From Ochrovirga pacifica (GTDB lineage Bacteria > Bacteroidota > Bacteroidia > Flavobacteriales > Flavobacteriaceae): a DNA stretch of 64,000 nt. Below the pieces are notes generated by a model that was given only the letters and a program-made list of their open reading frames with translations, made no database searches and was not told the origin of the DNA. A program made the translations under genes and the position numbers. Location: positions 1 through 64,000 of the forward strand of contig NZ_AFPK01000013.1 in assembly GCF_000220525.1 (NCBI RefSeq). Reading direction: 5' to 3'. Positions 1-64,000 of this stretch are shown here, one piece after another (the stretch's first letter is position 1; every line of letters begins with the position of its first letter).

Positions 1-2230
1 TATACATACGATTCGTATGGTCAAACGTTACAAATTGTACTCCTTCAACTTGGCTAGGCACATTTACTTTTTGCCAATTTTTTCCTCGGTTGTTGGAATG
101 ATACAATCCACCTTCTGACAATGGCATACGATAATTATGAATGTTTTTTTGTGCTGCAACAAACAAAGATTTTCTAGAAGGATCTCTAGGATCAAATTGC
201 ACATCATTAATTCTAGCAGGGTTTGGCAGGCCTTCATTGCTTTGTTCAAACGTTTTTCCGTTGTCTTTAGAAACAAAAAAACCTCCCTGATGTCCTTTTT
301 GAGGATTGTTTATATGAGTAATTCCAAAATAAAGATAATTTGGTTCTATAGGGTCTATTAACAAACCATTGGTATAAAAATCGTCTTTCCACTTGTTAGT
401 AGCTGGTGTTGCCACACCGTGTTTTTGCCAGGTTAGCCCTCTGTCTGTGCTTCTAAATAAATACTGTTTGTCTTCTTGTCTATTAGAAGTAGCATAAACG
501 ATATTTACATCATACGGATCAAAAACAATATTGCTTACTGTAGCTTGTGCACTTGGTATAAACTTTAAAGCAATCTCTTGGCTTTTTGTTATTTCAGGAA
601 TCCACAATCTGTGTTCTCCAGAACCCAACAGCGTAGTTTTTTTGCGCTTATCTTGAGCAATGGTCAAAGCGGGTAAATTGCTGTTTCCAGTTCCTACAAT
701 TGCACCAGAAGTCGTAATATTTTCATCTACCTGCTGCCAGCTCAATCCTTTATCTGTACTTAACATAGTGCTGTGGTCCGAGATTATCATTACACTACCA
801 TCTACTCCTACATCCAAACCACGCATAGAACGCAAAGCGTAATTGTTACCAAATCGCATGTGAGGAGAAGAATGACCTACCTTCATATTTTCATGAGTAG
901 GATTACCTCGCTGTTCCCAATAAGCTTTATCTTTTTCCCATGCATCTTGATACAAACGTGCTGTATTGATCCATTTTTTTCCAAAGTTTTCGGTTTTCCA
1001 CAAACGTCCTGGCATTATAGATTTACCTATTTGTGGATCTGCAAAACCTACATACACAACCCCTTCTTGACTAGGATCTGTACTAATCATATTAAAACGC
1101 TGTAAAGCTTTGGTAGGCAATTCAGGATACATTTTCTTTCCTTGTTTTTTATTTAAACCCAACCACTTTTCTATGTATTGGTAATAATTGGCAGGAACAC
1201 CACCCGTCAGTTGATTGATGTCTAAATACAAATCTCCTGTTATATTCTTCCAAGTTTTCCCTTCGTCTTCCGACATTAAAATACCTCCACTAGTTTTTGT
1301 TGTTTTTCCTACGGGATGGTATTGTGTTTGGTCAATAACATACAACTGAAATTTACCGGAGGTTTTGTGGTAATAAAAATCCATATCCATAATAATATCA
1401 CTGTCAAAAACCCCCTTAATTTGTTTCCATTTTTTTCCGCCATTTTGAGATACAAATAAACCGTAATTCGAAGCTGCAAACAGTTGATCTGTTTGGGTTG
1501 GATTGACAATGATGCGACATACTTGTATTTTCTCTGGCAATCCGTTGGTTATCAATTTCCAGCTTTTACCTCCATTAGTTGTTTTCCAAAGTTTTCCTAT
1601 ATGCATAAACTTTTTACCCTCATCACCTCTAGGATTTTTTGCTGTAATGTTAGACATCGACGACATCCAATCTTGTTGACGTACGTTTCCTCCACCAGCA
1701 ACGTACCATACATCTTTGTCTGTTGGATCTATTGTTACAGCTGCTACTTTTCTTCGCCAACTTTCTTTGTCTGTTCCATCATTGTCTAATTTATACCAAG
1801 GGCAGTAAGAAACAATTTCCCAATTTTTTCCTAAATCGTTCGTTTTCCATAACTGGGATGAAGTTAAAGCCAAACCAAACTGAGCATCACTAACAGAATA
1901 TTCTAAATCTCTTAAGTGATAAAAAGAAGCGTCTCCATTATAATCCGTTATCCCATACCAGCTTTTTCCATTGTTTTCAGACTGATAGGCATTCCACATA
2001 TCTGGACATTGGGTAATGAGTTTTGGAATGGTAGGATGGTAACGCATTAAATTTGCAAACCCTGCATTTCCAGGAGCTACTTGTTTCCAAAGAACAGCAT
2101 CGGTAGAAACAACTCGTTCTTTAGCCAAGCGTTTAAAAAAAGAATCTTGTGCATACATATTAAGCGCACAAAATAGCAATACGGTTCCCAATAGCTTATG
2201 GGATAATTTTGTTGCAATTTGTTTTATCAT
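1..2230 (-). CDS. Secreted BNR/Asp-box beta-propeller protein (VPS10/sortilin-like or GH74-like), 3' end outside window
   Basis: The frame is open from an ATG at 2230 down to the left edge, giving 743 residues with no stop in the window, so the C-terminus is missing. Residues 1-28 form a signal peptide (MIKQIATK, hydrophobic core, then MYAQ and cleavage before DSFF). The rest carries about ten Asp-box motifs of the S/T-x-D/N-x-G-K-x-W type (for example ENNGKSWY, TNDLGKNW, TNGGKSW, SEDEGKTW, STDKGLSW, STDRGLTW). These mark the blades of one or two beta-propellers. Proteins of this shape in marine Bacteroidota are called VPS10/sortilin-like or BNR-repeat proteins, and GH74 xyloglucanases share the fold. 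I see no catalytic signature that settles activity. A C-terminal secretion domain may lie beyond the edge. It is divergent from the gene at 2432. Confidence 0.85.
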   Translation of the reverse strand, partial: MIKQIATKLSHKLLGTVLLFCALNMYAQDSFFKRLAKERVVSTDAVLWKQVAPGNAGFANLMRYHPTIPKLITQCPDMWNAYQSENNGKSWYGITDYNGDASFYHLRDLEYSVSDAQFGLALTSSQLWKTNDLGKNWEIVSYCPWYKLDNDGTDKESWRRKVAAVTIDPTDKDVWYVAGGGNVRQQDWMSSMSNITAKNPRGDEGKKFMHIGKLWKTTNGGKSWKLITNGLPEKIQVCRIIVNPTQTDQLFAASNYGLFVSQNGGKKWKQIKGVFDSDIIMDMDFYYHKTSGKFQLYVIDQTQYHPVGKTTKTSGGILMSEDEGKTWKNITGDLYLDINQLTGGVPANYYQYIEKWLGLNKKQGKKMYPELPTKALQRFNMISTDPSQEGVVYVGFADPQIGKSIMPGRLWKTENFGKKWINTARLYQDAWEKDKAYWEQRGNPTHENMKVGHSSPHMRFGNNYALRSMRGLDVGVDGSVMIISDHSTMLSTDKGLSWQQVDENITTSGAIVGTGNSNLPALTIAQDKRKKTTLLGSGEHRLWIPEITKSQEIALKFIPSAQATVSNIVFDPYDVNIVYATSNRQEDKQYLFRSTDRGLTWQKHGVATPATNKWKDDFYTNGLLIDPIEPNYLYFGITHINNPQKGHQGGFFVSKDNGKTFEQSNEGLPNPARINDVQFDPRDPSRKSLFVAAQKNIHNYRMPLSEGGLYHSNNRGKNWQKVNVPSQVEGVQFVTFDHTNRMY

Positions 2231-2254
2231 TGGTTCTTTAATTATCTATAATCA

Positions 2255-2262
2255 CAAAAATA
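2255..2262 (-). promoter_or_regulatory. Candidate -7 box for the BNR protein
   Basis: Read on the minus strand this is TATTTTTG, a match to the Bacteroidota -7 consensus TAnnTTTG, 24 bases before the ATG. The nearest TTG is 26 bases upstream, farther than usual for a -33 element, so this is a weak call. Confidence 0.3.
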
Positions 2263-2376
2263 AAGTCCCTAGTAAAAAACAGAGGAAACAAATCACTTAT
2301 TTCATAAGACACAACGTTATTAGCATCTAGACAAGAGCTAGATTGTTCAAAAAAATAGCAATTATTTAATTCTATT

Positions 2377-2412
2377 TTGACAAACATAAACCCTAATTCT
2401 TCTGTACTTTTG
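2377..2412 (+). promoter_or_regulatory. Candidate promoter for the DUF4258-like gene
   Basis: TACTTTTG at 2405-2412 matches the TAnnTTTG -7 consensus and lies 19 bases before the ATG at 2432. A TTG at 2377-2379 could be the -33 element, but its spacing of 25 bases is longer than the usual 17-23. Confidence 0.35.
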
Positions 2413-2431
2413 AAATTAGAAAACGAACAAA

Positions 2432-2863
2432 ATGTTGAAAGAATTATTTGATAAAGTTGATGCCAAATTAATGCGAAGATTTGGCTATTATTTTGGAGGT
2501 CTAGCCCTCGGGGTAGTAGCACTTAAGTGTGTAAACGACCAAAAAGGTACAACCTTTGACTATGGCCCAAATGCCCGAACACTTAAACAATTGCGTTTAA
2601 GAGAAACTCTTATTATTGACGATTTGGCTCAACAAACCATTCATCAATACCAATTAGATTCTATGGATTTGCAATATGTATTGCACAAAGGTGATGTTGA
2701 TTTTTCTAAAAGTCACCCAAGAGTAAAGCCTTGCCCAGATTACTGGATTGATGCCACTATTGGAAAAAAACAAAATGAACAAATTGTAAGCACCAATTTT
2801 GCTTTTATTTTTGAACGATGCGACTCTATAGCTACCTTAAAAGAAATTAAAGTAATCGATTAA
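2432..2863 (+). CDS. Small membrane-anchored protein, DUF4258-like
   Basis: This 143-residue protein has an N-terminal hydrophobic stretch at about residues 18-33 (YYFGGLALGVVALKCV), so it is probably anchored in the inner membrane with the rest outside the cytoplasm. The motif YGPNAR at about residues 44-49 is followed by a region with GDVDFSKS (about 88-95) and a short beta-rich tail. This layout recalls small flavobacterial proteins filed under DUF4258, whose function is unknown. It sits 12 bases before the aldose epimerase-like gene and may be cotranscribed with it. Confidence that it is a gene is high; the family name is from memory. Confidence 0.75.
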   Translation: MLKELFDKVDAKLMRRFGYYFGGLALGVVALKCVNDQKGTTFDYGPNARTLKQLRLRETLIIDDLAQQTIHQYQLDSMDLQYVLHKGDVDFSKSHPRVKPCPDYWIDATIGKKQNEQIVSTNFAFIFERCDSIATLKEIKVID

Positions 2864-2875
2864 ATCAAAAAAGCT

Positions 2876-3751
2876 ATGCATTACACATTAGAAAATGAAT
2901 TTTTAAAAGCTACTTTTAAAACCTTAGGAGCTGAACTCATCAGCCTAAAAAGCAAAAAAGGAATTGAATACATATGGAATGGTGATGCTAAACACTGGGG
3001 CAGACATACACCTGTACTGTTTCCTATTGTAGGAGGATTAAAAGACAATACATATTATGTAAATCAGCAAGCTTACAAAATGAAGCAGCATGGGTTTGCT
3101 AGAAATAGTGAGTTTACCGTTGTAAAAGAAACTGAAAATACTTTGGTGTTTGAGTTGGCTTCTAGCAAAGCTACTCTACAATACTATCCTTTTGATTTTA
3201 CTTTACAAATCACTTATACACTAAGCAATCAAGGTATCAAAACTCATTATTCTGTAAAAAACCCATCTGATTGTAAACTTCTTTTTTCTATAGGTGCACA
3301 TCCTGCTTATGCCTGTCCTTTTGAAGCTGAGCAAAATAGAGAAGATTACATTTTAATTTTTGACAATGATGCTACTCCAGTATCTCAGCAATTAACAGCT
3401 AACGGAAGATCTACTAAAAATTTTGGTGTATTTAAACAAGGGGGGATTTTAGATTTGCCTAACACCATTTTTGACAAAGATGCATTGATTTTTAATCCGA
3501 ATCCTTTTTCCGAAGTGTCTTTTGTTCATCAACCTACAGGAAAAACTTATATGAGTGTGACTTTTAAAAACTTTCCTTATTTAGGAATTTGGTCTGCTAA
3601 CCAAGAAGCTCCTTTTATTTGTATAGAGCCTTGGCACGGTATTGCCGATGCAGAAGATCACAATCAGCAATTAGAAGACAAAGAAGGTATTCTTACACTA
3701 GCACCCAAAGAGGAGTTTATGTGTGAGTATTTCGTAACTATAGGAGCTTAA
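2876..3751 (+). CDS. Aldose 1-epimerase-like (galactose mutarotase/LacX-type) protein
   Basis: This 291-residue protein has the galactose-mutarotase fold signatures. HGFAR is at residues 72-76, GAHPAY (with the conserved His142) at 139-144, and EPWHG with the likely catalytic Glu251 at 251-255. The family interconverts alpha and beta anomers of hexoses or hexose phosphates in the cytoplasm. LacX/YeaD-like members, which this resembles by its short length, often have unknown substrates. There is no signal peptide. It converges on trmH, with a shared terminator between them. Confidence 0.85.
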   Translation: MHYTLENEFLKATFKTLGAELISLKSKKGIEYIWNGDAKHWGRHTPVLFPIVGGLKDNTYYVNQQAYKMKQHGFARNSEFTVVKETENTLVFELASSKATLQYYPFDFTLQITYTLSNQGIKTHYSVKNPSDCKLLFSIGAHPAYACPFEAEQNREDYILIFDNDATPVSQQLTANGRSTKNFGVFKQGGILDLPNTIFDKDALIFNPNPFSEVSFVHQPTGKTYMSVTFKNFPYLGIWSANQEAPFICIEPWHGIADAEDHNQQLEDKEGILTLAPKEEFMCEYFVTIGA

Positions 3752-3783
3752 GCTTAATTTATTTGCATAAAAGATATTTCTAA

Positions 3784-3808
3784 AAAAAGAGGCTCTAGGC
3801 CTCTTTTT
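3784..3808. terminator. Bidirectional terminator shared by the epimerase-like gene and trmH
   Basis: A perfect 10-bp stem (3784-3793 with 399-3808 side at 3799-3808, AAAAAGAGGC pairing with GCCTCTTTTT) closes a 5-base loop. There are A-runs on the left and T-runs on the right, so it works on both strands. The last codons and the TAG stop (3795-3797) of trmH lie inside it. Confidence 0.85.
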
Positions 3809-4472
3809 GTTTATCTGCGTAATACCTTTCTTTAATTTGTTTTACCGATCCAATTGATTTTTCTATCCACTCTGCATACAATTGCTCTTGTTCTGCTTGG
3901 GTTAATTTCCAATCCAAGCCCGAACGTCTTAAACGATCTGTTGTGTTTTGCAAAGTAATGGCTGCAGCTACCGATACATTTAAACTTTCTGTAAAACCAA
4001 CCATGGGTATTTTTAAAAAACCATCAGCCTTTTGCATCAATCCTTCGGACACACCTGTACCTTCTACTCCAAAAACAAAAGCTGATTTTTTTGTAATATC
4101 AAAATCAGAAATAAAAGAAGATTGTTCGTGCGGTGTGGTTACGATAATTTGATATCCATTTTTACGCAAAGCCTCTACACAACTCTCTGTATTGTTTTCT
4201 TGACTTTTAAACCGATGAAAGTTTACCCACTTTTGTGCCCCTTTACCTACTCCATTAGAAATGTAGGCTCTGTATTTATTTTCTATAGTATATACATCTT
4301 GTATCCCAAAAACATCACAACTACGCACTACAGCACTCCAATTATGTTTTTGAAACAAATCTTCTAGTACTACGGCAAAATGTCGTGTACGTTGCGACAC
4401 TACTTTCTTAAAGTTTTCTTTACGTTCTTTAGTAACAAAAGTTTCTAAATACGTTAACAATTCCTGATCCAT
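3795..4472 (-). CDS. trmH: SPOUT-class tRNA/rRNA 2'-O-methyltransferase, TrmH type
   Basis: This 225-residue protein carries the three SpoU/TrmH motifs. Motif 1 is NWSAVVRSCDVFG at residues 44-56, with Asn44 and Arg50. Motif 2 is FGVEGTGVSEG at 134-144. Motif 3 is SLNVSVAAA at 163-171. TrmH transfers a methyl group from S-adenosylmethionine to the 2'-OH of G18 in tRNA through a trefoil-knot fold. The N-terminal helix and the NW-x-AVVRSCD motif favour TrmH over the rRNA methyltransferase RlmB. Its ATG is 8 bases after the stop of the DUF6495 gene, so the two are probably cotranscribed. Confidence 0.88.
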   Translation of the reverse strand: MDQELLTYLETFVTKERKENFKKVVSQRTRHFAVVLEDLFQKHNWSAVVRSCDVFGIQDVYTIENKYRAYISNGVGKGAQKWVNFHRFKSQENNTESCVEALRKNGYQIIVTTPHEQSSFISDFDITKKSAFVFGVEGTGVSEGLMQKADGFLKIPMVGFTESLNVSVAAAITLQNTTDRLRRSGLDWKLTQAEQEQLYAEWIEKSIGSVKQIKERYYADKQKEA

Positions 4473-4480
4473 CTTACGTT

Positions 4481-4957
4481 CTATTCTTTTACAAACTTCT
4501 CAAAATTTTGATACAAAGCTCCTTCTTTACTTATACTTGCTCCTTTTAAAATCAAATCAAAAATTTCTAAATTACGCTCTTTTGCATATTTTTTTGCTCC
4601 TTTAAAAAACTCAAAATCTTTACTCTTTGGTTTGTTTAACAAAAGTTGAATTCCTTCTTGACTTGTCAAATCAATAGTTGAATTATTTGCTTTGATCATA
4701 ATTCGTTGAATAACTCCATCAGTACAATAAAATAAATTGATACTCGATTTGGAAAAATGCTCTACATACTTAGCTTTGGTTAATACCTCTTCCCAAACCA
4801 TGTCACTAAAAATATTTAGCTCTTCATCAGCCACTTCTGGTCTATTTTTTTTAATGTCTTTCCATTCTTTAGCATCAATTTGTTGGGTAGCTAAAAATTG
4901 AGCAAATTCATGATGCAATTCTTCTAACTGCTCTTTGGTTAGTTGGATGTATTTCAT
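4481..4957 (-). CDS. DUF6495-family flavobacterial protein
   Basis: This is a 158-residue cytoplasmic protein with no signal or membrane segment. It starts MKYIQLTKEQLEELHHEF and contains DMVWEEVL and EHFSKSSI, a pattern I recognise as the flavobacterial DUF6495 family. No function is known and I see no catalytic motif. It is directly upstream of trmH in the same direction, which may hint at RNA-related work, but this is only context. The ATG at 4957 is the only good start. Confidence 0.75.
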   Translation of the reverse strand: MKYIQLTKEQLEELHHEFAQFLATQQIDAKEWKDIKKNRPEVADEELNIFSDMVWEEVLTKAKYVEHFSKSSINLFYCTDGVIQRIMIKANNSTIDLTSQEGIQLLLNKPKSKDFEFFKGAKKYAKERNLEIFDLILKGASISKEGALYQNFEKFVKE

Positions 4958-5083
4958 TTTTTTGAGTTAGTTGGTTAAAGGCTTGTAAAGTTCTAAAGTT
5001 GGTATTGAATTCTATATTTATTTTGTTTAACTCATCCTTTAAACATTTTATCTAGCAACTTTATAAACTTATCTATTTTAAAC

Positions 5084-5115
5084 AAAAAAGTTCACTCCTT
5101 ACGGAATGAACTTTT
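5084..5115 (-). terminator. Terminator of the rpsF-rpsR-rplI operon
   Basis: On the minus strand a stem of about 13 bp (AAAAGTTCATTCC against GGAGTGAACTTTT, with one G-T pair) closes a 4-base loop (GTAA) and is followed by a T-run. It lies 26 bases after the rplI stop. The A-run on the other side gives it some activity in both directions. Confidence 0.85.
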
Positions 5116-5140
5116 GGTATTCTTATAAATTTAGAAGCTA

Positions 5141-5590
5141 TTATTGTTCTGCAACAACTTCAAATTCTAAATCAGCATTTACAGTTCTGTGCAAACGGAT
5201 AGCAGCTGTGTATTTTCCTGTTCTTTTGATAGATCCTCCAGCAATTTTGATGAATTTTCTTTCAATAGAATGACCTGCTTTTTCCAAAGATTCTGCAACA
5301 TCAATGTTAGTAATAGAACCAAATAATTTAGTTCCTTGTCCTACTTTTGATGTAATTTTAATTTCTAATCCTTTGATTGCTTCTGCAGTAGCTGTAGCTT
5401 CTTCTACCAACTTTGCTTCTTTGTAAGCACGTTGTTTTAAAGTTTCTGCCAATACTTTTTTAGCAGACTCAGTTGCTAAAACAGCTTTTCCTGTAGGAAT
5501 CAAAAAGTTACGTCCGTAACCGTTTTTTACTTCTACGATATCGTCTGTGAACCCTAAGTTCTCAACGTCTTGTTTTAATATTACTTGCAT
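5141..5590 (-). CDS. rplI: 50S ribosomal protein L9
   Basis: This 149-residue protein has the length and layout of L9. The N-terminal domain carries the signature around residues 10-30 (NLGFTDDIVEVKNGYGRNFL), followed by a long connecting helix and a C-terminal RNA-binding domain with GTKLFGSIT (about 86-94). L9 binds 23S rRNA near the L1 stalk and helps frame maintenance. It is the last gene of the S6-S18-L9 operon and lies 15 bases after rpsR. Confidence 0.98.
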   Translation of the reverse strand: MQVILKQDVENLGFTDDIVEVKNGYGRNFLIPTGKAVLATESAKKVLAETLKQRAYKEAKLVEEATATAEAIKGLEIKITSKVGQGTKLFGSITNIDVAESLEKAGHSIERKFIKIAGGSIKRTGKYTAAIRLHRTVNADLEFEVVAEQ

Positions 5591-5605
5591 AATGTGTCTA
5601 CTTAA

Positions 5606-5902
5606 TTATTTTAATAAATCACCAACGTAAGGCATTAATGCTAAGTGACGAGCTCTTTTAATTGCTTGAGCCACTTTACGTTGATATTTTAAAGAAGTTC
5701 CTGTTAAACGTCTTGGTAAAATTTTACCTTGCTCGTTTACTAAGTACATTAAGAAATCTGCATCTTTATAGTCGATGTATTTGATTCCTTTTTTCTTAAA
5801 TCTACAGTATTTTGCTTCTTTTTTAGTTTCAATGTCTAATGGAGTTAAGTATCTTACATCTCCTTTAGAACCTCCTGATGCTTGTTGATCGATTGATGCC
5901 AT
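5606..5902 (-). CDS. rpsR: 30S ribosomal protein S18
   Basis: This 98-residue protein has the S18 core: [16 protein letters not shown] at about residues 32-47, then [16 protein letters not shown] and [14 protein letters not shown]. Its N-terminus is somewhat long (about 20 extra residues rich in Gly, Ser and Gln), which is common in Bacteroidota. S18 pairs with S6 on the 30S platform. It lies 2 bases after rpsF; no ssb gene lies between them, unlike in many other bacteria. Confidence 0.98.
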
Positions 5903-5904
5903 AA

Positions 5905-6243
5905 TTACTTTGCAGATTTTAAGTTAGACTTTCTTTTTTCAGCCCATGCAGCAGCGTGTTTGTCTAACTTTACAGTTAAATAACGCATCACGCTATCGTC
6001 ACGTCTAAATTCTAATTCAAAAGGAGCAACTACTTCACCTGGAGCTTTGAACTCAAACAAGTGATAAAATCCACTCTTTTTCTTTTGGATGGTGTAAGCT
6101 AATTTCTTTAGCCCCCAATCTTCCTTATGCAACATTTCGGCACCTTTAGAAACCAAATAGTCCTCGAACTTTTGTACTGTTTCCTTTACCTGAGTTTCAG
6201 ATAAAACGGGATTCAAAATGAAAACAGTTTCGTAATGATTCAT
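5905..6243 (-). CDS. rpsF: 30S ribosomal protein S6
   Basis: This 112-residue protein starts [16 protein letters not shown], the typical S6 N-terminus, and contains [17 protein letters not shown] (about 62-78) and [18 protein letters not shown] (about 79-96). S6 forms the platform heterodimer with S18. It opens the rpsF-rpsR-rplI operon and has its own promoter just upstream. Confidence 0.98.
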
Positions 6244-6276
6244 AATGATTGTTTTTAATTAAATTTAAATCGGGTG

Positions 6277-6307
6277 CAAATATAGCAATTCTATCTAATT
6301 AAACAAA
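6277..6307 (-). promoter_or_regulatory. Promoter of the rpsF operon
   Basis: On the minus strand, TTTG (TTG at 6304-6306) is followed after 19 bases by TATATTTG (6277-6284). This matches the Bacteroidota consensus TTG-N17-23-TAnnTTTG and lies 34 bases upstream of the rpsF ATG. It is one of the two best promoter matches in the window. Confidence 0.65.
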
Positions 6308-6331
6308 GCCTTCGTTTTGTGTTTCTTAGCC

Positions 6332-7795
6332 TTATTTTAATTTCTTCCAAAATTGAATCCATAGGTTATTTAAATCTTCCGAAAGTCTGAAAACCAATAC
6401 AAAACCAATGTACAAACTCATCAACAAAAAAGATTCTAAAGCAATACTTACAAAAGGGCTATTTGTTGTTTTGATAAAAATCCCCAAAGCTGCCAACAAA
6501 ACAATCAATAACAAAGCCCATAATGTACTTACAGTAAAGGGCAATAAACTCATTTTTTTTTGAACATACCATAATTTAAGGGTGTTAAAAATCAACACAA
6601 CAAATAAGGTAGATAAGGCTGCACCATGGATGCTATATTCTTGAATAAACACATGGTTGAGTACTATGACTGTAATAGCCATGGCAATCCCATATGGTAA
6701 TAAAATTTTATAATGCGCTGAATTAGATATAATAGCTCCGTTATTTCCTAAAAGCATATGATACAATTTGGCAGTGGCTATCATCAAAACAATCCAAAAA
6801 CCTCCTGTATATTTTTTGGGCAACAACAAATATAGTGCATCTAAATTGGCCAATACAAGTATAAAAATTGCTCCAGCAGCTATTAGTAAATTAATCGAGG
6901 TTTTTTGATATAAACTCAGTACCAAAGAGTCATTTTTTTCATTGATAGCTTGTGCTGTAAGGGGTTGCACAATCTGACTCATAGCTCTTCCTGGAATTTC
7001 AATAATTGTTCCCATATACACTGCCACTGCATAGTAAGCAACTTGTTCTATGGCTGCCTCGTGTTGTGGAATCATAAATTTATCTATGTCTAACAATATA
7101 CTTGCTGCCGATCCTGCCAAAATAATATAACAACAATATTGTATAATTTCTTTGGTGTTGGAAGGCAACGCAAAAGTAAAATTGGGACAGTAGCAACGAA
7201 AAGCAAATACTCCCATACAAAACATTTGCAACCCATAAGCTCCAACAACTGCATACACAAATTGAGTTTCGGTAATAAGGTCAAAACCTACTAAAAAAAG
7301 CAGTATAAAAATTACAACACGTACAAAAAGCTCTTTAAAAAGATTCCCCACTACGGATTTAAGATGTACACGTGTCCAAGCATAGAATACATCAAAATAA
7401 GTAATAAAAATAGTAACCCAATAAATCAAATGTCCATAGTTTTGTGTCAAATCACTTTTTCCAAAAAACCAAACACGAATCTGTTCGTAAGCCAGTCCTC
7501 CTATTATTCCTAAAGGAACCAAAGCCAACAAAGGCAACAGCAACATTAAAGTTAAAAAACGATCTTTTTCTTGTTTGTTTGTATATGAAGAAAAAAACTT
7601 TATAATTCCATAATTGGCTCCCAAAGCAACCAAAGGTTTTAGAATCAACGAGGTTGAAAGCAAAAATGAAATCAACCCATAATAAGCTGTATCTAGATAA
7701 TATACATACAAAAACAAGGTATTGATAGCTCCAATACCTATGGCAATTATCAGGGTTAGCGTATTTCTATACGATTCTTTTAAAACGATTCCCAT
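6332..7795 (-). CDS. Polysaccharide flippase (Wzx/MATE-like, MOP superfamily)
   Basis: This 487-residue protein is almost entirely hydrophobic, with about 12-14 predicted membrane segments separated by short loops. It has the flavobacterial oligosaccharide-flippase pattern (MGIVLKESYRNTLTLIIAIGIG at the start, GAINTLFLY). Such proteins move lipid-linked oligosaccharides from the cytoplasmic to the periplasmic face of the inner membrane. It lies downstream of wecB and the glycosyltransferases in the same direction, which supports a role in exporting the glycan made by that cluster. A gap of 123 bases separates it from wecB. Confidence 0.85.
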   Translation of the reverse strand: MGIVLKESYRNTLTLIIAIGIGAINTLFLYVYYLDTAYYGLISFLLSTSLILKPLVALGANYGIIKFFSSYTNKQEKDRFLTLMLLLPLLALVPLGIIGGLAYEQIRVWFFGKSDLTQNYGHLIYWVTIFITYFDVFYAWTRVHLKSVVGNLFKELFVRVVIFILLFLVGFDLITETQFVYAVVGAYGLQMFCMGVFAFRCYCPNFTFALPSNTKEIIQYCCYIILAGSAASILLDIDKFMIPQHEAAIEQVAYYAVAVYMGTIIEIPGRAMSQIVQPLTAQAINEKNDSLVLSLYQKTSINLLIAAGAIFILVLANLDALYLLLPKKYTGGFWIVLMIATAKLYHMLLGNNGAIISNSAHYKILLPYGIAMAITVIVLNHVFIQEYSIHGAALSTLFVVLIFNTLKLWYVQKKMSLLPFTVSTLWALLLIVLLAALGIFIKTTNSPFVSIALESFLLMSLYIGFVLVFRLSEDLNNLWIQFWKKLK

Positions 7796-7918
7796 GTTTA
7801 CGTATTCAAAATGTTGAATTCTAGATTTTATCTATTCTATATGTAATACTAAGCAATCTAGATACAATAAGACTCCTAAAAATATAGGATTTTATTATTG
7901 TAATCATTCGTCTTTATT

Positions 7919-9001
7919 TTAATCCAAAATAGCTTTAATTTCTTTGTATACTTCTTCTCCTACATTATGACCGAACAATGGCAATGAGAAATCCATTTTT
8001 TTTGTGGCAAATTCAATAAATTTCTGAAACATTTTTTGGGGATTACTCGCTACCAATACAGCAAAGCCATAAGTAACCAATTCCGTCCATTCTGTTTCTT
8101 GACGAGCAATCAAACAGTTTTTTTGATTAAAAAACGCTTCTTTTTGTAAACCACCACTATCGGTTACTACCAAACTGCAATGTTTTAATAAGGCCAACAT
8201 ATCAAAATACCCCACAGGATCTATAAATGTTATTGGGTACTCTAATCCATTTTTTTTTAATACTGCTTTGGTTCTTGGGTGCAAAGGCATAACTACTTGT
8301 TTTTGCTGATGGATGGCTGTTAATCCTTCAAAAATTTTTTTCAAAACTGTAATATCATCCGTATTTTCTTGTCTGTGTATGGTAGCCAAAACAAAGTCAT
8401 TACTTTTTAGCTTTTGTTGCTGTAACACGGTTGCTTTTGTTTCTGCCATTTGCCTGTAAAAAACCACAGCATCTTTCATAATATCACCACTTTTTACAAT
8501 GCGTATGTTATGGTGCTGAAATCCTTCTTTGTTTAAGTTCTCTAATGCCGAGTCTGTAGGACAAAGCAACAAACTTGAAATTCTATCGGTAAGAATACGA
8601 TTTACCTCTTCGGGCATTCGCATGTTAAAAGATCTTAAACCAGCTTCAATATGCACTACTTTGATTCCTAGTTTTTGTGCAGCCAAAGCTCCTGCCAAAG
8701 TAGAATTGGTATCTCCATACACTACTACTGCATTGGGTTGTTCTTTTATCAAAATTTCTTCTACTTTTTCCAACATCTGTCCTGTCATGGCTCCGTGATT
8801 CATCCCATTAATATTCAGTTGATATTTGGGAATTGGAATTTGCATCTCCTCAAAAAAAACAGCACTCATATTATTGTCATAATGTTGGCCTGTGTGTACA
8901 ATAATCTCTTCTATTTCTTGATAGGATGCAATCACCCTGCTCAACACAGCAGCTTTCACAAACTGAGGTCTGGCTCCTAATATGGTAACTATTTTTTTCA
9001 A
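7919..9001 (-). CDS. wecB: UDP-N-acetylglucosamine 2-epimerase (non-hydrolysing)
   Basis: This 360-residue protein has the WecB/MnaA signatures: GARPQFVKAA at 9-18, YGDTNSTLAG at 95-104 (Asp97), HIEAGLRS at 117-124 (Glu119), HRQENTDD at 209-216 and TDSGGLQKEA at 280-289. It interconverts UDP-GlcNAc and UDP-ManNAc and supplies ManNAc-type sugars for surface polysaccharides. The start codon is TTG, one base after the TAA of the upstream glycosyltransferase. No ATG is near the N-terminus, so translation is probably coupled to the upstream gene. Confidence 0.93.
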   Translation of the reverse strand: MKKIVTILGARPQFVKAAVLSRVIASYQEIEEIIVHTGQHYDNNMSAVFFEEMQIPIPKYQLNINGMNHGAMTGQMLEKVEEILIKEQPNAVVVYGDTNSTLAGALAAQKLGIKVVHIEAGLRSFNMRMPEEVNRILTDRISSLLLCPTDSALENLNKEGFQHHNIRIVKSGDIMKDAVVFYRQMAETKATVLQQQKLKSNDFVLATIHRQENTDDITVLKKIFEGLTAIHQQKQVVMPLHPRTKAVLKKNGLEYPITFIDPVGYFDMLALLKHCSLVVTDSGGLQKEAFFNQKNCLIARQETEWTELVTYGFAVLVASNPQKMFQKFIEFATKKMDFSLPLFGHNVGEEVYKEIKAILD

Positions 9002-9002
9002 T

Positions 9003-10256
9003 TTAATGTTTTAAAAGGGTTGCTAATTGTGCCGTCAATGCTCTTCTATGATATTGTGTAATGCCTGTAGCTTTTGTATTTAATTGGTTTTGTTGGTATT
9101 TCTGATACATAGTCTGCAAAGTCGTTTTCATCTCTGAAACATCGTCAAAATCAATTACCTTTCCTACGTTTGACTTTTTTAATATTACTGCCAAATCTCC
9201 ATCTTTTGGAGCTATGGCTAAAATAGGTCTTTGTGCTTGCAAATACTCGAATATTTTTCCTGTTACAATTCCTTTGGCACTAGGTACGTTATTTACAGCT
9301 AGCAAAAGTACCTGTGAACTTTGTTGGTATTTTTTTACTTGATGATGAGGGACATAATCTACAAAAGTTACATGTTTTATTAAACCATAAGCTTTAATAC
9401 TCTCTTTAACTTCGGGGGCTACTTTACCAATCAATTGCACTTTTACTTTTATACACCCTTTTAGCTCTTGCAAAGCTTTCCAAAACACTAAGGGGTTTCT
9501 ATCAGCGTTTAGCATGCCTATGTGAGTGATCGTAAATTCAGAATCTAGAGTTGCATTGGTACTTAATTCCCCATCATAACCATTAGTAATAACGTGTACT
9601 TTTTTTGCAAACCGATCATAGCTTTTTTTCATAGCATTTCCTACCACTACTATATCATCTGCATTAGTTAAAACTTGTTGTTCTAGTTGTTGATGTTTTT
9701 TTATAGATTTTTTTGTAAGTGGCAATTGAAAAAAATAATCAATTTCAGTCCACGGATCTCTAAAATCTGCCAACCAACGTAAACCCAAAGCCTGTTTTAA
9801 TTGTAAGGCAATAAGATGGGTAGTATGAGGAGGCCCCGTAGAAATAACGACATCAATAGTATTGTCTGACAAATATTTTTTTAAATAACGAACCGATGGT
9901 TGTATCCAAAATTTACGAGCATCTGGAATAAAATAATTCGCACGAATATAGGTTGAAATTTGTTGTCCTAGGGTTTGTTTTTTTCCTAAAAAACCTGCAC
10001 TTGTTTGGGCTTTTTTTTGTGATGAAAAACGAGCCAAAAACTGTTGAGGCTCCCAGATAGGTTGTTTTAGAACTTCTATCCCTTTAGGAATATCTTGTTG
10101 CAAACTAGCATCTAATACTGGATACTCAGGATTCTCCACAGTATAAACTATAGGAGTTACCCCAAAATCTTGTAAATATTTTACAAATTTAAGCCAACGC
10201 TGAACACCAGACCCGCCAGCAGGAGGCCAATAATAGGTAATTATTAGTACTTTCAT
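9003..10256 (-). CDS. Glycosyltransferase, GT4-like
   Basis: This 417-residue protein starts MKVLIITYYWPPAGGSGVQR, the glycine-rich N-terminal loop typical of GT-B glycosyltransferases. A second Rossmann half contains ITHIGMLNADRNP, LIGKVAPEV and a C-terminal IFEYLQAQRPILAIAPKDG motif (an E-x7-P-type nucleotide-binding segment). The sugar and acceptor are unknown. It overlaps the upstream glycosyltransferase by 4 bases (ATGA) and runs straight into wecB, so it belongs to the same transcript. Confidence 0.88.
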   Translation of the reverse strand: MKVLIITYYWPPAGGSGVQRWLKFVKYLQDFGVTPIVYTVENPEYPVLDASLQQDIPKGIEVLKQPIWEPQQFLARFSSQKKAQTSAGFLGKKQTLGQQISTYIRANYFIPDARKFWIQPSVRYLKKYLSDNTIDVVISTGPPHTTHLIALQLKQALGLRWLADFRDPWTEIDYFFQLPLTKKSIKKHQQLEQQVLTNADDIVVVGNAMKKSYDRFAKKVHVITNGYDGELSTNATLDSEFTITHIGMLNADRNPLVFWKALQELKGCIKVKVQLIGKVAPEVKESIKAYGLIKHVTFVDYVPHHQVKKYQQSSQVLLLAVNNVPSAKGIVTGKIFEYLQAQRPILAIAPKDGDLAVILKKSNVGKVIDFDDVSEMKTTLQTMYQKYQQNQLNTKATGITQYHRRALTAQLATLLKH

Positions 10257-11443
10257 TTGGAAAGTGTTTTGTACAAATTTAACAACCCCTTACTTGTTTT
10301 TTCCCACACAAATTCTTTGGTTACAAATGCCTTTCCATGTGCCCCCAACTCATTACGCAACGTTTTATTGTGGAACAAGAGCAAGGTTTTATTTACAAAA
10401 TCCGTAATATCTCGATCTTTATGAACCAGTCCGGCTTTGTGTTTCTGAATCAAGTTTTTTTGAGCAAGAGCATCACTTACTAAAACCGGTTTGGCAAAAC
10501 TCATATACTGAAATAATTTATTTGCATAAGCAACATCGTGCTGTACACTTCTATGTAAAGGTGATAAACAGATGTGACTTGCCTTAATATAAGACGGAAA
10601 CAAAGCTACGTTTTGCCATCCTTCAAAATCAACCTTATCACTTAATTCTAAATCAATTACTTGTTTTTTTAGTACTGGATCCGTTGTATTTGTACCTACA
10701 ATAACCAATTTTAAATTGGGAATATCAGATTGCAATATCTTTACTGCAGCAATGGCAGTTTGCAAGCCTCGCCTTAGATGCGTATCCCCCAAATACAACA
10801 GTACAAAGTGGTTTTGGTATCGTTCTACAATAGTTTGTTCTATTGCCGCTTTTTGGTAAAAAGAAGTTCTGATGGTATTGGGCACCAAAACTATTTTGTC
10901 TTTATTTATATTTGTTCTGCTAATAACTTCTGAAACAAATTCAGGAGAAACGGTTACAACTTTATCTGCTTTTGTGATAAAAGCTTCTTCTTTTTGCTTC
11001 CATTTTTTTGGAGAAATTAGGTATTTGCCTGGAAATTTTTGCAAATGTGGATAAAACTGCATGACTTCTGGCAGATTGTCATGCAAATCCAACACGGTTG
11101 GTAAATTAAAGTTTTTGTTGGCTGTAAAAACCGCTTCAGCGATACGAATATCATGTATATGCAAACTTTCTAGCTGATGAGTTTGGATAAAATGTTTAAT
11201 TTTTTTAGCCATCAACAGAGTATAAACTGGGATTGTATAAGCCAAAGCAGACAATTTGTACTCAAAAATATTTGAAACATATCTTTTTACATGAATACCA
11301 AGTATTTGTATTTCTAGCGGTTCTTCTTCATATGTAAGACAAAATAAAAACACTTGATGCCCCGCTTGAATTAGAGCAACGGCCTCATTTTCCACTCTAG
11401 GATCAGGTGGAAAAGTTTTGTCTAAAATCATTCCGATACGCAT
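10253..11443 (-). CDS. Glycosyltransferase family 4 protein
   Basis: This is a 396-residue GT-B protein. The N-terminal part has MILDKTFPPDPRVENEA, typical of GT4 enzymes. The C-terminal nucleotide-sugar domain has YLGDTHLRRGLQTAI, IVGTNT and KLFQYMSFAKPVLVSD. Donor and acceptor are not readable from sequence. The ATG at 11443 directly abuts the TAG of the YfhO gene (TAGATG), and the 3' end overlaps the next glycosyltransferase by 4 bases. This suggests tight translational coupling in the glycan operon. Confidence 0.88.
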   Translation of the reverse strand: MRIGMILDKTFPPDPRVENEAVALIQAGHQVFLFCLTYEEEPLEIQILGIHVKRYVSNIFEYKLSALAYTIPVYTLLMAKKIKHFIQTHQLESLHIHDIRIAEAVFTANKNFNLPTVLDLHDNLPEVMQFYPHLQKFPGKYLISPKKWKQKEEAFITKADKVVTVSPEFVSEVISRTNINKDKIVLVPNTIRTSFYQKAAIEQTIVERYQNHFVLLYLGDTHLRRGLQTAIAAVKILQSDIPNLKLVIVGTNTTDPVLKKQVIDLELSDKVDFEGWQNVALFPSYIKASHICLSPLHRSVQHDVAYANKLFQYMSFAKPVLVSDALAQKNLIQKHKAGLVHKDRDITDFVNKTLLLFHNKTLRNELGAHGKAFVTKEFVWEKTSKGLLNLYKTLSK

Positions 11444-13870
11444 CTACTCTTTTCCCTTTTGCTTTTTTGACACAAAAATCAATCCTGCCGAAAGTAGTAT
11501 CAGCAAACCATAGCCAACCAAACTTACTTTAGCACCATAAGCAATTACTTTGGGCTCAAATTTAAACACTACCTTATGTTTCCCTTTTGGTAAATTCATT
11601 GCTCTTAAAACATAGTTGGCTCTAAAATGAGAAGTCAATTCACCGTCTACATAAGCATTCCATCCAGGTTGGTAATAAATTTCAGAAAAAACAGCCAATT
11701 GTGGTTTATTTGCTTGGTAACGGTAGTGCAATTCGTTGGGTTGGTACGAAATCAATTCGATGGATGCTAAAGAATCTTTCTCTACTGTTTTCACCTTAAA
11801 CTCTGTTGTGTTTACAACAACTTGTTTTTTAGAGTTAAACTGAGTCAACGCTTGTATCTCTTCATCAGCTGTACTTACAGGTATAATTGAATCTACCAAC
11901 CAAACTGGACCATTTGCATCTGGGTTTCTCTGGGCTTGTTTACCGTCTTTATTAGAAACAATAAAGTACTTGATGTTTAACATATTTAACACCTGTATAT
12001 TATTGTTGTTAATTTGAAAATCGACCAACTCTTGATAACGTCTTAGTTTGGCAGCATGGTAGCCACCTATAGATTTATGATAATAAGAGGTAGCCCCATC
12101 ATTCATAAAATTCCCCGCAAAATTAGCTACCCTATAATGTCCTTTATCTTGTAGTATTTGTTGATCAATTTTAGATTTCTGAAAAGGTTTTTCTACTTGT
12201 CTAGCAGGCATAAAATCTTGATCATTCACATATCTTTTAGCAACTCCAAATGTATCAAACAACAATACAGCTCCCAATAAAGCTATAGCGTAGTCTTTCT
12301 TCATTTTTTTCTGAATAGCAAACCATAATACTGCAACAGAAATAGCTATTAAAATAAGAGAACGAAAACCATCATTGTACAACATACTTTTTCTATCTGC
12401 TTGCAAAGCTCCTGAAAACCCCTGTAATTGTGAGTTCCAGTAAGTATCATTTATTCCTGAAAAAGAATATCCTACACCACCTACAAACACAAAACCTATT
12501 AAAACACAGCCCGAAATTAAAGCTCCTAATTTTAAGGATTTTACCTTTTGTTCTTTGGGTACTTCTACATCAGAAGCTAACAAATCTTTTACGGCCAACA
12601 TTGCCAATAAAGGAATACAGATCTCTGCTATAATTTGTATGGAGGTTACGGCTCTGAACTTATTGTACAACGGCACATAATCAATAAAAAAATTGGTAAG
12701 AAAATTTAAGTTTTTACCTAAACTCATTAACAAAGAAAATATAACCGCTGCTAAAATTCCTTTTTTTAACCAACCTTTTACTAAAAACAAGCCTACAAAA
12801 AACAGGAAAATAAAAACAGCTCCTATATATGCTGGTGCAGCAACTATAGGCTGATTTCCCCAGTAAGTGGGAGCATTTTTTGCAAACTGTTGTGCTTGTC
12901 TTGCTCCTATTTTTGAAGCTAAAAACTGATAGGTATGAGAATCTTTTCCTACGTTTTCATTATTGGCACCTCCCATAAAACCAGGCACCATCAAGTTCAT
13001 TAACTCTAAGCCTCCATAACTATATTCGGTGATGTAATCTTTAGACAAACCCGAGGTTGCTTGTTTGGCACTTCCATCAGGATTAATAGTCAGCTCGCTT
13101 TTACTACGTGTACTGTGCGCTGCGTATTCTTTGGTTGCCAATAAACTTTGGGCATTCATTAGCACTCCAATAACCATTGCTACTACCACATACAATACGG
13201 GTCTTATGGCTTTTCTAAACATGCCGTTTTGGACTTGTGTAGCAACGTAAAAGGCTCCAATAATAAGTAATAAAAACAACATATAATACGTCATTTGTGG
13301 ATGACTTGTGTGTATCTCTAAAGCAGTGGCTATGGCAGTTAGAATAAAACCAATAGTGCATCTTTGCTGAAAAATTAAAAGCACCCCTGACATGACCAAT
13401 GGAATGTATCCTATAGCATGAGCTTTGGCATTATGTCCTACCCCTAGAATGATGATAAAGTAGGTAGAAAAACCAAAAGCTAAAGAACCAATCAAGGCAA
13501 GTTTCCAGTCAAATTTAAGGACTGTTAAAAGCACAAAAAAACCTAAAAAATATAAAAAAAGATAATCCGCTGGTCTTGGTAAAAAGCGAATTAGTCGATC
13601 TAGCTTTTTTATGTAATCGTTAGGATAATAAGTACTTAACTGATAAGAGGGCATTCCTCCAAAAGCAGCATCTGTCCAATAGGCTTCTTTGTTATGTTCT
13701 TCTCTGTAGTCTTTTAACTCTTTGGACATTCCTCGAAATTGAGCAATATCACTCTGATAAATTTTGTATCCTTTTAAAACAGGTTTAAAATAAAAAAGAG
13801 CTACTACACAAAAAGCAATAGCTACCCCAATAGAAACCCAAAGTTGTTTTGTACTAAATAATTGTTTCAA
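11444..13870 (-). CDS. YfhO-family polytopic membrane protein (GT-C-like glycosyltransferase)
   Basis: This 808-residue protein has about 12-14 membrane segments and a C-terminal extracytoplasmic beta-rich domain (about residues 690-780, EIYYQPGWNAYVDGE and the RAMNLPKGKHKVVFKFEP segment). These features define the YfhO family. Early acidic residues in the first periplasmic loop (about 36-70) fit a GT-C fold that uses polyprenyl-phosphate sugars. YfhO of Firmicutes is linked to glycosylation of teichoic acids; here the acceptor is unknown. The start is TTG at 13870: an in-frame stop lies upstream and there is no early ATG. Confidence 0.85.
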   Translation of the reverse strand: MKQLFSTKQLWVSIGVAIAFCVVALFYFKPVLKGYKIYQSDIAQFRGMSKELKDYREEHNKEAYWTDAAFGGMPSYQLSTYYPNDYIKKLDRLIRFLPRPADYLFLYFLGFFVLLTVLKFDWKLALIGSLAFGFSTYFIIILGVGHNAKAHAIGYIPLVMSGVLLIFQQRCTIGFILTAIATALEIHTSHPQMTYYMLFLLLIIGAFYVATQVQNGMFRKAIRPVLYVVVAMVIGVLMNAQSLLATKEYAAHSTRSKSELTINPDGSAKQATSGLSKDYITEYSYGGLELMNLMVPGFMGGANNENVGKDSHTYQFLASKIGARQAQQFAKNAPTYWGNQPIVAAPAYIGAVFIFLFFVGLFLVKGWLKKGILAAVIFSLLMSLGKNLNFLTNFFIDYVPLYNKFRAVTSIQIIAEICIPLLAMLAVKDLLASDVEVPKEQKVKSLKLGALISGCVLIGFVFVGGVGYSFSGINDTYWNSQLQGFSGALQADRKSMLYNDGFRSLILIAISVAVLWFAIQKKMKKDYAIALLGAVLLFDTFGVAKRYVNDQDFMPARQVEKPFQKSKIDQQILQDKGHYRVANFAGNFMNDGATSYYHKSIGGYHAAKLRRYQELVDFQINNNNIQVLNMLNIKYFIVSNKDGKQAQRNPDANGPVWLVDSIIPVSTADEEIQALTQFNSKKQVVVNTTEFKVKTVEKDSLASIELISYQPNELHYRYQANKPQLAVFSEIYYQPGWNAYVDGELTSHFRANYVLRAMNLPKGKHKVVFKFEPKVIAYGAKVSLVGYGLLILLSAGLIFVSKKQKGKE

Positions 13871-13891
13871 AGTTGTTAAATGTTTTACTGT

Positions 13892-14134
13892 TTAATCTAT
13901 TTCTTCGTAATCCACATACTCCCCCACATCGTCTTTTATTTGTTGTGATTGTTGCGGTTTTTTATCAATAGTGGTAGTTCCCTCCTTTTCAACAGGTTGC
14001 TCTTGCCTTCTTGTCTGTTGATTTGCTTTTTTTTCTACATATTTCATCAAAAAAACAGGAGCAATATACTTCATAAAAAACTTGGAAACATAATACACTG
14101 CAATAAAAATCAATATCGTTCTAATCAATCCCAT
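13892..14134 (-). CDS. DUF4834-family small membrane protein
   Basis: This 80-residue protein has one N-terminal membrane segment (about residues 4-22, starting MGLIRTILIFIAVYYVSKF), a basic stretch KYVEKKANQQTRRQ, and an acidic C-terminus ending DDVGEYVDYEEID. That matches the flavobacterial DUF4834 family, whose function is unknown. It lies 21 bases upstream of the YfhO gene in the same direction and is usually found next to it, so it may help that membrane protein. Confidence 0.8.
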   Translation of the reverse strand: MGLIRTILIFIAVYYVSKFFMKYIAPVFLMKYVEKKANQQTRRQEQPVEKEGTTTIDKKPQQSQQIKDDVGEYVDYEEID

Positions 14135-14170
14135 ATTCTAATATTTTCCTCTAAATGATTCTTTAGAATT

Positions 14171-14178
14171 CAAAAATA
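14171..14178 (-). promoter_or_regulatory. Candidate -7 box for the DUF4834-YfhO-glycan operon
   Basis: On the minus strand this reads TATTTTTG (TAnnTTTG consensus), 36 bases before the DUF4834 ATG. I see no clear -33 TTG at the right spacing. Confidence 0.3.
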
Positions 14179-14245
14179 ATAATTTGAAAATGAACCCACC
14201 TCCCCCACCATAAAATATTATATTTACAGCAGTAATTTTTACTCT

Positions 14246-15361
14246 ATGAAACAAAGAAACCTATCTAGTTTTTTACTTTTTTTGTGCGTAGTTTTTACTT
14301 CGCAAGCACAGTACACCAATGTTATTAATTCTAACAGACCCGGAAAAACAGAAACTCCGTATGCCGTTGGAACTGATGTTTTGCAAATTGAAAAAAGTTT
14401 TTCGTATCAACTTTTTAATCAAAATAATATTTTAACACAACAATGGAATAGCAACCTGAATTTGAGATATGGAATTTGGAAGGAAAAGTTTGAACTTTCG
14501 CTTACAAGAGATTATAATAGCTTGTATCAAAATAAAATAAACTATTCAAAAAAAGGGACTAACAGACTTGCTGTTGGAGTTAAATATTTGGTTTTTGATG
14601 GTGAAAGAAAAGAAACTCCAGAAATGTTTAAAAGTTGGAAAAAAAGATATGGTTTTTGGCATCAAGATATTATACCTGCAATAGCACTAGCTTTGCACTA
14701 CAACACTCCTTTTTCTAACGGTAACTTTGTTAATGCTAACCAAAGTTCGGCAACAGCCAGTTTAATTGCTCAAAACAACATAGGAAGAACCCTTAGAATT
14801 AACAATCAGTTTGACTACATGTACATTGGTGCAGAATTGCCTGAGTTTGCCTATACTATTTCATCTACCTATGTATTGAATGATAAGTTTAATCCTTTTT
14901 TTGAATTTGCCTACCACAATAACAAAGAGTTTTCTTTTTTTAATTTTGGTTTGGGTAGCTCTTATCTAATAAATCTTAACTTTCTTATAGCTGCCTATCT
15001 AGACACTACTTTTGGAAAAACAAGAAATGGTGTAGAATCAGGGTTACACCTTTCTTATCGATTTGATTGGCACCAAGACAAATGGATTAAGCTAGAATCT
15101 AAGAGTAAAAAAGAACAAATGATTGAAGATGGTGAATTGGAAGAAGAAGACAAAAGCTTTTTTAAACGATTATCCAGTACACTTTTTCCGAAAAGAGAAA
15201 AAAAAGAACATGATGAGTCATCCAAACTAGAAGAAGACACAAAAAAACAAGAAAAAAATTGGTTTGATAATTTTCTGAAAAAAGAGAAGAAAGAAAAAAA
15301 GAAAAAAGAGCAAGAAGAAGAAAATAAAACAAACACTAACAAACCAATTCTAGGTTATTAA
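14246..15361 (+). CDS. Outer-membrane transporter-like beta-barrel protein with charged C-terminal tail
   Basis: This 371-residue protein has a signal peptide (residues 1-21, cleavage after SQAQ) and then alternating beta strands with aromatic ends. It includes the N-terminal motif NSNRPGKTETPYAVGTDVLQ, typical of outer-membrane proteins annotated as transporter or MetA-pathway phenol degradation proteins. The barrel ends near residue 280. The last 90 residues are a low-complexity tail of Lys and Glu with two similar blocks (FFKRLSSTLFPKREKKE and WFDNFLKKEKKEKKK). Such a tail after a barrel is unusual and probably lies in the periplasm. The rsmE start codon follows the stop directly. Confidence 0.75.
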   Translation: MKQRNLSSFLLFLCVVFTSQAQYTNVINSNRPGKTETPYAVGTDVLQIEKSFSYQLFNQNNILTQQWNSNLNLRYGIWKEKFELSLTRDYNSLYQNKINYSKKGTNRLAVGVKYLVFDGERKETPEMFKSWKKRYGFWHQDIIPAIALALHYNTPFSNGNFVNANQSSATASLIAQNNIGRTLRINNQFDYMYIGAELPEFAYTISSTYVLNDKFNPFFEFAYHNNKEFSFFNFGLGSSYLINLNFLIAAYLDTTFGKTRNGVESGLHLSYRFDWHQDKWIKLESKSKKEQMIEDGELEEEDKSFFKRLSSTLFPKREKKEHDESSKLEEDTKKQEKNWFDNFLKKEKKEKKKKEQEEENKTNTNKPILGY

Positions 15362-16069
15362 ATGATACTTACGATTAGCGAAAACATACAGCCAAAGGAT
15401 ACTACTTTTACTTTTGACAAAGATGAAAGTAGACACTTAATAAAAGTACTCCGTAAAAAAGAAGGAGACTTAATCTATGTTACCGATGGAAAAGGAAATT
15501 TGTACACAACATCAATTGTGGTAGCCAACGATAAAAAGTGTAATGTTTTGGTAGAGCAAGTAACTTATAAAAACAAAAACAGACCCTACTATTTACACAT
15601 TGCCATAGCCCCCACAAAACTAAACGACCGCTACGAATGGTTTTTAGAAAAGGCTGTAGAGATTGGAATTGATGAAATTACTCCAATTATATGTGCCAAT
15701 TCAGAAAGAAAAGTTATTAAAACAGAGCGAATGAAAAAAATCATTCATGCAGCCGTAAAACAATCTTTGCAATGCTATGTTCCCAAACTAAACGATGCAA
15801 TTCCTTTAGAGCAATTTTTAACACAACAAACAGCAACACAAAAATTTATTGCTCATTGCGAAGATGAAGAACAAAAGCAATATTTACACAAAACTGCAAC
15901 TCCTAACCAAGATGTTTTGGTACTAATAGGCCCTGAAGGAGACTTTTCTTCAGCAGAAATCCAAAAAGCAAAAACACAAAACTATACTCCTATTACCCTA
16001 GGACAAAACAGACTACGAACAGAAACTGCAGGTGTATACATTAGCACCTTAATGACGACTTTAGTATAA
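15362..16069 (+). CDS. rsmE: 16S rRNA (uracil1498-N3)-methyltransferase
   Basis: This 235-residue protein has an N-terminal PUA-like part (residues 1-70, with DESRHLIKVLRKKEGD at 21-36) and a SPOUT knot domain. The SAM-binding motifs are IGPEGDFSSAEI at 189-200 and LGQNRLRTETA at 213-223. It methylates N3 of U1498 in 16S rRNA of assembled 30S subunits. The ATG abuts the stop of the outer-membrane protein gene, and murF follows 9 bases later, so the three form an operon. Confidence 0.95.
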   Translation: MILTISENIQPKDTTFTFDKDESRHLIKVLRKKEGDLIYVTDGKGNLYTTSIVVANDKKCNVLVEQVTYKNKNRPYYLHIAIAPTKLNDRYEWFLEKAVEIGIDEITPIICANSERKVIKTERMKKIIHAAVKQSLQCYVPKLNDAIPLEQFLTQQTATQKFIAHCEDEEQKQYLHKTATPNQDVLVLIGPEGDFSSAEIQKAKTQNYTPITLGQNRLRTETAGVYISTLMTTLV

Positions 16070-16078
16070 TTGAAATTT

Positions 16079-17338
16079 ATGAAGATTGAGCAAATACACC
16101 AGTTGTTTTTACAACAGGAACAAAACATTACTACCGACACTAGAAAAATTAACCACGGAGCTTTATTTTTTGCACTAAAGGGTAACCGATTTAATGCCAA
16201 TAAATTTGCACAACAAGCATTAGACAAAGGAGCATCTTATGTAATAATCGATCAGGAAGAGTATTATATCAACCAACAAACCATATTGGTTGATGATGTA
16301 TTAGAAACCTTACAAAAACTGGCTTATTTTCACCGAGAATATTTAGACATTCCCATTTTAGCACTTACAGGAAGTAATGGGAAAACTACTACTAAAGAAC
16401 TGATTAGAGAGGTTTTGGCTACTCAATATAACGTGGCAGCTACCATCGGTAATTTAAACAACCATATCGGAGTTCCTTTAACATTGCTAAACATGACTCC
16501 TAAAACACAAATAGGAGTTGTAGAAATGGGAGCAAATCACCTAAAAGAAATACAATTATTATGTTTTATAGCGGCTCCAAACTATGGCTATATTACCAAT
16601 TTTGGAAAAGCTCACTTAGAAGGATTTGGTTCCGAAGAAGGTATTGTACAAGGAAAGTCTGAAATGTATCAATACTTGGCAAGTGCAGAAGGTATTGCAT
16701 TTGTAAACAAAGAAGAAAAACGACAAGTAGCAAAATCAGAACACTGTAATTGTGTATATTTTTCTCCTTTAGACACCCCACTCATAGACCTGAATCCCTA
16801 TGTTAAAATAGCTTATAAAGACCGTGCTATCCAAAGCAATTTAATAGGAAAATATAACTATAATAATATTTTGGCAGCAATTGCAATTGGTGCTTATTTT
16901 GGTATTTCTGAAGACAACATACAAAAGGCTATTGAAAGCTATATTCCTCAAAACAACAGATCCCAAATTTTAGCTAAAGAAAACACCAAGATTATCTTGG
17001 ATGCTTACAACGCAAATCCTACCAGCATGCAAGCCGCTATAGAAAGCTTAGACTTGTTAACCGATGCAAAAAAAGGAGTTATTTTGGGAGATATGTTTGA
17101 GTTGGGTGAAAACAGTTTACAAGAGCACCAAAACATTGTTGATGTTACTCTTGCTATGGAATTTGACATTATAGTTTTTGTGGGAGAACATTTTTATCAA
17201 AACAAATCTAACAAAGCACTTTTTTTTAAAACCTTTGAAGATTTAAAAAACAACTTTAATTTTGATGTGACTCAACACACCATATTAATAAAAGGTTCTA
17301 GAGGAATGGCTTTGGAACGAGTGGTAGACTTAATCTAA
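16079..17338 (+). CDS. murF: UDP-N-acetylmuramoyl-tripeptide--D-alanyl-D-alanine ligase
   Basis: This 419-residue protein has the Mur ligase layout. The N-terminal UDP-binding domain contains NITTDTRKINHGALFFALKG (about 16-35). The central ATPase domain has the P-loop TGSNGKTTTKE at 97-107 and GNLNNHIGVP. The C-terminal domain contains LDAYNANPTSM. It adds D-Ala-D-Ala to UDP-MurNAc-tripeptide in the last cytoplasmic step of peptidoglycan precursor synthesis. I chose the ATG at 16079 over a TTG at 16070 that follows the rsmE stop directly, because homologues begin close to this Met. A terminator follows. Confidence 0.93.
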   Translation: MKIEQIHQLFLQQEQNITTDTRKINHGALFFALKGNRFNANKFAQQALDKGASYVIIDQEEYYINQQTILVDDVLETLQKLAYFHREYLDIPILALTGSNGKTTTKELIREVLATQYNVAATIGNLNNHIGVPLTLLNMTPKTQIGVVEMGANHLKEIQLLCFIAAPNYGYITNFGKAHLEGFGSEEGIVQGKSEMYQYLASAEGIAFVNKEEKRQVAKSEHCNCVYFSPLDTPLIDLNPYVKIAYKDRAIQSNLIGKYNYNNILAAIAIGAYFGISEDNIQKAIESYIPQNNRSQILAKENTKIILDAYNANPTSMQAAIESLDLLTDAKKGVILGDMFELGENSLQEHQNIVDVTLAMEFDIIVFVGEHFYQNKSNKALFFKTFEDLKNNFNFDVTQHTILIKGSRGMALERVVDLI

Positions 17339-17359
17339 AACCATTCATATTCATTCAAC

Positions 17360-17390
17360 AAGCTCTTAAATTTTTTAAGGGCTTTTTTAT
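17360..17390 (+). terminator. Terminator of the rsmE-murF operon
   Basis: An 11-bp stem (17360-17370 with 17374-17384, one G-T pair) closes a 3-base loop and is followed by a T-run. It starts 22 bases after the murF stop. The rest of the 17339-17526 gap holds only the candidate promoter at 17453. Confidence 0.8.
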
Positions 17391-17452
17391 TTCTAATTGC
17401 ATATGAATCAATAACTAAATCATTTCAGCAAAACAGCATACAACAATCTCAA

Positions 17453-17460
17453 TACTTTTG
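17453..17460 (+). promoter_or_regulatory. Candidate -7 box for the DUF2383 gene
   Basis: TACTTTTG matches TAnnTTTG exactly and lies 66 bases before the ATG at 17527. There is no obvious TTG at -33 spacing. Confidence 0.4.
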
Positions 17461-17526
17461 AAGTAACAAAACAAGATGTTTAAGCAACACACATCATTCA
17501 AGAGTTGCACTTAAAAAAGTTTATGT

Positions 17527-17976
17527 ATGAAAACAGCACAAGAAGTGATTACAGAAAAATTAGAAACCCTATTAGTTAGAACACATGATGCAGAAAAAGG
17601 TTTTGAAAAAGCCGCTGAAAACACAGATCATTTGGCTTTAAAAAAATACTTTACTACCAAATCTAGTCAAAGAAAAGATTTTGCAAATGAATTGATTGAT
17701 GAAATCAAACGTTTAGGCGGAGATTTTGACAAAAGCGGAAGTGTACAAGGATCGGTACACAGAGCCTGGATGGATTTTAAATCTTATTTTTCTAACGACG
17801 ATGCAGAAGCAATGTTAGAAGAAGCAATTACTGGAGAAAAGAAAGCAGTAAAAGATTATAAAGAAGTAATTTATGATACTTCTGTTCCACCATCTATTAC
17901 TGAAATTTTACAAAAACAAGTTGCTAAGATAGAGAGTGGTTTAGACACTATTAAAACCTTAGAAGACTTACATTAA
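17527..17976 (+). CDS. PA2169-family four-helix-bundle protein (DUF2383)
   Basis: This 149-residue cytoplasmic protein is all-helical. It has the pattern of the DUF2383/PA2169 family: LETLLVRTHDAEKGFEKAAE near residue 12, KSSQRKDFANELIDEIKRLGG near 45, and SVHRAWMDFKSYF near 78. The regularly spaced Glu and His residues resemble ferritin-like folds, but metal binding is not established here. The family is often stress-induced, and a single gene with its own terminator fits that. Function is unknown. Confidence 0.8.
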   Translation: MKTAQEVITEKLETLLVRTHDAEKGFEKAAENTDHLALKKYFTTKSSQRKDFANELIDEIKRLGGDFDKSGSVQGSVHRAWMDFKSYFSNDDAEAMLEEAITGEKKAVKDYKEVIYDTSVPPSITEILQKQVAKIESGLDTIKTLEDLH

Positions 17977-18003
17977 ATAATTCCTTAACCAACCTCTTTT
18001 TTT

Positions 18004-18036
18004 AAAAATCCAACAGTGTACTGTTGGATTTTTTTT
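18004..18036 (+). terminator. Terminator after the DUF2383 gene
   Basis: A perfect 14-bp stem (AAAAATCCAACAGT against ACTGTTGGATTTTT) closes a 2-base loop and is followed by more T residues, 27 bases after the stop codon. Confidence 0.88.
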
Positions 18037-18144
18037 AATCCACTACCTAACAACAATTTAAATAAACATGGCATGTTATTTGGAATCTAACCTGTGTTAA
18101 GTTTTTTGAAATATAAAAAATGGTCTCCTTAAAATTTTTAAATT

Positions 18145-18786
18145 ATGAAGCGTATTTTACTATTATCTTTTTTGTTAGCAATTGTATGTACAAATATTTC
18201 CAAGGCCTACACAATACATCCAGAAGAAAAGCCTTTTCTTTTTATAGAAGATGCTATTGAGTTTGCTGTTTTTAAAGATGGAACTTTTGATTTTAATCTA
18301 ATCAATTCTCCTAACAAAAGTGCTCATTTCAATTCAGACAGGCTAAAGAACCACTTTTACTCCAACAGTATGCGTAAGACTCATGTTCTAAAAAATAGGT
18401 ATGGAGCTATTGTGCAAATCAACCGAATTAAAATTATATACGACAGATTAGGTAGGGTTACAAGAATAGGAACCATTCCTTTATTTTATAACAGTTTAGG
18501 CTGGGTAGGTACCATTGGTCATTTAAATGTATTTTATCATTCAAATGGTAGTATTTACAAATGTGTTGGGAATATCCGTGTTTTAAACAGGTACAACCAA
18601 AGAACAAAAGGTAGAAAACACCTTTCTAAATTCTATCAACCTAAATATATTGGTTCTAAAAAGTTTATAGCAAAAAAGAAAAAACAGAAAACAGGAAAAA
18701 TAAAAAGGCTACATCAAGAAAAGCTACACATCAAAAAAGGGAAAATAACAACACCTACAGAAGATAAAAAACGAGCTCAAAATTGA
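18145..18786 (+). CDS. Secreted protein of unknown function with YD-like strand repeats
   Basis: This 213-residue protein has a signal peptide (residues 1-21, ending SKA). The middle (about 90-150) contains four short repeats of the form I-x-x-I/L-x-V/I-F/I-Y-x-x-x-G-x-V/I, such as IIYDRLGRVTRIGTIPLFY, then FYNSLGWVGTIG and FYHSNGSIYKCVG. These resemble YD/RHS repeat units. The last 60 residues are very basic, rich in Lys and Arg (KKFIAKKKKQKTGKIKR). I do not recognise a named family. The charged tail suggests binding to an acidic surface, glycan or nucleic acid, but that is a guess. The gene's 3' end lies inside the following terminator. Confidence 0.7.
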   Translation: MKRILLLSFLLAIVCTNISKAYTIHPEEKPFLFIEDAIEFAVFKDGTFDFNLINSPNKSAHFNSDRLKNHFYSNSMRKTHVLKNRYGAIVQINRIKIIYDRLGRVTRIGTIPLFYNSLGWVGTIGHLNVFYHSNGSIYKCVGNIRVLNRYNQRTKGRKHLSKFYQPKYIGSKKFIAKKKKQKTGKIKRLHQEKLHIKKGKITTPTEDKKRAQN

Positions 18787-18799
18787 GCTCGTTTTTTTG
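18771..18799. terminator. Bidirectional terminator between converging genes
   Basis: A perfect 10-bp stem (ACGAGCTCAA at 18771-18780, TTGAGCTCGT at 18783-18792) has a 2-base loop, a T-run on the plus side and an A-run upstream that serves the minus strand. The last codons and TGA stop (18784-18786) of the YD-like gene lie inside the stem. Confidence 0.88.
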
Positions 18800-18802
18800 A
18801 AA

Positions 18803-19654
18803 TTATATAAGATGCTTTTTGTGATATGCAATCATATTATCAATAGGTCTTTGTATAGAACCTGCAAAATTCATGTCGTATTTGTTAGCAATCTTTTCTA
18901 CGATATGTGCAAAATAAAAAGCCACAGAACCTATAAAATATACTGGGGTTTCTTTACCTTTTCCGTACGGCAATACTCTGTATCTAAAAAATTCATCAAC
19001 TCCTGTTTCAATCAAACCACGAATGTAATCGTGATCTTTAAAATCAAACATAAAAGCAGCATGACTTGCTAAAAACGTATTAGGAGCATCCCCTTTGTAC
19101 AATTGATCTTTAATGTAGTTGTCTTCTAAATTGTAATCTTTACTAAATTTTGTTCTAATTTCTTCAGGCATTATTTTATAATAGTAATCACGTATTAGTT
19201 TCTTACCAAAATAGTTTCCACTTGCCTCATCCATAATTGCCCATCCTAGAGATACTGTGTTTGATTTGGCTACTTTACCATCAAAATAGCAACTATTAGA
19301 CCCCGTTCCTAAAATACAGACAATGGCAGGTTCTGCTTCCGATGCTGCATAAACAGCCCCCAACATATCCTCTGCTACGACAACCTCTGCATTTACAAAA
19401 ACCTCTTTAAAAACTGTTTCTAAAGCTAAAATGGCTTTTGATGTACCACAACCTGCACCATAAAAAAATAGTTTGGTTACTTGTTCTCTAGATTCTTCTA
19501 GGTTGATATTGTCTAACACTCGTTTTTTTAGAATATCTTCATCAACAATTGCTGGATTTAACCCTTCTGTTCTTGTTTTAAACTTTTCAGACTTGTCTAA
19601 ATTTAAAGCAAACCAATCTACTTTTGTAGATCCTCCATCTGCAATTAATATCAT
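18803..19654 (-). CDS. BadF/BadG/BcrA/BcrD-type ATPase, probable N-acetylglucosamine kinase
   Basis: This 283-residue protein has the actin-like ATPase layout. The phosphate-1 loop is IADGGSTKVDW at 3-13, an FFYGAGCGT segment follows near residue 63, then the adenosine motif CILGTGSNSCYFDG at about 113-126, and GWAIMDEASGNYFGKKL at about 137-153. Eukaryotic GlcNAc kinase belongs to this family, so phosphorylation of an amino sugar from peptidoglycan or chitin recycling is the best guess. Benzoyl-CoA reductase activators and other kinases share the fold. It lies downstream of rpsA but behind a terminator, so it is probably independent. Confidence 0.8.
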   Translation of the reverse strand: MILIADGGSTKVDWFALNLDKSEKFKTRTEGLNPAIVDEDILKKRVLDNINLEESREQVTKLFFYGAGCGTSKAILALETVFKEVFVNAEVVVAEDMLGAVYAASEAEPAIVCILGTGSNSCYFDGKVAKSNTVSLGWAIMDEASGNYFGKKLIRDYYYKIMPEEIRTKFSKDYNLEDNYIKDQLYKGDAPNTFLASHAAFMFDFKDHDYIRGLIETGVDEFFRYRVLPYGKGKETPVYFIGSVAFYFAHIVEKIANKYDMNFAGSIQRPIDNMIAYHKKHLI

Positions 19655-19699
19655 AGTTTATCGTGTTTTTAATTTTAACGTACTAGTGGGGTAAATATA

Positions 19700-19707
19700 C
19701 AAAAGTA
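19700..19707 (-). promoter_or_regulatory. Candidate -7 box for the BadF-type kinase gene
   Basis: On the minus strand this reads TACTTTTG (TAnnTTTG), 46 bases before the ATG at 19654. A clear -33 TTG at 17-23 bases is missing. Confidence 0.35.
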
Positions 19708-19712
19708 TCCTA

Positions 19713-19746
19713 CAAAAAAAGCTGTTTTGGAAAACCAAAACAGCTT
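19713..19746 (-). terminator. Terminator of rpsA
   Basis: On the minus strand a perfect 12-bp stem (AAGCTGTTTTGG against CCAAAACAGCTT) with a 4-base T loop is followed by a T-run. It starts 26 bases after the rpsA stop. Confidence 0.88.
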
Positions 19747-19771
19747 AATTTATCATAGGTTGCTAAGAGGA

Positions 19772-21589
19772 TTAGTTCCCTTGCTCCATTTTTTTCTTTA
19801 AGTCAGCCAAACCAGCAATATCACCAAAAGTTGATTTGCTTTCTGTATTAGCTTCTGCTTTTTTAGCCTGAGCTTTTACGTTTTTAGCTTCAGCATCTTT
19901 AAAAGTAGCTGTATGAGAAGCAACGATTCTTCTAAATTCTTTAGAGAACTCAATTACTTTGAAAATTGCAGTTTCTCCTTTGTTAATTTTAGATCCATCT
20001 TCTTTTTCTAATAAACGAGATGGTACAAATGCTTCAACACCTTCTTCTAAATCAATAACAGCTCCTTTGTCATTTTTCTCTTTTACAGTTCCTTCGTGAT
20101 CTGTATTTAATGCGTACTTAGTTTCGTATGCATCCCAAGGGTTTGTTTGAGTTTGCTTGTGTCCTAAGTTTAGTTTTCTGTTTTCAACATCTAACTCTAA
20201 CACCTGTACATCTAATTTATCTCCTACAGAAACAAAGTCAGATGGATGTTTGATTTTCTTAGTCCAAGACAAGTCAGAAATGTATACCAATCCGTCAATA
20301 CCTTCTTCTAATTCTACAAACACACCAAAGTTAGTGTAGTTACGTACAACTCCGTTGTGAGTAGAACCGATTGGATATTTGGTTGTGATATCTGCCCATG
20401 GATCTGGGTGTAATTGCTTGATACCTAAAGACATTTTACGCTCTTCTCTATCTAAAGTTAAAACTTGAGCTTCAACCTCGTCACCAATCTTAACAAAATC
20501 TTGCGCAGAACGTAAGTGTGTAGACCAAGACATTTCAGAAACGTGAATCAATCCTTCAACTCCTTCAGCAACTTCGATAAACGCACCGTAATCAGCTAAA
20601 ACAACTACTTTACCTTTTACTTTATCTCCAACAGATAGGTTAGCATCTAATGCATCCCATGGGTGTTGAGACAATTGTTTTAATCCTAATTGAATTCTTG
20701 TTTTCTTATCATCAAAGTCTAAGATTACAACGTTCAATTTTTGATCTAATTCTAATACTTCAGATGGGTGGTTAATTCTAGACCAAGATAAGTCAGTAAT
20801 GTGAATCAATCCATCAACACCTCCTAAATCAACAAATACTCCGTAAGAAGTAACGTTTTTCACAACTCCTTCTAATACTTGTCCTTTTTCTAAACCAGAA
20901 ATAATTTCTTTTTTCTGAACTTCGATATCAGCTTCAATCAACGCTTTGTGAGATACTACAACGTTCTTAAACTCGTGGTTGATTTTAACAACTTTGAATT
21001 CCATCGTTTTATCTACGTACTGATCGTAGTCTCTAATTGGTTTTACATCAATTTGAGAACCTGGTAAGAATGCTTCAATTCCAAAAACATCTACAATCAT
21101 ACCTCCTCTAGTTCTACACTTAACGTATCCGTTAACTACTTCACCAGACTCTTGAGCAGCAATTACTCTATCCCAAGCTTTGATTACTCTTGCTTTTTTG
21201 TGAGATAATACCAACTGTCCTGAACTGTCTTCTCTTCTATCAACCAATACCTCTACTTTATCTCCTACAGCTAAGTTAGGGTTGTAACGGAATTCGTTTA
21301 ATGAGATAACTCCTTCAGACTTAGAGTTGATATCTATAATCGCATCACGATCGGTGATACGTACCACAGTTCCTTCAATAACATCACGCTCGTTTACAAA
21401 ACCAACAGTACCTTCTAATGCTGCATCGAACTCTTTTAATTGGTTCTCATCAACTTCATCAATACCTTGCTCGTACTTGTGCCAGTTAAAGTTTGCTAAA
21501 AATTCTTGTGGATTTACTTCTACAACCTCTGGAGTTGCTTGTGCTGCTTGCTCAGTAGCTTCAGCAGCTTGTTTATTTTCTTCAGACAT
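19772..21589 (-). CDS. rpsA: 30S ribosomal protein S1
   Basis: This 605-residue protein has six S1 (OB-fold) repeats. They start near residues 65, 155, 238, 323, 410 and 495. Repeats 3-5 are the most regular (GVVKNVTSYGVFVDLGGVDG, GKVVVLADYGAFIEVAEGVEG, GVVRNYTNFGVFVELEEGIDG). Repeats 1, 2 and 6 are more diverged, as in other S1 proteins. S1 brings mRNAs to the 30S subunit, a task that matters in Bacteroidota, where Shine-Dalgarno sequences are weak. A Glu/Ala-rich N-terminal tail (residues 1-22) and a charged C-terminus flank the repeats. A leader of roughly 115 bases precedes the ATG. Confidence 0.97.
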   Translation of the reverse strand: MSEENKQAAEATEQAAQATPEVVEVNPQEFLANFNWHKYEQGIDEVDENQLKEFDAALEGTVGFVNERDVIEGTVVRITDRDAIIDINSKSEGVISLNEFRYNPNLAVGDKVEVLVDRREDSSGQLVLSHKKARVIKAWDRVIAAQESGEVVNGYVKCRTRGGMIVDVFGIEAFLPGSQIDVKPIRDYDQYVDKTMEFKVVKINHEFKNVVVSHKALIEADIEVQKKEIISGLEKGQVLEGVVKNVTSYGVFVDLGGVDGLIHITDLSWSRINHPSEVLELDQKLNVVILDFDDKKTRIQLGLKQLSQHPWDALDANLSVGDKVKGKVVVLADYGAFIEVAEGVEGLIHVSEMSWSTHLRSAQDFVKIGDEVEAQVLTLDREERKMSLGIKQLHPDPWADITTKYPIGSTHNGVVRNYTNFGVFVELEEGIDGLVYISDLSWTKKIKHPSDFVSVGDKLDVQVLELDVENRKLNLGHKQTQTNPWDAYETKYALNTDHEGTVKEKNDKGAVIDLEEGVEAFVPSRLLEKEDGSKINKGETAIFKVIEFSKEFRRIVASHTATFKDAEAKNVKAQAKKAEANTESKSTFGDIAGLADLKKKMEQGN

Positions 21590-21711
21590 CTGTCGAAAAT
21601 TAATTTGTATTTGATTGATTGTCAGTTTTTAAAGCGAGTAACAACAATCAAAGATGTTATAAAAAAAATGTTTTCTTTCCTTTTTTCTACCTAGCTCGCT
21701 AAAAAGGACTG
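21590..21711 (-). promoter_or_regulatory. rpsA leader with possible long-range stem
   Basis: Between the candidate start of transcription (about 21705) and the rpsA ATG there is no reading frame. AGCGAG/CTCGCT halves (21695-21700 and 21633-21638), flanked by T5 and A5 runs, can pair across 56 bases. S1 is known to repress its own mRNA in other bacteria, and this leader could serve that role. No named RNA family is recognised. Confidence 0.3.
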
Positions 21712-21719
21712 CAAATATA
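21712..21719 (-). promoter_or_regulatory. Candidate -7 box of rpsA
   Basis: On the minus strand this reads TATATTTG, a match to TAnnTTTG and identical to the rpsF -7 box. I see no TTG at the right -33 distance. The remaining bases up to 21887 are A/T-rich with nothing recognisable. Confidence 0.45.
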
Positions 21720-21887
21720 CAATTTATTTTTTAAGTAAACACTCAGGATATCAGTTTCTTAGAATATTCCTTTTTTTGTTTTTTACGCAACCTTTTTAAA
21801 CAAAAAACATCTAGTAAAAAGAAACAAATACTAACAAAAAGCACTTTATTTTTACACACGTTAAAAACTACAACTAAACAAAAAACT

Positions 21888-22490
21888 ATGAAAAAACACA
21901 AAACATTTTTTTTGCTCTTTATTTTTTCCTTTCCTGTTTTGGCTCAAAAAAATGAAGTGGAGTTAACTGTTACAAAAAAAAATGAAATTAGAATTTCGAC
22001 ATTGGTAAACACAGGAGGACCTCATTATGCTATTGAGTATGAAAGATCAATAACTCCTAATATTGGTTTGGGGTTATTTGCTAAAAAAAATTATTTAAGT
22101 GTTCAAATTAATGATGATTTTGAATTAGAAAAATTTGGATTTGGAATAAAGTCTAGATTTTACTTAAACCCTTATCACGTTCCTGCTTTTCTTGACGGAT
22201 ATCATAAAAAAGAGACTTTGGTTAGAGTGTTTGCAGAAGCTTTTGTAGAATATGTTAAAGGCGAGCGGTATAAAACAGAAAGAAAACGTAGCAACAACGA
22301 CATTTATGTTCTTACGCGAGACGTTCGAAACTTTAATACTGCTTCTTTAAATGTAGGGTTGGGAGCCAAATATCTTTTCTACAAAAAAATCATTTTACAG
22401 TTAAATGCTGGACTTAGTAAATACCTTCCTGAATACAGAGACTTGAACTTTGGAGGCTATTTAACCATTTCTACTGGTTTTATTTTTTAA
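21888..22490 (+). CDS. Small outer-membrane beta-barrel-like protein
   Basis: This 200-residue protein has a signal peptide (residues 1-20, cleavage after VLAQ). Alternating strands follow, with YAIEYERSITPNIGLGLFA (about 46-64), FGFGIKSRFYLNP and a last strand ending in Phe (LTISTGFIF), the classical outer-membrane barrel terminus. Eight strands would fit its length. It resembles the DUF3575-like small barrels of Bacteroidota, but I do not recognise a close family. It probably shares a transcript with the lipoprotein gene 16 bases downstream. Confidence 0.7.
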   Translation: MKKHKTFFLLFIFSFPVLAQKNEVELTVTKKNEIRISTLVNTGGPHYAIEYERSITPNIGLGLFAKKNYLSVQINDDFELEKFGFGIKSRFYLNPYHVPAFLDGYHKKETLVRVFAEAFVEYVKGERYKTERKRSNNDIYVLTRDVRNFNTASLNVGLGAKYLFYKKIILQLNAGLSKYLPEYRDLNFGGYLTISTGFIF

Positions 22491-22506
22491 ATACTTTAAC
22501 AACACC

Positions 22507-23154
22507 ATGAAAAAACTATTATCTTTTTTACCTATCATCATCCTATTAAGCTGTTCTTATGATGATGACAATGTATTTGCTCCCAAGCAAGGAACCGACT
22601 TTAATAAAGACATCTCAAATAAGACAAATTTTTACTTCTCTACTCCTGTAGAAATAAAAGTTTTAGACAATGAATACATTGGTAACAACCTAGATTTTAA
22701 AGTAGGAGATACATTAAAACTAGAATTGAAATTACGTTCTATATTTCAAGAAAATGCAACAGATTTTTACGATTTATACCAAAGTACGCAATCAGAAGAG
22801 TTCGTTTTTAAGTTTAACATTTATGATTATTCTATTCAAAAAACAATAGACCTTGCTTTGTTAGAGAAAAATCCTGAGATTAACTCAATGTCTGATATTG
22901 AAATTAGAACTCACCCCGTTTACAAATACTTATTTATTAGAAACAACGAAGTAAAAGCGACTTACAACTCTGATACAAAAGAATATATTAGTAAAATTGG
23001 AATTGTCCTTTCAGAAAAAGATACCATCAGTAATAATTACATCAGTATTTCACCCAACATAACCAATTATTCAAGCCCTAATAACATCTATGTTTTTGTC
23101 CCAATTATTTCTGTTTTTGATGATGTTAGCAAACAAATACGTATAACAGATTGA
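22507..23154 (+). CDS. Lipoprotein of unknown function
   Basis: This 215-residue protein has a lipoprotein signal (MKKLLSFLPIIILLSC, with the lipid-bearing Cys16). An acidic stretch SYDDDN follows the Cys, similar to the export signals that send Bacteroidota lipoproteins to the cell surface. The rest is predicted mostly beta (DTLKLELKLRSIF, FKFNIYDYSI, KIGIVLSEKD) with no motif I know. It is downstream of the small barrel gene, and the two may work together at the outer membrane. Confidence 0.7.
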   Translation: MKKLLSFLPIIILLSCSYDDDNVFAPKQGTDFNKDISNKTNFYFSTPVEIKVLDNEYIGNNLDFKVGDTLKLELKLRSIFQENATDFYDLYQSTQSEEFVFKFNIYDYSIQKTIDLALLEKNPEINSMSDIEIRTHPVYKYLFIRNNEVKATYNSDTKEYISKIGIVLSEKDTISNNYISISPNITNYSSPNNIYVFVPIISVFDDVSKQIRITD

Positions 23155-23183
23155 TTGAAATACGCAAAAAAATCAATAAAAAG

Positions 23184-23223
23184 CATACAATTCAAAATCA
23201 TTTTTGAAAGTCATTCTTGTATG
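23184..23223. terminator. Possible hairpin between converging genes
   Basis: CATACAA (23184-23190) can pair with TTGTATG (23217-23223), and an inner TTCAAAA with TTTTTGAA, giving an interrupted hairpin. The T-tract after it is poor. It lies between the ends of the lipoprotein gene and the flippase-like gene. Confidence 0.35.
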
Positions 23224-23238
23224 TTCTAATCAACTCAA

Positions 23239-24126
23239 TCAATGATCTACCAAACGTAGCGTTGCTTTTTTAATTAAAAACCAAACTCCAATTATAGAAA
23301 TTAGCGCGGTTAAAAACGTGAACAATAACCCTATGGCTACAGAAATATCTTTATCATACTGCAAAAAGTCTGCTGCTTGGTAGAACACAAATTCCCTAAC
23401 CCCTATTCCTGCAAAAGACACAATAGATAATACAACAGAAATTAAGAACACTAACAAGTAAGAAAACAAATCTTGCAACACCTGAAAATTGGCTACCAAA
23501 CAAGCCACAGAAGCCAATTGCAATAACTGAATTACCAAAGAATATCCTAAGGTTTTAAAAAATACTGTTTTGAAAGAACCAAAAAGTTTCTGAATAAAAA
23601 CAAAAGCAATTAATGGAACAAAACTAATCAATACAACCCCTAAACCATACAACACCAAGTAAGATTCAAACCAACCCAAATTTTGCACAAAAGGAATCAT
23701 TAATAACACCAACAACATTCCAATAGCAGTAAGCCCCGAAAATCGATCGACAAAAGCTGCCGCTGAGAGTTTTTTTACTTTCCAACCAAATTCTTTGTTC
23801 AGCAAGTAAATTTTATAAGCATCTCCTCCTATACCTCCAGGAATAAAAAAATTGTAGAACATTCCTACCAGATATAAAATATGATTGCTTTTATGAGATA
23901 GTTTATAACCTAAAGTATGAAAAAAGACATTCAATCTGTAAGAAGATACAACTTGAGAAAGCAATAAAAAAACACCACTTAACACCAATAACCCCATATT
24001 GCTCTCTTTTATGTTCTTTAAAACTTCTAAGAAATCAATTTTGGTTACTACAAAGTAAAACAGGAGTACGCTGACTCCTATTTTTAAAGCAGTTATGGCT
24101 GTTTTTTTTATTGATTTAGCTTTCAA
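23239..24126 (-). CDS. Flippase-like membrane protein (UPF0104/AglD-LPG synthase TM family)
   Basis: This 295-residue protein has about 7-8 membrane segments and the family motifs GGIGGDAYKIYLL (about 98-110), AAAFVDRFSGL (about 123-133) and AGIGVREF near residue 241. Relatives include the membrane half of lysylphosphatidylglycerol synthase and proteins fused to dolichyl-phosphate sugar enzymes. The start is TTG at 24126, 11 bases inside the end of the upstream GT2 gene. The pairing with GT2 suggests it handles the polyprenyl-phosphate sugar that GT2 makes, perhaps as a translocator. Confidence 0.82.
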   Translation of the reverse strand: MKAKSIKKTAITALKIGVSVLLFYFVVTKIDFLEVLKNIKESNMGLLVLSGVFLLLSQVVSSYRLNVFFHTLGYKLSHKSNHILYLVGMFYNFFIPGGIGGDAYKIYLLNKEFGWKVKKLSAAAFVDRFSGLTAIGMLLVLLMIPFVQNLGWFESYLVLYGLGVVLISFVPLIAFVFIQKLFGSFKTVFFKTLGYSLVIQLLQLASVACLVANFQVLQDLFSYLLVFLISVVLSIVSFAGIGVREFVFYQAADFLQYDKDISVAIGLLFTFLTALISIIGVWFLIKKATLRLVDH

Positions 24127-25060
24127 AAGTAGTTACTTTTCTTAAGTTATATGGACGTTTCTTTTGAGACTCGTAATACGTTTTCATCAATAAGTCTATG
24201 ATGATTCCTACGGTAAAAAACTGAATTCCCATAACTACTAATAATACTCCTAAAATTAATAAAGGTCTTCCCCAAATATCTTCTCCCATTAACTTAAGCA
24301 CTAATAAATAAAAATTGATAAGCATACCAACACCCGCAAAGGTCAATCCAATATTACCAAACAAATAAATGGGTTTTTGCAAGTATTTTCTTTGAAACAA
24401 AATCAATAACAAATCATTAATTACTTTAAAGGTTCTCCCCAACCCGTACTTAGAAACACCAAATTGACGTGCGTGATGTTTTACTGGCATTTCAGAAATA
24501 CGAGCTCCGTTCATAAAGGTTACCAGCGATATAAAACGGTGCATTTCTCCGTACAAATTCAAACCTTTTGCTGTTTCTGCTGTAAAAATTTTAATTGCAC
24601 ATCCGTGATCTGTTATATGTAAGCCTGTTGTTTTTCTGATGATGAAATTAGCAATTTTAGAAGGCAAAGTTCTCACAAAGCTATCCTGTCTTTTTTGGCG
24701 GATTCCTGTGATCATATCCAAATCTTCAGCTATCAACTTATCTAACATCGCTGGTAAATCAGACGGATCGTTTTGCAAATCTCCATCCATTGTAATGATG
24801 TAATCGCCTTTGGCTACATCAATACCTGCTGCGATGGCAGAACTTTGACCGTAGTTTTTTCGCAACTCAACCAAGACTACTTTGGAGTGTTTTAATTCTT
24901 TTATTTCTTTTCGGGTATTGTCCGTAGAACAATCGTCTATATAAATAATTTCATATTGATATCCTATTAAGCCTTCGTCAATTTTTTGGGTTAACAGAGT
25001 TACATTTCCTTCTTCATTATATACAGGAACTACAATAGACAACAAACTTGATTTACTCAT
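24116..25060 (-). CDS. Glycosyltransferase family 2, DPM1/GtrB-like polyprenyl-phosphate glycosyltransferase
   Basis: This 314-residue protein has an N-terminal GT-A domain with VVPVYNEEGNV at about 11-21, IDDCSTDNTR at about 41-50 and the metal-binding MDGDLQNDPSDLP at about 91-103. Two C-terminal membrane segments (about 235-257 and 268-292) follow. That layout is typical of enzymes that move a sugar from a nucleotide donor to undecaprenyl phosphate at the inner face of the membrane. The sugar cannot be read from sequence. It sits among two GT39 genes, a flippase-like gene and a PAP2 gene, which fits a lipid-linked sugar pathway. Confidence 0.87.
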   Translation of the reverse strand: MSKSSLLSIVVPVYNEEGNVTLLTQKIDEGLIGYQYEIIYIDDCSTDNTRKEIKELKHSKVVLVELRKNYGQSSAIAAGIDVAKGDYIITMDGDLQNDPSDLPAMLDKLIAEDLDMITGIRQKRQDSFVRTLPSKIANFIIRKTTGLHITDHGCAIKIFTAETAKGLNLYGEMHRFISLVTFMNGARISEMPVKHHARQFGVSKYGLGRTFKVINDLLLILFQRKYLQKPIYLFGNIGLTFAGVGMLINFYLLVLKLMGEDIWGRPLLILGVLLVVMGIQFFTVGIIIDLLMKTYYESQKKRPYNLRKVTTFES

Positions 25061-25081
25061 TCTATTTTATTTTCGGTGGCA

Positions 25082-25089
25082 CAAACTTA
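25082..25089 (-). promoter_or_regulatory. Candidate -7 box for the GT2 and flippase-like genes
   Basis: On the minus strand this reads TAAGTTTG (TAnnTTTG), 21 bases before the GT2 ATG. It lies in the 102-base gap between the first GT39 gene and GT2. No -33 TTG is seen at the expected spacing. Confidence 0.35.
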
Positions 25090-25162
25090 CTGATAATCGT
25101 AGAATTTTTGATTGCTCTTGCCAGATTATCTTATTTTGTTTCTATGTACCCTTCTCTATTTC

Positions 25163-26824
25163 TTATTTTACAATCAAATACCTCTTACTCAATTTCTCTG
25201 ATCTAGTCTTAGGATTCAAAAATTTAAGTTTTAACATGGTAATTCTGTAATGATCCAACGGATAAATTTTAGACCAAGAAACACCTGCTGCTTTTAGCTG
25301 CTTGTATCCTTTTTCATTTACATACATCCATTGGCCTGGTTGTAATTTATCCGCAACTCGGTCTACCGCCAACGTAGGCAATATATTCCCTGCATAAAAA
25401 TTTAACGACCAACACCACTGCCCTTCTTGCAAATACAAATTATGGGCAGGTACTTTATGTTCTTTTATGATTTTAGATGCTGGAATTCCTGATTGGTATT
25501 GTAATAGATTGGGATAAAACTGTGTGTTCATCACAAAATTGATAATCGCCATTCCTGCCACACTACACACTAATAAAGTTCTTACGGAATTTTTAATTTC
25601 AGCCTTAAAAAACAAGAATACTGCCACCAAGAATAGAACTAAGATTCCTAGAACAAGTACAAGATTATCTAAAGGAAAGGTCCAAAACGACACAAAAAAT
25701 ACAAGGGCGATGAGCACAAGCATTAACCCCACCTGAAAGCGTTTCCAATACAAAGCAAGACGTTCTTTTTTTTCCAATCGAACCAACTGTCCAGCAACTA
25801 AAACGGCCATTAAAGGAAATAAGCTATTTAGATAATGTGGCAACTTAAATTTAGAGGTACTAATTACTAACAAAACCAATAAAACCCCTAAAGAACTTAT
25901 TAGTTCAAACCCTTTATTTTTTTTAAATCTGTACTGGATTGCATTTTTTATTTGAACAAAAAACCCATAGTATACCAATACTGCCCATGGCAAAAAAGCC
26001 CATAAAAGTGTATGAAAAAAAAACAAATAATCTTGATTATTGGCCTTGTGACCAGTAGCGTTAAGACGGTTAAAACTTTGATCCCACAAAATAAATTTAA
26101 CCCCAGAAACATGTGTTTGACCTTTGATTACTTTTTCTGGATGCAAATCAAACTGTATATAATAAGCATATAAAACGGGGGATATAAAAATAGCATAAGC
26201 CATCAAGCCAACTAGCAACTTATACGAAAACACGTGCTTCCATTTACGCTGATAAATAACATGTACCAACAACACAACTCCGCATACAAAAACAGCCAAT
26301 TGTCCTTTGGTTCCAAAACCAATAGCTGTACCTAAAAAACCTAATAGTAAAGCAGACCATTTGCCCGAATCTAAATACATTACAAAATAACAAATAGCCA
26401 ACATGGTGGCTCCAGTTAATACAGCATCGGTACGCACATCGTGGTTAGAAAGAATTACGGCCTGAGCTGACAAAAAAACCAATGCTGCAATATGTTTAGC
26501 CCTGTTGCCATAAAAATAAACTGCTAGTTTGTTAGCACTAAAAGCACCAATAATTGTAAAGAGCAAAGCAGGAATACGATAAGCCCAATCGTGCAAACCA
26601 AATAGCTTAAAAGATAAAGCTGCTAACCAAAAATGCACCTGAGGTTTGTCTAAATAATCCGAAGTACCTTTGTAAATATTCCAAAAATCATTTTCTACAT
26701 ACATACGCATGGCCATGGTAGCATGCTGAGCAGAATCGTTTTCCATCAACGGAATAAACAAACCTGCACCATATACCATAATAAGCAAAAAATACAAGCC
26801 CCATACATCTACTTTATTCAACAT
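25163..26824 (-). CDS. Glycosyltransferase family 39, ArnT-like (copy 2 of 2)
   Basis: This 553-residue protein has about 11-12 membrane segments and a periplasmic C-terminal domain (about 430-553). The first periplasmic loop holds MENDSAQHATMAMRM (about 27-41), with the acidic residues that GT-C enzymes use for catalysis, followed by YLDKPQVHFWLAA. ArnT/PMT family members transfer sugars from polyprenyl phosphate to lipid A or protein at the periplasmic face. It lies 6 bases after the other GT39 gene. The two share layout but not close sequence, so they probably use different acceptors or sugars. Confidence 0.87.
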   Translation of the reverse strand: MLNKVDVWGLYFLLIMVYGAGLFIPLMENDSAQHATMAMRMYVENDFWNIYKGTSDYLDKPQVHFWLAALSFKLFGLHDWAYRIPALLFTIIGAFSANKLAVYFYGNRAKHIAALVFLSAQAVILSNHDVRTDAVLTGATMLAICYFVMYLDSGKWSALLLGFLGTAIGFGTKGQLAVFVCGVVLLVHVIYQRKWKHVFSYKLLVGLMAYAIFISPVLYAYYIQFDLHPEKVIKGQTHVSGVKFILWDQSFNRLNATGHKANNQDYLFFFHTLLWAFLPWAVLVYYGFFVQIKNAIQYRFKKNKGFELISSLGVLLVLLVISTSKFKLPHYLNSLFPLMAVLVAGQLVRLEKKERLALYWKRFQVGLMLVLIALVFFVSFWTFPLDNLVLVLGILVLFLVAVFLFFKAEIKNSVRTLLVCSVAGMAIINFVMNTQFYPNLLQYQSGIPASKIIKEHKVPAHNLYLQEGQWCWSLNFYAGNILPTLAVDRVADKLQPGQWMYVNEKGYKQLKAAGVSWSKIYPLDHYRITMLKLKFLNPKTRSEKLSKRYLIVK

Positions 26825-26830
26825 CTATTT

Positions 26831-28423
26831 TTATTTTTTTGACTTTTGATACACTCTTGTGGTATGGTTTTCGAACAAACTTTTTTGCTGAAAGACTAAG
26901 GAGTATACTTCTAGTTTTTTTAAATCTTCTTTTTTTCGTGTTTTGGTCATCACCACTCCTTCTGGATAGCGTTCAAAAAAAGCATCTATTTCTTCTAACG
27001 TATTTACGACCTTATAAGTTCTATCAAAATTGATAGGGAAAGCAGCATCAAATCTTTTAAAAACCACCACTTGCTTTTGGGTGCCAACTTTATTTTTGTA
27101 AACCTCTACAGGTGTCCCTTTGGTTAAAATAGGGAAAGCAACTCCAAACAACATCAAGCTTAACAAAGCAAAAGTACTCACTAAGGTCTTAAAACTTTTA
27201 TTAACTTGTTTACGGATAAATTGACGATAAGCCCAAATAACCCCAAGCGGTACAAAAGCAATCAACAAGCCTACCCACCCCTTATTTCCTAATTGTTTTT
27301 CCAAATCTAAGCCAATATATCCTGCAATAGGTAGTGCAATTGAAATGACCATTAAACTAATCCACTCTATTTTAAAAGCCTTTAAATTTCCTTCTAAATA
27401 TTTAGGTTTTAATTCTGTATAAAAATACCAAGCTAACAATACTGCAATCATAGGATAACAAGGCATGGTGTAGTTTGGTAATTTGGTTGATGATATTGCA
27501 AAAAAACCAATAAAAACAAATACGGTTAGTCCTCCGTAAAAAACAAAGGCATTTTGTTTTTTTTGTTTCAACGAATGTATCAGAGCTCTAAATAACCAAA
27601 AAGAAAAAGGAAACATTCCTAAAATAACAAAACCTATAGTGATGAGAAAAATACCTCCATGACCTTCCATTTTATTTTGAAAACGATCTAAATTGTGCTT
27701 AAAGAAAAAACCATCTGTAAACACACCATCTGTTGCAATATGAGCCATATAAAACCATGGAGCACTTAGCAACAACGCCAATAAAATTCCTGGAATGAAA
27801 CGGAAGTCTAAAATAGTTTTTACAGACAAATCTTTGGTTAATAATAAATGAATTAGAGCAATTAAACTCGGCAGAACCAAAGCAATAGGTCCTTTTGTTA
27901 ACATCCCAAAACCTACTGAAAAGTAAAGCAACCAAAGGATTTTTTTTTCTCTTGAAATAAAAAAATCAATGTAACAAAAAAAAGTTAAACTCACCCAAAA
28001 AATTAAATAAGGATCAGGCACTGCCAAATGAAACTCTTGTACAAAATAAAAAGAAGCTATTAAAATCCAAAAAGTGATTTGAGCAATGCTTTTTCCTAAG
28101 TGCTTTTTTGTGAAAATATACGTTGACAAAAATGTCATTCCACCAAAAACCGCAGAAAAAAAACGAGCTCCAAAAGCATTTACACCAAAAAGTTTATACC
28201 CCAGCATCATTAAAAAGTAATGAAAAGGAGGTTTGTCTGTTCGGATAACATTGTTGAATGTTGGTTTAAAATATTGACCATATATCCACATCTCTCTTGC
28301 AGCCTCGCTGTTCTTAGCCTCATCTAAAATGTAAATAATAGAACTACCTATACCAAAAGCACAGATAAAAAAACCACACAAAAACACCCACAAATAAGTG
28401 TATTTAGAATTAAAAATCTTCAT
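26831..28423 (-). CDS. Glycosyltransferase family 39, ArnT-like (copy 1 of 2)
   Basis: This 530-residue protein has about 12 membrane segments. The first periplasmic loop has ILDEAKNSEAAREMW (about 32-46), the D-E-A type motif of ArnT, followed by RTDKPPFHYFLMMLGYKLFG. That is closer to classical ArnT than copy 2. The predicted role is transfer of a sugar from undecaprenyl phosphate to lipid A or another acceptor outside the inner membrane. The ATG lies one base after the stop of the PAP2 gene. Confidence 0.88.
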   Translation of the reverse strand: MKIFNSKYTYLWVFLCGFFICAFGIGSSIIYILDEAKNSEAAREMWIYGQYFKPTFNNVIRTDKPPFHYFLMMLGYKLFGVNAFGARFFSAVFGGMTFLSTYIFTKKHLGKSIAQITFWILIASFYFVQEFHLAVPDPYLIFWVSLTFFCYIDFFISREKKILWLLYFSVGFGMLTKGPIALVLPSLIALIHLLLTKDLSVKTILDFRFIPGILLALLLSAPWFYMAHIATDGVFTDGFFFKHNLDRFQNKMEGHGGIFLITIGFVILGMFPFSFWLFRALIHSLKQKKQNAFVFYGGLTVFVFIGFFAISSTKLPNYTMPCYPMIAVLLAWYFYTELKPKYLEGNLKAFKIEWISLMVISIALPIAGYIGLDLEKQLGNKGWVGLLIAFVPLGVIWAYRQFIRKQVNKSFKTLVSTFALLSLMLFGVAFPILTKGTPVEVYKNKVGTQKQVVVFKRFDAAFPINFDRTYKVVNTLEEIDAFFERYPEGVVMTKTRKKEDLKKLEVYSLVFQQKSLFENHTTRVYQKSKK

Positions 28424-28424
28424 G

Positions 28425-29090
28425 TTAATTCTTTTTATTCTTTACAGAAAAAATTCTTCTAGAGTACCATTTCTTTTCGGTATTAAATACTAAGTAATAA
28501 GCAATAGCAGTGGTAACAATCCCTACAATGGCTCCGGTAAAAACATCAACAAAAAAGTGTTGTACCAAATACATACGAGACATACCCACAAAAGCAGCGA
28601 AAATAGCAATAGCAACAGAAGCAGAAATTTTATTAAGTTTTAGAGCAAAGAAACTTGCCATGCAAAATGCATAAGCTGTATGACCTGACGGGAAAGAACG
28701 TCTTTTATTGATTTTTACTCCCTCTACAAAATCAATCTGATCTAAAATCCCTTGAGACTCAAATAACAAATAAGGACGTGGCATGTAACTAAAAAATACA
28801 TTTTTGGCGACAATAATTACCAAAGACTCTAAAGCAAAAGCCAATACAAAAAAGTAAAGATACTTAAGCTGATATCGCCACAAAACTAAGGCTAAGAAAA
28901 AAAACACACTCAAAGCATTCCCAATACTACTTAGTTTGGTAAATACTATGTTCCAAACAGGGCTATGCATTTTATTAAAAATTAGCACTACTTCTCCTTT
29001 GGGAAAACTTAAAAAATAAACACCTAAAAGCAGCACTCCTAAAAATGGCCAAAGTGCATGATACCTAAGGAATAGTTGGTTTTGTTTCAT
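28425..29090 (-). CDS. PAP2-family membrane phosphatase
   Basis: This 221-residue protein has about 6 membrane segments and the three PAP2 motifs: KNKRRSFPSGH region (KINKRRSFPSGHTAYAF, about 127-143), SRMYLVQHFFVDVF (about 176-189), and an upstream basic motif. It is a phosphatase acting on undecaprenyl pyrophosphate or a lipid phosphate at the outer face of the membrane. The neighbouring GT39 enzymes release polyprenyl phosphate, so recycling of that carrier or lipid A dephosphorylation both fit. I start it at the ATG at 29090; a GTG at 29114 would add eight residues. Confidence 0.85.
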   Translation of the reverse strand: MKQNQLFLRYHALWPFLGVLLLGVYFLSFPKGEVVLIFNKMHSPVWNIVFTKLSSIGNALSVFFFLALVLWRYQLKYLYFFVLAFALESLVIIVAKNVFFSYMPRPYLLFESQGILDQIDFVEGVKINKRRSFPSGHTAYAFCMASFFALKLNKISASVAIAIFAAFVGMSRMYLVQHFFVDVFTGAIVGIVTTAIAYYLVFNTEKKWYSRRIFSVKNKKN

Positions 29091-29147
29091 GCGGGTAAAA
29101 TTAAAATTTCTCACTCAAAACTACGTAGGTTTTTGTGTAAAATAATT

Positions 29148-31052
29148 TTAATTGTTAGCAATTCCTTCTTTTAACCATTTTAAATAAGTAGATACATGAG
29201 GCGTGTAACCTATTGGTTTTGATAAATCTTCTCCACGGCTATTTAACAACACATAATAGGGTTGTGAATTGGTTTTATAGCGTAGTTCTTGAAAGTGAGC
29301 CCACTTTTGTCCTTTGTAACGATAGGCTTTGCCTGTTAAAGGAGAAATTTCTTGTTCATCAAAGGCTTGTCTATCGTCTACATGAAGTGAAATTAACACT
29401 ACCTCATTTTGCAAAATGGACAATACTTTAGGATCTGACCAAACATTTTGCTCCATTTTTCTGCAGTTAACACAAGCATATCCTGTAAAATCTAACAAAA
29501 TAGGTTTGTTTACTTTTTTGGCATAAGCCAAACCCTGTTCATAATCTTTGAAAGTAACAATATGATAAGGTTCAAAGAAATGTGCCCCTTTAGGTAAATT
29601 TACAGAACTGCTTTTATTATCATTTATGTTCGAAAAGTTCGTTGATATAATTTTCTCACTATAATCTAACGGAGGCACAAAAGCTCCTACCAATTTTACT
29701 GGAGCTCCAAACAAACCTGGTAACAAATACAAAACAAACACAAAAGAAGTAGTTGCTAATAACAATCTAAAAACAGTCAATTGTTCTACTGGTTGATAGT
29801 CGTGAGATAGTCTAAACTTCCCTAATAAATACAAGCCTAACAACAAGAATAACACCATCCAAATAGCTATAAATAGCTCGCGTTCTAACCAATGTGCTTG
29901 CAAAACCAAATCAGCATTAGATAAAAACTTAAAAGCCAAAGCCAATTCTAAAAAACCTAAAGTAACCTTTACCGTGTTAAGCCAGCCTCCAGATTTAGGA
30001 AGGGAATTTAACCAGCCTGGAAAAATAGCAAACAAAGTAAAAGGCAAAGCTATAGCCAGCGAAAAACCCAACATAGACACAACAGGACCAATTCCCCCTT
30101 GAGATGCAGACTGCACCAACGCAGTACCTACAATAGGCCCAGTACATGAAAATGAAACTACAGCCAAAGCTAGTGCCATAAAAAAGATTCCTACAAAACC
30201 TCCTTTATCCGCTTTCTCATCCAATTTAGTTCCCCAAGAGCTTGGCAGCACCAACTCGTAGGCTCCTAAAAAAGCAAAAGCAAAAACTATCAAAATAGCA
30301 AAAAATACCAAATTAAACACCACACTTGTAGAGAGCTGATTTAAAGCACTAGAGCCAAAAACAGCAACAACAGCAGTACCCAACAATACGTATATTATCA
30401 CAATAGACACCCCGTAAATCAATGCATTTTTAATTCCCAAAGCCCTGTTTTTACTCTGTTTGGTAAAAAAGCTAACCGTCATAGGAATCATCGGAAAAAC
30501 ACAGGGAGTTACCAACGCTGTTAAACCTGCTAAAAAACTTAACGCAAACAAGGTCCAATAACTTTTTTGCGTTTCAGTGCTTTTTATGATCTCTGAAGAC
30601 TCTATATTAGAAAAACTATACACCAATTGCACCTCGTTTGGTGGCAAACACATTTCATCATTACACACCATAAATTCTACAGAAGCTTTTAAAGAATCTA
30701 TATTTTTTGTTAACTCAATTTTTTGCTTAAAAACAGCAGAATCACTAAAATACTTTAATCGCATACCAAAATTAGGATCGTCTACTTCTATTCCTTCTTC
30801 TTCATTCGTTTCTCCTACAAGCTGTATTGTATTAGGGTAATGAAATGTAGTAGGAATAGGACCATTTTTTGGCAAATGCTGGCTGTATAAATGCCATCCT
30901 TTTTGAATAGTAGCTGTTGTTATCAAAACCAACTCTCCTTTATTACTTTTTGCTACAGAAGTAGACCAAGTAACAGGATTGTGAATTTGACCAAAAGAAT
31001 TTAGTGATATTAACAAAAAACAAACTCTAAATAATAGTAAACGAATCTTCAT
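29148..31052 (-). CDS. dsbD: Thiol:disulfide interchange protein DsbD
   Basis: This 634-residue protein has the three DsbD parts. A signal peptide (1-21) is followed by a periplasmic N-terminal domain with CNDEMCLPP (about 130-138). About eight membrane segments follow, with the redox motifs TPCVFPMIP (about 181-189) and SCTGPIVG (about 302-309). The C-terminal thioredoxin domain has YACVNCRKME (CVNC near 527-530). It carries electrons from cytoplasmic thioredoxin to periplasmic proteins such as cytochrome c maturation factors. It is 57 bases upstream of the PAP2 gene and may start that transcript. Confidence 0.92.
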   Translation of the reverse strand: MKIRLLLFRVCFLLISLNSFGQIHNPVTWSTSVAKSNKGELVLITTATIQKGWHLYSQHLPKNGPIPTTFHYPNTIQLVGETNEEEGIEVDDPNFGMRLKYFSDSAVFKQKIELTKNIDSLKASVEFMVCNDEMCLPPNEVQLVYSFSNIESSEIIKSTETQKSYWTLFALSFLAGLTALVTPCVFPMIPMTVSFFTKQSKNRALGIKNALIYGVSIVIIYVLLGTAVVAVFGSSALNQLSTSVVFNLVFFAILIVFAFAFLGAYELVLPSSWGTKLDEKADKGGFVGIFFMALALAVVSFSCTGPIVGTALVQSASQGGIGPVVSMLGFSLAIALPFTLFAIFPGWLNSLPKSGGWLNTVKVTLGFLELALAFKFLSNADLVLQAHWLERELFIAIWMVLFLLLGLYLLGKFRLSHDYQPVEQLTVFRLLLATTSFVFVLYLLPGLFGAPVKLVGAFVPPLDYSEKIISTNFSNINDNKSSSVNLPKGAHFFEPYHIVTFKDYEQGLAYAKKVNKPILLDFTGYACVNCRKMEQNVWSDPKVLSILQNEVVLISLHVDDRQAFDEQEISPLTGKAYRYKGQKWAHFQELRYKTNSQPYYVLLNSRGEDLSKPIGYTPHVSTYLKWLKEGIANN

Positions 31053-31102
31053 ATACTCTGTAAATTTATCTTTAAGACGATTTTTTTTTAGTTGATTACA
31101 TC

Positions 31103-31702
31103 CTACATCAAAACATTTGCCAATAACAATTGAATATTCTTATAAGACATTTGCATGCTTTTTTTAGATTCTTCTAAAGACTTAAAGACTACTTTTGTGA
31201 TTCCTTCTTCTATTTGAGGAGTCATTTTTTGTTCTTTCAAGTCTGTCCCCATCAAAAACCAGTATGTTATTTTTAATATATTCTTGTCTTTTAACTGAAA
31301 AACATGATAGGTCGTTTCCAATTCTTCTTTAATATATAGTTCTTTAGCACCACATTCTTCTTCTACCTCTCTGATTGCAGCTATTTCTTTAGTCTCTTCA
31401 TTTTCAATATGTCCCTTGGGCAAATCCCAAACATTGTTTCTAAAAATCCACAACATTTCTTCATTACTATTTACAACAACACCCCCTGCTGCTTTTCTTA
31501 CTTCAAAATTTTGAATAAATCTATGCCAGTCATTGCTAAGATTTTCACAAATAACCTGTATTTTTGTCTCGTGAGAGCTTTTGAGTTCAGACAAAAAAAA
31601 TTGTAAATCGAGAGTTGAAAATTTTTCAGTTTGATAACCCATCCAAGGCGTGTTATCATTTGTTAATTCAATTAGATTCTCATCGAAAAAAACTTTATAC
31701 AT
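31103..31702 (-). CDS. NUDIX hydrolase
   Basis: This protein of about 199 residues contains a complete Nudix box. GHIENEETKEIAAI followed by REVEEECGA fits G-x5-E-x7-R-E-U-x-E-E-x-G-U. It probably cleaves a nucleoside diphosphate linked to another group; the substrate is not predictable. An N-terminal part of about 70 residues (MYKVFFDENLIELTND) precedes the Nudix fold. A longer frame reaches 31786, but the extra residues overlap pyrE and look unlike the family, so I start at the ATG at 31702. The ATG at 31708 is the alternative. It diverges from pyrE with almost no gap. Confidence 0.87.
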   Translation of the reverse strand: MYKVFFDENLIELTNDNTPWMGYQTEKFSTLDLQFFLSELKSSHETKIQVICENLSNDWHRFIQNFEVRKAAGGVVVNSNEEMLWIFRNNVWDLPKGHIENEETKEIAAIREVEEECGAKELYIKEELETTYHVFQLKDKNILKITYWFLMGTDLKEQKMTPQIEEGITKVVFKSLEESKKSMQMSYKNIQLLLANVLM

Positions 31703-31728
31703 TTGCATTATGATTTTTGACAAAGATA
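31698..31728. promoter_or_regulatory. Overlapping candidate -7 boxes of the divergent NUDIX and pyrE genes
   Basis: TACATTTG on the plus strand (31698-31705) faces pyrE, and TATCTTTG on the minus strand (31721-31728) faces the NUDIX gene. Both match TAnnTTTG. Each lies at or inside the start of the opposite gene and only a few bases from its own start codon, implying very short or no leaders. Neither has a good -33 TTG. Confidence 0.3.
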
Positions 31729-32360
31729 CGGCAAATAACACCGCAGAACAGCTTTTGAGAATAAAAGCTATTAAACTACAACCCAACGATCCTTTTACAT
31801 GGGCATCGGGTTGGAAGTCTCCTATTTATTGTGACAATAGGATTACACTATCCTTTCCTACTGTTAGAAATTTTCTAAGAACCAATATGGCCAAAGTCAT
31901 CGAAGAAAAATTTGGCAAACCTGATGTAATCGCAGGAGTAGCCACAGGTGCTATAGCCATTGGGGTTTTGGTTGCACAAGAATTAGGAATCCCTTTTGTT
32001 TACGTTAGACCAAAGCCAAAAGAGCACGGAAGACAAAACCAAATAGAAGGTCACTTAGAAAAAGGATCCAATGTGGTGGTGGTTGAAGACTTAATTAGTA
32101 CAGGAAAAAGTAGTTTGCAAGCTGTAGAAGCATTAAAAGCCGAAGATGTAAATATTAAAGGGATGATGGCTATTTTTACCTATGGTTTTCCTTTGGCAAC
32201 AAAAAATTTTAAAGAAGCAAATATTAGCTTGGCAACGTTAAGTGATTATCAAACCCTGCTAGAACAAGCAGAAAAAGACAATTACATTACTTCTAAAGAA
32301 TTAGCACTAATACAAACTTGGAGAAAAAATCCTGAAATCTGGACACCAGAAGAGTATTAA
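31710..32360 (+). CDS. pyrE: Orotate phosphoribosyltransferase
   Basis: This 216-residue protein has the OPRTase motifs. GWKSPIYCDNRITLSFP (about 33-49) binds orotate. KPKEHGRQNQIEG (about 100-112) is the flexible catalytic loop. VVVVEDLISTGKSS (about 118-131) is the PRPP-binding motif. It makes orotidine 5'-phosphate in pyrimidine synthesis. The frame is open further upstream, but the ATG at 31710 starts MIFDKDTANNTAEQLL, as in relatives. A terminator follows. Confidence 0.95.
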   Translation: MIFDKDTANNTAEQLLRIKAIKLQPNDPFTWASGWKSPIYCDNRITLSFPTVRNFLRTNMAKVIEEKFGKPDVIAGVATGAIAIGVLVAQELGIPFVYVRPKPKEHGRQNQIEGHLEKGSNVVVVEDLISTGKSSLQAVEALKAEDVNIKGMMAIFTYGFPLATKNFKEANISLATLSDYQTLLEQAEKDNYITSKELALIQTWRKNPEIWTPEEY

Positions 32361-32389
32361 CTCCCTGTAACACAAAATAAAACAAATAC

Positions 32390-32434
32390 AAAAACCCTCG
32401 ATATTTATTGCTTTAAATAAATTTGAGGGTTTTT
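32390..32434 (+). terminator. Terminator of pyrE
   Basis: A perfect 10-bp stem (AAAAACCCTC with GAGGGTTTTT) holds an inner A/T hairpin (ATTTATT against AAATAAAT). It starts 29 bases after the pyrE stop. The final T-run leads into the -7 box of the next gene. Confidence 0.82.
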
Positions 32435-32436
32435 GC

Positions 32437-32444
32437 TATCTTTG
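32437..32444 (+). promoter_or_regulatory. Candidate -7 box for the SRPBCC gene
   Basis: TATCTTTG matches TAnnTTTG and lies 21 bases before the ATG at 32466, directly after the pyrE terminator. No TTG lies at 17-23 bases. Confidence 0.35.
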
Positions 32445-32465
32445 ACCTTTCTTAAAACTGAACCC

Positions 32466-32855
32466 ATGAAACTTGAAACCAAAACAATTGAAATTAATAA
32501 GTCCAAAGAAGAACTGTACAGTCTTTTTACTGAGCTTAAAAATTTTGAACAAATTATGCCAAGTAACAAAGAGAAATTTACAATAGACGGTGATTCTTTT
32601 ATTCTTGGTTTGTACGGAATTCCTGAAATAAGAATGATTATTAAAGAAAAGCAACCTTATGATAAAATTGTATTAAGTGCTGCTTCTAGTAAATTAGACT
32701 TTAATCTAACCTTACTTTTTAATGAAGTTGATGTCAATACAACCCAAGCTCAACTACTATTTGAAGGAAATTTTAATCCTATGGTTAGCATGATGGTTAA
32801 AACACCACTAACCAACTTTATCAACGAACTAAGCAGCAATTTGCAAAAAATCTAA
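32466..32855 (+). CDS. SRPBCC-family (START-like) protein
   Basis: This 129-residue cytoplasmic protein has the START-like layout: an N-terminal strand (LETKTIEINKSKEELY), a helix (SLFTELKNFEQIMP), central strands (FTIDGDSFILGLYGIPEIRM) and a long C-terminal helix (MMVKTPLTNFINELSSNL). This resembles CoxG/polyketide-cyclase-like members. The fold makes a hydrophobic pocket for a lipid-like ligand, and the ligand is unknown. I chose the ATG at 32466 over an upstream frame extension that would run into the terminator. Its stop overlaps the birA stop on the other strand. Confidence 0.82.
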   Translation: MKLETKTIEINKSKEELYSLFTELKNFEQIMPSNKEKFTIDGDSFILGLYGIPEIRMIIKEKQPYDKIVLSAASSKLDFNLTLLFNEVDVNTTQAQLLFEGNFNPMVSMMVKTPLTNFINELSSNLQKI

Positions 32856-33592
32856 AGGAACGTTATTTCTTTTACATCAAACTCGTATTGTTTCTCGTCT
32901 TCTTTTTCTACAACCAACTTTCCAAGACGAGAAACATCCACTATCATCCCCATAAATACACTCCCCTTTACATCTCTAAATACCGAAGGTATACCCAACC
33001 TGTACAAATATCCTAAATACTCTTCTTTTATTTCTTGATGGTATTTTGTGATATAAGACACAGTCATAACTTCTTTAAGACTATGTATAAGCTCTGTAAG
33101 AATTTCATCCCTATCAAAAGTAGTTTTTTCAATAAGAGCCATAGAACTCGCTTTGGATAAATAATCAGGAAAAATTTGTTGGTTTACATTAAGCCCAAGT
33201 CCAATAAAACAAGTTCCTAGCTTATGACTTTTGATAGTATTCTCTACCAAAATACCTGCAATTTTTTTTTGGTATGACATTATGTCGTTAGGCCACTTTA
33301 TAGCTATTTTATTTTCTAGACTTAAAAAAGAAGCAACGACTTTTCTTATTGTGGTTGCTACCAAAAAATTTACCACGGGCAACATAGACAAGTCAAGTCT
33401 TTGCAAATCAACACAAACGGTACAAAGTAAATTTTGATTTGGACTAGAAAACCATGTTGTATTTTGCTGCCCTTTTCCCTGCGTTTGGTGGTTGGCCACC
33501 ACCGTTGTAAAGTTTTCAATTTTGCCATTTTTTGCCAAATCTTTCAGAAAACGATTGGTAGAGTCAATGGCATCAAGTTTGATTATATTCAC
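32852..33592 (-). CDS. birA: Biotin--[acetyl-CoA-carboxylase] ligase, without a DNA-binding domain
   Basis: This 246-residue protein has the biotin-ligase core: DSTNRFLKDL at about 10-19, ANHQTQGKGQQNTTW near 34-48 (the GRGR-like biotinyl-AMP loop, here GKGQ), KWPNDIMSYQKKIAGILVE at about 99-117 and GLGLNVN. It attaches biotin to the carrier protein of acetyl-CoA carboxylase. It starts directly with the catalytic domain and has no N-terminal helix-turn-helix, so it is a class I ligase and not a repressor like the E. coli protein. It is divergent from rsfS. Confidence 0.92.
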   Translation of the reverse strand: MNIIKLDAIDSTNRFLKDLAKNGKIENFTTVVANHQTQGKGQQNTTWFSSPNQNLLCTVCVDLQRLDLSMLPVVNFLVATTIRKVVASFLSLENKIAIKWPNDIMSYQKKIAGILVENTIKSHKLGTCFIGLGLNVNQQIFPDYLSKASSMALIEKTTFDRDEILTELIHSLKEVMTVSYITKYHQEIKEEYLGYLYRLGIPSVFRDVKGSVFMGMIVDVSRLGKLVVEKEDEKQYEFDVKEITFL

Positions 33593-33620
33593 AAATAAAT
33601 TATAATTATATTCGTATGCG

Positions 33621-33642
33621 TTATCTCTTAAAAAAGAGATAA
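33621..33642. repeat. Perfect 9-bp inverted repeat between birA and rsfS
   Basis: TTATCTCTT and AAGAGATAA flank a 4-base A spacer. It sits in the 77-base gap between divergent genes and overlaps the candidate -7 box of rsfS at its right end. It could be an operator or a short hairpin; no T-run follows, so it is not a terminator. Confidence 0.6.
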
Positions 33643-33647
33643 CTTTG
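33640..33647 (+). promoter_or_regulatory. Candidate -7 box for the rsfS-ftsH transcript
   Basis: TAACTTTG matches TAnnTTTG, 22 bases before the rsfS ATG. It overlaps the last 3 bases of the inverted repeat at 33621-33642. No -33 TTG is clear. Confidence 0.35.
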
Positions 33648-33669
33648 TTGCAAAGCTAAAGATTTTTTA

Positions 33670-34035
33670 ATGTCAAAAAAACACGTAAGTGCTGATGTAT
33701 TAATCAGTACAATTTTAAAAGGAATTGATGAGGTAAAAGGTGAACATATTCAGTTATTAGATTTACGTGAAATCGATAACACTATTTGCGATTATTTTAT
33801 CATTTGCTCTGGTACCTCTAACACACACGTTAATGCAATTTCTGGTTCTGTTCAAAAAATTGTAGGAAAAGAAGCCAAAGAAAAAGCTTATCATGTAGAA
33901 GGTGAAGCTGAAGCCAATTGGATTTTAATTGATTATGTAAACATCGTAGTTCATGTGTTTCAAAAACCAGTAAGAGAACTTTACGATATTGAAGGATTAT
34001 GGGGGGATGCTAAGATTACAACAATTTCATCATAA
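33670..34035 (+). CDS. rsfS: Ribosomal silencing factor RsfS
   Basis: This 121-residue protein has the RsfS/DUF143 motifs: LDLREIDNTICDYFIICSG at about 35-53, TSNTHVNAIS at about 54-63, and WILIDYVNIVVHVF followed by REFY-like RELYDIEGLWGDA near the C-terminus. It binds L14 and blocks joining of ribosomal subunits when nutrients are low. It lies 29 bases before ftsH and probably opens the run rsfS-ftsH-LUD-cdsA-psd. Confidence 0.95.
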   Translation: MSKKHVSADVLISTILKGIDEVKGEHIQLLDLREIDNTICDYFIICSGTSNTHVNAISGSVQKIVGKEAKEKAYHVEGEAEANWILIDYVNIVVHVFQKPVRELYDIEGLWGDAKITTISS

Positions 34036-34064
34036 CCCTACTAAAAGTACAAACAGATTAAAGA

Positions 34065-36038
34065 ATGAAAAACGAGAACAAAAACCAGCCAAAGAGCAAT
34101 GGCATGAAACCTAAATTTAATGCTTATTGGATTTATGCTCTTATTATTGCTGTGATTATATCATTTAATGTATTTGATAGTTCTGCTAGCAATACAGATG
34201 TAACTAAAAATAAATTTGAAGAGCTGTTAAGAGCCAATAGCATCAAAAAAATTGTTATAGTTAACAACGATTATGCAGATATTCATTTAACCGAAGAAGC
34301 TCAAAAAGAGTTTTTACCTAAAGGATCTCAGGATGCCCTTCCTTGGTTACCAGGTCGTGCTACACTAACATACAACTTTGGTAGTTTAGAAAACTTTGAA
34401 AACAACATCAATCAAAGTAAAGAAAAATACAATCTAAATTTTGATTTAAAAAACGAAAACAGGACCAATATTATGGACTCCTTAATCGGATTTTTACCCT
34501 TTGTTATCATCCTAGCTTTGTGGATTTTCTTTATGAGAAGAATGTCTGGTGGAGCATCTGGAGGAGGTGCAGGTGGTCAAATTTTTAGCATTGGTAAATC
34601 CAAAGCAAAACTGTTTGATGAAAATCAAAAAATAAAAATTTCTTTTAAAGATGTTGCCGGATTAGAAGGAGCTAAAGAAGAAGTACAAGAAATTGTAGAC
34701 TTTTTAAAAAGCCCACAAAAATATACTTCTTTGGGAGGTAAAATACCTAAAGGGGCTTTATTGGTAGGACCTCCAGGAACAGGAAAAACCTTGTTAGCAA
34801 AAGCAGTAGCTGGAGAAGCAGGTGTTCCTTTCTTCTCTTTATCTGGATCGGACTTTGTAGAAATGTTTGTAGGAGTAGGAGCCTCTAGAGTACGTGATTT
34901 ATTTAAGCAAGCAGCTCAAAAATCACCATCTATCATTTTTATTGATGAGATTGATGCCATCGGTCGTGCCCGTGGAAAAAACAACATGACAGGTGGAAAT
35001 GATGAAAGAGAAAACACCCTAAACCAGTTATTAACCGAAATGGACGGTTTTGGTACAGACACCAATGTAATTGTACTTGCGGCTACTAACCGTGCAGATG
35101 TATTAGATAAAGCTTTGATGCGTGCTGGTAGATTTGACAGACAGATTTATGTAGATTTACCTGATTTAAATGAACGTAATGCTATTTTTAATGTGCATTT
35201 AAAACCTTTGAAATTATCTAACGATGTTAAGATAGATTTTTTAGCACAGCAAACACCAGGTTTTTCTGGAGCTGACATCGCCAATCTTTGTAACGAAGCT
35301 GCATTAATGGCTGCTAGAAAAGGAAAGCAAGAGATAGAAAACCAAGACTTTTTAGATTCTGTTGATAGAATTGTTGGAGGATTGGAAAAGAAAAATAAAA
35401 TTATTTCTGACAAAGAAAAGAAAACTATTGCTTTTCATGAAGCTGGGCACGCAACAGCAAGTTGGATGTTAGAACATGCTGCTCCGCTTGTAAAAGTAAC
35501 CATTGTGCCTAGGGGACAGTCTTTAGGAGCTGCTTGGTATCTGCCTGAAGAAAGAATGATTGTTCAAACAGAGCAGATGTTAGACGAAATGTGTGCTGCT
35601 TTAGCTGGTCGTGCTGCAGAAAAAATTATTTTCGATAAAATTTCTACAGGAGCATTAAGCGATTTAGAAAAAGTAACCAAACAGGCTAGAGCTATGGTAA
35701 GTATTTATGGTTTGAGTGATAAAATAGGAAATTTAACCTATTACGACTCTACTGGACAAGAATACTTTAACAAACCTTATAGTGAATCTACTGCCAAATT
35801 GATTGATGAAGAAATAAGTAGTATTGTAGAAAATCAATACCAAAGAGCCATAACTATTCTTACAGAAAACAAAGAAAAGTTAACTGAGTTGGCCGAAAGA
35901 CTTTTGGAGAAAGAAGTTATTTTTAAAGATGATTTGATAAAAATCTTTGGAAAAAGACCTTTTGAAGATTCGCTATCAGAAAAATTACAAGATAAGCTTA
36001 CAGAAAAGGAAAATAATTCTGAAGCAACTGAAGCATAA
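34065..36038 (+). CDS. ftsH: ATP-dependent zinc metalloprotease FtsH
   Basis: This 657-residue protein has two membrane segments (about 20-36 and 138-157) around a periplasmic domain. An AAA+ domain follows with Walker A GPPGTGKT at 235-242, Walker [12 protein letters not shown] near 292-302 and the second region of homology ([20 protein letters not shown]). The M41 protease domain has the zinc motif HEAGH at 458-462. It degrades misfolded membrane proteins and short-lived regulators. A Gly-rich linker ([11 protein letters not shown], 161-171) follows the second membrane segment, as in other Bacteroidota FtsH. Confidence 0.97.
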
Positions 36039-36060
36039 ACTGTAGACGTTAACTATTTGA

Positions 36061-36657
36061 ATGAATTTTTTTAAAAAACTTTTTAAATCTTCAAATAACA
36101 CCACATCATCTAAAGAAGAAAAAGCAGAGCAACCTGCCAAACATACTTCTTTAGATGATTTGTTTGTTCATCACTTTATTCATAAAGAAGGTAAGTTTTT
36201 ATATTGTCTATCTACTCAAGAAGCCTTAGAAACCTTAAAAAACATCTTGCAAGAAAACCAATGGAATAGCCTCACCACTATTCAAAAAAACTTGATGGAA
36301 ATCTGTCAGCAAAACGCTATTTTTGTTGAAAACCTTAATACAAACACTACATTTTTTACTACTTGCGAACACCTTTTAGCAGATTCAGGAAACATTTTAC
36401 TGTCTTCCAATCAACTAGGAGAAATGAAGCTAAGCCAATTGAATGAAAATTTTATTGTATGGGCTTACACAAGTCAAATTGTAAAAGATATGAGAGAAGG
36501 GTTAACAGGTATTAAAACCAACAACAAAGGAAAAATACCTACAAATATTTGTGATATTAGAAATTACACTATTAACCAATCAAAGGAAAATAATTTTATG
36601 GATTACGGAATTTCTAATAGTAAAAATTTGTACTTAATTCTTGTTGAAGATTTATAA
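36061..36657 (+). CDS. LUD-domain protein (LutC/YkgG-like)
   Basis: This 198-residue cytoplasmic protein contains the LUD domain. HEHLLADSGNILL-like TCEHLLADSGNILLSSNQLGE (about 107-127) and the C-terminal glycine-poor segment (FMDYGISNSKNLYLILVEDL) mark it. LUD proteins take part in lactate use or other redox enzyme complexes, but single flavobacterial members next to ftsH have no known role. A basic, Ser/Lys-rich N-terminus (residues 1-30) precedes the domain. It is 22 bases after ftsH and 9 before cdsA. Confidence 0.8.
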   Translation: MNFFKKLFKSSNNTTSSKEEKAEQPAKHTSLDDLFVHHFIHKEGKFLYCLSTQEALETLKNILQENQWNSLTTIQKNLMEICQQNAIFVENLNTNTTFFTTCEHLLADSGNILLSSNQLGEMKLSQLNENFIVWAYTSQIVKDMREGLTGIKTNNKGKIPTNICDIRNYTINQSKENNFMDYGISNSKNLYLILVEDL

Positions 36658-36666
36658 TTATTAACC

Positions 36667-37491
36667 ATGTTACAAAGAGCTTTATCAGGAATTATTTTTA
36701 TTAGCTTGCTTATAGCTGCTATACTTTATAGTTCGCTAACGTTTCACCTGTTATTTTTTATTTTTTGTCTTTTAGCAGTGTACGAGTTTCAGAAAATGGC
36801 AAAAATCTCCTCTCCTCTACTCTATGCATTGGCTAGTGTCTATTTTTTATTTTCGGAAGGAACATTGTATTTGGTACAAGGGAAATCTGCTTTTTTAGAA
36901 TTTTACATTCAAAAATACCAACACAGTGCCCAGTATTTTATTTTGTTTAGTTTCTTTTTGATTAGTCTATTTTCTAAAGACATCAAAAAACCTTTTAAAT
37001 ATTTGGGTAAAATTTTTATTACCTATATATATGCTATTTTGCCTTTTACCATTATTACTGCTATTCCATATATAAACGAAACTCACAGCTATGATGGGCA
37101 AATTATCTTGGGTTGTTTGATTTTAATTTGGTCTACCGACACCTTTGCTTACTTAACAGGAAAAGCCTTTGGTAAAAGAAAATTATTTAAACGAATATCT
37201 CCTAAAAAAACCATTGAAGGTTCTATTGGTGGAGTAGTTATGACTTTGCTAATTGCTTATATTTTATCACTAAACTTTACACAACACAACCTATGGGCAT
37301 GGCTAGGCCTTAGTTTGGTTGTAAGTGTTATGGGAAGTATTGGAGACCTTATTGAATCTATGTTTAAAAGAGCTGTTAAAATTAAGGATTCTGGAAATAT
37401 TATCCCTGGTCATGGGGGTATTTTGGATCGTTTTGATAGCTTAATATACGCATCACCATTTATCTATTATTATTTACATTTAATGTACTAA
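36667..37491 (+). CDS. cdsA: Phosphatidate cytidylyltransferase
   Basis: This 274-residue membrane protein has about 7-8 segments and the CDP-alcohol motifs: WSTDTFAYLTGKAFGKRK, then ISPKKTIEGSIGG (about 177-189), and the C-terminal signature GSIGDLIESMFKRAVKIKDS-x-x-IIPGHGGILDRFDS. It makes CDP-diacylglycerol from phosphatidate and CTP, the branch point for phospholipids. It is followed 4 bases later by psd. Confidence 0.95.
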   Translation: MLQRALSGIIFISLLIAAILYSSLTFHLLFFIFCLLAVYEFQKMAKISSPLLYALASVYFLFSEGTLYLVQGKSAFLEFYIQKYQHSAQYFILFSFFLISLFSKDIKKPFKYLGKIFITYIYAILPFTIITAIPYINETHSYDGQIILGCLILIWSTDTFAYLTGKAFGKRKLFKRISPKKTIEGSIGGVVMTLLIAYILSLNFTQHNLWAWLGLSLVVSVMGSIGDLIESMFKRAVKIKDSGNIIPGHGGILDRFDSLIYASPFIYYYLHLMY

Positions 37492-37495
37492 AATT

Positions 37496-38149
37496 ATGTT
37501 TCACAAAGAAGGAAAACTAATCATTACTGTTACACTTATTCTGGCTATTATTGCTATAGACATGTCTTATTTTTTATTACAAGACTATGCTTGGTTACAA
37601 TATTTAATTTACGCTATAGCCTTATTTTTTGTTGTAATTATTCTTCAATTTTTTAGAAATCCAAAAAGGAAAACAAACAGTTCTGATCAGCACATAGTTG
37701 CTCCAGTAGATGGAAAAGTAGTAGTAATAGAAGAAGTTTACGAACCTGAGTATTTTAAAGATAAAAGATTACAGGTCTCTATTTTTATGAGTCCGCTAAA
37801 TGTACACGTTACTCGTTATGCTTTAAGCGGATTGGTAAAATTTAGCAAATACCATCCTGGTAAGTTTTTGGTTGCATGGCACCCAAAAGCTTCGGAAGAA
37901 AACGAAAGAACTACAGTAGTAATAGAAAACAAACAAATAGGAGAAGTTTTGTATCGTCAAATTGCTGGTGCTTTGGCCAAAAGAATTGTAAACTATGCTA
38001 CAGAAGGAGAGCAAGTAATACAGGGAACCGATGCTGGATTTATTAAATTTGGTTCTCGTGTTGACCTCTTTCTTCCTTTAGATGCTAAAATAAATGTATC
38101 TTTAAATCAGAAAGTAAAAGGGGCAGAAGATGTAATTGCTACTTTATAA
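37496..38149 (+). CDS. psd: Phosphatidylserine decarboxylase family protein
   Basis: This 217-residue protein has two N-terminal membrane segments (about 8-27 and 31-50), then RNPKRKT. The Psd core follows: APVDGKVVVIEEV (about 65-77), IFMSPLNVHVTR (about 96-107) and the self-cleavage site KFGSRVDLFLP (about 183-193, with GS as the cut point that forms the pyruvoyl group). It makes phosphatidylethanolamine. It is the short bacterial form with one compact chain. The gene overlaps nothing, and the acyl-CoA-binding protein gene starts 13 bases after it. Confidence 0.93.
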   Translation: MFHKEGKLIITVTLILAIIAIDMSYFLLQDYAWLQYLIYAIALFFVVIILQFFRNPKRKTNSSDQHIVAPVDGKVVVIEEVYEPEYFKDKRLQVSIFMSPLNVHVTRYALSGLVKFSKYHPGKFLVAWHPKASEENERTTVVIENKQIGEVLYRQIAGALAKRIVNYATEGEQVIQGTDAGFIKFGSRVDLFLPLDAKINVSLNQKVKGAEDVIATL

Positions 38150-38162
38150 AATACACTATTTT

Positions 38163-38438
38163 ATGACTAAGGACGAATTACTTAAAGAACGTTTTAAAAA
38201 AGCCGTACAAATAGCATTAGACATGGAACCCTTACCACCTGATGTAATGCTAGAATTTTATGCTTACTATAAACAAGCCACTAAAGGTGATAATTTTAGT
38301 TTTAATGCCAATTTAGATACGGACGTAAGAAACACCTTTAAATTTAATGCTTGGATGCAATTAAGAGGTATTTCTCCGCAAAAAGCTCAAAAAGAATATA
38401 TCAAATTAGTAGAAAAATACACCAATCAAAAAATTTAA
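38163..38438 (+). CDS. Acyl-CoA-binding protein (ACBP)
   Basis: This 91-residue protein is a complete ACBP domain: FKKAVQIALDMEPLPPDVMLEFYAYYKQATKGDN (positions 9-42, with the Y-x-x-YKQA-T-x-GD signature) and then KFNAWMQLRGISPQKAQKEYI. The family binds long-chain acyl-CoA esters in a four-helix bundle. ACBP is common in eukaryotes and found only in some bacteria. Its place right after cdsA and psd suggests it serves phospholipid synthesis. I use the ATG at 38163; an upstream Met at 38136 lies inside psd. Confidence 0.9.
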   Translation: MTKDELLKERFKKAVQIALDMEPLPPDVMLEFYAYYKQATKGDNFSFNANLDTDVRNTFKFNAWMQLRGISPQKAQKEYIKLVEKYTNQKI

Positions 38439-38445
38439 TTACCAT

Positions 38446-39051
38446 ATGAAAAAATTAGCCATTACATTATTAGCTGTTTTATCTCTAACCGCATGTAATC
38501 AAAAAAAGAAAGAAAATACATCTACAGCACCTAAAGAAAATACCGTACAACTAAATGCCGAAACTGTAATTGTAAACTGGACAGGATACAAGTTTACTAA
38601 CAAAACAGGAGTTAAAGGTCAGTTTCAAAAAATAAATGTTAGCAATAATAAGGCTGCTGAAACTAAAAAAGAGGCTTTAAACGGAGTTGAGTTTTCAATT
38701 CCTGTGAGTAGCATTTTTAGCAACAATGGAGTTAGAGATGCCAAATTAAAATCGTTGTTTTTTGGAGTTATGGATCATACAGAATTGTTGTCTGGTAAAG
38801 TTACATCTGTTTCTGAAAATGGTGGCGTGATTGCTTTAACAATGAATAATGAAACACATGATTTGCCATTTACATTAACATCTCAAGGTGCAACTTCTTA
38901 TTTAACAGCAACTGTAGACGTTAATACCTGGAATGCCCAAAAGGCTTTAGCATCTATACACAAAGCATGTGAAATGTTGCATACTGGTGAAGACGGTGTA
39001 AGTAAAACATGGAACACTGTAGATTTGGATGTAGTTCTAAACTTCAACTAA
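38446..39051 (+). CDS. YceI-family lipoprotein
   Basis: This 201-residue protein has a lipoprotein signal (MKKLAITLLAVLSLTAC, Cys17) followed by a Lys-rich linker and a YceI domain from about residue 30 to 201. The lipocalin-like barrel shows VNWTGYKFTNKTGVKGQF (about 43-60), GVEFSIPVSSIFSN and VTSVSENGG. YceI proteins bind isoprenoid-type lipids in the periplasm. It is 8 bases after the ACBP gene and ends the transcript at a terminator. Confidence 0.87.
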   Translation: MKKLAITLLAVLSLTACNQKKKENTSTAPKENTVQLNAETVIVNWTGYKFTNKTGVKGQFQKINVSNNKAAETKKEALNGVEFSIPVSSIFSNNGVRDAKLKSLFFGVMDHTELLSGKVTSVSENGGVIALTMNNETHDLPFTLTSQGATSYLTATVDVNTWNAQKALASIHKACEMLHTGEDGVSKTWNTVDLDVVLNFN

Positions 39052-39067
39052 AACCAAACAAGATATT

Positions 39068-39100
39068 AAAAAAACAGCCTAATGGGCTGTTTTTTTTTTT
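39068..39100. terminator. Bidirectional terminator between yceI-like gene and ung
   Basis: A hairpin (AAAAAAACAGCC against GGCTGTTTTTTT with a short loop) is followed by a run of 11 T on the plus strand, with A on the other side that can serve ung from the minus strand. Confidence 0.85.
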
Positions 39101-39110
39101 GCTCTATTCT

Positions 39111-39785
39111 TTAAGAAATACTCCAATCAATTTCTGGAATTCCTTTAGATTTTAAGTAAGTATTTGTTTTGCTAAAATGTCTGTTTCCAAACCAATAGCC
39201 TCTACTTGCACTTGCAGGTGATGGATGGCCGCTTGTAAAAATTTTATGTTTGTCTGTGTCTATTCTTGCTCCTTTTTTTCTAGCAAAACCTCCCCATAAC
39301 AAAAAAACTAAATTATCTTTCTCTTCAGACAAAACATCAATTACAGTATTGGTAAACTGTTCCCATCCTTTTTTTTGATGTGATCCTTCCTCTTTAGCTC
39401 TAACCGTTAAGGTGGCGTTTAACAACAAAACTCCTTGTTTGGCCCAAGGTGACAAATTTCCAGAAACAGGATATTTTACCTTTAAATCCATTGTTAGTTC
39501 ATCAAAAATATTTCTGAGAGATTTGGGGTGCTGTACTCCATCATTAACAGAAAAACACAACCCATTGGCTTGATTTTCTTCATGATAAGGGTCCTGACCA
39601 ATAATTACTACTTTTGTATCTTCTAAAGAACAAGCATTAAAAGCCTCAAATATTTGTTCTTTTTTAGGGTAGCATATATGCTCTTCGTATTCCCTATCAA
39701 CAAATTCTTTTAACTGCTTAAAATACTCTTTTTCAAACTCTTCCTCTAAATAAGGTTTCCATTTGGGGGCTATCGTAAAATTCAT
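39111..39785 (-). CDS. ung: Uracil-DNA glycosylase
   Basis: This 224-residue protein has the family 1 UDG motifs: GQDPYH at 63-68 with catalytic Asp65, NGLCFSV near 74-80, LLLNATLTVR near 120-129, LLWGGFARKKG near 162-172 and HPSPASASRG at 187-196 with His187. It removes uracil from DNA and starts base excision repair. It is transcribed away from mutS2. Confidence 0.97.
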   Translation of the reverse strand: MNFTIAPKWKPYLEEEFEKEYFKQLKEFVDREYEEHICYPKKEQIFEAFNACSLEDTKVVIIGQDPYHEENQANGLCFSVNDGVQHPKSLRNIFDELTMDLKVKYPVSGNLSPWAKQGVLLLNATLTVRAKEEGSHQKKGWEQFTNTVIDVLSEEKDNLVFLLWGGFARKKGARIDTDKHKIFTSGHPSPASASRGYWFGNRHFSKTNTYLKSKGIPEIDWSIS

Positions 39786-39843
39786 GTGGGGTCTTTTTTT
39801 CTCAGAAAATCAATAGTTCTTTTAGCCCTATAGATTTTCTAAG

Positions 39844-39851
39844 TATTTTTG
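39844..39851 (+). promoter_or_regulatory. Candidate -7 box for mutS2
   Basis: TATTTTTG matches TAnnTTTG and lies 32 bases before the mutS2 ATG, in the 98-base gap after ung. No -33 TTG at the right spacing. Confidence 0.35.
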
Positions 39852-39883
39852 CAACAACTTTTATAACAAAAGTAATCTTTTAA

Positions 39884-41797
39884 ATGGGAATTATCACAAA
39901 AAAAACTCTAGAAGACTTAGAATTTAAAGAAGTCTTAAAATCAATCGCCACAAACTGCCAATCTGAAAAAGGAAAAGAAATGGTGGAAAATTTGTTTCCT
40001 TTTTCTAACAAACCTGATCTAGAAAATGCTTTAAATCAAGTACATGAATACCAAGGAGCATTGGTGGCAGAAAACAGAATTCCCAATCATTATTTTGATG
40101 ATATAGAAAAGGAAATAAAACTGCTACGTATAGAAAACAGCAAGCTTTTGCCCGAAGCTTTTTTAAAAATCGCCAATCTCTCTAACACTGCTAATGAGCT
40201 TCTTTTGTATTTTCAGAAATTTAGAGACTACTATCCTACACTGAGCTTACTTGCAGAACCTGTTGAATACACCAAGACTATTGTTGATGAAATTTTTAAA
40301 ATTATTACCAACTATGGTGAAGTACACAACAAAGCATCGGAGTTATTGAATCAGATAAGAAAAAGATTAACAGAGGTTCGAAGTCAGATTAGCAGTTCGT
40401 TTAATAGCGAATTGGCCAAGTACAACAAAGCTGGGTTTTTAGATGATATTAGAGAGTCTATTATAGAAAATCAACCTGTTTTGGCTGTCCAAGCTTTGCA
40501 CAGAAGAAAAGTAAAAGGAAGTATTTTAGGAACTTCTAAAACAGGAAGCATTGTTTTTATTGCTCCACAAAGCACGCTAAACTACCACAGGCAGTTGCAA
40601 GAACTTTTGTTAGAAGAAAAACAAGAAATTGATCGTATTCTACGAATTTTAACCAATGCCATCCGACCATTTACTCCTTTAATCAATCAATACCTACATT
40701 TATTGATTGTCTTAGATGTAATTAAAGCAAAAGCTCAATATGCTAAAGAAATTAATGGAGTTAAACCTGATTTTTCTAGCTCGCAAGAAATTGATTACAA
40801 AGAAGCTTATCATCCTATTTTATTAGAAAAAAATAAAGCCCAGAATTTAGAGGTTGTTCCACAGTCACTTTCGCTAAGCAAAGAGCAACAAATTATTGTT
40901 ATTTCTGGTCCCAATGCAGGAGGAAAAAGTATTACGTTAAAAACTATTGGACTGTTACAAGTTATGATTCAGAGTGGAATTTTAATTCCAGTACATGAAA
41001 CTAGTAAAACGCATTTTTTTGATCATATTTTAACAGATATTGGAGACAATCAATCTATAGAAAACCAATTAAGCACCTATAGCTATCGATTAAAAAACAT
41101 GCGTGGCTTTTTAAAAAAATGTACTGAAAACACCTTATTTTTAATTGATGAGTTTGGAACAGGATCCGATCCTGAATTGGGTGGGGCTTTGGCAGAAATA
41201 TTTTTAGAAGAGTTTTACCACAGAGGAGCCTTTGGGGTTATTACTACGCACTACACCAACTTAAAAGTTTTGGCAGATGAGCTAGACCACGTTGTAAATG
41301 CTAACATGGCTTTTGATAGCAAAACTTTAGAACCTTTGTTTACATTGCTTATAGGACAACCCGGAAGTTCTTTTACGTTTGAAGTTGCTCAGAAAAACGG
41401 AATTCCTTTTAGCCTGATTAATAGGGCAAAAAAGAAAATAGACAAGTCTAAGGTTCGTTTTGATAAAACCATATCTAAATTGCAGCAAGAACGCACCAAT
41501 TTGCAACGCAATACACAGCAAATGGAGCAGCACAGCTCTAAAGCAAAAGAACATGCAGATTTGCTTGCAGAAAAGGAAGCTAAAATTCAAGAAAAACTAG
41601 AAAGTTTTCAGACTTTATACGATAAAAATCAGCGTACTTTAAGCATAGGAAGAAAAGTTAATGAATTGTTAAACAAATACTTTCAGACCAATAACAAAAA
41701 AGAATTTAGATTTGAATTTGACAAATGGGTGTTGATAGAAAAAACAAAATACGATCAAGCACATCCAAAAGTAAAAAAACAAAACCTCAAAAAATAA
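39884..41797 (+). CDS. mutS2: MutS2-type ATPase, N-terminal part ending early by frame break
   Basis: This 637-residue protein has the MutS core: helical clamp region, then the ATPase domain with Walker A GPNAGGKS at 342-349, Walker B TLFLIDEFGTGSD with Asp422 and Glu423, and the THYTNLK signature. A coiled coil (about 505-580) follows. Flavobacterial MutS2 proteins usually continue with a Lys-rich linker and a KOW-like domain to about 720 residues. Here those parts lie in the -1 frame from 41780. The frame ends at TAA 18 bases after an A_AAA_AAA heptamer (41773-41779) that is in frame for -1 slippage. No Smr nuclease domain is seen in either part. MutS2 acts on stalled or collided ribosomes and in recombination control in other bacteria. 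Confidence 0.9.
   Translation: MGIITKKTLEDLEFKEVLKSIATNCQSEKGKEMVENLFPFSNKPDLENALNQVHEYQGALVAENRIPNHYFDDIEKEIKLLRIENSKLLPEAFLKIANLSNTANELLLYFQKFRDYYPTLSLLAEPVEYTKTIVDEIFKIITNYGEVHNKASELLNQIRKRLTEVRSQISSSFNSELAKYNKAGFLDDIRESIIENQPVLAVQALHRRKVKGSILGTSKTGSIVFIAPQSTLNYHRQLQELLLEEKQEIDRILRILTNAIRPFTPLINQYLHLLIVLDVIKAKAQYAKEINGVKPDFSSSQEIDYKEAYHPILLEKNKAQNLEVVPQSLSLSKEQQIIVISGPNAGGKSITLKTIGLLQVMIQSGILIPVHETSKTHFFDHILTDIGDNQSIENQLSTYSYRLKNMRGFLKKCTENTLFLIDEFGTGSDPELGGALAEIFLEEFYHRGAFGVITTHYTNLKVLADELDHVVNANMAFDSKTLEPLFTLLIGQPGSSFTFEVAQKNGIPFSLINRAKKKIDKSKVRFDKTISKLQQERTNLQRNTQQMEQHSSKAKEHADLLAEKEAKIQEKLESFQTLYDKNQRTLSIGRKVNELLNKYFQTNNKKEFRFEFDKWVLIEKTKYDQAHPKVKKQNLKK
41773..41779 (+). promoter_or_regulatory. 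Slippery heptamer A_AAA_AAA at the mutS2 frame break
   Basis: The zero-frame codons are GTA AAA AAA CAA, so the seven A residues fit X_XXY_YYZ exactly. A -1 slip here would give ACA AAA CCT CAA and lead into the C-terminal frame. A one-base A insertion in the run would have the same effect, so a natural mutation or sequencing error is equally possible. Confidence 0.55.
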
Positions 41798-42093
41798 GAG
41801 AAAAAAAAGAAAAAATTAAAGAGGAAAAAGCCATTCAGCAAACCGAAAAAGAAGTATTGCAAAAGGTCGAATCGGTTAGAGAAGAAAAGAAAAAAGAAGA
41901 AAAAATAGCACAACAAAAAAAAGACAGTTATATCTTTAAAGTGGGAGATAAAGTTCGACTAAAGGACGGTAGAGCAAATGGAACAATTGAAAAGATTGAT
42001 AAGAAAAAAATAATTATTGACTACGGTATGTTTACCACCGCTACCACACTAGACAAAATAGAGCTAGTGGTAGCTGCCAAAAGAAAAAAATAA
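41780..42093 (+). CDS. MutS2 C-terminal part (Lys-rich linker and KOW-like domain) in -1 frame
   Basis: Read in the frame entered after a -1 slip, this stretch gives about 104 residues. A highly charged linker (KIREKKEKIKEEKAIQQTEK, then VESVREEKKKEEKIA) is followed by a beta domain with FKVGDKVRLKDGRANGTIEK and IIIDYGMFTTATTLDKIELV. That matches the ending of flavobacterial MutS2 proteins. An open frame reaches back to an ATG at 41725, but the residues before the heptamer look like noise. The stop overlaps the next ATG (TAATG). It could still be made as a separate small protein from 41725. Confidence 0.7.
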
Positions 42094-44918
42094 TGAAAAA
42101 AATTGTTACTGTACTATGTTTATTACTAAGTTGTTTTGTGTTTGCCCAACAACAGCACGAGCCCCAAAGTTGGTTTAAAATGTACAGTGACTATGTTAAC
42201 GTTATTTACAAAAAAGGACAAGAACAAGAGGCTATAAAAATTAGCAATACCATTAATTACATTCAAAAAAACAACAAAGGTTCTATGGGGCTTTACGACT
42301 CCATTCCGGTTGATGTTGTTCTAAGGTCTAAAACAGTTGAATCTAACGGTTTTGTGACAGTAAGCCCTTTTAGAAGCGAGTTTTTTAACGTTGCTCCTAC
42401 AACATTCAGCTCATTAGGTACAACAGATTGGATTAGTACTTTGGCCATACACGAATACAGACACGTACAACAATTTTTAAATCATAAAGCAGGGGCAACC
42501 AAAGTATTGTACTACTTATTTGGAGAATCAGGCTGGGGATTGGGAAGTGTACTAGCAGTACCCAATTGGTATTTTGAAGGAGATGCCGTAATTATGGAAA
42601 CTGCTTTGACCCAGAGCGGACGTGGTCGTTTGCCTAAATTTACTGCCTTACAAAGGGCTTTGTACAAAGACAAACGCTATTACTCTTACCAGAAAATTAG
42701 GAATGGATCTTTTACGGATTTGGTTCCTAATCATTATGTAACAGGATATCAAATGCTAAATTACTTTCGCAACCACTACAATGCTGCTAAGCTAGACAAC
42801 ATTGCAAAAAAAGCAGCTTCTTTTCAGTTTCCTTTTTATCCTTTTAGTTATCAACTTAAAAAAGAAACGGGCTTATCTACCACGGATTTGTATGAGAAAT
42901 CTGCTGAAGAAAATTCTAAAATATGGAAAAACCAACGAAATCAACTTAATGTTTTAGAGTATCCATCTATCACTAAAAACACCAAAAAAGTTTCTCTATA
43001 CAATTTTCCTCAACTAATGGAAAATGGTCAGTTTGTGGCCTTAAAAAACGAGCTAGATGCTGTAGAACGTTTTGTAAGCATTTTTAATGACGGAACGGAA
43101 AGTGTGGTAACGAATAATGTTATCAACATAGATCCTTATTTTCAATACCAAAATCAGCAATTGTTGTTTACAGGAGTTTCGTACCATCCTAGATACAATT
43201 ACAGTAGCTACAATGATATTTTTGTGTACGATTTGAAACATAAAAAACGAAAAAAAATTACTCATAAAAAGCGTTATTTTTCTCCTCATTTTAATGCTGA
43301 CAATTCTTTGATAGCAGCCATAAAAACTAATGAAGGAAACTATGAATTGGTAATTTTAGACACTCAAGGGAATGAGTTAACTGCTTTTGCATTAAGCGGA
43401 GTTTTAAGTAGACCAAAGTTTGTGAACAACAGTACGGTGGTGTATTTAAAACAAGAACATCACAAGTTGGCTATTTTTAAATTCAACCTAAAAAACCAAC
43501 AAGAAACTGCTTTAACTGTGTGGACTTCTCATATAATGGATGATTTGTTTGCAACTACAAATCATGTTTATTTTTCTGCATCCTTTGATGGAATTGACAA
43601 TATTTACCGAGTTTCAACCCATGGGAATCAACAAATAGAACAACTTACAAAAGCTACGATAGGGGCATATCAACCTTTTGTAAAAAAACAACAATTGTAT
43701 TTTATAGAAACCATAGCTACAGGTACCAAAATTTCTACAACTCCCATTGCTACACCTGATACCCTACAAATTACAGAACCTACTGTAATGGATTTTAACA
43801 ATAAAAAAACAGTTTCTTTTGAAAATGGATCTATTTTAGAAAAGGTTTCCAACAAAATGTATCCTTCAAAAAAGTACACCTCGTCTTTTCAAGACCTAAA
43901 ATTTCACGATTGGTTCTACACCATTTCTGAAGAAAAAGTTGGAGCTACTGTAAATGCTACTACTTTACTAAACGATATTAGTTTAACGGCAGGTACTGAT
44001 ATTTTTTTAAATGAAAACAACTCTTACGAGTTAAAATTTGCTGCTGCTTATCAAAAATGGTGGCCTGAGCTAAGTGTATCGGCCGAATACCAACATAGAG
44101 AATTTGAAGGAAGCCTTCAGGATGCAAACAATACTAGTTTTGATGGTGTTTATGAATTTCACAGTATTAATATAGCTCCAAGTATTGGGCTGCCCTTATC
44201 GCAAATTAATGGCAACTATAACAACCAAGCGTATTTAGGATTGGCTTATGAACTAAACAGTAGAACAGGAACAACATTTACTGAAGAAAATACAGGTGAA
44301 AAACTAGATCTTGAGTCTATTGATCTAAACTTTTATAAAATTCAGTTTGCAGCTTCTAGTCTTAGAAGAAAATCCAAACAGAACATCAATACACGTGCAG
44401 GTTTTTCTACCTCAATTCGCTACAATCAAGGATTTCAAAATTCTTTAAAAGCCTTTAATAATTTTTATTTTTCTACAATCAATCGCTTGTATGTTCCTGG
44501 AATTTCACGTAGCCATAATGCTTATATTTCTTTTGCTTATCAAAAAAATGGCATTCAGCAAGAAGATACTTTTAGGTATGCTCGAGGTTTTAAAACTAGC
44601 TTAGCTAAGGAAGCTTATTTAACTTCCTTTAACTATCAAATGCCTTTGTTGTATCCTGATTTTGGCTTATGGGGCATTACTTATTTTAAGCGTATAAGAG
44701 CCAATCTTTTTGCAGATATAAGCACTTTGAATCTCAACAATTTTAAAACCCATCAAAATGCTGTAGGGCTTGAAATTATTTTTGACAATACTTTTTTAAA
44801 CATTCCCGAAGCATTGATAGGAATTGGGTTTAGAAGTAGTTTTTTATTAACCAACGATTATCAAACCTTAGACAAACCTGTGGTTGGGAGTTTCTTTTTA
44901 TCTACTACTTTGTTTTAA
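42093..44918 (+). CDS. Secreted gluzincin-like zinc peptidase with TolB-like propeller and C-terminal outer-membrane barrel
   Basis: This 941-residue protein has a signal peptide (1-19, cleavage after VFAQ). Residues 30-270 hold a peptidase MA-type domain with HEYRH at 120-124 and WYFEGDAV at 159-166. Glu162 would be the third zinc ligand and Glu121 the catalytic base. A WD40/TolB-like region follows (about 290-560, with repeats such as NDIFVYDLKHKKRKKITH and NELDAVERF). The last 300 residues alternate as beta strands and end in Phe (FFLSTTLF), an outer-membrane barrel like bacterial surface antigens. No named family comes to mind for the whole. Its ATG overlaps the stop of the mutS2 tail, so they share a transcript. 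Confidence 0.82.
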   Translation: MKKIVTVLCLLLSCFVFAQQQHEPQSWFKMYSDYVNVIYKKGQEQEAIKISNTINYIQKNNKGSMGLYDSIPVDVVLRSKTVESNGFVTVSPFRSEFFNVAPTTFSSLGTTDWISTLAIHEYRHVQQFLNHKAGATKVLYYLFGESGWGLGSVLAVPNWYFEGDAVIMETALTQSGRGRLPKFTALQRALYKDKRYYSYQKIRNGSFTDLVPNHYVTGYQMLNYFRNHYNAAKLDNIAKKAASFQFPFYPFSYQLKKETGLSTTDLYEKSAEENSKIWKNQRNQLNVLEYPSITKNTKKVSLYNFPQLMENGQFVALKNELDAVERFVSIFNDGTESVVTNNVINIDPYFQYQNQQLLFTGVSYHPRYNYSSYNDIFVYDLKHKKRKKITHKKRYFSPHFNADNSLIAAIKTNEGNYELVILDTQGNELTAFALSGVLSRPKFVNNSTVVYLKQEHHKLAIFKFNLKNQQETALTVWTSHIMDDLFATTNHVYFSASFDGIDNIYRVSTHGNQQIEQLTKATIGAYQPFVKKQQLYFIETIATGTKISTTPIATPDTLQITEPTVMDFNNKKTVSFENGSILEKVSNKMYPSKKYTSSFQDLKFHDWFYTISEEKVGATVNATTLLNDISLTAGTDIFLNENNSYELKFAAAYQKWWPELSVSAEYQHREFEGSLQDANNTSFDGVYEFHSINIAPSIGLPLSQINGNYNNQAYLGLAYELNSRTGTTFTEENTGEKLDLESIDLNFYKIQFAASSLRRKSKQNINTRAGFSTSIRYNQGFQNSLKAFNNFYFSTINRLYVPGISRSHNAYISFAYQKNGIQQEDTFRYARGFKTSLAKEAYLTSFNYQMPLLYPDFGLWGITYFKRIRANLFADISTLNLNNFKTHQNAVGLEIIFDNTFLNIPEALIGIGFRSSFLLTNDYQTLDKPVVGSFFLSTTLF

Positions 44919-45670
44919 TCAATCCAGTCTTTAAACTTTTTTACTTTTTCTCTGCTAACAATAATATCTTCTTGTTGGTAATTGTTTAAAATAACTTGTA
45001 ACCTGCTATTGGTATACGACACCATATCTTTTATTGCATTAATATGCACATAAAAAGTACGATTTACTCTAAAAAAATCATCTGGATTTAACTTGCTTTC
45101 TATGCTTTCTAAAGTTTCATCAATTAAATAACTACGTTTGCTATCTGTATAAAGATAAGTTCCTTTGTTTTCACTATACACACATTCAATTTCATTGGTA
45201 GTTATCATTTTTAAGTGTTGTCCTATTTTTACGGTAAACCTTGTTTTGTATGTTTGGTCCAAAGGATTCACCAACATTTTTCTTAGTTGATGTACATCTA
45301 ACGGAAAATGAGCTTGAACCGGATGTCTTTGTTTAAATTTTTGAATGGCTACTTCTAACTCATCACTATCAATAGGTTTTAACAAATAATCAATACTGTT
45401 TTGTTTAAACGCTCGTAAAGCATATTCGTCATAAGCTGTTGTAAAAATAATTGCACTAGCTAAATCTAGATGCTCAAAAATTTCAAAACTTAATCCATCA
45501 GACAGCTGTATATCTAACATTATCAAGTCTGGATGTGCGTTAGTGCTAAGCCACTCTAAAGATTCTGCAACAGAATGCAGCTGTTTTTCTACCAAAATAT
45601 CTAACTCATTTAACATACGCTCTAACCTTCTTGCTGATGGTTTTTCGTCTTCTATAATAATAACTCTCAT
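44915..45670 (-). CDS. LytTR-family response regulator
   Basis: This 251-residue protein has a receiver domain (1-120) with Glu7-Asp8 acidic pair, phospho-acceptor Asp53 in IMLDIQLSDG and the switch Lys in YLLKPID. A LytTR DNA-binding domain (about 145-250) follows, with FTVKIGQHLKMITTNEIECVYSE and DDFFRVNRTFYVHINAI. It is the output of the LytS-like kinase encoded two genes upstream. Its stop overlaps the stop of the plus-strand peptidase gene by 4 bases. Confidence 0.93.
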   Translation of the reverse strand: MRVIIIEDEKPSARRLERMLNELDILVEKQLHSVAESLEWLSTNAHPDLIMLDIQLSDGLSFEIFEHLDLASAIIFTTAYDEYALRAFKQNSIDYLLKPIDSDELEVAIQKFKQRHPVQAHFPLDVHQLRKMLVNPLDQTYKTRFTVKIGQHLKMITTNEIECVYSENKGTYLYTDSKRSYLIDETLESIESKLNPDDFFRVNRTFYVHINAIKDMVSYTNSRLQVILNNYQQEDIIVSREKVKKFKDWID

Positions 45671-45674
45671 ATAC

Positions 45675-45953
45675 TTAACGATTATCTTGTTCCATAATTT
45701 CTCTTATTTTTCTATCTCGCCAATTGGTTCCTAATACAAAGAGTTTTATGGCGTGCAAAGCAAGACCCAATCCCCACCCAAATAATGGATACCAAAACCA
45801 TTGAAATCCCCAAGAGGTCATGTAATTGATAAAAATTAAAAAGGGAATAACCACAAGGTACGAAGACAGGTTCCAGTAGAATTTATACAATTCTTCTACT
45901 CTTTTTTTTGCTCTTGTATATTTTTCTTGTTCAGAATTGTTTATAATTTCCAT
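45675..45953 (-). CDS. 2TM-domain protein
   Basis: This 92-residue protein is a single 2TM domain: an amphipathic start (EKYTRAKKRVEELYKFY), two membrane segments (about 33-50 and 56-76) joined by the WGFQWFWYPLFGWGLGL turn, and a basic tail (WRDRKIREIMEQDN). It is about two-thirds identical to the C-terminal end of the neighbouring histidine kinase. It lies 4 bases before the response regulator. The role is unknown; such proteins always sit with LytTR systems in flavobacteria and may tune the kinase. Confidence 0.85.
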   Translation of the reverse strand: MEIINNSEQEKYTRAKKRVEELYKFYWNLSSYLVVIPFLIFINYMTSWGFQWFWYPLFGWGLGLALHAIKLFVLGTNWRDRKIREIMEQDNR

Positions 45954-45965
45954 ACATTTATCGGT

Positions 45966-47282
45966 TTAAAAATTTTCTTTTTCCATGATTTCTCTAATCT
46001 TTTTGTCTTGCCAAGAAGTTCCCAAAACAAAAAGCTTAACTGCTTGTAATAGCATTCCCATTCCCCATCCAAACGTAGGAAACCAAAACCATTGATAGCC
46101 CCAAAATGTTTTGTAATTGATAAAAATTAAAAAAGGAATAACCACAAAATAGGCTCCTAATCCCCAGTAAAAATTAGACAAATCGTCTACTCTTTTCTGA
46201 GCTCTTAAATATTTTTCTGATTCGTTTAAGTATGATGTTTTCATAATTTTAATATCTTTTGTTAAAAACGGTAGCTTTACAACAAACAGCTTATTTTCTT
46301 GTATAATATCTACCGTTTCTTTTGTAATAAGTTTGTAACGTTGTTTTATATTCTCCAAGCCGACTTTGGTGCTTTTTTCTAACACTTGTTTGGGATTAAA
46401 ACTGTTCTTTATTACCAGTTTGTTATTTTCTTGATAAATTTTAATTACCAAAGGCTTTTGTGGTGTAATTGCATTGTGTTTTACAGCATTTTCTAACAAC
46501 AATTGTAAAGATAAAGGCACAATTTTAAACTCCACCTCTTTTAATTCCTCACCTATTTCAAACTCAATTCCTTCTTCAAACCTTGTTTTTAATAGCTGCA
46601 TGTAAGTGATGGCAAACTTAAGCTCATCAACAACAGCAACCACATCTTTATCCTTTTGTTCTAGAATGTACCTATATATTTTAGACAAACCTGTTGTAAA
46701 TTTTTCTGCTCCTCTTGGGTTTTCTTCTATTAAACTTGTCAATACATTTAAGCTGTTAAACAAAAAATGTGGATCTAATTGGCTTTTCAAAGACTCAAAC
46801 TTTGCAGATTCTGTTCTGGCAACTATTTGAGAGTCTTTAACCTTTCTTTCTTGTACTTGCTTATAGAAATAAATAGCATGAAAAATAATCACTATAACCA
46901 ACGATATCAACAACCCAAACACATAATTTGCCAGTTTCTGATGACTTAGAAAGTAGTTAAAATCATGCCCTTCTAAATACATTACTTCAAACATCATTAA
47001 TAAGAAAAGTCCTAATAATGTAATGGGAATTGAACCTACAATACCAACAAATACTCGTAATCTAGATTGATGCTCTTTCCATTTGTATTTTCCTAATAAG
47101 AAAAAGTATCCTGCATTTGCAAAACCTAAAACAAGTGCATACATAATGTTAAATGCAATAATTCTAAATAGTAAATTCGTAGAAATAAAGTCCCAAGAAC
47201 CAAACAAACTGGTACTTATAAAGAATACGACAATTCCTATAATAACACAAACAAAGATGTGTTTAACGAGTTTTTGTATCAT
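45966..47282 (-). CDS. LytS-type histidine kinase fused to a 2TM domain
   Basis: This 438-residue protein has four to five membrane segments (10-140), then a cytoplasmic His_kinase domain with the H-box SQLDPHFLFNSLNVL (His172), the N-box LLLENAVKHN (Asn265 region) and the G-box KVGLENIKQRY (about 306-316). At residue 347 a new Met starts MKTSYLNESEKYLRAQKRVDDL, a full 2TM domain up to the C-terminus. The join looks like a former stop-start junction that was lost, since the 2TM part begins with a Met as in free-standing versions. It signals to the LytTR regulator two genes downstream. Confidence 0.9.
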   Translation of the reverse strand: MIQKLVKHIFVCVIIGIVVFFISTSLFGSWDFISTNLLFRIIAFNIMYALVLGFANAGYFFLLGKYKWKEHQSRLRVFVGIVGSIPITLLGLFLLMMFEVMYLEGHDFNYFLSHQKLANYVFGLLISLVIVIIFHAIYFYKQVQERKVKDSQIVARTESAKFESLKSQLDPHFLFNSLNVLTSLIEENPRGAEKFTTGLSKIYRYILEQKDKDVVAVVDELKFAITYMQLLKTRFEEGIEFEIGEELKEVEFKIVPLSLQLLLENAVKHNAITPQKPLVIKIYQENNKLVIKNSFNPKQVLEKSTKVGLENIKQRYKLITKETVDIIQENKLFVVKLPFLTKDIKIMKTSYLNESEKYLRAQKRVDDLSNFYWGLGAYFVVIPFLIFINYKTFWGYQWFWFPTFGWGMGMLLQAVKLFVLGTSWQDKKIREIMEKENF

Positions 47283-47284
47283 AA

Positions 47285-47917
47285 TTATTTTTGTTTACCA
47301 CATTGAGACAAAACTTGTTGTGCTCTTTCTTTTCCGTAAGATGGATAAAATGGTGTCGGTTTCTCAAATGTATCAAAAAGTTCAATGGCTTTCTCAATTT
47401 GTTTGCAATATGCACTAGTATCTTTTCCAAAGAATTTAGCCTTCCCTATGTCCCACTCTGCTTTTCCTAATACTACCCTAGGGTTGTTTGGAGCTATTTT
47501 TAATGCTTTTTGATACAAGTTAGACACTTTACCACTGTACATTGCTCCATAAGTTGCTCCATCAAAAGCAACCCATACTATATACCAAGTTGCTTGTGCT
47601 ACTAAAATTTCGGCATTTTTAGGACTAACTTCTTTGGCTTTGTCTAAAAAAGCTTGAGCTTTGTCTAACCTTGTTTTTAGTTCTGCCTCATCTTTAACAG
47701 AAAATCCAGAAGTAATTAATGTCTGTGCAGCGTAGTAATATGGCAACCAATTTTGGGTTTCTACCATTGTAATCCTCTCAAACAACTGACTTGCTTTTAC
47801 AGGTTGGTTTTGTCCCCATAATCCAAAAGCTTCTTTCATTTTGGCTTCGTAAGGCGATTGTGCGTTGCTGATTAATCCCATAAATAAGGCTACAATTAAT
47901 GTCATTTTTTTCATCAT
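47285..47917 (-). CDS. Secreted TPR protein
   Basis: This 210-residue protein has a signal peptide (1-20, cleavage after SNAQ) and about three to four TPR-like helix pairs (AFGLWGQNQPVKASQLFERI, KAQAFLDKAKEVSPKNAEIL, LYQKALKIAPNNPRVVLGKA). It ends in a Cys-containing tail. TPR repeats mediate protein contacts. It lies 2 bases before the histidine kinase gene and 110 bases after the TonB receptor gene. The context suggests a periplasmic partner of the receptor or the kinase sensor, but the role is not known. Confidence 0.82.
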   Translation of the reverse strand: MMKKMTLIVALFMGLISNAQSPYEAKMKEAFGLWGQNQPVKASQLFERITMVETQNWLPYYYAAQTLITSGFSVKDEAELKTRLDKAQAFLDKAKEVSPKNAEILVAQATWYIVWVAFDGATYGAMYSGKVSNLYQKALKIAPNNPRVVLGKAEWDIGKAKFFGKDTSAYCKQIEKAIELFDTFEKPTPFYPSYGKERAQQVLSQCGKQK

Positions 47918-48027
47918 TTTTAATTTTTAAAAGGTTGGTTATTAATACACTTCAAAGATCTTTTAGATAGGTCTATTAATAAAAAAGAGCCTTCTGAAGT
48001 GTTATTTTTTAGTGCTGAATTGTAGTT

Positions 48028-50181
48028 CTACAATTGATTTAATTGGTTGTCAGTTTCTTTTTTACTCAACGTCCAGAAAAATCCTACAAAAAAGAAACGA
48101 TCTGCACTGGGTCTTATCGCTTCTCTTTGAAATATACCTTTAGCATTGGGCGTGTTTGCGTACTGGTATCCATTGATGTTTTTAGTTCCTAACAAGTTGC
48201 TAGCAGAAAAGAATAATATTTTTTGGGGACTGATAAGATACGCCCAGTTAAAGTCTAATGTTTGAAAAGCCTTGGTTTTTTCATTTAAAAATCCTGATAT
48301 ATTGGGATTGGTATAGGTACGTCCAGAAGCAAAACGATAGGTAAGGCCTAGTTGACTTTTCCAATTTTCCATCCAGTATTTGGTTACCACAGAGGCATTG
48401 TGCTTATTCACAAAACTAGGCTGAAAACTACCTGAATAATTTTTAAAGTCTCTTTGGGTATCTAAAAAAGAGTAACTAAGCCAATAGTCTAAGTTTTTTA
48501 TTCCTTTATTGTCTCTCCAAAATACATCTACTCCTCTGGCAAAACCTTTTCCTTTGTTGTTGTATTGGCTGGTAAACTGAGGAGTAACAGTATTGTATTT
48601 AATTAAGTCTTTGTATTTTTTATAAAAGCCTTCTACCCTAAACAACATCCCTTTTTGGTTTCGTTGGTAATTCACAATGTATTGCTCAGAGCTTTCTGAA
48701 TGAATATTTTGTGTAAACTTAAGCACCTCCTTTTCTGGATTTTGATGAAAAGTACCTGTAGCCAAAGAAAGTTGTCCTTTATTTCCCAATTTATAGGCCA
48801 ATGAAAGTCGATAGTCCGTTTGTAATGAATGGGATAAATTATTCCAAGAAAAGCGGTTTCCCAGTTGAGCTATGAATTTCTTAGAAAACAAAAAGCTAGA
48901 TTCTTGATAACTTGCGAAAATGCGATTGTTAAACCCGTATGAATAGGATTGAATTGGAGTGATAAAAATTTCATCAAACTTTTGTAAAAAAGATTCTATA
49001 CCAAAATTCAATTTGTAGAAACTGCCTACTTTGTAATTTGCCTTTACTTTAGCATGAACTGCTTGTTGCGTATTGTCTATTTTATCTGAGTTGATAAATG
49101 ATTTGGTATTGGCCAATGTATAACTTATTCCGTAAAAAGTAGACCAGTTTTTGTTGATTTTATGACGGTAAGATGAATTTGCATATGCATTAGTTGCATC
49201 CGTTTTAAAATTTAAACCATCAGGATAATTTATATGAGTTTGTGTAATGTCAAACCTTGCTGCATCAAATGCTGCATAGAACTTAAATAATCCTTTGGTT
49301 ACTTTTTTTCGGTAAACAGATTCTCCTGCAAAAGCCTCGTAAGGTTTGTTCCATTGGTTGCTATCTGTATACAACTCTGTATAAGGTCCTAAATTGATAT
49401 ACGAAGTATTTACCGTTAAAGAACTACCATCCCAAACTTGAGTATTTCCAAGTCCGACTCCTAAACTCATCACACTAATATCTGTTCTTTCATTTTCTGG
49501 TTCATCTATGGTGTTCATCAACAAAATACCAGACAAGGCTTGTCCGTATTCTGCAGAATAACCTCCAGTAGAAAACGATATTCCTTTAAACAAAAAAGGA
49601 GAATATCGCCCTCGTGTTGGTGCATTGTTCGTGGTTGCAACATACGGTGTAAAAACACGAATACCATCAATAAAAATCTGAGTTTCTTCTGCCCTACCAC
49701 CTCTTACAAACAACCTACCGTCTTCGGCAACAGTACTGGTTCCTGGCATGGTTTGAAAAGCAGCAATAGGATCTGCCAAAGACCCCGCTGTAGTCACAAT
49801 ATCCAGTGGTTTTAGGGTTGTTGTTTTGCTTTTTTCTCCTGCACTAAACGTACCTGCACTTAGCACAACAGCATTCAAGGAATTTACGTTCTCTTTTAAC
49901 ACAACTTGTAAATTCTGAAGTTCCGATACTTTTTTTTGAAGCTCCTTAGAATCAAAACCTAAATTGCTTACAACCAAAATTTGTTTTCCTTTTTTTTGGG
50001 TGACGAATTCAAATTCTCCGTTAACATCGGTAGTCGTACCTTCATAAGTTCCTTTTAAAAAAATACTTACAAACGCTAGTGGTTGTTGATGACTGTCTGT
50101 TACCTTTCCACTTATTTTTGTCTGACCAAAAGCAAACAAAGAGAAAAGAAAAGCAAATGTAAAAAGCTGTAGTTGTTTCAT
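48028..50181 (-). CDS. TonB-dependent outer-membrane receptor
   Basis: This 717-residue protein has a signal peptide (1-19), a carboxypeptidase-regulatory-like domain (about 22-95, KISGKVTDSHQQPLAFVSI), a plug domain with FVRGGRAEETQIFIDGIRV (about 160-178) and GYSAEYGQALSGI, and a beta barrel to the end. It imports a large substrate by energy from TonB. The substrate is unknown; there is no partner SusD gene, so it is not a glycan SusCD pair. Its size suits a siderophore, vitamin or small-molecule receptor. The downstream TPR and two-component genes may link its occupancy to gene control. Confidence 0.88.
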   Translation of the reverse strand: MKQLQLFTFAFLFSLFAFGQTKISGKVTDSHQQPLAFVSIFLKGTYEGTTTDVNGEFEFVTQKKGKQILVVSNLGFDSKELQKKVSELQNLQVVLKENVNSLNAVVLSAGTFSAGEKSKTTTLKPLDIVTTAGSLADPIAAFQTMPGTSTVAEDGRLFVRGGRAEETQIFIDGIRVFTPYVATTNNAPTRGRYSPFLFKGISFSTGGYSAEYGQALSGILLMNTIDEPENERTDISVMSLGVGLGNTQVWDGSSLTVNTSYINLGPYTELYTDSNQWNKPYEAFAGESVYRKKVTKGLFKFYAAFDAARFDITQTHINYPDGLNFKTDATNAYANSSYRHKINKNWSTFYGISYTLANTKSFINSDKIDNTQQAVHAKVKANYKVGSFYKLNFGIESFLQKFDEIFITPIQSYSYGFNNRIFASYQESSFLFSKKFIAQLGNRFSWNNLSHSLQTDYRLSLAYKLGNKGQLSLATGTFHQNPEKEVLKFTQNIHSESSEQYIVNYQRNQKGMLFRVEGFYKKYKDLIKYNTVTPQFTSQYNNKGKGFARGVDVFWRDNKGIKNLDYWLSYSFLDTQRDFKNYSGSFQPSFVNKHNASVVTKYWMENWKSQLGLTYRFASGRTYTNPNISGFLNEKTKAFQTLDFNWAYLISPQKILFFSASNLLGTKNINGYQYANTPNAKGIFQREAIRPSADRFFFVGFFWTLSKKETDNQLNQL

Positions 50182-50275
50182 GACACAAATTGATTTTTCA
50201 TCAAAAGTGCCGCTAAAACGCTACTTTATAAATTTTGAATTACTGAGTTGTTAAAATTGATAGACGAGTTGTTAC

Positions 50276-50596
50276 TTAGTTCAAAATCACCTTTTTTATG
50301 ACTTCTTCTCCTAGGGCTTCGTTCATCATTTTTTGAATTTTTTCTTTTCCGTAATTTAATTCATTCCTAAGCGCTGCAGAGGAAATAGCAACTCTTAAAA
50401 TGCCGTTGTTTAGAGAAATTTTTTCTGTATAAGCTTTTACTCCAGGTCCCATTAATTTTTCCCACTCTTCTTCTACTGCAATTTTTTGAAAGCCTTTTTC
50501 TAAATTGTTAGCTTTTATAAAATGTTTCATCAAAGCACTCATAGGGTTGGCTTCGCTATTGCGTTGTGTTAAAGAAGTGTCTTTATTTTTTTTCAT
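50276..50596 (-). CDS. DUF721-family protein (DciA-like)
   Basis: This 106-residue protein has the DUF721 core: [46 protein letters not shown] (positions about 41-86). DUF721 proteins related to DciA load or hold the replicative helicase. Its ATGA overlap with recF supports a link to replication and repair. An N-terminal low-complexity part (1-20) precedes the domain. Confidence 0.85.
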
Positions 50597-51678
50597 TGCA
50601 ACTGAAATATTTTGTAGGATTGTTGTGTCGCTTTTACCACGTTTTCGGTTCTTTGGGTATGGGTATCGCTAATAAAAATTTGCCCAAAATGATCTTTATT
50701 TACCAAATTAATTACTTGCGATACTCTATTTTCATCCAGCTTATCAAAAACATCATCAAACAATAAAATAGGTTTTTTGCCTGTTAGTTGTTTGGTAAAT
50801 TCAAACTGTGCTAATTTTAATGCAATTAAATAAGACTTTTGTTGCCCTTGCGAACCAAACTTTTTAATAGGATATCCATTCAATTCAAATTGCAAATCGT
50901 CTTTGTGTATTCCCACAGAGGTATACTGCAACACTCTATCTTTTTCTAAAAAATCGTCTAACAAACTAAGCAAAGGTTTTTCGTGCAATTGTGTTTTGTA
51001 TAACAACTGAACTTCTTCTTTAGAATTGCTTATTTCTTGGTAACACTGGTTAAAGATAGGAGCAAATTCTTGCAAAAACCAATTCCTTTTTTCGTAAATA
51101 CGAACACTTAAGTCCGACAATTGTTCGTTGTAAACTTTAAGGTTTAGTGCATCAAAAGTTCTGTTGGCAGCAAAATACTTAAGCAAAGCATTTCTTTGGG
51201 TTAACAACTTATTGTAGTTGATTAAATTTTGCAAATACATTCGGTCTTGTTGAGAAATAACTCCATCCATAAACTTACGTCGGGTTTCACTTCCCTCAAT
51301 AATTAAATCTCTGTCCGATGGAGAAATCATAACCAAAGGCACATTTCCTATGTGGTCGGCAAACTTATCATATGCTTTTCCGTTTTTTTTAACCACCTTT
51401 TTATTTCCTTTTTTAACGCTGCATAAAATTTTATCTACCCGATTTTCTTCCATCAAATAATCTCCTTCTATCATAAAAAAATCTTCTCCATGTTTGATGT
51501 TCTGACTTGCAATTGCATTAAAATAACTCTTGGTATAAGACAAATAGTAAATAGCATCTAACACATTGGTTTTTCCTACCCCATTGTTTCCAACAAAACA
51601 GTTGATTTTAGCATCAAACTCAAACAATTCTGATGCTATACTTTTATAATTTACCAAAGATAGTTTTTGAAGATACAT
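50593..51678 (-). CDS. recF: DNA replication and repair protein RecF
   Basis: This 361-residue protein has the SMC-like RecF layout. Walker A is GNNGVGKTN at 30-38, a signature segment [17 protein letters not shown] is near 280-296, and Walker [16 protein letters not shown] is near 310-324. It helps load RecA at gaps in single-stranded DNA. It diverges from the TPR gene at 51813 and is followed by the DUF721 gene with a 4-base overlap. Confidence 0.95.
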
Positions 51679-51739
51679 CTACGTTTTTAGGCTTTTTAAA
51701 ATGGCTTGCAATTTATCATTTTTTAGCGAATCCGCAGTT

Positions 51740-51768
51740 TTGATATTCGATTAAAAAAACTATTTTTG
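51740..51768 (+). promoter_or_regulatory. Promoter of the TPR protein-ribH transcript
   Basis: TTG at 51740-51742 is followed after 18 bases by TATTTTTG (51761-51768), a good fit to TTG-N17-23-TAnnTTTG. It lies 44 bases before the ATG at 51813. This is one of the two best promoter matches in the window. Confidence 0.65.
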
Positions 51769-51812
51769 TCCAACTTAGAAATTAAATAAAAACAATAAAC
51801 AACATAAATCCT

Positions 51813-52589
51813 ATGGCTACATACCAAAAAAGAGGTTATAAAAAGACGATTGAAGCTGAAGAAGAAGTAATCGTAGACAATGAAGGAAATTTAGAACACA
51901 GCACAACTGCAGAAGTTTTTAACACCCTAGATGAAACAGCCAACAAATCCGAAAAATGGATAGAAAATAACAGCAAACTACTTTTTATTAGTTTGATTGC
52001 CATTGTTGTGTTGATTTTTGGGTACATGGGATACCAACAATTTGTAGTTGCTCCAAAAGAAAAAGAAGCAGCAAATGCTTTGGTTTTTGCCAAAGAAGAA
52101 TTTAACAAAGCAAATGCCAGCGAAGACACCTCATTATACAATACAGCATTAGAAGGGGCACAAGGTAAATATGGATTGTTAGATATTGCTGACAATTATG
52201 GAGGAACCAATGCTGGTAATTTAGCAAAATATTACGCAGGAATTTCTTACTTAAAATTAGCTGAGTACGACAATGCTATTACTTATTTAAAAGACGTATC
52301 TACACAAGATGCAGTATTAAACGCTGTTATCAAAGGAAGTATAGGAGATGCTTACTTAGCCAAAGGAGACAATGGTAAAGCAATGAGCTATTTTAACGAT
52401 GCTGCTAGTAGCACCGACAACCATGCTGTAGCTCCTGTATATTTGTTAAAAGCAGGAAAATTAGCTTTGTCGTTAAAAGAATACAGCAAAGCAGAAGATT
52501 ATTTTGAAGAGATTGAGACTTCATTCCCTAAATCTTCTCAAGCAGATGAATTAAAAAAATACAGCAACCAAGCAAAATACGCTAACTAA
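51813..52589 (+). CDS. Membrane-anchored TPR protein (YfgM-like)
   Basis: This 258-residue protein has a cytoplasmic N-terminus (1-50), one membrane segment (about 53-73, LLFISLIAIVVLIFGYMGY) and a periplasmic TPR region (about 85-258; LAKYYAGISYLKLAEYDNAITY, AKGDNGKAMSYFNDAA, EYSKAEDYFEEIET). It resembles YfgM/Anc_scaffold-like proteins that contact the Sec translocon and chaperones. The stop overlaps the ribH ATG by one base (TAATG), so the two are cotranscribed and coupled. Confidence 0.85.
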   Translation: MATYQKRGYKKTIEAEEEVIVDNEGNLEHSTTAEVFNTLDETANKSEKWIENNSKLLFISLIAIVVLIFGYMGYQQFVVAPKEKEAANALVFAKEEFNKANASEDTSLYNTALEGAQGKYGLLDIADNYGGTNAGNLAKYYAGISYLKLAEYDNAITYLKDVSTQDAVLNAVIKGSIGDAYLAKGDNGKAMSYFNDAASSTDNHAVAPVYLLKAGKLALSLKEYSKAEDYFEEIETSFPKSSQADELKKYSNQAKYAN

Positions 52590-53068
52590 TGGCAACTACA
52601 GATTTATCAGCATATGATAAAAACGATTTGCCCAATGTAAAAGGTTTTCGTTTTGGAATTGTTACTTCGGAATGGAATCCACAAGTAACTGAAAATTTAA
52701 CTTTAGGAGCTATTGATACGCTTATAGACAATGGTGTTTCTGAAGAAGACATTATTACTTGGAAAGTTCCTGGTAGTTTTGAGTTGATTTATGGATGCAA
52801 AAAAATGTTAGAAAGCAGAAATGTAGATGCCATTATTGCTATTGGATGTGTGATTCAAGGAGAAACCAAACATTTTGATTTTGTTTGTGACGGAGTTACT
52901 CAAGGAATTAAAGATTTAAATTTAACTTATGATGTTCCTACCATTTTTTGTGTACTAACAGACAACAACCAACAACAGTCTTTAGACCGATCTGGAGGAA
53001 AATTAGGAAATAAAGGAGTAGAATGTGCCGTAGCAGCAATAAAAATGGCTGCACTAAACAAAAGATAG
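52589..53068 (+). CDS. ribH: 6,7-dimethyl-8-ribityllumazine synthase
   Basis: This 159-residue protein has the RibH motifs: FGIVTSEWNPQVTENL at about 23-38, VPGSFELIYGCKKM near 60-73, AIGCVIQGETKHFDFVCDGV near 85-104 and FCVLTDNNQQQSLDR near 121-135. It joins the pyrimidine precursor with 3,4-dihydroxy-2-butanone 4-phosphate to make the riboflavin precursor. It forms an icosahedral or decameric shell in other species. Confidence 0.96.
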   Translation: MATTDLSAYDKNDLPNVKGFRFGIVTSEWNPQVTENLTLGAIDTLIDNGVSEEDIITWKVPGSFELIYGCKKMLESRNVDAIIAIGCVIQGETKHFDFVCDGVTQGIKDLNLTYDVPTIFCVLTDNNQQQSLDRSGGKLGNKGVECAVAAIKMAALNKR

Positions 53069-53115
53069 TTAACAACTCCTCCCCTTATAACAAAGCATTA
53101 TTGTCGAATTTTTCG

Positions 53116-53123
53116 TAAATTTG
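53116..53123 (+). promoter_or_regulatory. Candidate -7 box for the small membrane protein and mutL
   Basis: TAAATTTG matches TAnnTTTG and lies 26 bases before the ATG at 53149. The nearest TTG upstream is only 12 bases away, too close for a standard -33 element. Confidence 0.35.
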
Positions 53124-53148
53124 ACCATAATGTTTTTTCTTTTACACT

Positions 53149-53439
53149 ATGTTCAAAACTCCCTTTAAACCCATCGGTCATTATGTATTTGATTACAAGC
53201 CTCGTTACTACGACGAGCGCAAAGAGCGTTTGGAAGCTTTAGAGCAGCGATACAAAAACGAAAGAAACCAAAAAGAAAATCCAAACGATGATGAGTATCA
53301 GGTAACCTTGACCAAAAACAATTTAAAAAATGAATGGTCTAGAACCCGATCTAACGCCAAAGCCGATGCCAAATCGACTTACCGACTTGCTATTATCATT
53401 ACTATTTTAGCAGGAATTGCCCTATATATTTTAAGATAA
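53149..53439 (+). CDS. Small C-terminally anchored membrane protein
   Basis: This 96-residue protein has a basic, charged N-terminal part rich in Arg, Lys and Glu (RYYDERKERLEALEQRYKNER, a short coiled coil) and one C-terminal membrane segment (about 78-95). Similar flavobacterial proteins are sometimes called riboflavin synthase subunit beta because they lie after ribH, but this one has no RibH features. Its function is unknown. It lies 13 bases before mutL. Confidence 0.72.
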   Translation: MFKTPFKPIGHYVFDYKPRYYDERKERLEALEQRYKNERNQKENPNDDEYQVTLTKNNLKNEWSRTRSNAKADAKSTYRLAIIITILAGIALYILR

Positions 53440-53452
53440 GCCCTTATTTTTA

Positions 53453-55363
53453 ATGTCTGACATTATTCAATTATTACCCGATCATGTTGCCAATCAAATA
53501 GCAGCTGGCGAGGTAGTGCAAAGACCCGCATCTGTAGTAAAAGAATTGCTAGAAAATGCAATAGATGCTGGAGCCAAAAACATACATTTAATTTTAAAAG
53601 ATGCTGGAAAAACATTAATTCAAGTAATTGATGATGGTTCTGGAATGTCTCAAACTGATGCTCGTTTGTGTTTTGAAAGGCATGCTACTTCAAAAATTAG
53701 AGAAGCCGAAGATTTGTTTAACCTAAACACTAAAGGCTTTAGAGGAGAGGCAATGGCCTCTATAGCTGCTATTGCACAAGTAGAAATGAAAACTCGTTTG
53801 GCTACCGAAGAGTTAGGAACTTGTATACAAATAGAAGCTAGTAAAATTATTCATCAAGAAATAACAACAACTCCTGTAGGAACCAATACTTGCGTTAAAA
53901 ATTTATTTTTTAACATTCCTGCACGTCGAAATTTTCTAAAATCTGATGCTGTAGAAACGCGTCACATAATAGACGAATTTCAACGAGTTGCCTTAGTACA
54001 CCCTGATATTGGTTTTGCAATGAATCATAACAATTCAGAAATTTTTAAACTTCCTTCGGGAAACTTAAAACAACGAGTGGTGAATATTTTTGGTCAAAAA
54101 ACCAATGAAAAACTTATTCCTATTCAAGAAGATACAGACTTGGTTTCTGTGGACGGATTTATTATTAAACCACAATTTTCTAAAAAAAAACGCGGGGAGC
54201 AATTCTTTTTTGTAAACAATAGATTTATTAAAAGTCCATACCTACATCATGCAATTAACAGTGCTTTTGATGGCTTGCTAGAAAGAGAGCATCATCCTGG
54301 TTATTTTTTATATCTAAAAGTTCCCACACATTCTATCGACATCAATATACATCCTACCAAAACAGAGGTAAAGTTTGACAATGAAAAGGTGTTATACGAA
54401 ATTATAAAAGCTGCTGTAAAGCATAGTTTGGGGCAATTTAACATGAAACCTTCTTTAGACTTTTCTAGAGATAAAAACCTAGAAACACCTTATCATTACA
54501 AAGATGCTCCCATTAAAACTCCTACTATACAGGTAGACCCTAATTTTAATCCTTTTAAATCCGAGAGTAATTTTAATCCTTTTGATACAGATCCAAAGCC
54601 TGTAAAAAAAACAAATGTCAATTTAGGAATCGAAACGGTTAGCAACAAAGAAAAACAATCTTTTGCCTCTCGCCCAATTACAAAAAAACAAGGAGATTGG
54701 GAAGCTTTGTATCACGGAATAGAATCGGTAGCAAATAAAGAACCTAACAAAGAAGAACTTGCTCCTGAGTTGTTTGAAAAAACAGAAAACAATCAGCTAG
54801 TTGATACATTTCAGGTGGTTAAAAAATATATTTTATGCCATCTAAATACAGGTACGTTTTTAGTACATCAACATTTGGCACATCAACGAATTTTATACGA
54901 AAATTTTCTAGCTAACATCACTGTAAAAGAAGCTTCTAGCCAACAATTACTATTTCCTATTTACCTGAGCTACAGTACTCAAGAAATTCACATTCTAAAA
55001 ACCATACAAGAAGAACTAGAAAGTACTGGTTTTTTATTTGACAAAATAACCGAAAAGGCTGTGGTTGTGACAGGAATTCCGACAACTATTACAGAAAGTC
55101 AGATTAGCATGGTTTTTGAACAATTAATTGAAGATTTTCAACAGGATATTCAAGAAAATAGTTTTAGTCAACTAGATATGATTGCTAAATCTTTGTCCAA
55201 AACTTTGGCAATTAGAACAGGGACTAAGCTTACGGATACCGAACAACAAAATCTGATTAATGATTTGTTTGCTTGCAAAGAGGCTAACATTTCTCCGTTT
55301 AGAAAAAAAATATTCACAAAAATAGACATCAAAAAATTGGATGCCTTTTTTAACCTAGATTAA
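53453..55363 (+). CDS. mutL: DNA mismatch repair protein MutL
   Basis: This 636-residue protein has the GHKL ATPase half: ELLENAIDAGAKNI at about 31-44, VIDDGSGM near 62-69, and TKGFRGEAMASIA near 98-110. The N-terminal transducer domain carries PTKTEVKFDNEKV near 303-315. A variable linker (340-455) leads to a C-terminal dimerisation domain. Its endonuclease motif is altered: HQHLAHQRILYE starts near 472 in place of DQHA-x2-E-x4-E. MutL couples MutS recognition to excision. The loss of the Asp and first Glu suggests weak or no nicking activity. Confidence 0.94.
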   Translation: MSDIIQLLPDHVANQIAAGEVVQRPASVVKELLENAIDAGAKNIHLILKDAGKTLIQVIDDGSGMSQTDARLCFERHATSKIREAEDLFNLNTKGFRGEAMASIAAIAQVEMKTRLATEELGTCIQIEASKIIHQEITTTPVGTNTCVKNLFFNIPARRNFLKSDAVETRHIIDEFQRVALVHPDIGFAMNHNNSEIFKLPSGNLKQRVVNIFGQKTNEKLIPIQEDTDLVSVDGFIIKPQFSKKKRGEQFFFVNNRFIKSPYLHHAINSAFDGLLEREHHPGYFLYLKVPTHSIDINIHPTKTEVKFDNEKVLYEIIKAAVKHSLGQFNMKPSLDFSRDKNLETPYHYKDAPIKTPTIQVDPNFNPFKSESNFNPFDTDPKPVKKTNVNLGIETVSNKEKQSFASRPITKKQGDWEALYHGIESVANKEPNKEELAPELFEKTENNQLVDTFQVVKKYILCHLNTGTFLVHQHLAHQRILYENFLANITVKEASSQQLLFPIYLSYSTQEIHILKTIQEELESTGFLFDKITEKAVVVTGIPTTITESQISMVFEQLIEDFQQDIQENSFSQLDMIAKSLSKTLAIRTGTKLTDTEQQNLINDLFACKEANISPFRKKIFTKIDIKKLDAFFNLD

Positions 55364-55367
55364 CAAC

Positions 55368-56084
55368 ATGATTCGTCTTCCCGAAACTATAAAACACTTA
55401 ATCATCATCAACGTTTTGTTTTTTGTAGCTACCATGGCTATTCAAAATTTTGATTTGTTTGAACTTTTTACACTCCACTACTTTGAACATCCCAAGTTTA
55501 GAATCTGGCAATTAATAACAGGTATTTTTATGCATGGTAGCATTAGCCACTTGTTTTTTAATATGATTGGATTGTACTTTTTAGGAACTCCAATGTTACA
55601 ATTATGGGGTAAAAACAGATTTTTATTTTTCTATTTATCTGCTGGAATTGGTGCTAGTTTGATATTTTTACTGGAAAGACAATTAGAGTTTCAGAACGCA
55701 ATGAGTGAATTGTTAGCCATGGGAGCCACCAAAGAAGAATTGTACGGGTTGTTTAGCGACACCAAATCTTTTCAAAACCCCATAATGGAAACTGCCAATC
55801 GTATTTACGGCACACGTCTTTTGGGTGCTTCGGGAGCTATATTTGGTTTGTTAGCTGCTTTTGGATGGTATTTTCCAAATGCTAAAATTTACCTTTATTT
55901 CTTCATCCCTATTACCGTAAAATATTTTGTTCCTGTAGTAGTCCTCGCCGATCTGATTTCTGGACTAACAGGTGTGCCTATTTTAAGCCCCGTAAATGTT
56001 GCTTATTTTGCACATGTAGCAGGAGCAGTAATTGGTTTGATTATTGCGTACGTCTGGAAAAAAAATCAACATAGAATGTATTGA
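55368..56084 (+). CDS. Rhomboid intramembrane serine protease (first of two)
   Basis: This 238-residue protein has about 6-7 membrane segments and the rhomboid dyad: Ser155 in LLGASGAIFG (151-160) and His216 in YFAHVAGAVIG (213-223). The HGSISHLFFNM motif (56-66) lies in the second segment. An extra loop (about 105-148) between segments is rich in charged residues. It cuts transmembrane segments of other membrane proteins. It is 4 bases after mutL and one base before the second rhomboid gene. Confidence 0.9.
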   Translation: MIRLPETIKHLIIINVLFFVATMAIQNFDLFELFTLHYFEHPKFRIWQLITGIFMHGSISHLFFNMIGLYFLGTPMLQLWGKNRFLFFYLSAGIGASLIFLLERQLEFQNAMSELLAMGATKEELYGLFSDTKSFQNPIMETANRIYGTRLLGASGAIFGLLAAFGWYFPNAKIYLYFFIPITVKYFVPVVVLADLISGLTGVPILSPVNVAYFAHVAGAVIGLIIAYVWKKNQHRMY

Positions 56085-56085
56085 T

Positions 56086-56940
56086 ATGGCAAATTCTATC
56101 ATCGCACAGCTTAAACAAAAATACCTAACAGGAAGCATTGTAGAAAAGCTTATTTTTATCAATGTACTAATTTTTGTATTGACATTTTTTGTGGGGGGAT
56201 TGGTGCAACTTTTACATTACTCAGATAATTTTTTCTGGCGTTGGTTTGCACTATCTGCTTATTTGCCCGAGTTTTTTAACAAACCGTGGACACTTGTTTC
56301 TTTTGGTTTTTTACATGCCGATTTTTTTCATTTGCTGTTTAACATGCTGTATTTAAATTTTATTGGCCGCTTGTTTTTAGACTATTTTATTCCCAAAAAA
56401 CTTTTAAACTTTTATTTGTTTGGAACTTTAAGTGGTGGGTTGCTATTTTTGCTAACTTATAATCTAATTCCGTCTTTGCAAAACACTCCTGCTATTTTGT
56501 TAGGAGCTTCTGCTGGAGTAATGGCAATTATGATAGGAATTACCACTCATATTCCTAATTACGAACTAAGAATACCTTTGATTGGTTATGTTAAAATTTG
56601 GATTATTGCTGCTATTTTTATCGCCATTGATTTGATTAGTATTACTGATAATACTGGAGGTAGGTTTGCACATTTAGGAGGAGCTTTGTACGGATTTTTA
56701 GCCATTTACTACAAAGACAGTTTGAGTTTCCAGAATCCTTTTAAAGGATGGTTTGCTAAAAAAAACACTTTAAAAACATCTTACAAAAACAGCACAAAAA
56801 ATCAGAAAAATCATGCAAAGAACAATCAAGAAACTCAGCAAAAAATAGATGTTATTTTAGATAAAATTAGTAAATCGGGTTACGAATCATTATCCAAAGA
56901 AGAAAAAGAATTTTTATTTCAACAAGGAAAAAATCGATGA
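56086..56940 (+). CDS. Rhomboid intramembrane serine protease (second of two)
   Basis: This 284-residue protein has about six membrane segments, the dyad Ser142 in LGASAGVMAI (139-148) and His196 in RFAHLGGALYG (193-203), and HADFFHLLFNM (77-87). A cytoplasmic Lys/Asn/Gln-rich linker (210-255) precedes a C-terminal helical motif, DVILDKISKSGYESLSKEEKEFL, which is seen in many flavobacterial rhomboids. I start at the ATG at 56086; the longer frame to 56044 would read into the end of the first rhomboid gene. The 3' end overlaps the next gene by 4 bases. Confidence 0.9.
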   Translation: MANSIIAQLKQKYLTGSIVEKLIFINVLIFVLTFFVGGLVQLLHYSDNFFWRWFALSAYLPEFFNKPWTLVSFGFLHADFFHLLFNMLYLNFIGRLFLDYFIPKKLLNFYLFGTLSGGLLFLLTYNLIPSLQNTPAILLGASAGVMAIMIGITTHIPNYELRIPLIGYVKIWIIAAIFIAIDLISITDNTGGRFAHLGGALYGFLAIYYKDSLSFQNPFKGWFAKKNTLKTSYKNSTKNQKNHAKNNQETQQKIDVILDKISKSGYESLSKEEKEFLFQQGKNR

Positions 56941-57947
56941 AAAAGAAACTTAATTTGCTAGAAAAACTAGCCTTTTTTCTAAACATTGTAGTTGCTGTAG
57001 TTTTGTGTATAGTCTATGCCATACCTTATTTAGATCCGCATTTTTTTCCTTATACTAATTTACTAAGCCTTTCTTACCCACTTTTTTTAGCCATTAATTT
57101 ATTCTTTGTATTGTTTTGGTTGCTGCGACTAAGAATTCAGTTTTTATTCTCATTACTGGTAATTGGTTTGGGCTATCAGCAAATTACCTCTTTTTTCTCC
57201 CTACATGGCAAAGAAGTTTTAAAGCAATCAGACATTCAGGTTTTATCGTATAATGTAAGACAATTTAACAAAGGTAGATGGATCCAATCACCTACCATTA
57301 CGCAAGAACTGTTTCAATTTATCAATCAGCAAAAAGCAGATTTGGTTTGCATACAAGAATACCATGCGTTTTCTAACCATAAGGTTGACCTTCCGTATGC
57401 CTACACCAAAAGAAAAAATGCAAACGAACTGGCTATTTTTTCTAGATATCCTATACTGAACAAAGGAAGTTTAAATTTTAAAAACACGACAAACAATGTT
57501 ATTTATGTAGATGTTAAAATTCATGGTGAAACCATTAGAATCTATAATTTGCATATAGAATCGTTTAGACTAAACACCCAACAAGAACATTACGGTGATG
57601 CTACCAACGAAGCTTTGCTAAAAAGATTTAAACGTGTTTTTATAAAGCAATCAGAACAAATAAATGAATTAAAAGCACACATAGATGCTTGCCCTTATAG
57701 AAGTATTGTTGCGGGAGACACCAATAACACTTCATTTTCTTGGAATTATCATCACCTGATAAAAGGAAGAAAAGATGCCTTTGTTGAAGCAGGAACAGGG
57801 TTTGGAAGTACGTTTAACTATCTATTTCCTTTGCGAATTGATTTTATCTTACCCGATGAGACTATGAACATTGGTTCTTTTACCAATTTTGATGTAAAAC
57901 TTTCTGACCATTTTCCTATTATGGCTAGAATAGATTTGAATAATTAG
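56937..57947 (+). CDS. Membrane-bound endonuclease/exonuclease/phosphatase-family protein
   Basis: This 336-residue protein has three N-terminal membrane segments (about 8-80), then an EEP domain: LSYNVRQFNKGRWI at about 103-116, LVCIQEYHAF near 137-146 (Glu), FNIYNLHIES (about 196-205 region), VAGDTNNTSFSW near 258-269 and SDHFPIMARI near 323-332 (the Asp-His pair). The family cuts phosphodiester bonds in nucleic acids or lipids. The membrane anchor and rhomboid neighbours suggest a periplasm-facing domain, but the substrate is unknown. Confidence 0.88.
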   Translation: MKKKLNLLEKLAFFLNIVVAVVLCIVYAIPYLDPHFFPYTNLLSLSYPLFLAINLFFVLFWLLRLRIQFLFSLLVIGLGYQQITSFFSLHGKEVLKQSDIQVLSYNVRQFNKGRWIQSPTITQELFQFINQQKADLVCIQEYHAFSNHKVDLPYAYTKRKNANELAIFSRYPILNKGSLNFKNTTNNVIYVDVKIHGETIRIYNLHIESFRLNTQQEHYGDATNEALLKRFKRVFIKQSEQINELKAHIDACPYRSIVAGDTNNTSFSWNYHHLIKGRKDAFVEAGTGFGSTFNYLFPLRIDFILPDETMNIGSFTNFDVKLSDHFPIMARIDLNN

Positions 57948-57959
57948 TATCTTTAACCT

Positions 57960-58319
57960 ATGAAAAAAAAGAGATTCTACCTTATTTTATGCATCTTGAT
58001 TAGTCAAGTATCTTTCTCTCAAAAAACGGATGACAAAGACTTAGAAGCTATTCAAAAATCCATTTTTACAGATTTTAGAATTCCAATTCGTGAAAACATA
58101 AACGAATCAGATTTACGACAAGATGGTTGGAAAACTGATGCTGGAGCTTATACATTTAGATGCAGAGATCGCAAAAGAATAAGAATGACCTTATGGTATT
58201 TAGATTCTGGTCCTAAAAAAGTAATTGGCTCGGAATTTGTAAACATAACAGCTGCGATAGATAAATGTCAAAAAGGAGATTTAAAGTATCGTGAATACCA
58301 TGACAAAGAAGCTTACTAA
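57960..58319 (+). CDS. Small secreted protein of unknown function
   Basis: This 119-residue protein has a signal peptide (1-21, cleavage after VSFSQ). The mature part contains TDFRIPIRENINESDLRQDGW and a pair of Cys (Cys57-type RCRDRK and DKCQKGD) that could form a disulfide. I do not recognise a family. It lies 12 bases after the EEP gene and ends 25 bases before the next start, so it is probably on the same transcript. Confidence 0.7.
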   Translation: MKKKRFYLILCILISQVSFSQKTDDKDLEAIQKSIFTDFRIPIRENINESDLRQDGWKTDAGAYTFRCRDRKRIRMTLWYLDSGPKKVIGSEFVNITAAIDKCQKGDLKYREYHDKEAY

Positions 58320-58344
58320 AATCCCCTCTTTTAACTTACAAAAC

Positions 58345-59139
58345 ATGAACAAAAACTATCTTTTAATACTTATTTGCCTACTGTTCTTTAGCTTAGGACA
58401 TGCACAAGATTTGCTAAAATTTAGCTTAAAGGGTAAAATTTCTAATGCCATAGACAGCACTGCTATTGATGGAACTACATTGTTAAACCTAACAACTATT
58501 GATGGAACTGTATCTGATAAAAATGGTTTATTTGAAATTGACACCCAAGAAAATGACACCATATTAATTTCGCACATAGGTTTTGAGTCGATCAAACTTA
58601 AAATTACCCGAGATTTATCAAAAGGAACAGAATTAGACATTCAACTACATCCTAAGATAGAACAATTAGAAGAAGTTCGTGTTCACAAATTGATTGGGGT
58701 TTTGGAAATTGATATTAAAAATGTTCCTAAAGACAAATACAATAGAGTGCATATTAACGGGTTGCCACAAACATATGAAATTCGAAAAAATAACAGTTCT
58801 GTATCTAGTTTAAGTGTTGGGAAAGCCTTAACAAACCCTGTAGACTTTGTGTACAATCTGTTTGGAAAAAAACCCAAAAAACTACGTGATTTAAAAGAAC
58901 TTAAAGAAAAAGATGCTACCAGAGAAATTCTAACCAATCGATTTGATAGAGAAATTATTTTGGATTACCTACAAATGGATTTGAATGAGTTGACAGAGGT
59001 TTTATCTGAGTGTAACTATTCTACTTTCTTTATTCAAAAAGCTACAGATTTACAACTGATAGAAGCTGTTCTAGAATGCTACGAAAATCACAAAGCCATC
59101 AAAAAAGGAAGCACCTCCAAAGAACTTAAAAACAACTAA
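58345..59139 (+). CDS. Secreted protein with CarboxypepD-regulatory-like domain
   Basis: This 264-residue protein has a signal peptide (1-21, SLGHAQ) and an N-terminal CarboxypepD_reg-like domain (about 27-110): KGKISNAIDSTAIDGTTLL, VSDKNGLFEIDTQENDTI, ISHIGFESIKLKITRDL. The rest is charged and helical with LGVLEIDIKNVPK and a Lys-rich end. Such domains usually precede TonB receptors, but no barrel follows here. Similar stand-alone proteins in flavobacteria have unknown roles. I chose the ATG at 58345; an upstream frame to 58291 overlaps the previous gene. Confidence 0.72.
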   Translation: MNKNYLLILICLLFFSLGHAQDLLKFSLKGKISNAIDSTAIDGTTLLNLTTIDGTVSDKNGLFEIDTQENDTILISHIGFESIKLKITRDLSKGTELDIQLHPKIEQLEEVRVHKLIGVLEIDIKNVPKDKYNRVHINGLPQTYEIRKNNSSVSSLSVGKALTNPVDFVYNLFGKKPKKLRDLKELKEKDATREILTNRFDREIILDYLQMDLNELTEVLSECNYSTFFIQKATDLQLIEAVLECYENHKAIKKGSTSKELKNN

Positions 59140-59144
59140 AATGT

Positions 59145-59825
59145 TTAGTCTATTAACGACTCTCCATTAAGGTTAGTGGTTAAGACACTACTCATATAAT
59201 CTAAAAAAGGTCTTGCTGTTTGAAAAGATAGCAAGACTTTTTGATAAAAATCAGGAGCCAACACTTCTTTATCAGTAAAAGTTCTCATCAGCATAAAATC
59301 TTTTTTCCTTATAAGTTCAATCGCAGGGTGCTCTTTATCAAAACCTTTAGGAGCCGTTTTTAATGTTTGTCCCTGATAAAAACCTCCATAGATTTCTAGC
59401 AGTTCTGGATGGTTTATAATCTGTTGGATTTCTTCCGAGTCCATTTCAAACTCTTTTCTAATTCTAAACAAATCTTCTTTATTAGGTTGCCAAAAACCAC
59501 AAGCTACAAAAGATGTGTTGGGTGTTATTTCTACATGATAACCTCCTCTTAATGCCTCTGTAGCACGCTTGTAACTACAACTTCTATATATTTTATATGG
59601 AGATTTATCTCTAGAAAAACGAACGTCTCTATAAATTCTGTACGCTTTCATGTCTTCTATCAAATCGGTTTCTTTTAAGCCTTCCATTACTTGTGTAAAA
59701 AAAATCTTGAGTTGTGCATCTTCTTCTTGAAACCACTCCTTATTATCTGCAAACCATTCACGATTGTTGTTTTCTTTTAAGGCATTTAAAAATTTAAAAA
59801 CAGAAGGTTGTATTTGTATAGACAT
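59145..59825 (-). CDS. DUF2461-family protein
   Basis: This 226-residue cytoplasmic protein has the DUF2461 layout: FLNALKENNNREWFADNKEWF at about 10-30, YRIYRDVRFSRDKSPYKIYRS (about 63-83), RGGYHVEITPNTSFVACGFW and RKEFEMDSEEI. The family is widespread in Bacteroidota, and its role is unknown. It is 27 bases after glycerate kinase and could share its transcript, but nothing links it to that pathway. Confidence 0.87.
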   Translation of the reverse strand: MSIQIQPSVFKFLNALKENNNREWFADNKEWFQEEDAQLKIFFTQVMEGLKETDLIEDMKAYRIYRDVRFSRDKSPYKIYRSCSYKRATEALRGGYHVEITPNTSFVACGFWQPNKEDLFRIRKEFEMDSEEIQQIINHPELLEIYGGFYQGQTLKTAPKGFDKEHPAIELIRKKDFMLMRTFTDKEVLAPDFYQKVLLSFQTARPFLDYMSSVLTTNLNGESLID

Positions 59826-59852
59826 TGTTGTTTTTATAGAAAATTAAAGTCT

Positions 59853-61001
59853 CTAAGATACAAAATCAACTACATTCCTTTGGATCAGATTGGCAAAATT
59901 AAAAGCTGTACTTTTTACATGATTATATGCTTGTTCCATGGCCTCTTGTAAAGTACATGGTCCTTTTGCAACAGCTGATGCAAAATGAATCCCTAGTTCC
60001 TTTTGTTCTTTAGCAGATAAGGAAACATTACCACAAAAAGCTGCTACAGGTTTATTTTGTAATTTTGCAGATGCTAACACACCTTGTATAGTTTTACCCG
60101 ATAAAGTTTGGCTATCTAACCTCCCTTCTCCAGTAATAATCCAATCTGCTTGTTGTATTTGTTTGTCAAACTGAGTAATGTTTTTAACCAAATCAATTCC
60201 AGAAATAAGGTCTGCCCCTAAAAAGACCATAGCACCTGCTCCCATTCCTCCTGCAGCACCTGCTCCTTCTACTTTTTGACAGTCTACGCCAAATTGTTTT
60301 TTTAGAACTTCAGCAAAATTTTGCATTCCCACATCTAGCTTTTCTATCTCAGAAGGAGAAGCTCCTTTTTGAGCTCCATACACATAAGCTGCCCCATGTA
60401 CGCCATAGAGCAAATTTTTTACATCGCAGGCTACCTGAAATTGTACCTGATTTAACATGTCAACAACATTGTTAGTTTTAACTTCATCTACTAGTTCTAA
60501 GTTGTCTCCAATGGGTTTTAATACAGAACCATTTTTGTCTATAAATTCATACCCCAGTGCATGAGCCATCCCAATACCTCCATCGTTAGTAGCACTACCT
60601 CCAATAGCTAAAACTATAGAAGTAGCACCCTTGTGCAATGCGTGTAAAATCAGCTCTCCTGTACCTATAGAACTAGTTTGTCGGCAATTTCTGTCTTGAG
60701 GTGCTAGCAAACTTAAGCCCGAAGCTTGTGCCATTTCGATGACAGCAAGCTTTTGATGAGGAACCCATAAGTAACTGGCTTCAATAAGTTCAAAAACTGG
60801 ATTATGAACTTGAGTCGTAATTTTTTTTCCATTCATGGCATGCAACAAAGCATCCATAGTACCATCTCCTCCATCGGCTAAGGGAACTTTTACTATTTCT
60901 GCATTAGAATCAGCTAATAAGATTCCCTCTTCTACTGCATTGCAAAACTCTATACCAGAAAGAGATCCTTTAAATTTATCGGGGGCTACAATATATTTCA
61001 T
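59853..61001 (-). CDS. Glycerate 2-kinase (GlxK/GarK family)
   Basis: This 382-residue protein has the PF02595 motifs: VAPDKFKGSLSG at 4-15, PLADGGDGTMDAL near 41-53, AIGGSATNDGGIGMAHALG near 125-143, ACDVKNLLYGVHGAAYVYGAQKGAS near 189-213 (read in two parts), GAGAAGGMG near 249 and TGEGRLDSQTLSGKT. It phosphorylates D-glycerate at position 2 or 3 and sends it to glycolysis. Its ATG overlaps the symporter stop by one base (TAATG), so they are translated together. The pairing with a transporter and a GH63-like enzyme supports glycerate release from a glycosylglycerate. Confidence 0.93.
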   Translation of the reverse strand: MKYIVAPDKFKGSLSGIEFCNAVEEGILLADSNAEIVKVPLADGGDGTMDALLHAMNGKKITTQVHNPVFELIEASYLWVPHQKLAVIEMAQASGLSLLAPQDRNCRQTSSIGTGELILHALHKGATSIVLAIGGSATNDGGIGMAHALGYEFIDKNGSVLKPIGDNLELVDEVKTNNVVDMLNQVQFQVACDVKNLLYGVHGAAYVYGAQKGASPSEIEKLDVGMQNFAEVLKKQFGVDCQKVEGAGAAGGMGAGAMVFLGADLISGIDLVKNITQFDKQIQQADWIITGEGRLDSQTLSGKTIQGVLASAKLQNKPVAAFCGNVSLSAKEQKELGIHFASAVAKGPCTLQEAMEQAYNHVKSTAFNFANLIQRNVVDFVS

Positions 61002-62656
61002 TAGAAACTAAGTAAAGAAGGTAAGAAAAAACTAAATACTAATATTAAGACAAAAAAGAACAGTAATATATAAACTTCTTTGGTTTTAAAATCGCTTACT
61101 TTTAAGCTAAAATCCATAGCGTTTAAGCTGTTGATACGAACTTGTTTTGTAAATGCACTTACCACATACGCTACCAACAAAGCAATAATAACCCCTGTAA
61201 AGTTTAGCCAAATCCAAAAAATATGAATTCCTAAATCTATGTGAAATAATTCTTGAATAGTTTTAGAAAATATAAGGTTGATGAGCACAGCAGTTAAAAT
61301 TCCTATATTCATTCCTATATGATTGACTTTTTTAGAAAAAAATGCTAAAATAAAAGTGACCAAAACGGGTCCATAAAACACTGATGAAATCGCGTTGATA
61401 ATTTCAATCACTGCACTTTTACTTCCTCCAAACAAAAAAGCACAACCAATACATACAGCTCCCCAAAACACCACCGCTATTTTAGACAATAGCATGTATT
61501 TACTAGTGCTCATTTTGTCTTTTTGTACTCCTCTGTTAAACAAATCCTCTACGGTTACAGCAGACAAAGAGTTAATGGTAGAACTTAATGTAGACATAGC
61601 TGCAGAAAGAATTCCCACCATTAAAACACCAATCAAGCCATTGGGCAAGTATTTAATGATAAACACAGGAATCATCAAATCAGCTTTTAGACCATTTTGT
61701 TGATAATCTAGTGGAAAATGCTTCTGAGTCATGGCTCCAATATCCGATAAAAAATCTGGAGAAATACTCACCAATCCTCCAATAATTAACCCCATAATAC
61801 AGTACACTAATACAACAGGAAAACGTAACAGCCCATTGGCAAGCAACAATTTTCTAATGGTTCCCTCATCTTTACTAGACAACAAACGTTGTGCTTGTGT
61901 TTGATCACATCCGTAGTAAGAGGTATAAAGAAAAAAACCACCAATCAACATCGGTAAAAAACCGTATTCATTACCTTCTCCCAAGCCTAAATTCCAATTC
62001 ATTACTTCCAATCTTTGTGGTTCAAACCCCTGAGGTAAACCTCCTTTTTCTTGTAGTAAATTCCATCCTATAAACAAACAAATTCCCAAACCAACTACCA
62101 AAATAATCATCTGAATGGCATCTCCCCAAACAACAGCTTTCATCCCTCCTTGCCAAGAATATATAATGGTAATAATACTTATAATTAGAATGGTATAAAC
62201 AAAGTCTATATCTAAAACAGCTTGTAAAATAATAGCAATGGTATAGACCATAACCCCGGTACCCAAGGCTCTACTAATCTGAAAAACAATACTTAAAATA
62301 AGTCGTGTAGATGTACTAAAGCGTTTTTCTACAACTTCGTAGATACTTACCACCCCCGATCGGAACAAAGGAGGCACTACAACAATCATAATAAAAATCA
62401 TGGCTAGAGGAACAGCAAACTCAAAGGTTAACCATTTCATTCCACCTCCCATTTTTAGTCCAACGAATGCTGGTGCCGAAATAAAGCTAATGGCAGAAAG
62501 TTGGGTGGCCATGGTTGATAAACTTAAAGGAAACCATCCTAGGCTTTTTCCACCTAAAAAGTAGTCTTTAGAGTTTTTATTTTCTTTAAAAAAATAGCCC
62601 ATTCCTAAAAAAAAGGCAATGTATGCAATGATAATTGTATAGTCTAACCAGTTCAT
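61001..62656 (-). CDS. Sodium/solute symporter (SSS family)
   Basis: This 551-residue protein has about 13-14 membrane segments and the SSS hallmarks: NSKDYFLGGKSLGWFPLSLS at about 28-47, STMATQLSAISFISAPAFVG at about 47-66 and DQTQAQRLLSSKDEGT near 249-264. It couples Na+ entry to uptake of a small solute. The neighbouring genes point to a glycoside of glycerate, or its free sugar, as the solute. It lies 32 bases after the GH63-like gene. Confidence 0.9.
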   Translation of the reverse strand: MNWLDYTIIIAYIAFFLGMGYFFKENKNSKDYFLGGKSLGWFPLSLSTMATQLSAISFISAPAFVGLKMGGGMKWLTFEFAVPLAMIFIMIVVVPPLFRSGVVSIYEVVEKRFSTSTRLILSIVFQISRALGTGVMVYTIAIILQAVLDIDFVYTILIISIITIIYSWQGGMKAVVWGDAIQMIILVVGLGICLFIGWNLLQEKGGLPQGFEPQRLEVMNWNLGLGEGNEYGFLPMLIGGFFLYTSYYGCDQTQAQRLLSSKDEGTIRKLLLANGLLRFPVVLVYCIMGLIIGGLVSISPDFLSDIGAMTQKHFPLDYQQNGLKADLMIPVFIIKYLPNGLIGVLMVGILSAAMSTLSSTINSLSAVTVEDLFNRGVQKDKMSTSKYMLLSKIAVVFWGAVCIGCAFLFGGSKSAVIEIINAISSVFYGPVLVTFILAFFSKKVNHIGMNIGILTAVLINLIFSKTIQELFHIDLGIHIFWIWLNFTGVIIALLVAYVVSAFTKQVRINSLNAMDFSLKVSDFKTKEVYILLFFFVLILVFSFFLPSLLSF

Positions 62657-62688
62657 TTTATAAGATGTTTTAGTGGTACATGAGTTTG

Positions 62689-63999
62689 TTATAGGTCACT
62701 TTCAATCAGATCTAAAAGCAAAGCAGCTGTCCAAGAAAAGTCGCCACCTCCATAACCTGCCTTGTCAGAAATGTGAATTTCTTTTCGAGCATCAAAATAC
62801 TCATAAAAGCCGCTTTTTTCCACAATTTCTATCGTGTCTTTTTTAATACGCTCTGCCAAAGTGTTGTAATCATAAGCCCTACAACCTCGGTACAACATCC
62901 AGTTAAGATTTACCCAAACAGGCCCTCTCCAATATTTCTTGGGATCAAAGCGTTCGTTAGTAGGATCAAAAGAAGCACATAAGTATTTGTCTTCTCCGCC
63001 AAACTTATCTAACATTATATTCAACATATTTTCTACACGTTGTTGACTCACAAAATTGGCAAATATTGGAGCAAAAGACGATGATGTAATGAAAGGGATA
63101 GGTCTATTGTTTCTTACATCGAAATGGGTATAAACTTGTAATTCATCATGGTAGAGTTTGGTATTCATTCCCCCTATCGCCTTTTGGTTCCAAAGTTTTA
63201 ATTGCGCTATTTTGTCTTGATTATCTCCTAGTATTTCATACAAATTAATCAAAGCCTCATTGGATTTAATTAGCATTGTGTTAAACAAGGGATCTTGAAT
63301 TAAAAACGGAGACAATTCTGCAATTTTTTCATCGCTATAATTGTGTTCTTTAGCAATGTTAATAATGTGCAGGTAATGATCGTACTCTCTATTTGTAGGC
63401 CTTTCTGCTGCATCTACATGAGTAGTATCTCTGCGTGTAAATTCGTAATGAGGTGGATTCATGGTTGCAAAAATATCATCCCAAATAGGGGAATTATCTG
63501 TTCCCGACTCCCAGTTATGATAAATATATACTAAGCCTTCATTATTAGGATCTCTGTGTTTGTAGAAATATTCGTGGTTTAAAAACACCTTGTCTATTTG
63601 TGATTTGATAAAAGCCAACGTGCTGTTTTTGTCTTGGCTTATTCTATACATTTCTTCTAACACAAAACCTGTTACTGGTGGTTGTGTCATTCCTGTTGAT
63701 TTGTATTTTTTAGAAGACAAAGGGTGCAGTTCTGACTGGTGAAATTCAGGTCCTGGAAAATACGTATCGCTAGGGGTATGAAAAACAATGTGTGGAATAA
63801 ACCCATTGTCCCATTGCGCATCCAATAAGGTAGCAATTTCTTTTTCTGCTTTGTCCATATCATAATGAGCAAAACCAATGGCGATAAAACCAGAATCCCA
63901 CAACCATTGAAATGGATATAATTTGGCACTAGGTACACTAAAACCATCTTTCCAGTTTTTGTTGAGTACTTGTTGTGCTTGTTTGACTAAATTTTTCAT
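62689..63999 (-). CDS. GH63-like glycoside hydrolase, probable mannosylglycerate/glucosylglycerate hydrolase (MGH1-like)
   Basis: This 436-residue protein is a compact (alpha/alpha)6-type hydrolase without a signal peptide. It shows QWLWDSGF at 31-38, FHQSELHPLSS at 86-96, TGMTQPPVTGF at 102-112, WESGTDNSPIWD at 163-174 with the probable acid Asp168, and RGPVWVNLNWMLYRGCRAYD in the C-terminal half. The C-terminal YEYFDARK and GGGDFSWT segments match the MgH/GgH relatives in GH63. Its length fits those enzymes (about 420-450) and not the large GH63 glucosidases. It is followed by a symporter and glycerate kinase. The ATG at 63999 is the last full codon of the window, so an upstream start cannot be excluded. 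Confidence 0.82.
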   Translation of the reverse strand: MKNLVKQAQQVLNKNWKDGFSVPSAKLYPFQWLWDSGFIAIGFAHYDMDKAEKEIATLLDAQWDNGFIPHIVFHTPSDTYFPGPEFHQSELHPLSSKKYKSTGMTQPPVTGFVLEEMYRISQDKNSTLAFIKSQIDKVFLNHEYFYKHRDPNNEGLVYIYHNWESGTDNSPIWDDIFATMNPPHYEFTRRDTTHVDAAERPTNREYDHYLHIINIAKEHNYSDEKIAELSPFLIQDPLFNTMLIKSNEALINLYEILGDNQDKIAQLKLWNQKAIGGMNTKLYHDELQVYTHFDVRNNRPIPFITSSSFAPIFANFVSQQRVENMLNIMLDKFGGEDKYLCASFDPTNERFDPKKYWRGPVWVNLNWMLYRGCRAYDYNTLAERIKKDTIEIVEKSGFYEYFDARKEIHISDKAGYGGGDFSWTAALLLDLIESDL

Positions 64000-64000
64000 G

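Follow-up and report, generated by a model that had tools for sequence, protein, structure and literature searches.

The mutS2 gene in the 64-kb stretch of DNA analysed here (hereafter the window, in which no tRNA gene was found) stops shortly after seven A residues that are read in frame as A_AAA_AAA, while the rest of the protein is found in the -1 frame. We asked which of four readings, all put forward in a preliminary description of the locus, accounts for this arrangement: programmed ribosomal frameshifting, slippage of RNA polymerase, a recent loss of one base or an assembly error in a homopolymer. The results favour the last two and do not favour programmed frameshifting, and polymerase slippage appears improbable. 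With a probability of roughly 0.9, the A-run departs by one base from the length at which the frame stays open, as an undercall or a recent deletion and not as a programmed signal.

The split mutS2 gene and its relatives

The gene break is truly present in the assembly, and it involves the following features:

39884..41797, + strand: mutS2 zero frame, 637 aa, MutS2 core and ATPase, TAA stop at 41795-41797 (open reading frame listing, TIGR01069, MutS_V PF00488)
41722..41797, + strand: overlap in which the zero and -1 frames are both open; the break lies somewhere inside, and alignment with relatives places it at the A7 run
41773..41779, + strand: A7 run, in-frame A_AAA_AAA, one base out of phase relative to the intact frame of relatives
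41779..42093, + strand: -1 continuation, charged linker helix and putative KOW/SH3-like (MSSS) domain of MutS2, stop at 42091-42093 (open reading frame, profile and fold matches)

The codons of the mutS2 frame at the break read GTA AAA AAA CAA AAC CTC AAA AAA TAA; with the stop counted in, the TAA at 41795-41797 closes the frame 18 bases after the run at 41773-41779, just as first described. The first piece of the gene scores 562.3 bits against NCBIfam TIGR01069 (mutS2; model positions 2-618 of 790), which passes the equivalog cut-off of 400 bits, and MutS_V (PF00488) is matched in the same zero-frame product. In the intact relative L032, positions 2-694 of this model are spanned in one frame.

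The claim that a linker and a KOW-like domain continue in the -1 frame as far as 42093 was supported by the open reading frame listing, by TIGR01069 and by a fold match, each single score being modest. The -1 frame is open from 41722, and its listed open reading frame (41725-42093) encodes 122 aa. The tail piece gives a weak match to TIGR01069 (21.9 bits, E 4.8e-5, model 572-694) and scores 22.2 bits against PF20297, under the cut-off of 26.8; at E 0.01 the latter profile was matched by the MutS2 of none of three intact relatives. In the structure model of the tail (mean pLDDT 80, 17-row alignment) a long helix followed by five strands is predicted, and the Foldseek search with this model placed B. 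subtilis MutS2 on the collided disome at rank 1 (8r55 chain z, E 3.6e-3); a second MutS2 model came third, and many KOW/SH3-like domains were among the matches. No Foldseek match was obtained at E 0.001, and the tail profile retrieved nothing at E 0.01 from PDB sequences. The stop of the tail overlaps the start of the next open reading frame (42093-44918, 941 aa) as TAATG at 42091-42095.

In Bacillus subtilis MutS2, too, the core and ATPase precede a KOW domain, the counterpart of which here is probably the tail; according to the available part of PMC10897456, the KOW and SMR domains recruit the B. subtilis protein to collided ribosomes. The proteins differ in that no Smr domain was matched in the MutS2 of the three intact relatives scanned (Pfam Smr at E 0.01; L032, L033 and L003, loci 1501-3708); the TIGR01069 match in L032 ends at position 694 of 790. 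The only Smr match in the assembly lies in a separate short protein (L181, C44:38776-38937) with a start that looks KOW-like by eye, in line with the Bacteroidetes KOW-SMR clade of that paper as far as its available text goes.

The source assembly comprises 3.38 Mb in 77 contigs. Its nearest named relatives, Wenyingzhuangia aestuarii (83% identical) and W. heitensis (82%), each carry mutS2 as one intact frame of 736 codons, and when their DNA is aligned between 41601 and the stop codon of the tail, the sole gap is a single base in the A-run; after the mutS2 stop, the alignment contains about 50 extra bases in both Wenyingzhuangia species. At the break W. aestuarii reads GTT AAA AAA ACA, that is, seven A residues in the register which keeps the frame and without the heptamer, thus their number alone is not enough to disrupt mutS2. 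The frame is likewise intact and free of the heptamer in the single-contig relative G407. W. heitensis reads GTA AAA AAG ACA and has an in-frame A_AAA_AAG in an intact gene; this heptamer is located at mutS2 codon 631, the same codon as the break, and is absent from W. aestuarii and G407. The preliminary description had named, as a finding that would refute the frameshift reading, relatives in which mutS2 is unbroken and the slippery run is missing: the first holds in all relatives seen, the second only in part, being true of W. aestuarii and G407 and untrue of W. heitensis. Beyond these species, a MutS2-level match was found in 46 of 59 other genomes, all 46 with an open frame of at least 699 aa (the remaining 13 gave weaker MutS-like matches only), and a search of 397 genomes of the family matched 373, with an open frame of at least 720 aa in 149 of the 149 other genomes among the matches listed.

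Selection was estimated as pN/pS, each piece being compared in its own frame with W. aestuarii, W. heitensis and G407. The values are 0.16-0.17 for the first 630 codons, 0.11-0.17 for the KOW part of the tail and 0.38-0.45 for its linker part, the last exceeding the linker values of every pairing among the three relatives (0.13-0.21). When W. aestuarii is set against W. heitensis, the first 630 codons, KOW part and linker give 0.07, 0.07 and 0.13, respectively, and the Wenyingzhuangia linkers compared with G407 give 0.21. Synonymous sites are near saturation in these comparisons, so the divergence is mostly old, and the KOW part has been kept as protein through nearly all of it; since it is still constrained, the break is either very recent or not real. 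As judged from these ratios, the constraint on the KOW part is compatible with an artefact, with a very recent loss and with continued translation, and it argues against an old truncation, toward which the faster linker may point slightly.

The heptamer as a frameshift signal

In frameshifting of the dnaX type, a slippery heptamer in the zero frame and a long -1 frame are combined with a downstream structure and a Shine-Dalgarno-like element. The mutS2 locus shares the first two: a heptamer of the X_XXY_YYZ form is present in the zero frame at the break, its register is right, and beyond the stop the -1 frame runs on for 99 open codons. Programmed -1 shifting at A_AAA_AAA would yield a short MutS2 and a long one with the KOW domain, and the purifying selection on the KOW part is what one would expect of it. 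Support might also be sought in the A_AAA_AAG of W. heitensis at the same codon, this being the shift heptamer of E. coli dnaX (PMC5009743, available part); a -1 shift there would end 27 codons later. The two-frame layout was observed in no relative whose frame was seen, so in contrast to dnaX it is not common to the relatives, and going by the strengths given in the accessible text of PMC5009743 the mutS2 heptamer is also the weaker one.

Neither of the accessory elements was seen. Folding of 41780-41880 (z = -1.07; 32 of 200 shuffles fold equally well) and of 41740-41840 (z = -0.90; 43 of 200) was no better than that of shuffled sequences in a test that covered structures without pseudoknots, and by reading there is no Shine-Dalgarno-like stretch in 41750-41772, just upstream of the run; Flavobacterium johnsoniae seldom uses such sequences, according to the part of PMC8710568 at hand.

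The heptamer itself proved uninformative, since in the 946 kb of the assembly surveyed it occurs in frame in 347 of 743 predicted genes (537 copies). Its density is 18.9 per 10,000 codons versus 11.8 in G407, despite a slightly higher G+C content (33.9% vs 31.7%; 946 kb vs 1.8 Mb). Thirty-eight of the 537 copies lie within 45 nt of a stop, and a -1 frame of at least 40 codons past that stop leaves nine rows (eight open reading frames), which by reading are mutS2, a K+-channel-like gene, a sulfatase and five ordinary next genes. The same layout gave 11 rows (10 open reading frames) among 1,396 genes of G407, thus a heptamer followed by a long -1 frame is common in itself. In the lysine-rich linker, A_AAA_AAN comes and goes: it was present at varying codons in 9 of 17 intact relatives (W. 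aestuarii, W. heitensis, G407 and 14 relatives with + strand loci; codons 616-660, or 601-650 for the three named first), with none in W. aestuarii and G407. Titles and abstract beginnings of the literature listed for 'MutS2' and 'frameshift' contain no paper on a programmed frameshift in mutS2. Since the relatives seen are intact, the heptamer is common in the genome and the folding does not exceed chance, programmed frameshifting lacks support, and we regard it as very unlikely.

Frame breaks elsewhere in the assembly

Further breaks were sought by comparing predicted proteins with DNA in both directions, in 946 kb (28%) of the assembly and 1.8 Mb of G407. Among genes that passed thresholds of 60% identity and 60% coverage, 4 of 184 were broken in the assembly and 0 of 183 in G407 (Fisher p = 0.12, not significant alone); lowering the identity floor to 45% gave 4/226 and 0/230. 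Together with the sulfatase, found from reading frames and a search, the breaks are as listed below, the names of the genes being readings of the sequence save where a search is cited:

41773-41779, + strand: mutS2, A-run, one base short (orthologue comparison)
C51, ~33.8 kb: K+-channel-like gene, A-run by reading (orthologue comparison)
C73, ~56.0 kb: GH2-like enzyme, A-run by reading (orthologue comparison)
C73, ~77.7 kb: second glycoside-hydrolase-like enzyme, not at a homopolymer (orthologue comparison)
C49, 6.68-7.99 kb: sulfatase, A-run by reading (reading frames and search)

The open frame of the sulfatase measures 469 aa versus 590-644 aa in the 24 other matches listed, two of them paralogues from the source genome itself; the upstream piece served as the query. 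By reading, four of the five breaks are one base short in an A-run, to which a gain of two bases is formally equal, and the three runs other than that of mutS2 are six to ten long. Runs of at least six A or T make up 2.9% of coding bases, which gives p = 3.5e-6 for four of five breaks in such runs. The sulfatase was first noticed in the list of A-heptamers, which favours runs, and was also listed by a run-blind scan; when it is left aside, three of the four breaks from the run-blind orthologue comparison lie in runs (p = 9.6e-5). That all four run breaks fall in A and none in T is not remarkable (p = 0.24).

A coding-potential scan for split genes returned 109 candidate pairs, 29 of them past the filter; three of these are known breaks (mutS2 and the two on C73), and all 13 others that were inspected read as ordinary neighbouring genes. 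A second scan gave 16 pairs, namely three split genes (mutS2, the GH2-like enzyme and the sulfatase) and 13 ordinary neighbours, judged from translations only. It missed the K+-channel-like gene and one gene on C73, so the sensitivity of the scan is partial. In our judgement, none of the five broken genes looks essential. A mutator state through loss of mismatch repair was considered and is disfavoured because the frames of MutL (53465-55141, 642 aa) and of a MutS-like protein (C63, 873 aa) are both open.

Weighing the explanations

The two marks of a one-base shortfall were both found: the run differs from that of relatives whose frame is intact, and further breaks are associated with runs (one of the five is off-run). 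Compared with a single-base homopolymer indel in a conserved gene, mutS2 is likewise one base out of phase at an A-run, with relatives intact and other such breaks in the same assembly, and no difference was found. The shortfall could have either of two causes. A homopolymer undercall in the draft assembly has about an even chance, and a real loss of one A in the strain, very recent and due to replication slippage, is only somewhat less probable; as to which cause applies, we lean slightly to the artefact. An undercall fits the repeated one-base shortfalls in A-runs together with the intact tail. A real deletion fits too: the five genes look non-essential, which suits real mutations at least as well as errors, and one break lies off a run. 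A caveat on the shortfall reading is that continued translation of the tail through slippage would leave it looking just as conserved.

Slippage of RNA polymerase would add an A to part of the transcripts, restoring full-length MutS2 and making the break tolerable, as is reported for the endosymbionts Buchnera and Blochmannia (PMC5009743, available part). The mutS2 locus resembles described cases of rescue (PMC1088944 and PMC5009743, in their available parts) in having an A-run at the break, where an added A in the mRNA restores the frame, and the several genes broken in A-runs, one of them in a run of ten, and the constraint on the tail speak in its favour. Runs of six and seven are, however, short for slippage; the genome, at 3.38 Mb, is not reduced; and G407 has no such breaks in the 183 genes tested. 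No stretch of some nine or more A or T residues was found at the mutS2 break, the run there being seven versus nine or more in the systems compared. According to the accessible text of PMC1088944, a large share of bacterial genomes show selection against slippage-prone runs when these are nine long. For this reason we give little credence to the wider possibility that the lineage tolerates one-base A-run losses in several genes and that slippage of the polymerase or the ribosome yields MutS2 both with and without the ribosome-binding KOW domain; for mutS2 taken singly, rescue by the polymerase is equally doubtful. The remaining explanation, that the lineage long ago fixed a MutS2 without KOW and the tail is a relic, can appeal to a short product that keeps the core and ATPase, to the separate Smr protein with its KOW-like start and to a linker more diverged here than among the three relatives. 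Against it stand a -1 frame that stays open over 104 codons and a pN/pS for KOW matching the value of the translated piece, and we hold it for the least probable of all.

With the one-base shortfall as the preferred reading, an attractive example of ribosome-rescue gene recoding that lacks support can be set aside; only a multi-gene slippage rescue would be new, if true. Given several A-run breaks, no split gene in this assembly should be called a pseudogene or a recoded gene until the reads have been consulted. Should the deletion prove real, the MutS2 of the strain would keep the ATPase core and lack the KOW domain, and the effect to be expected would be lost recruitment to collided ribosomes.
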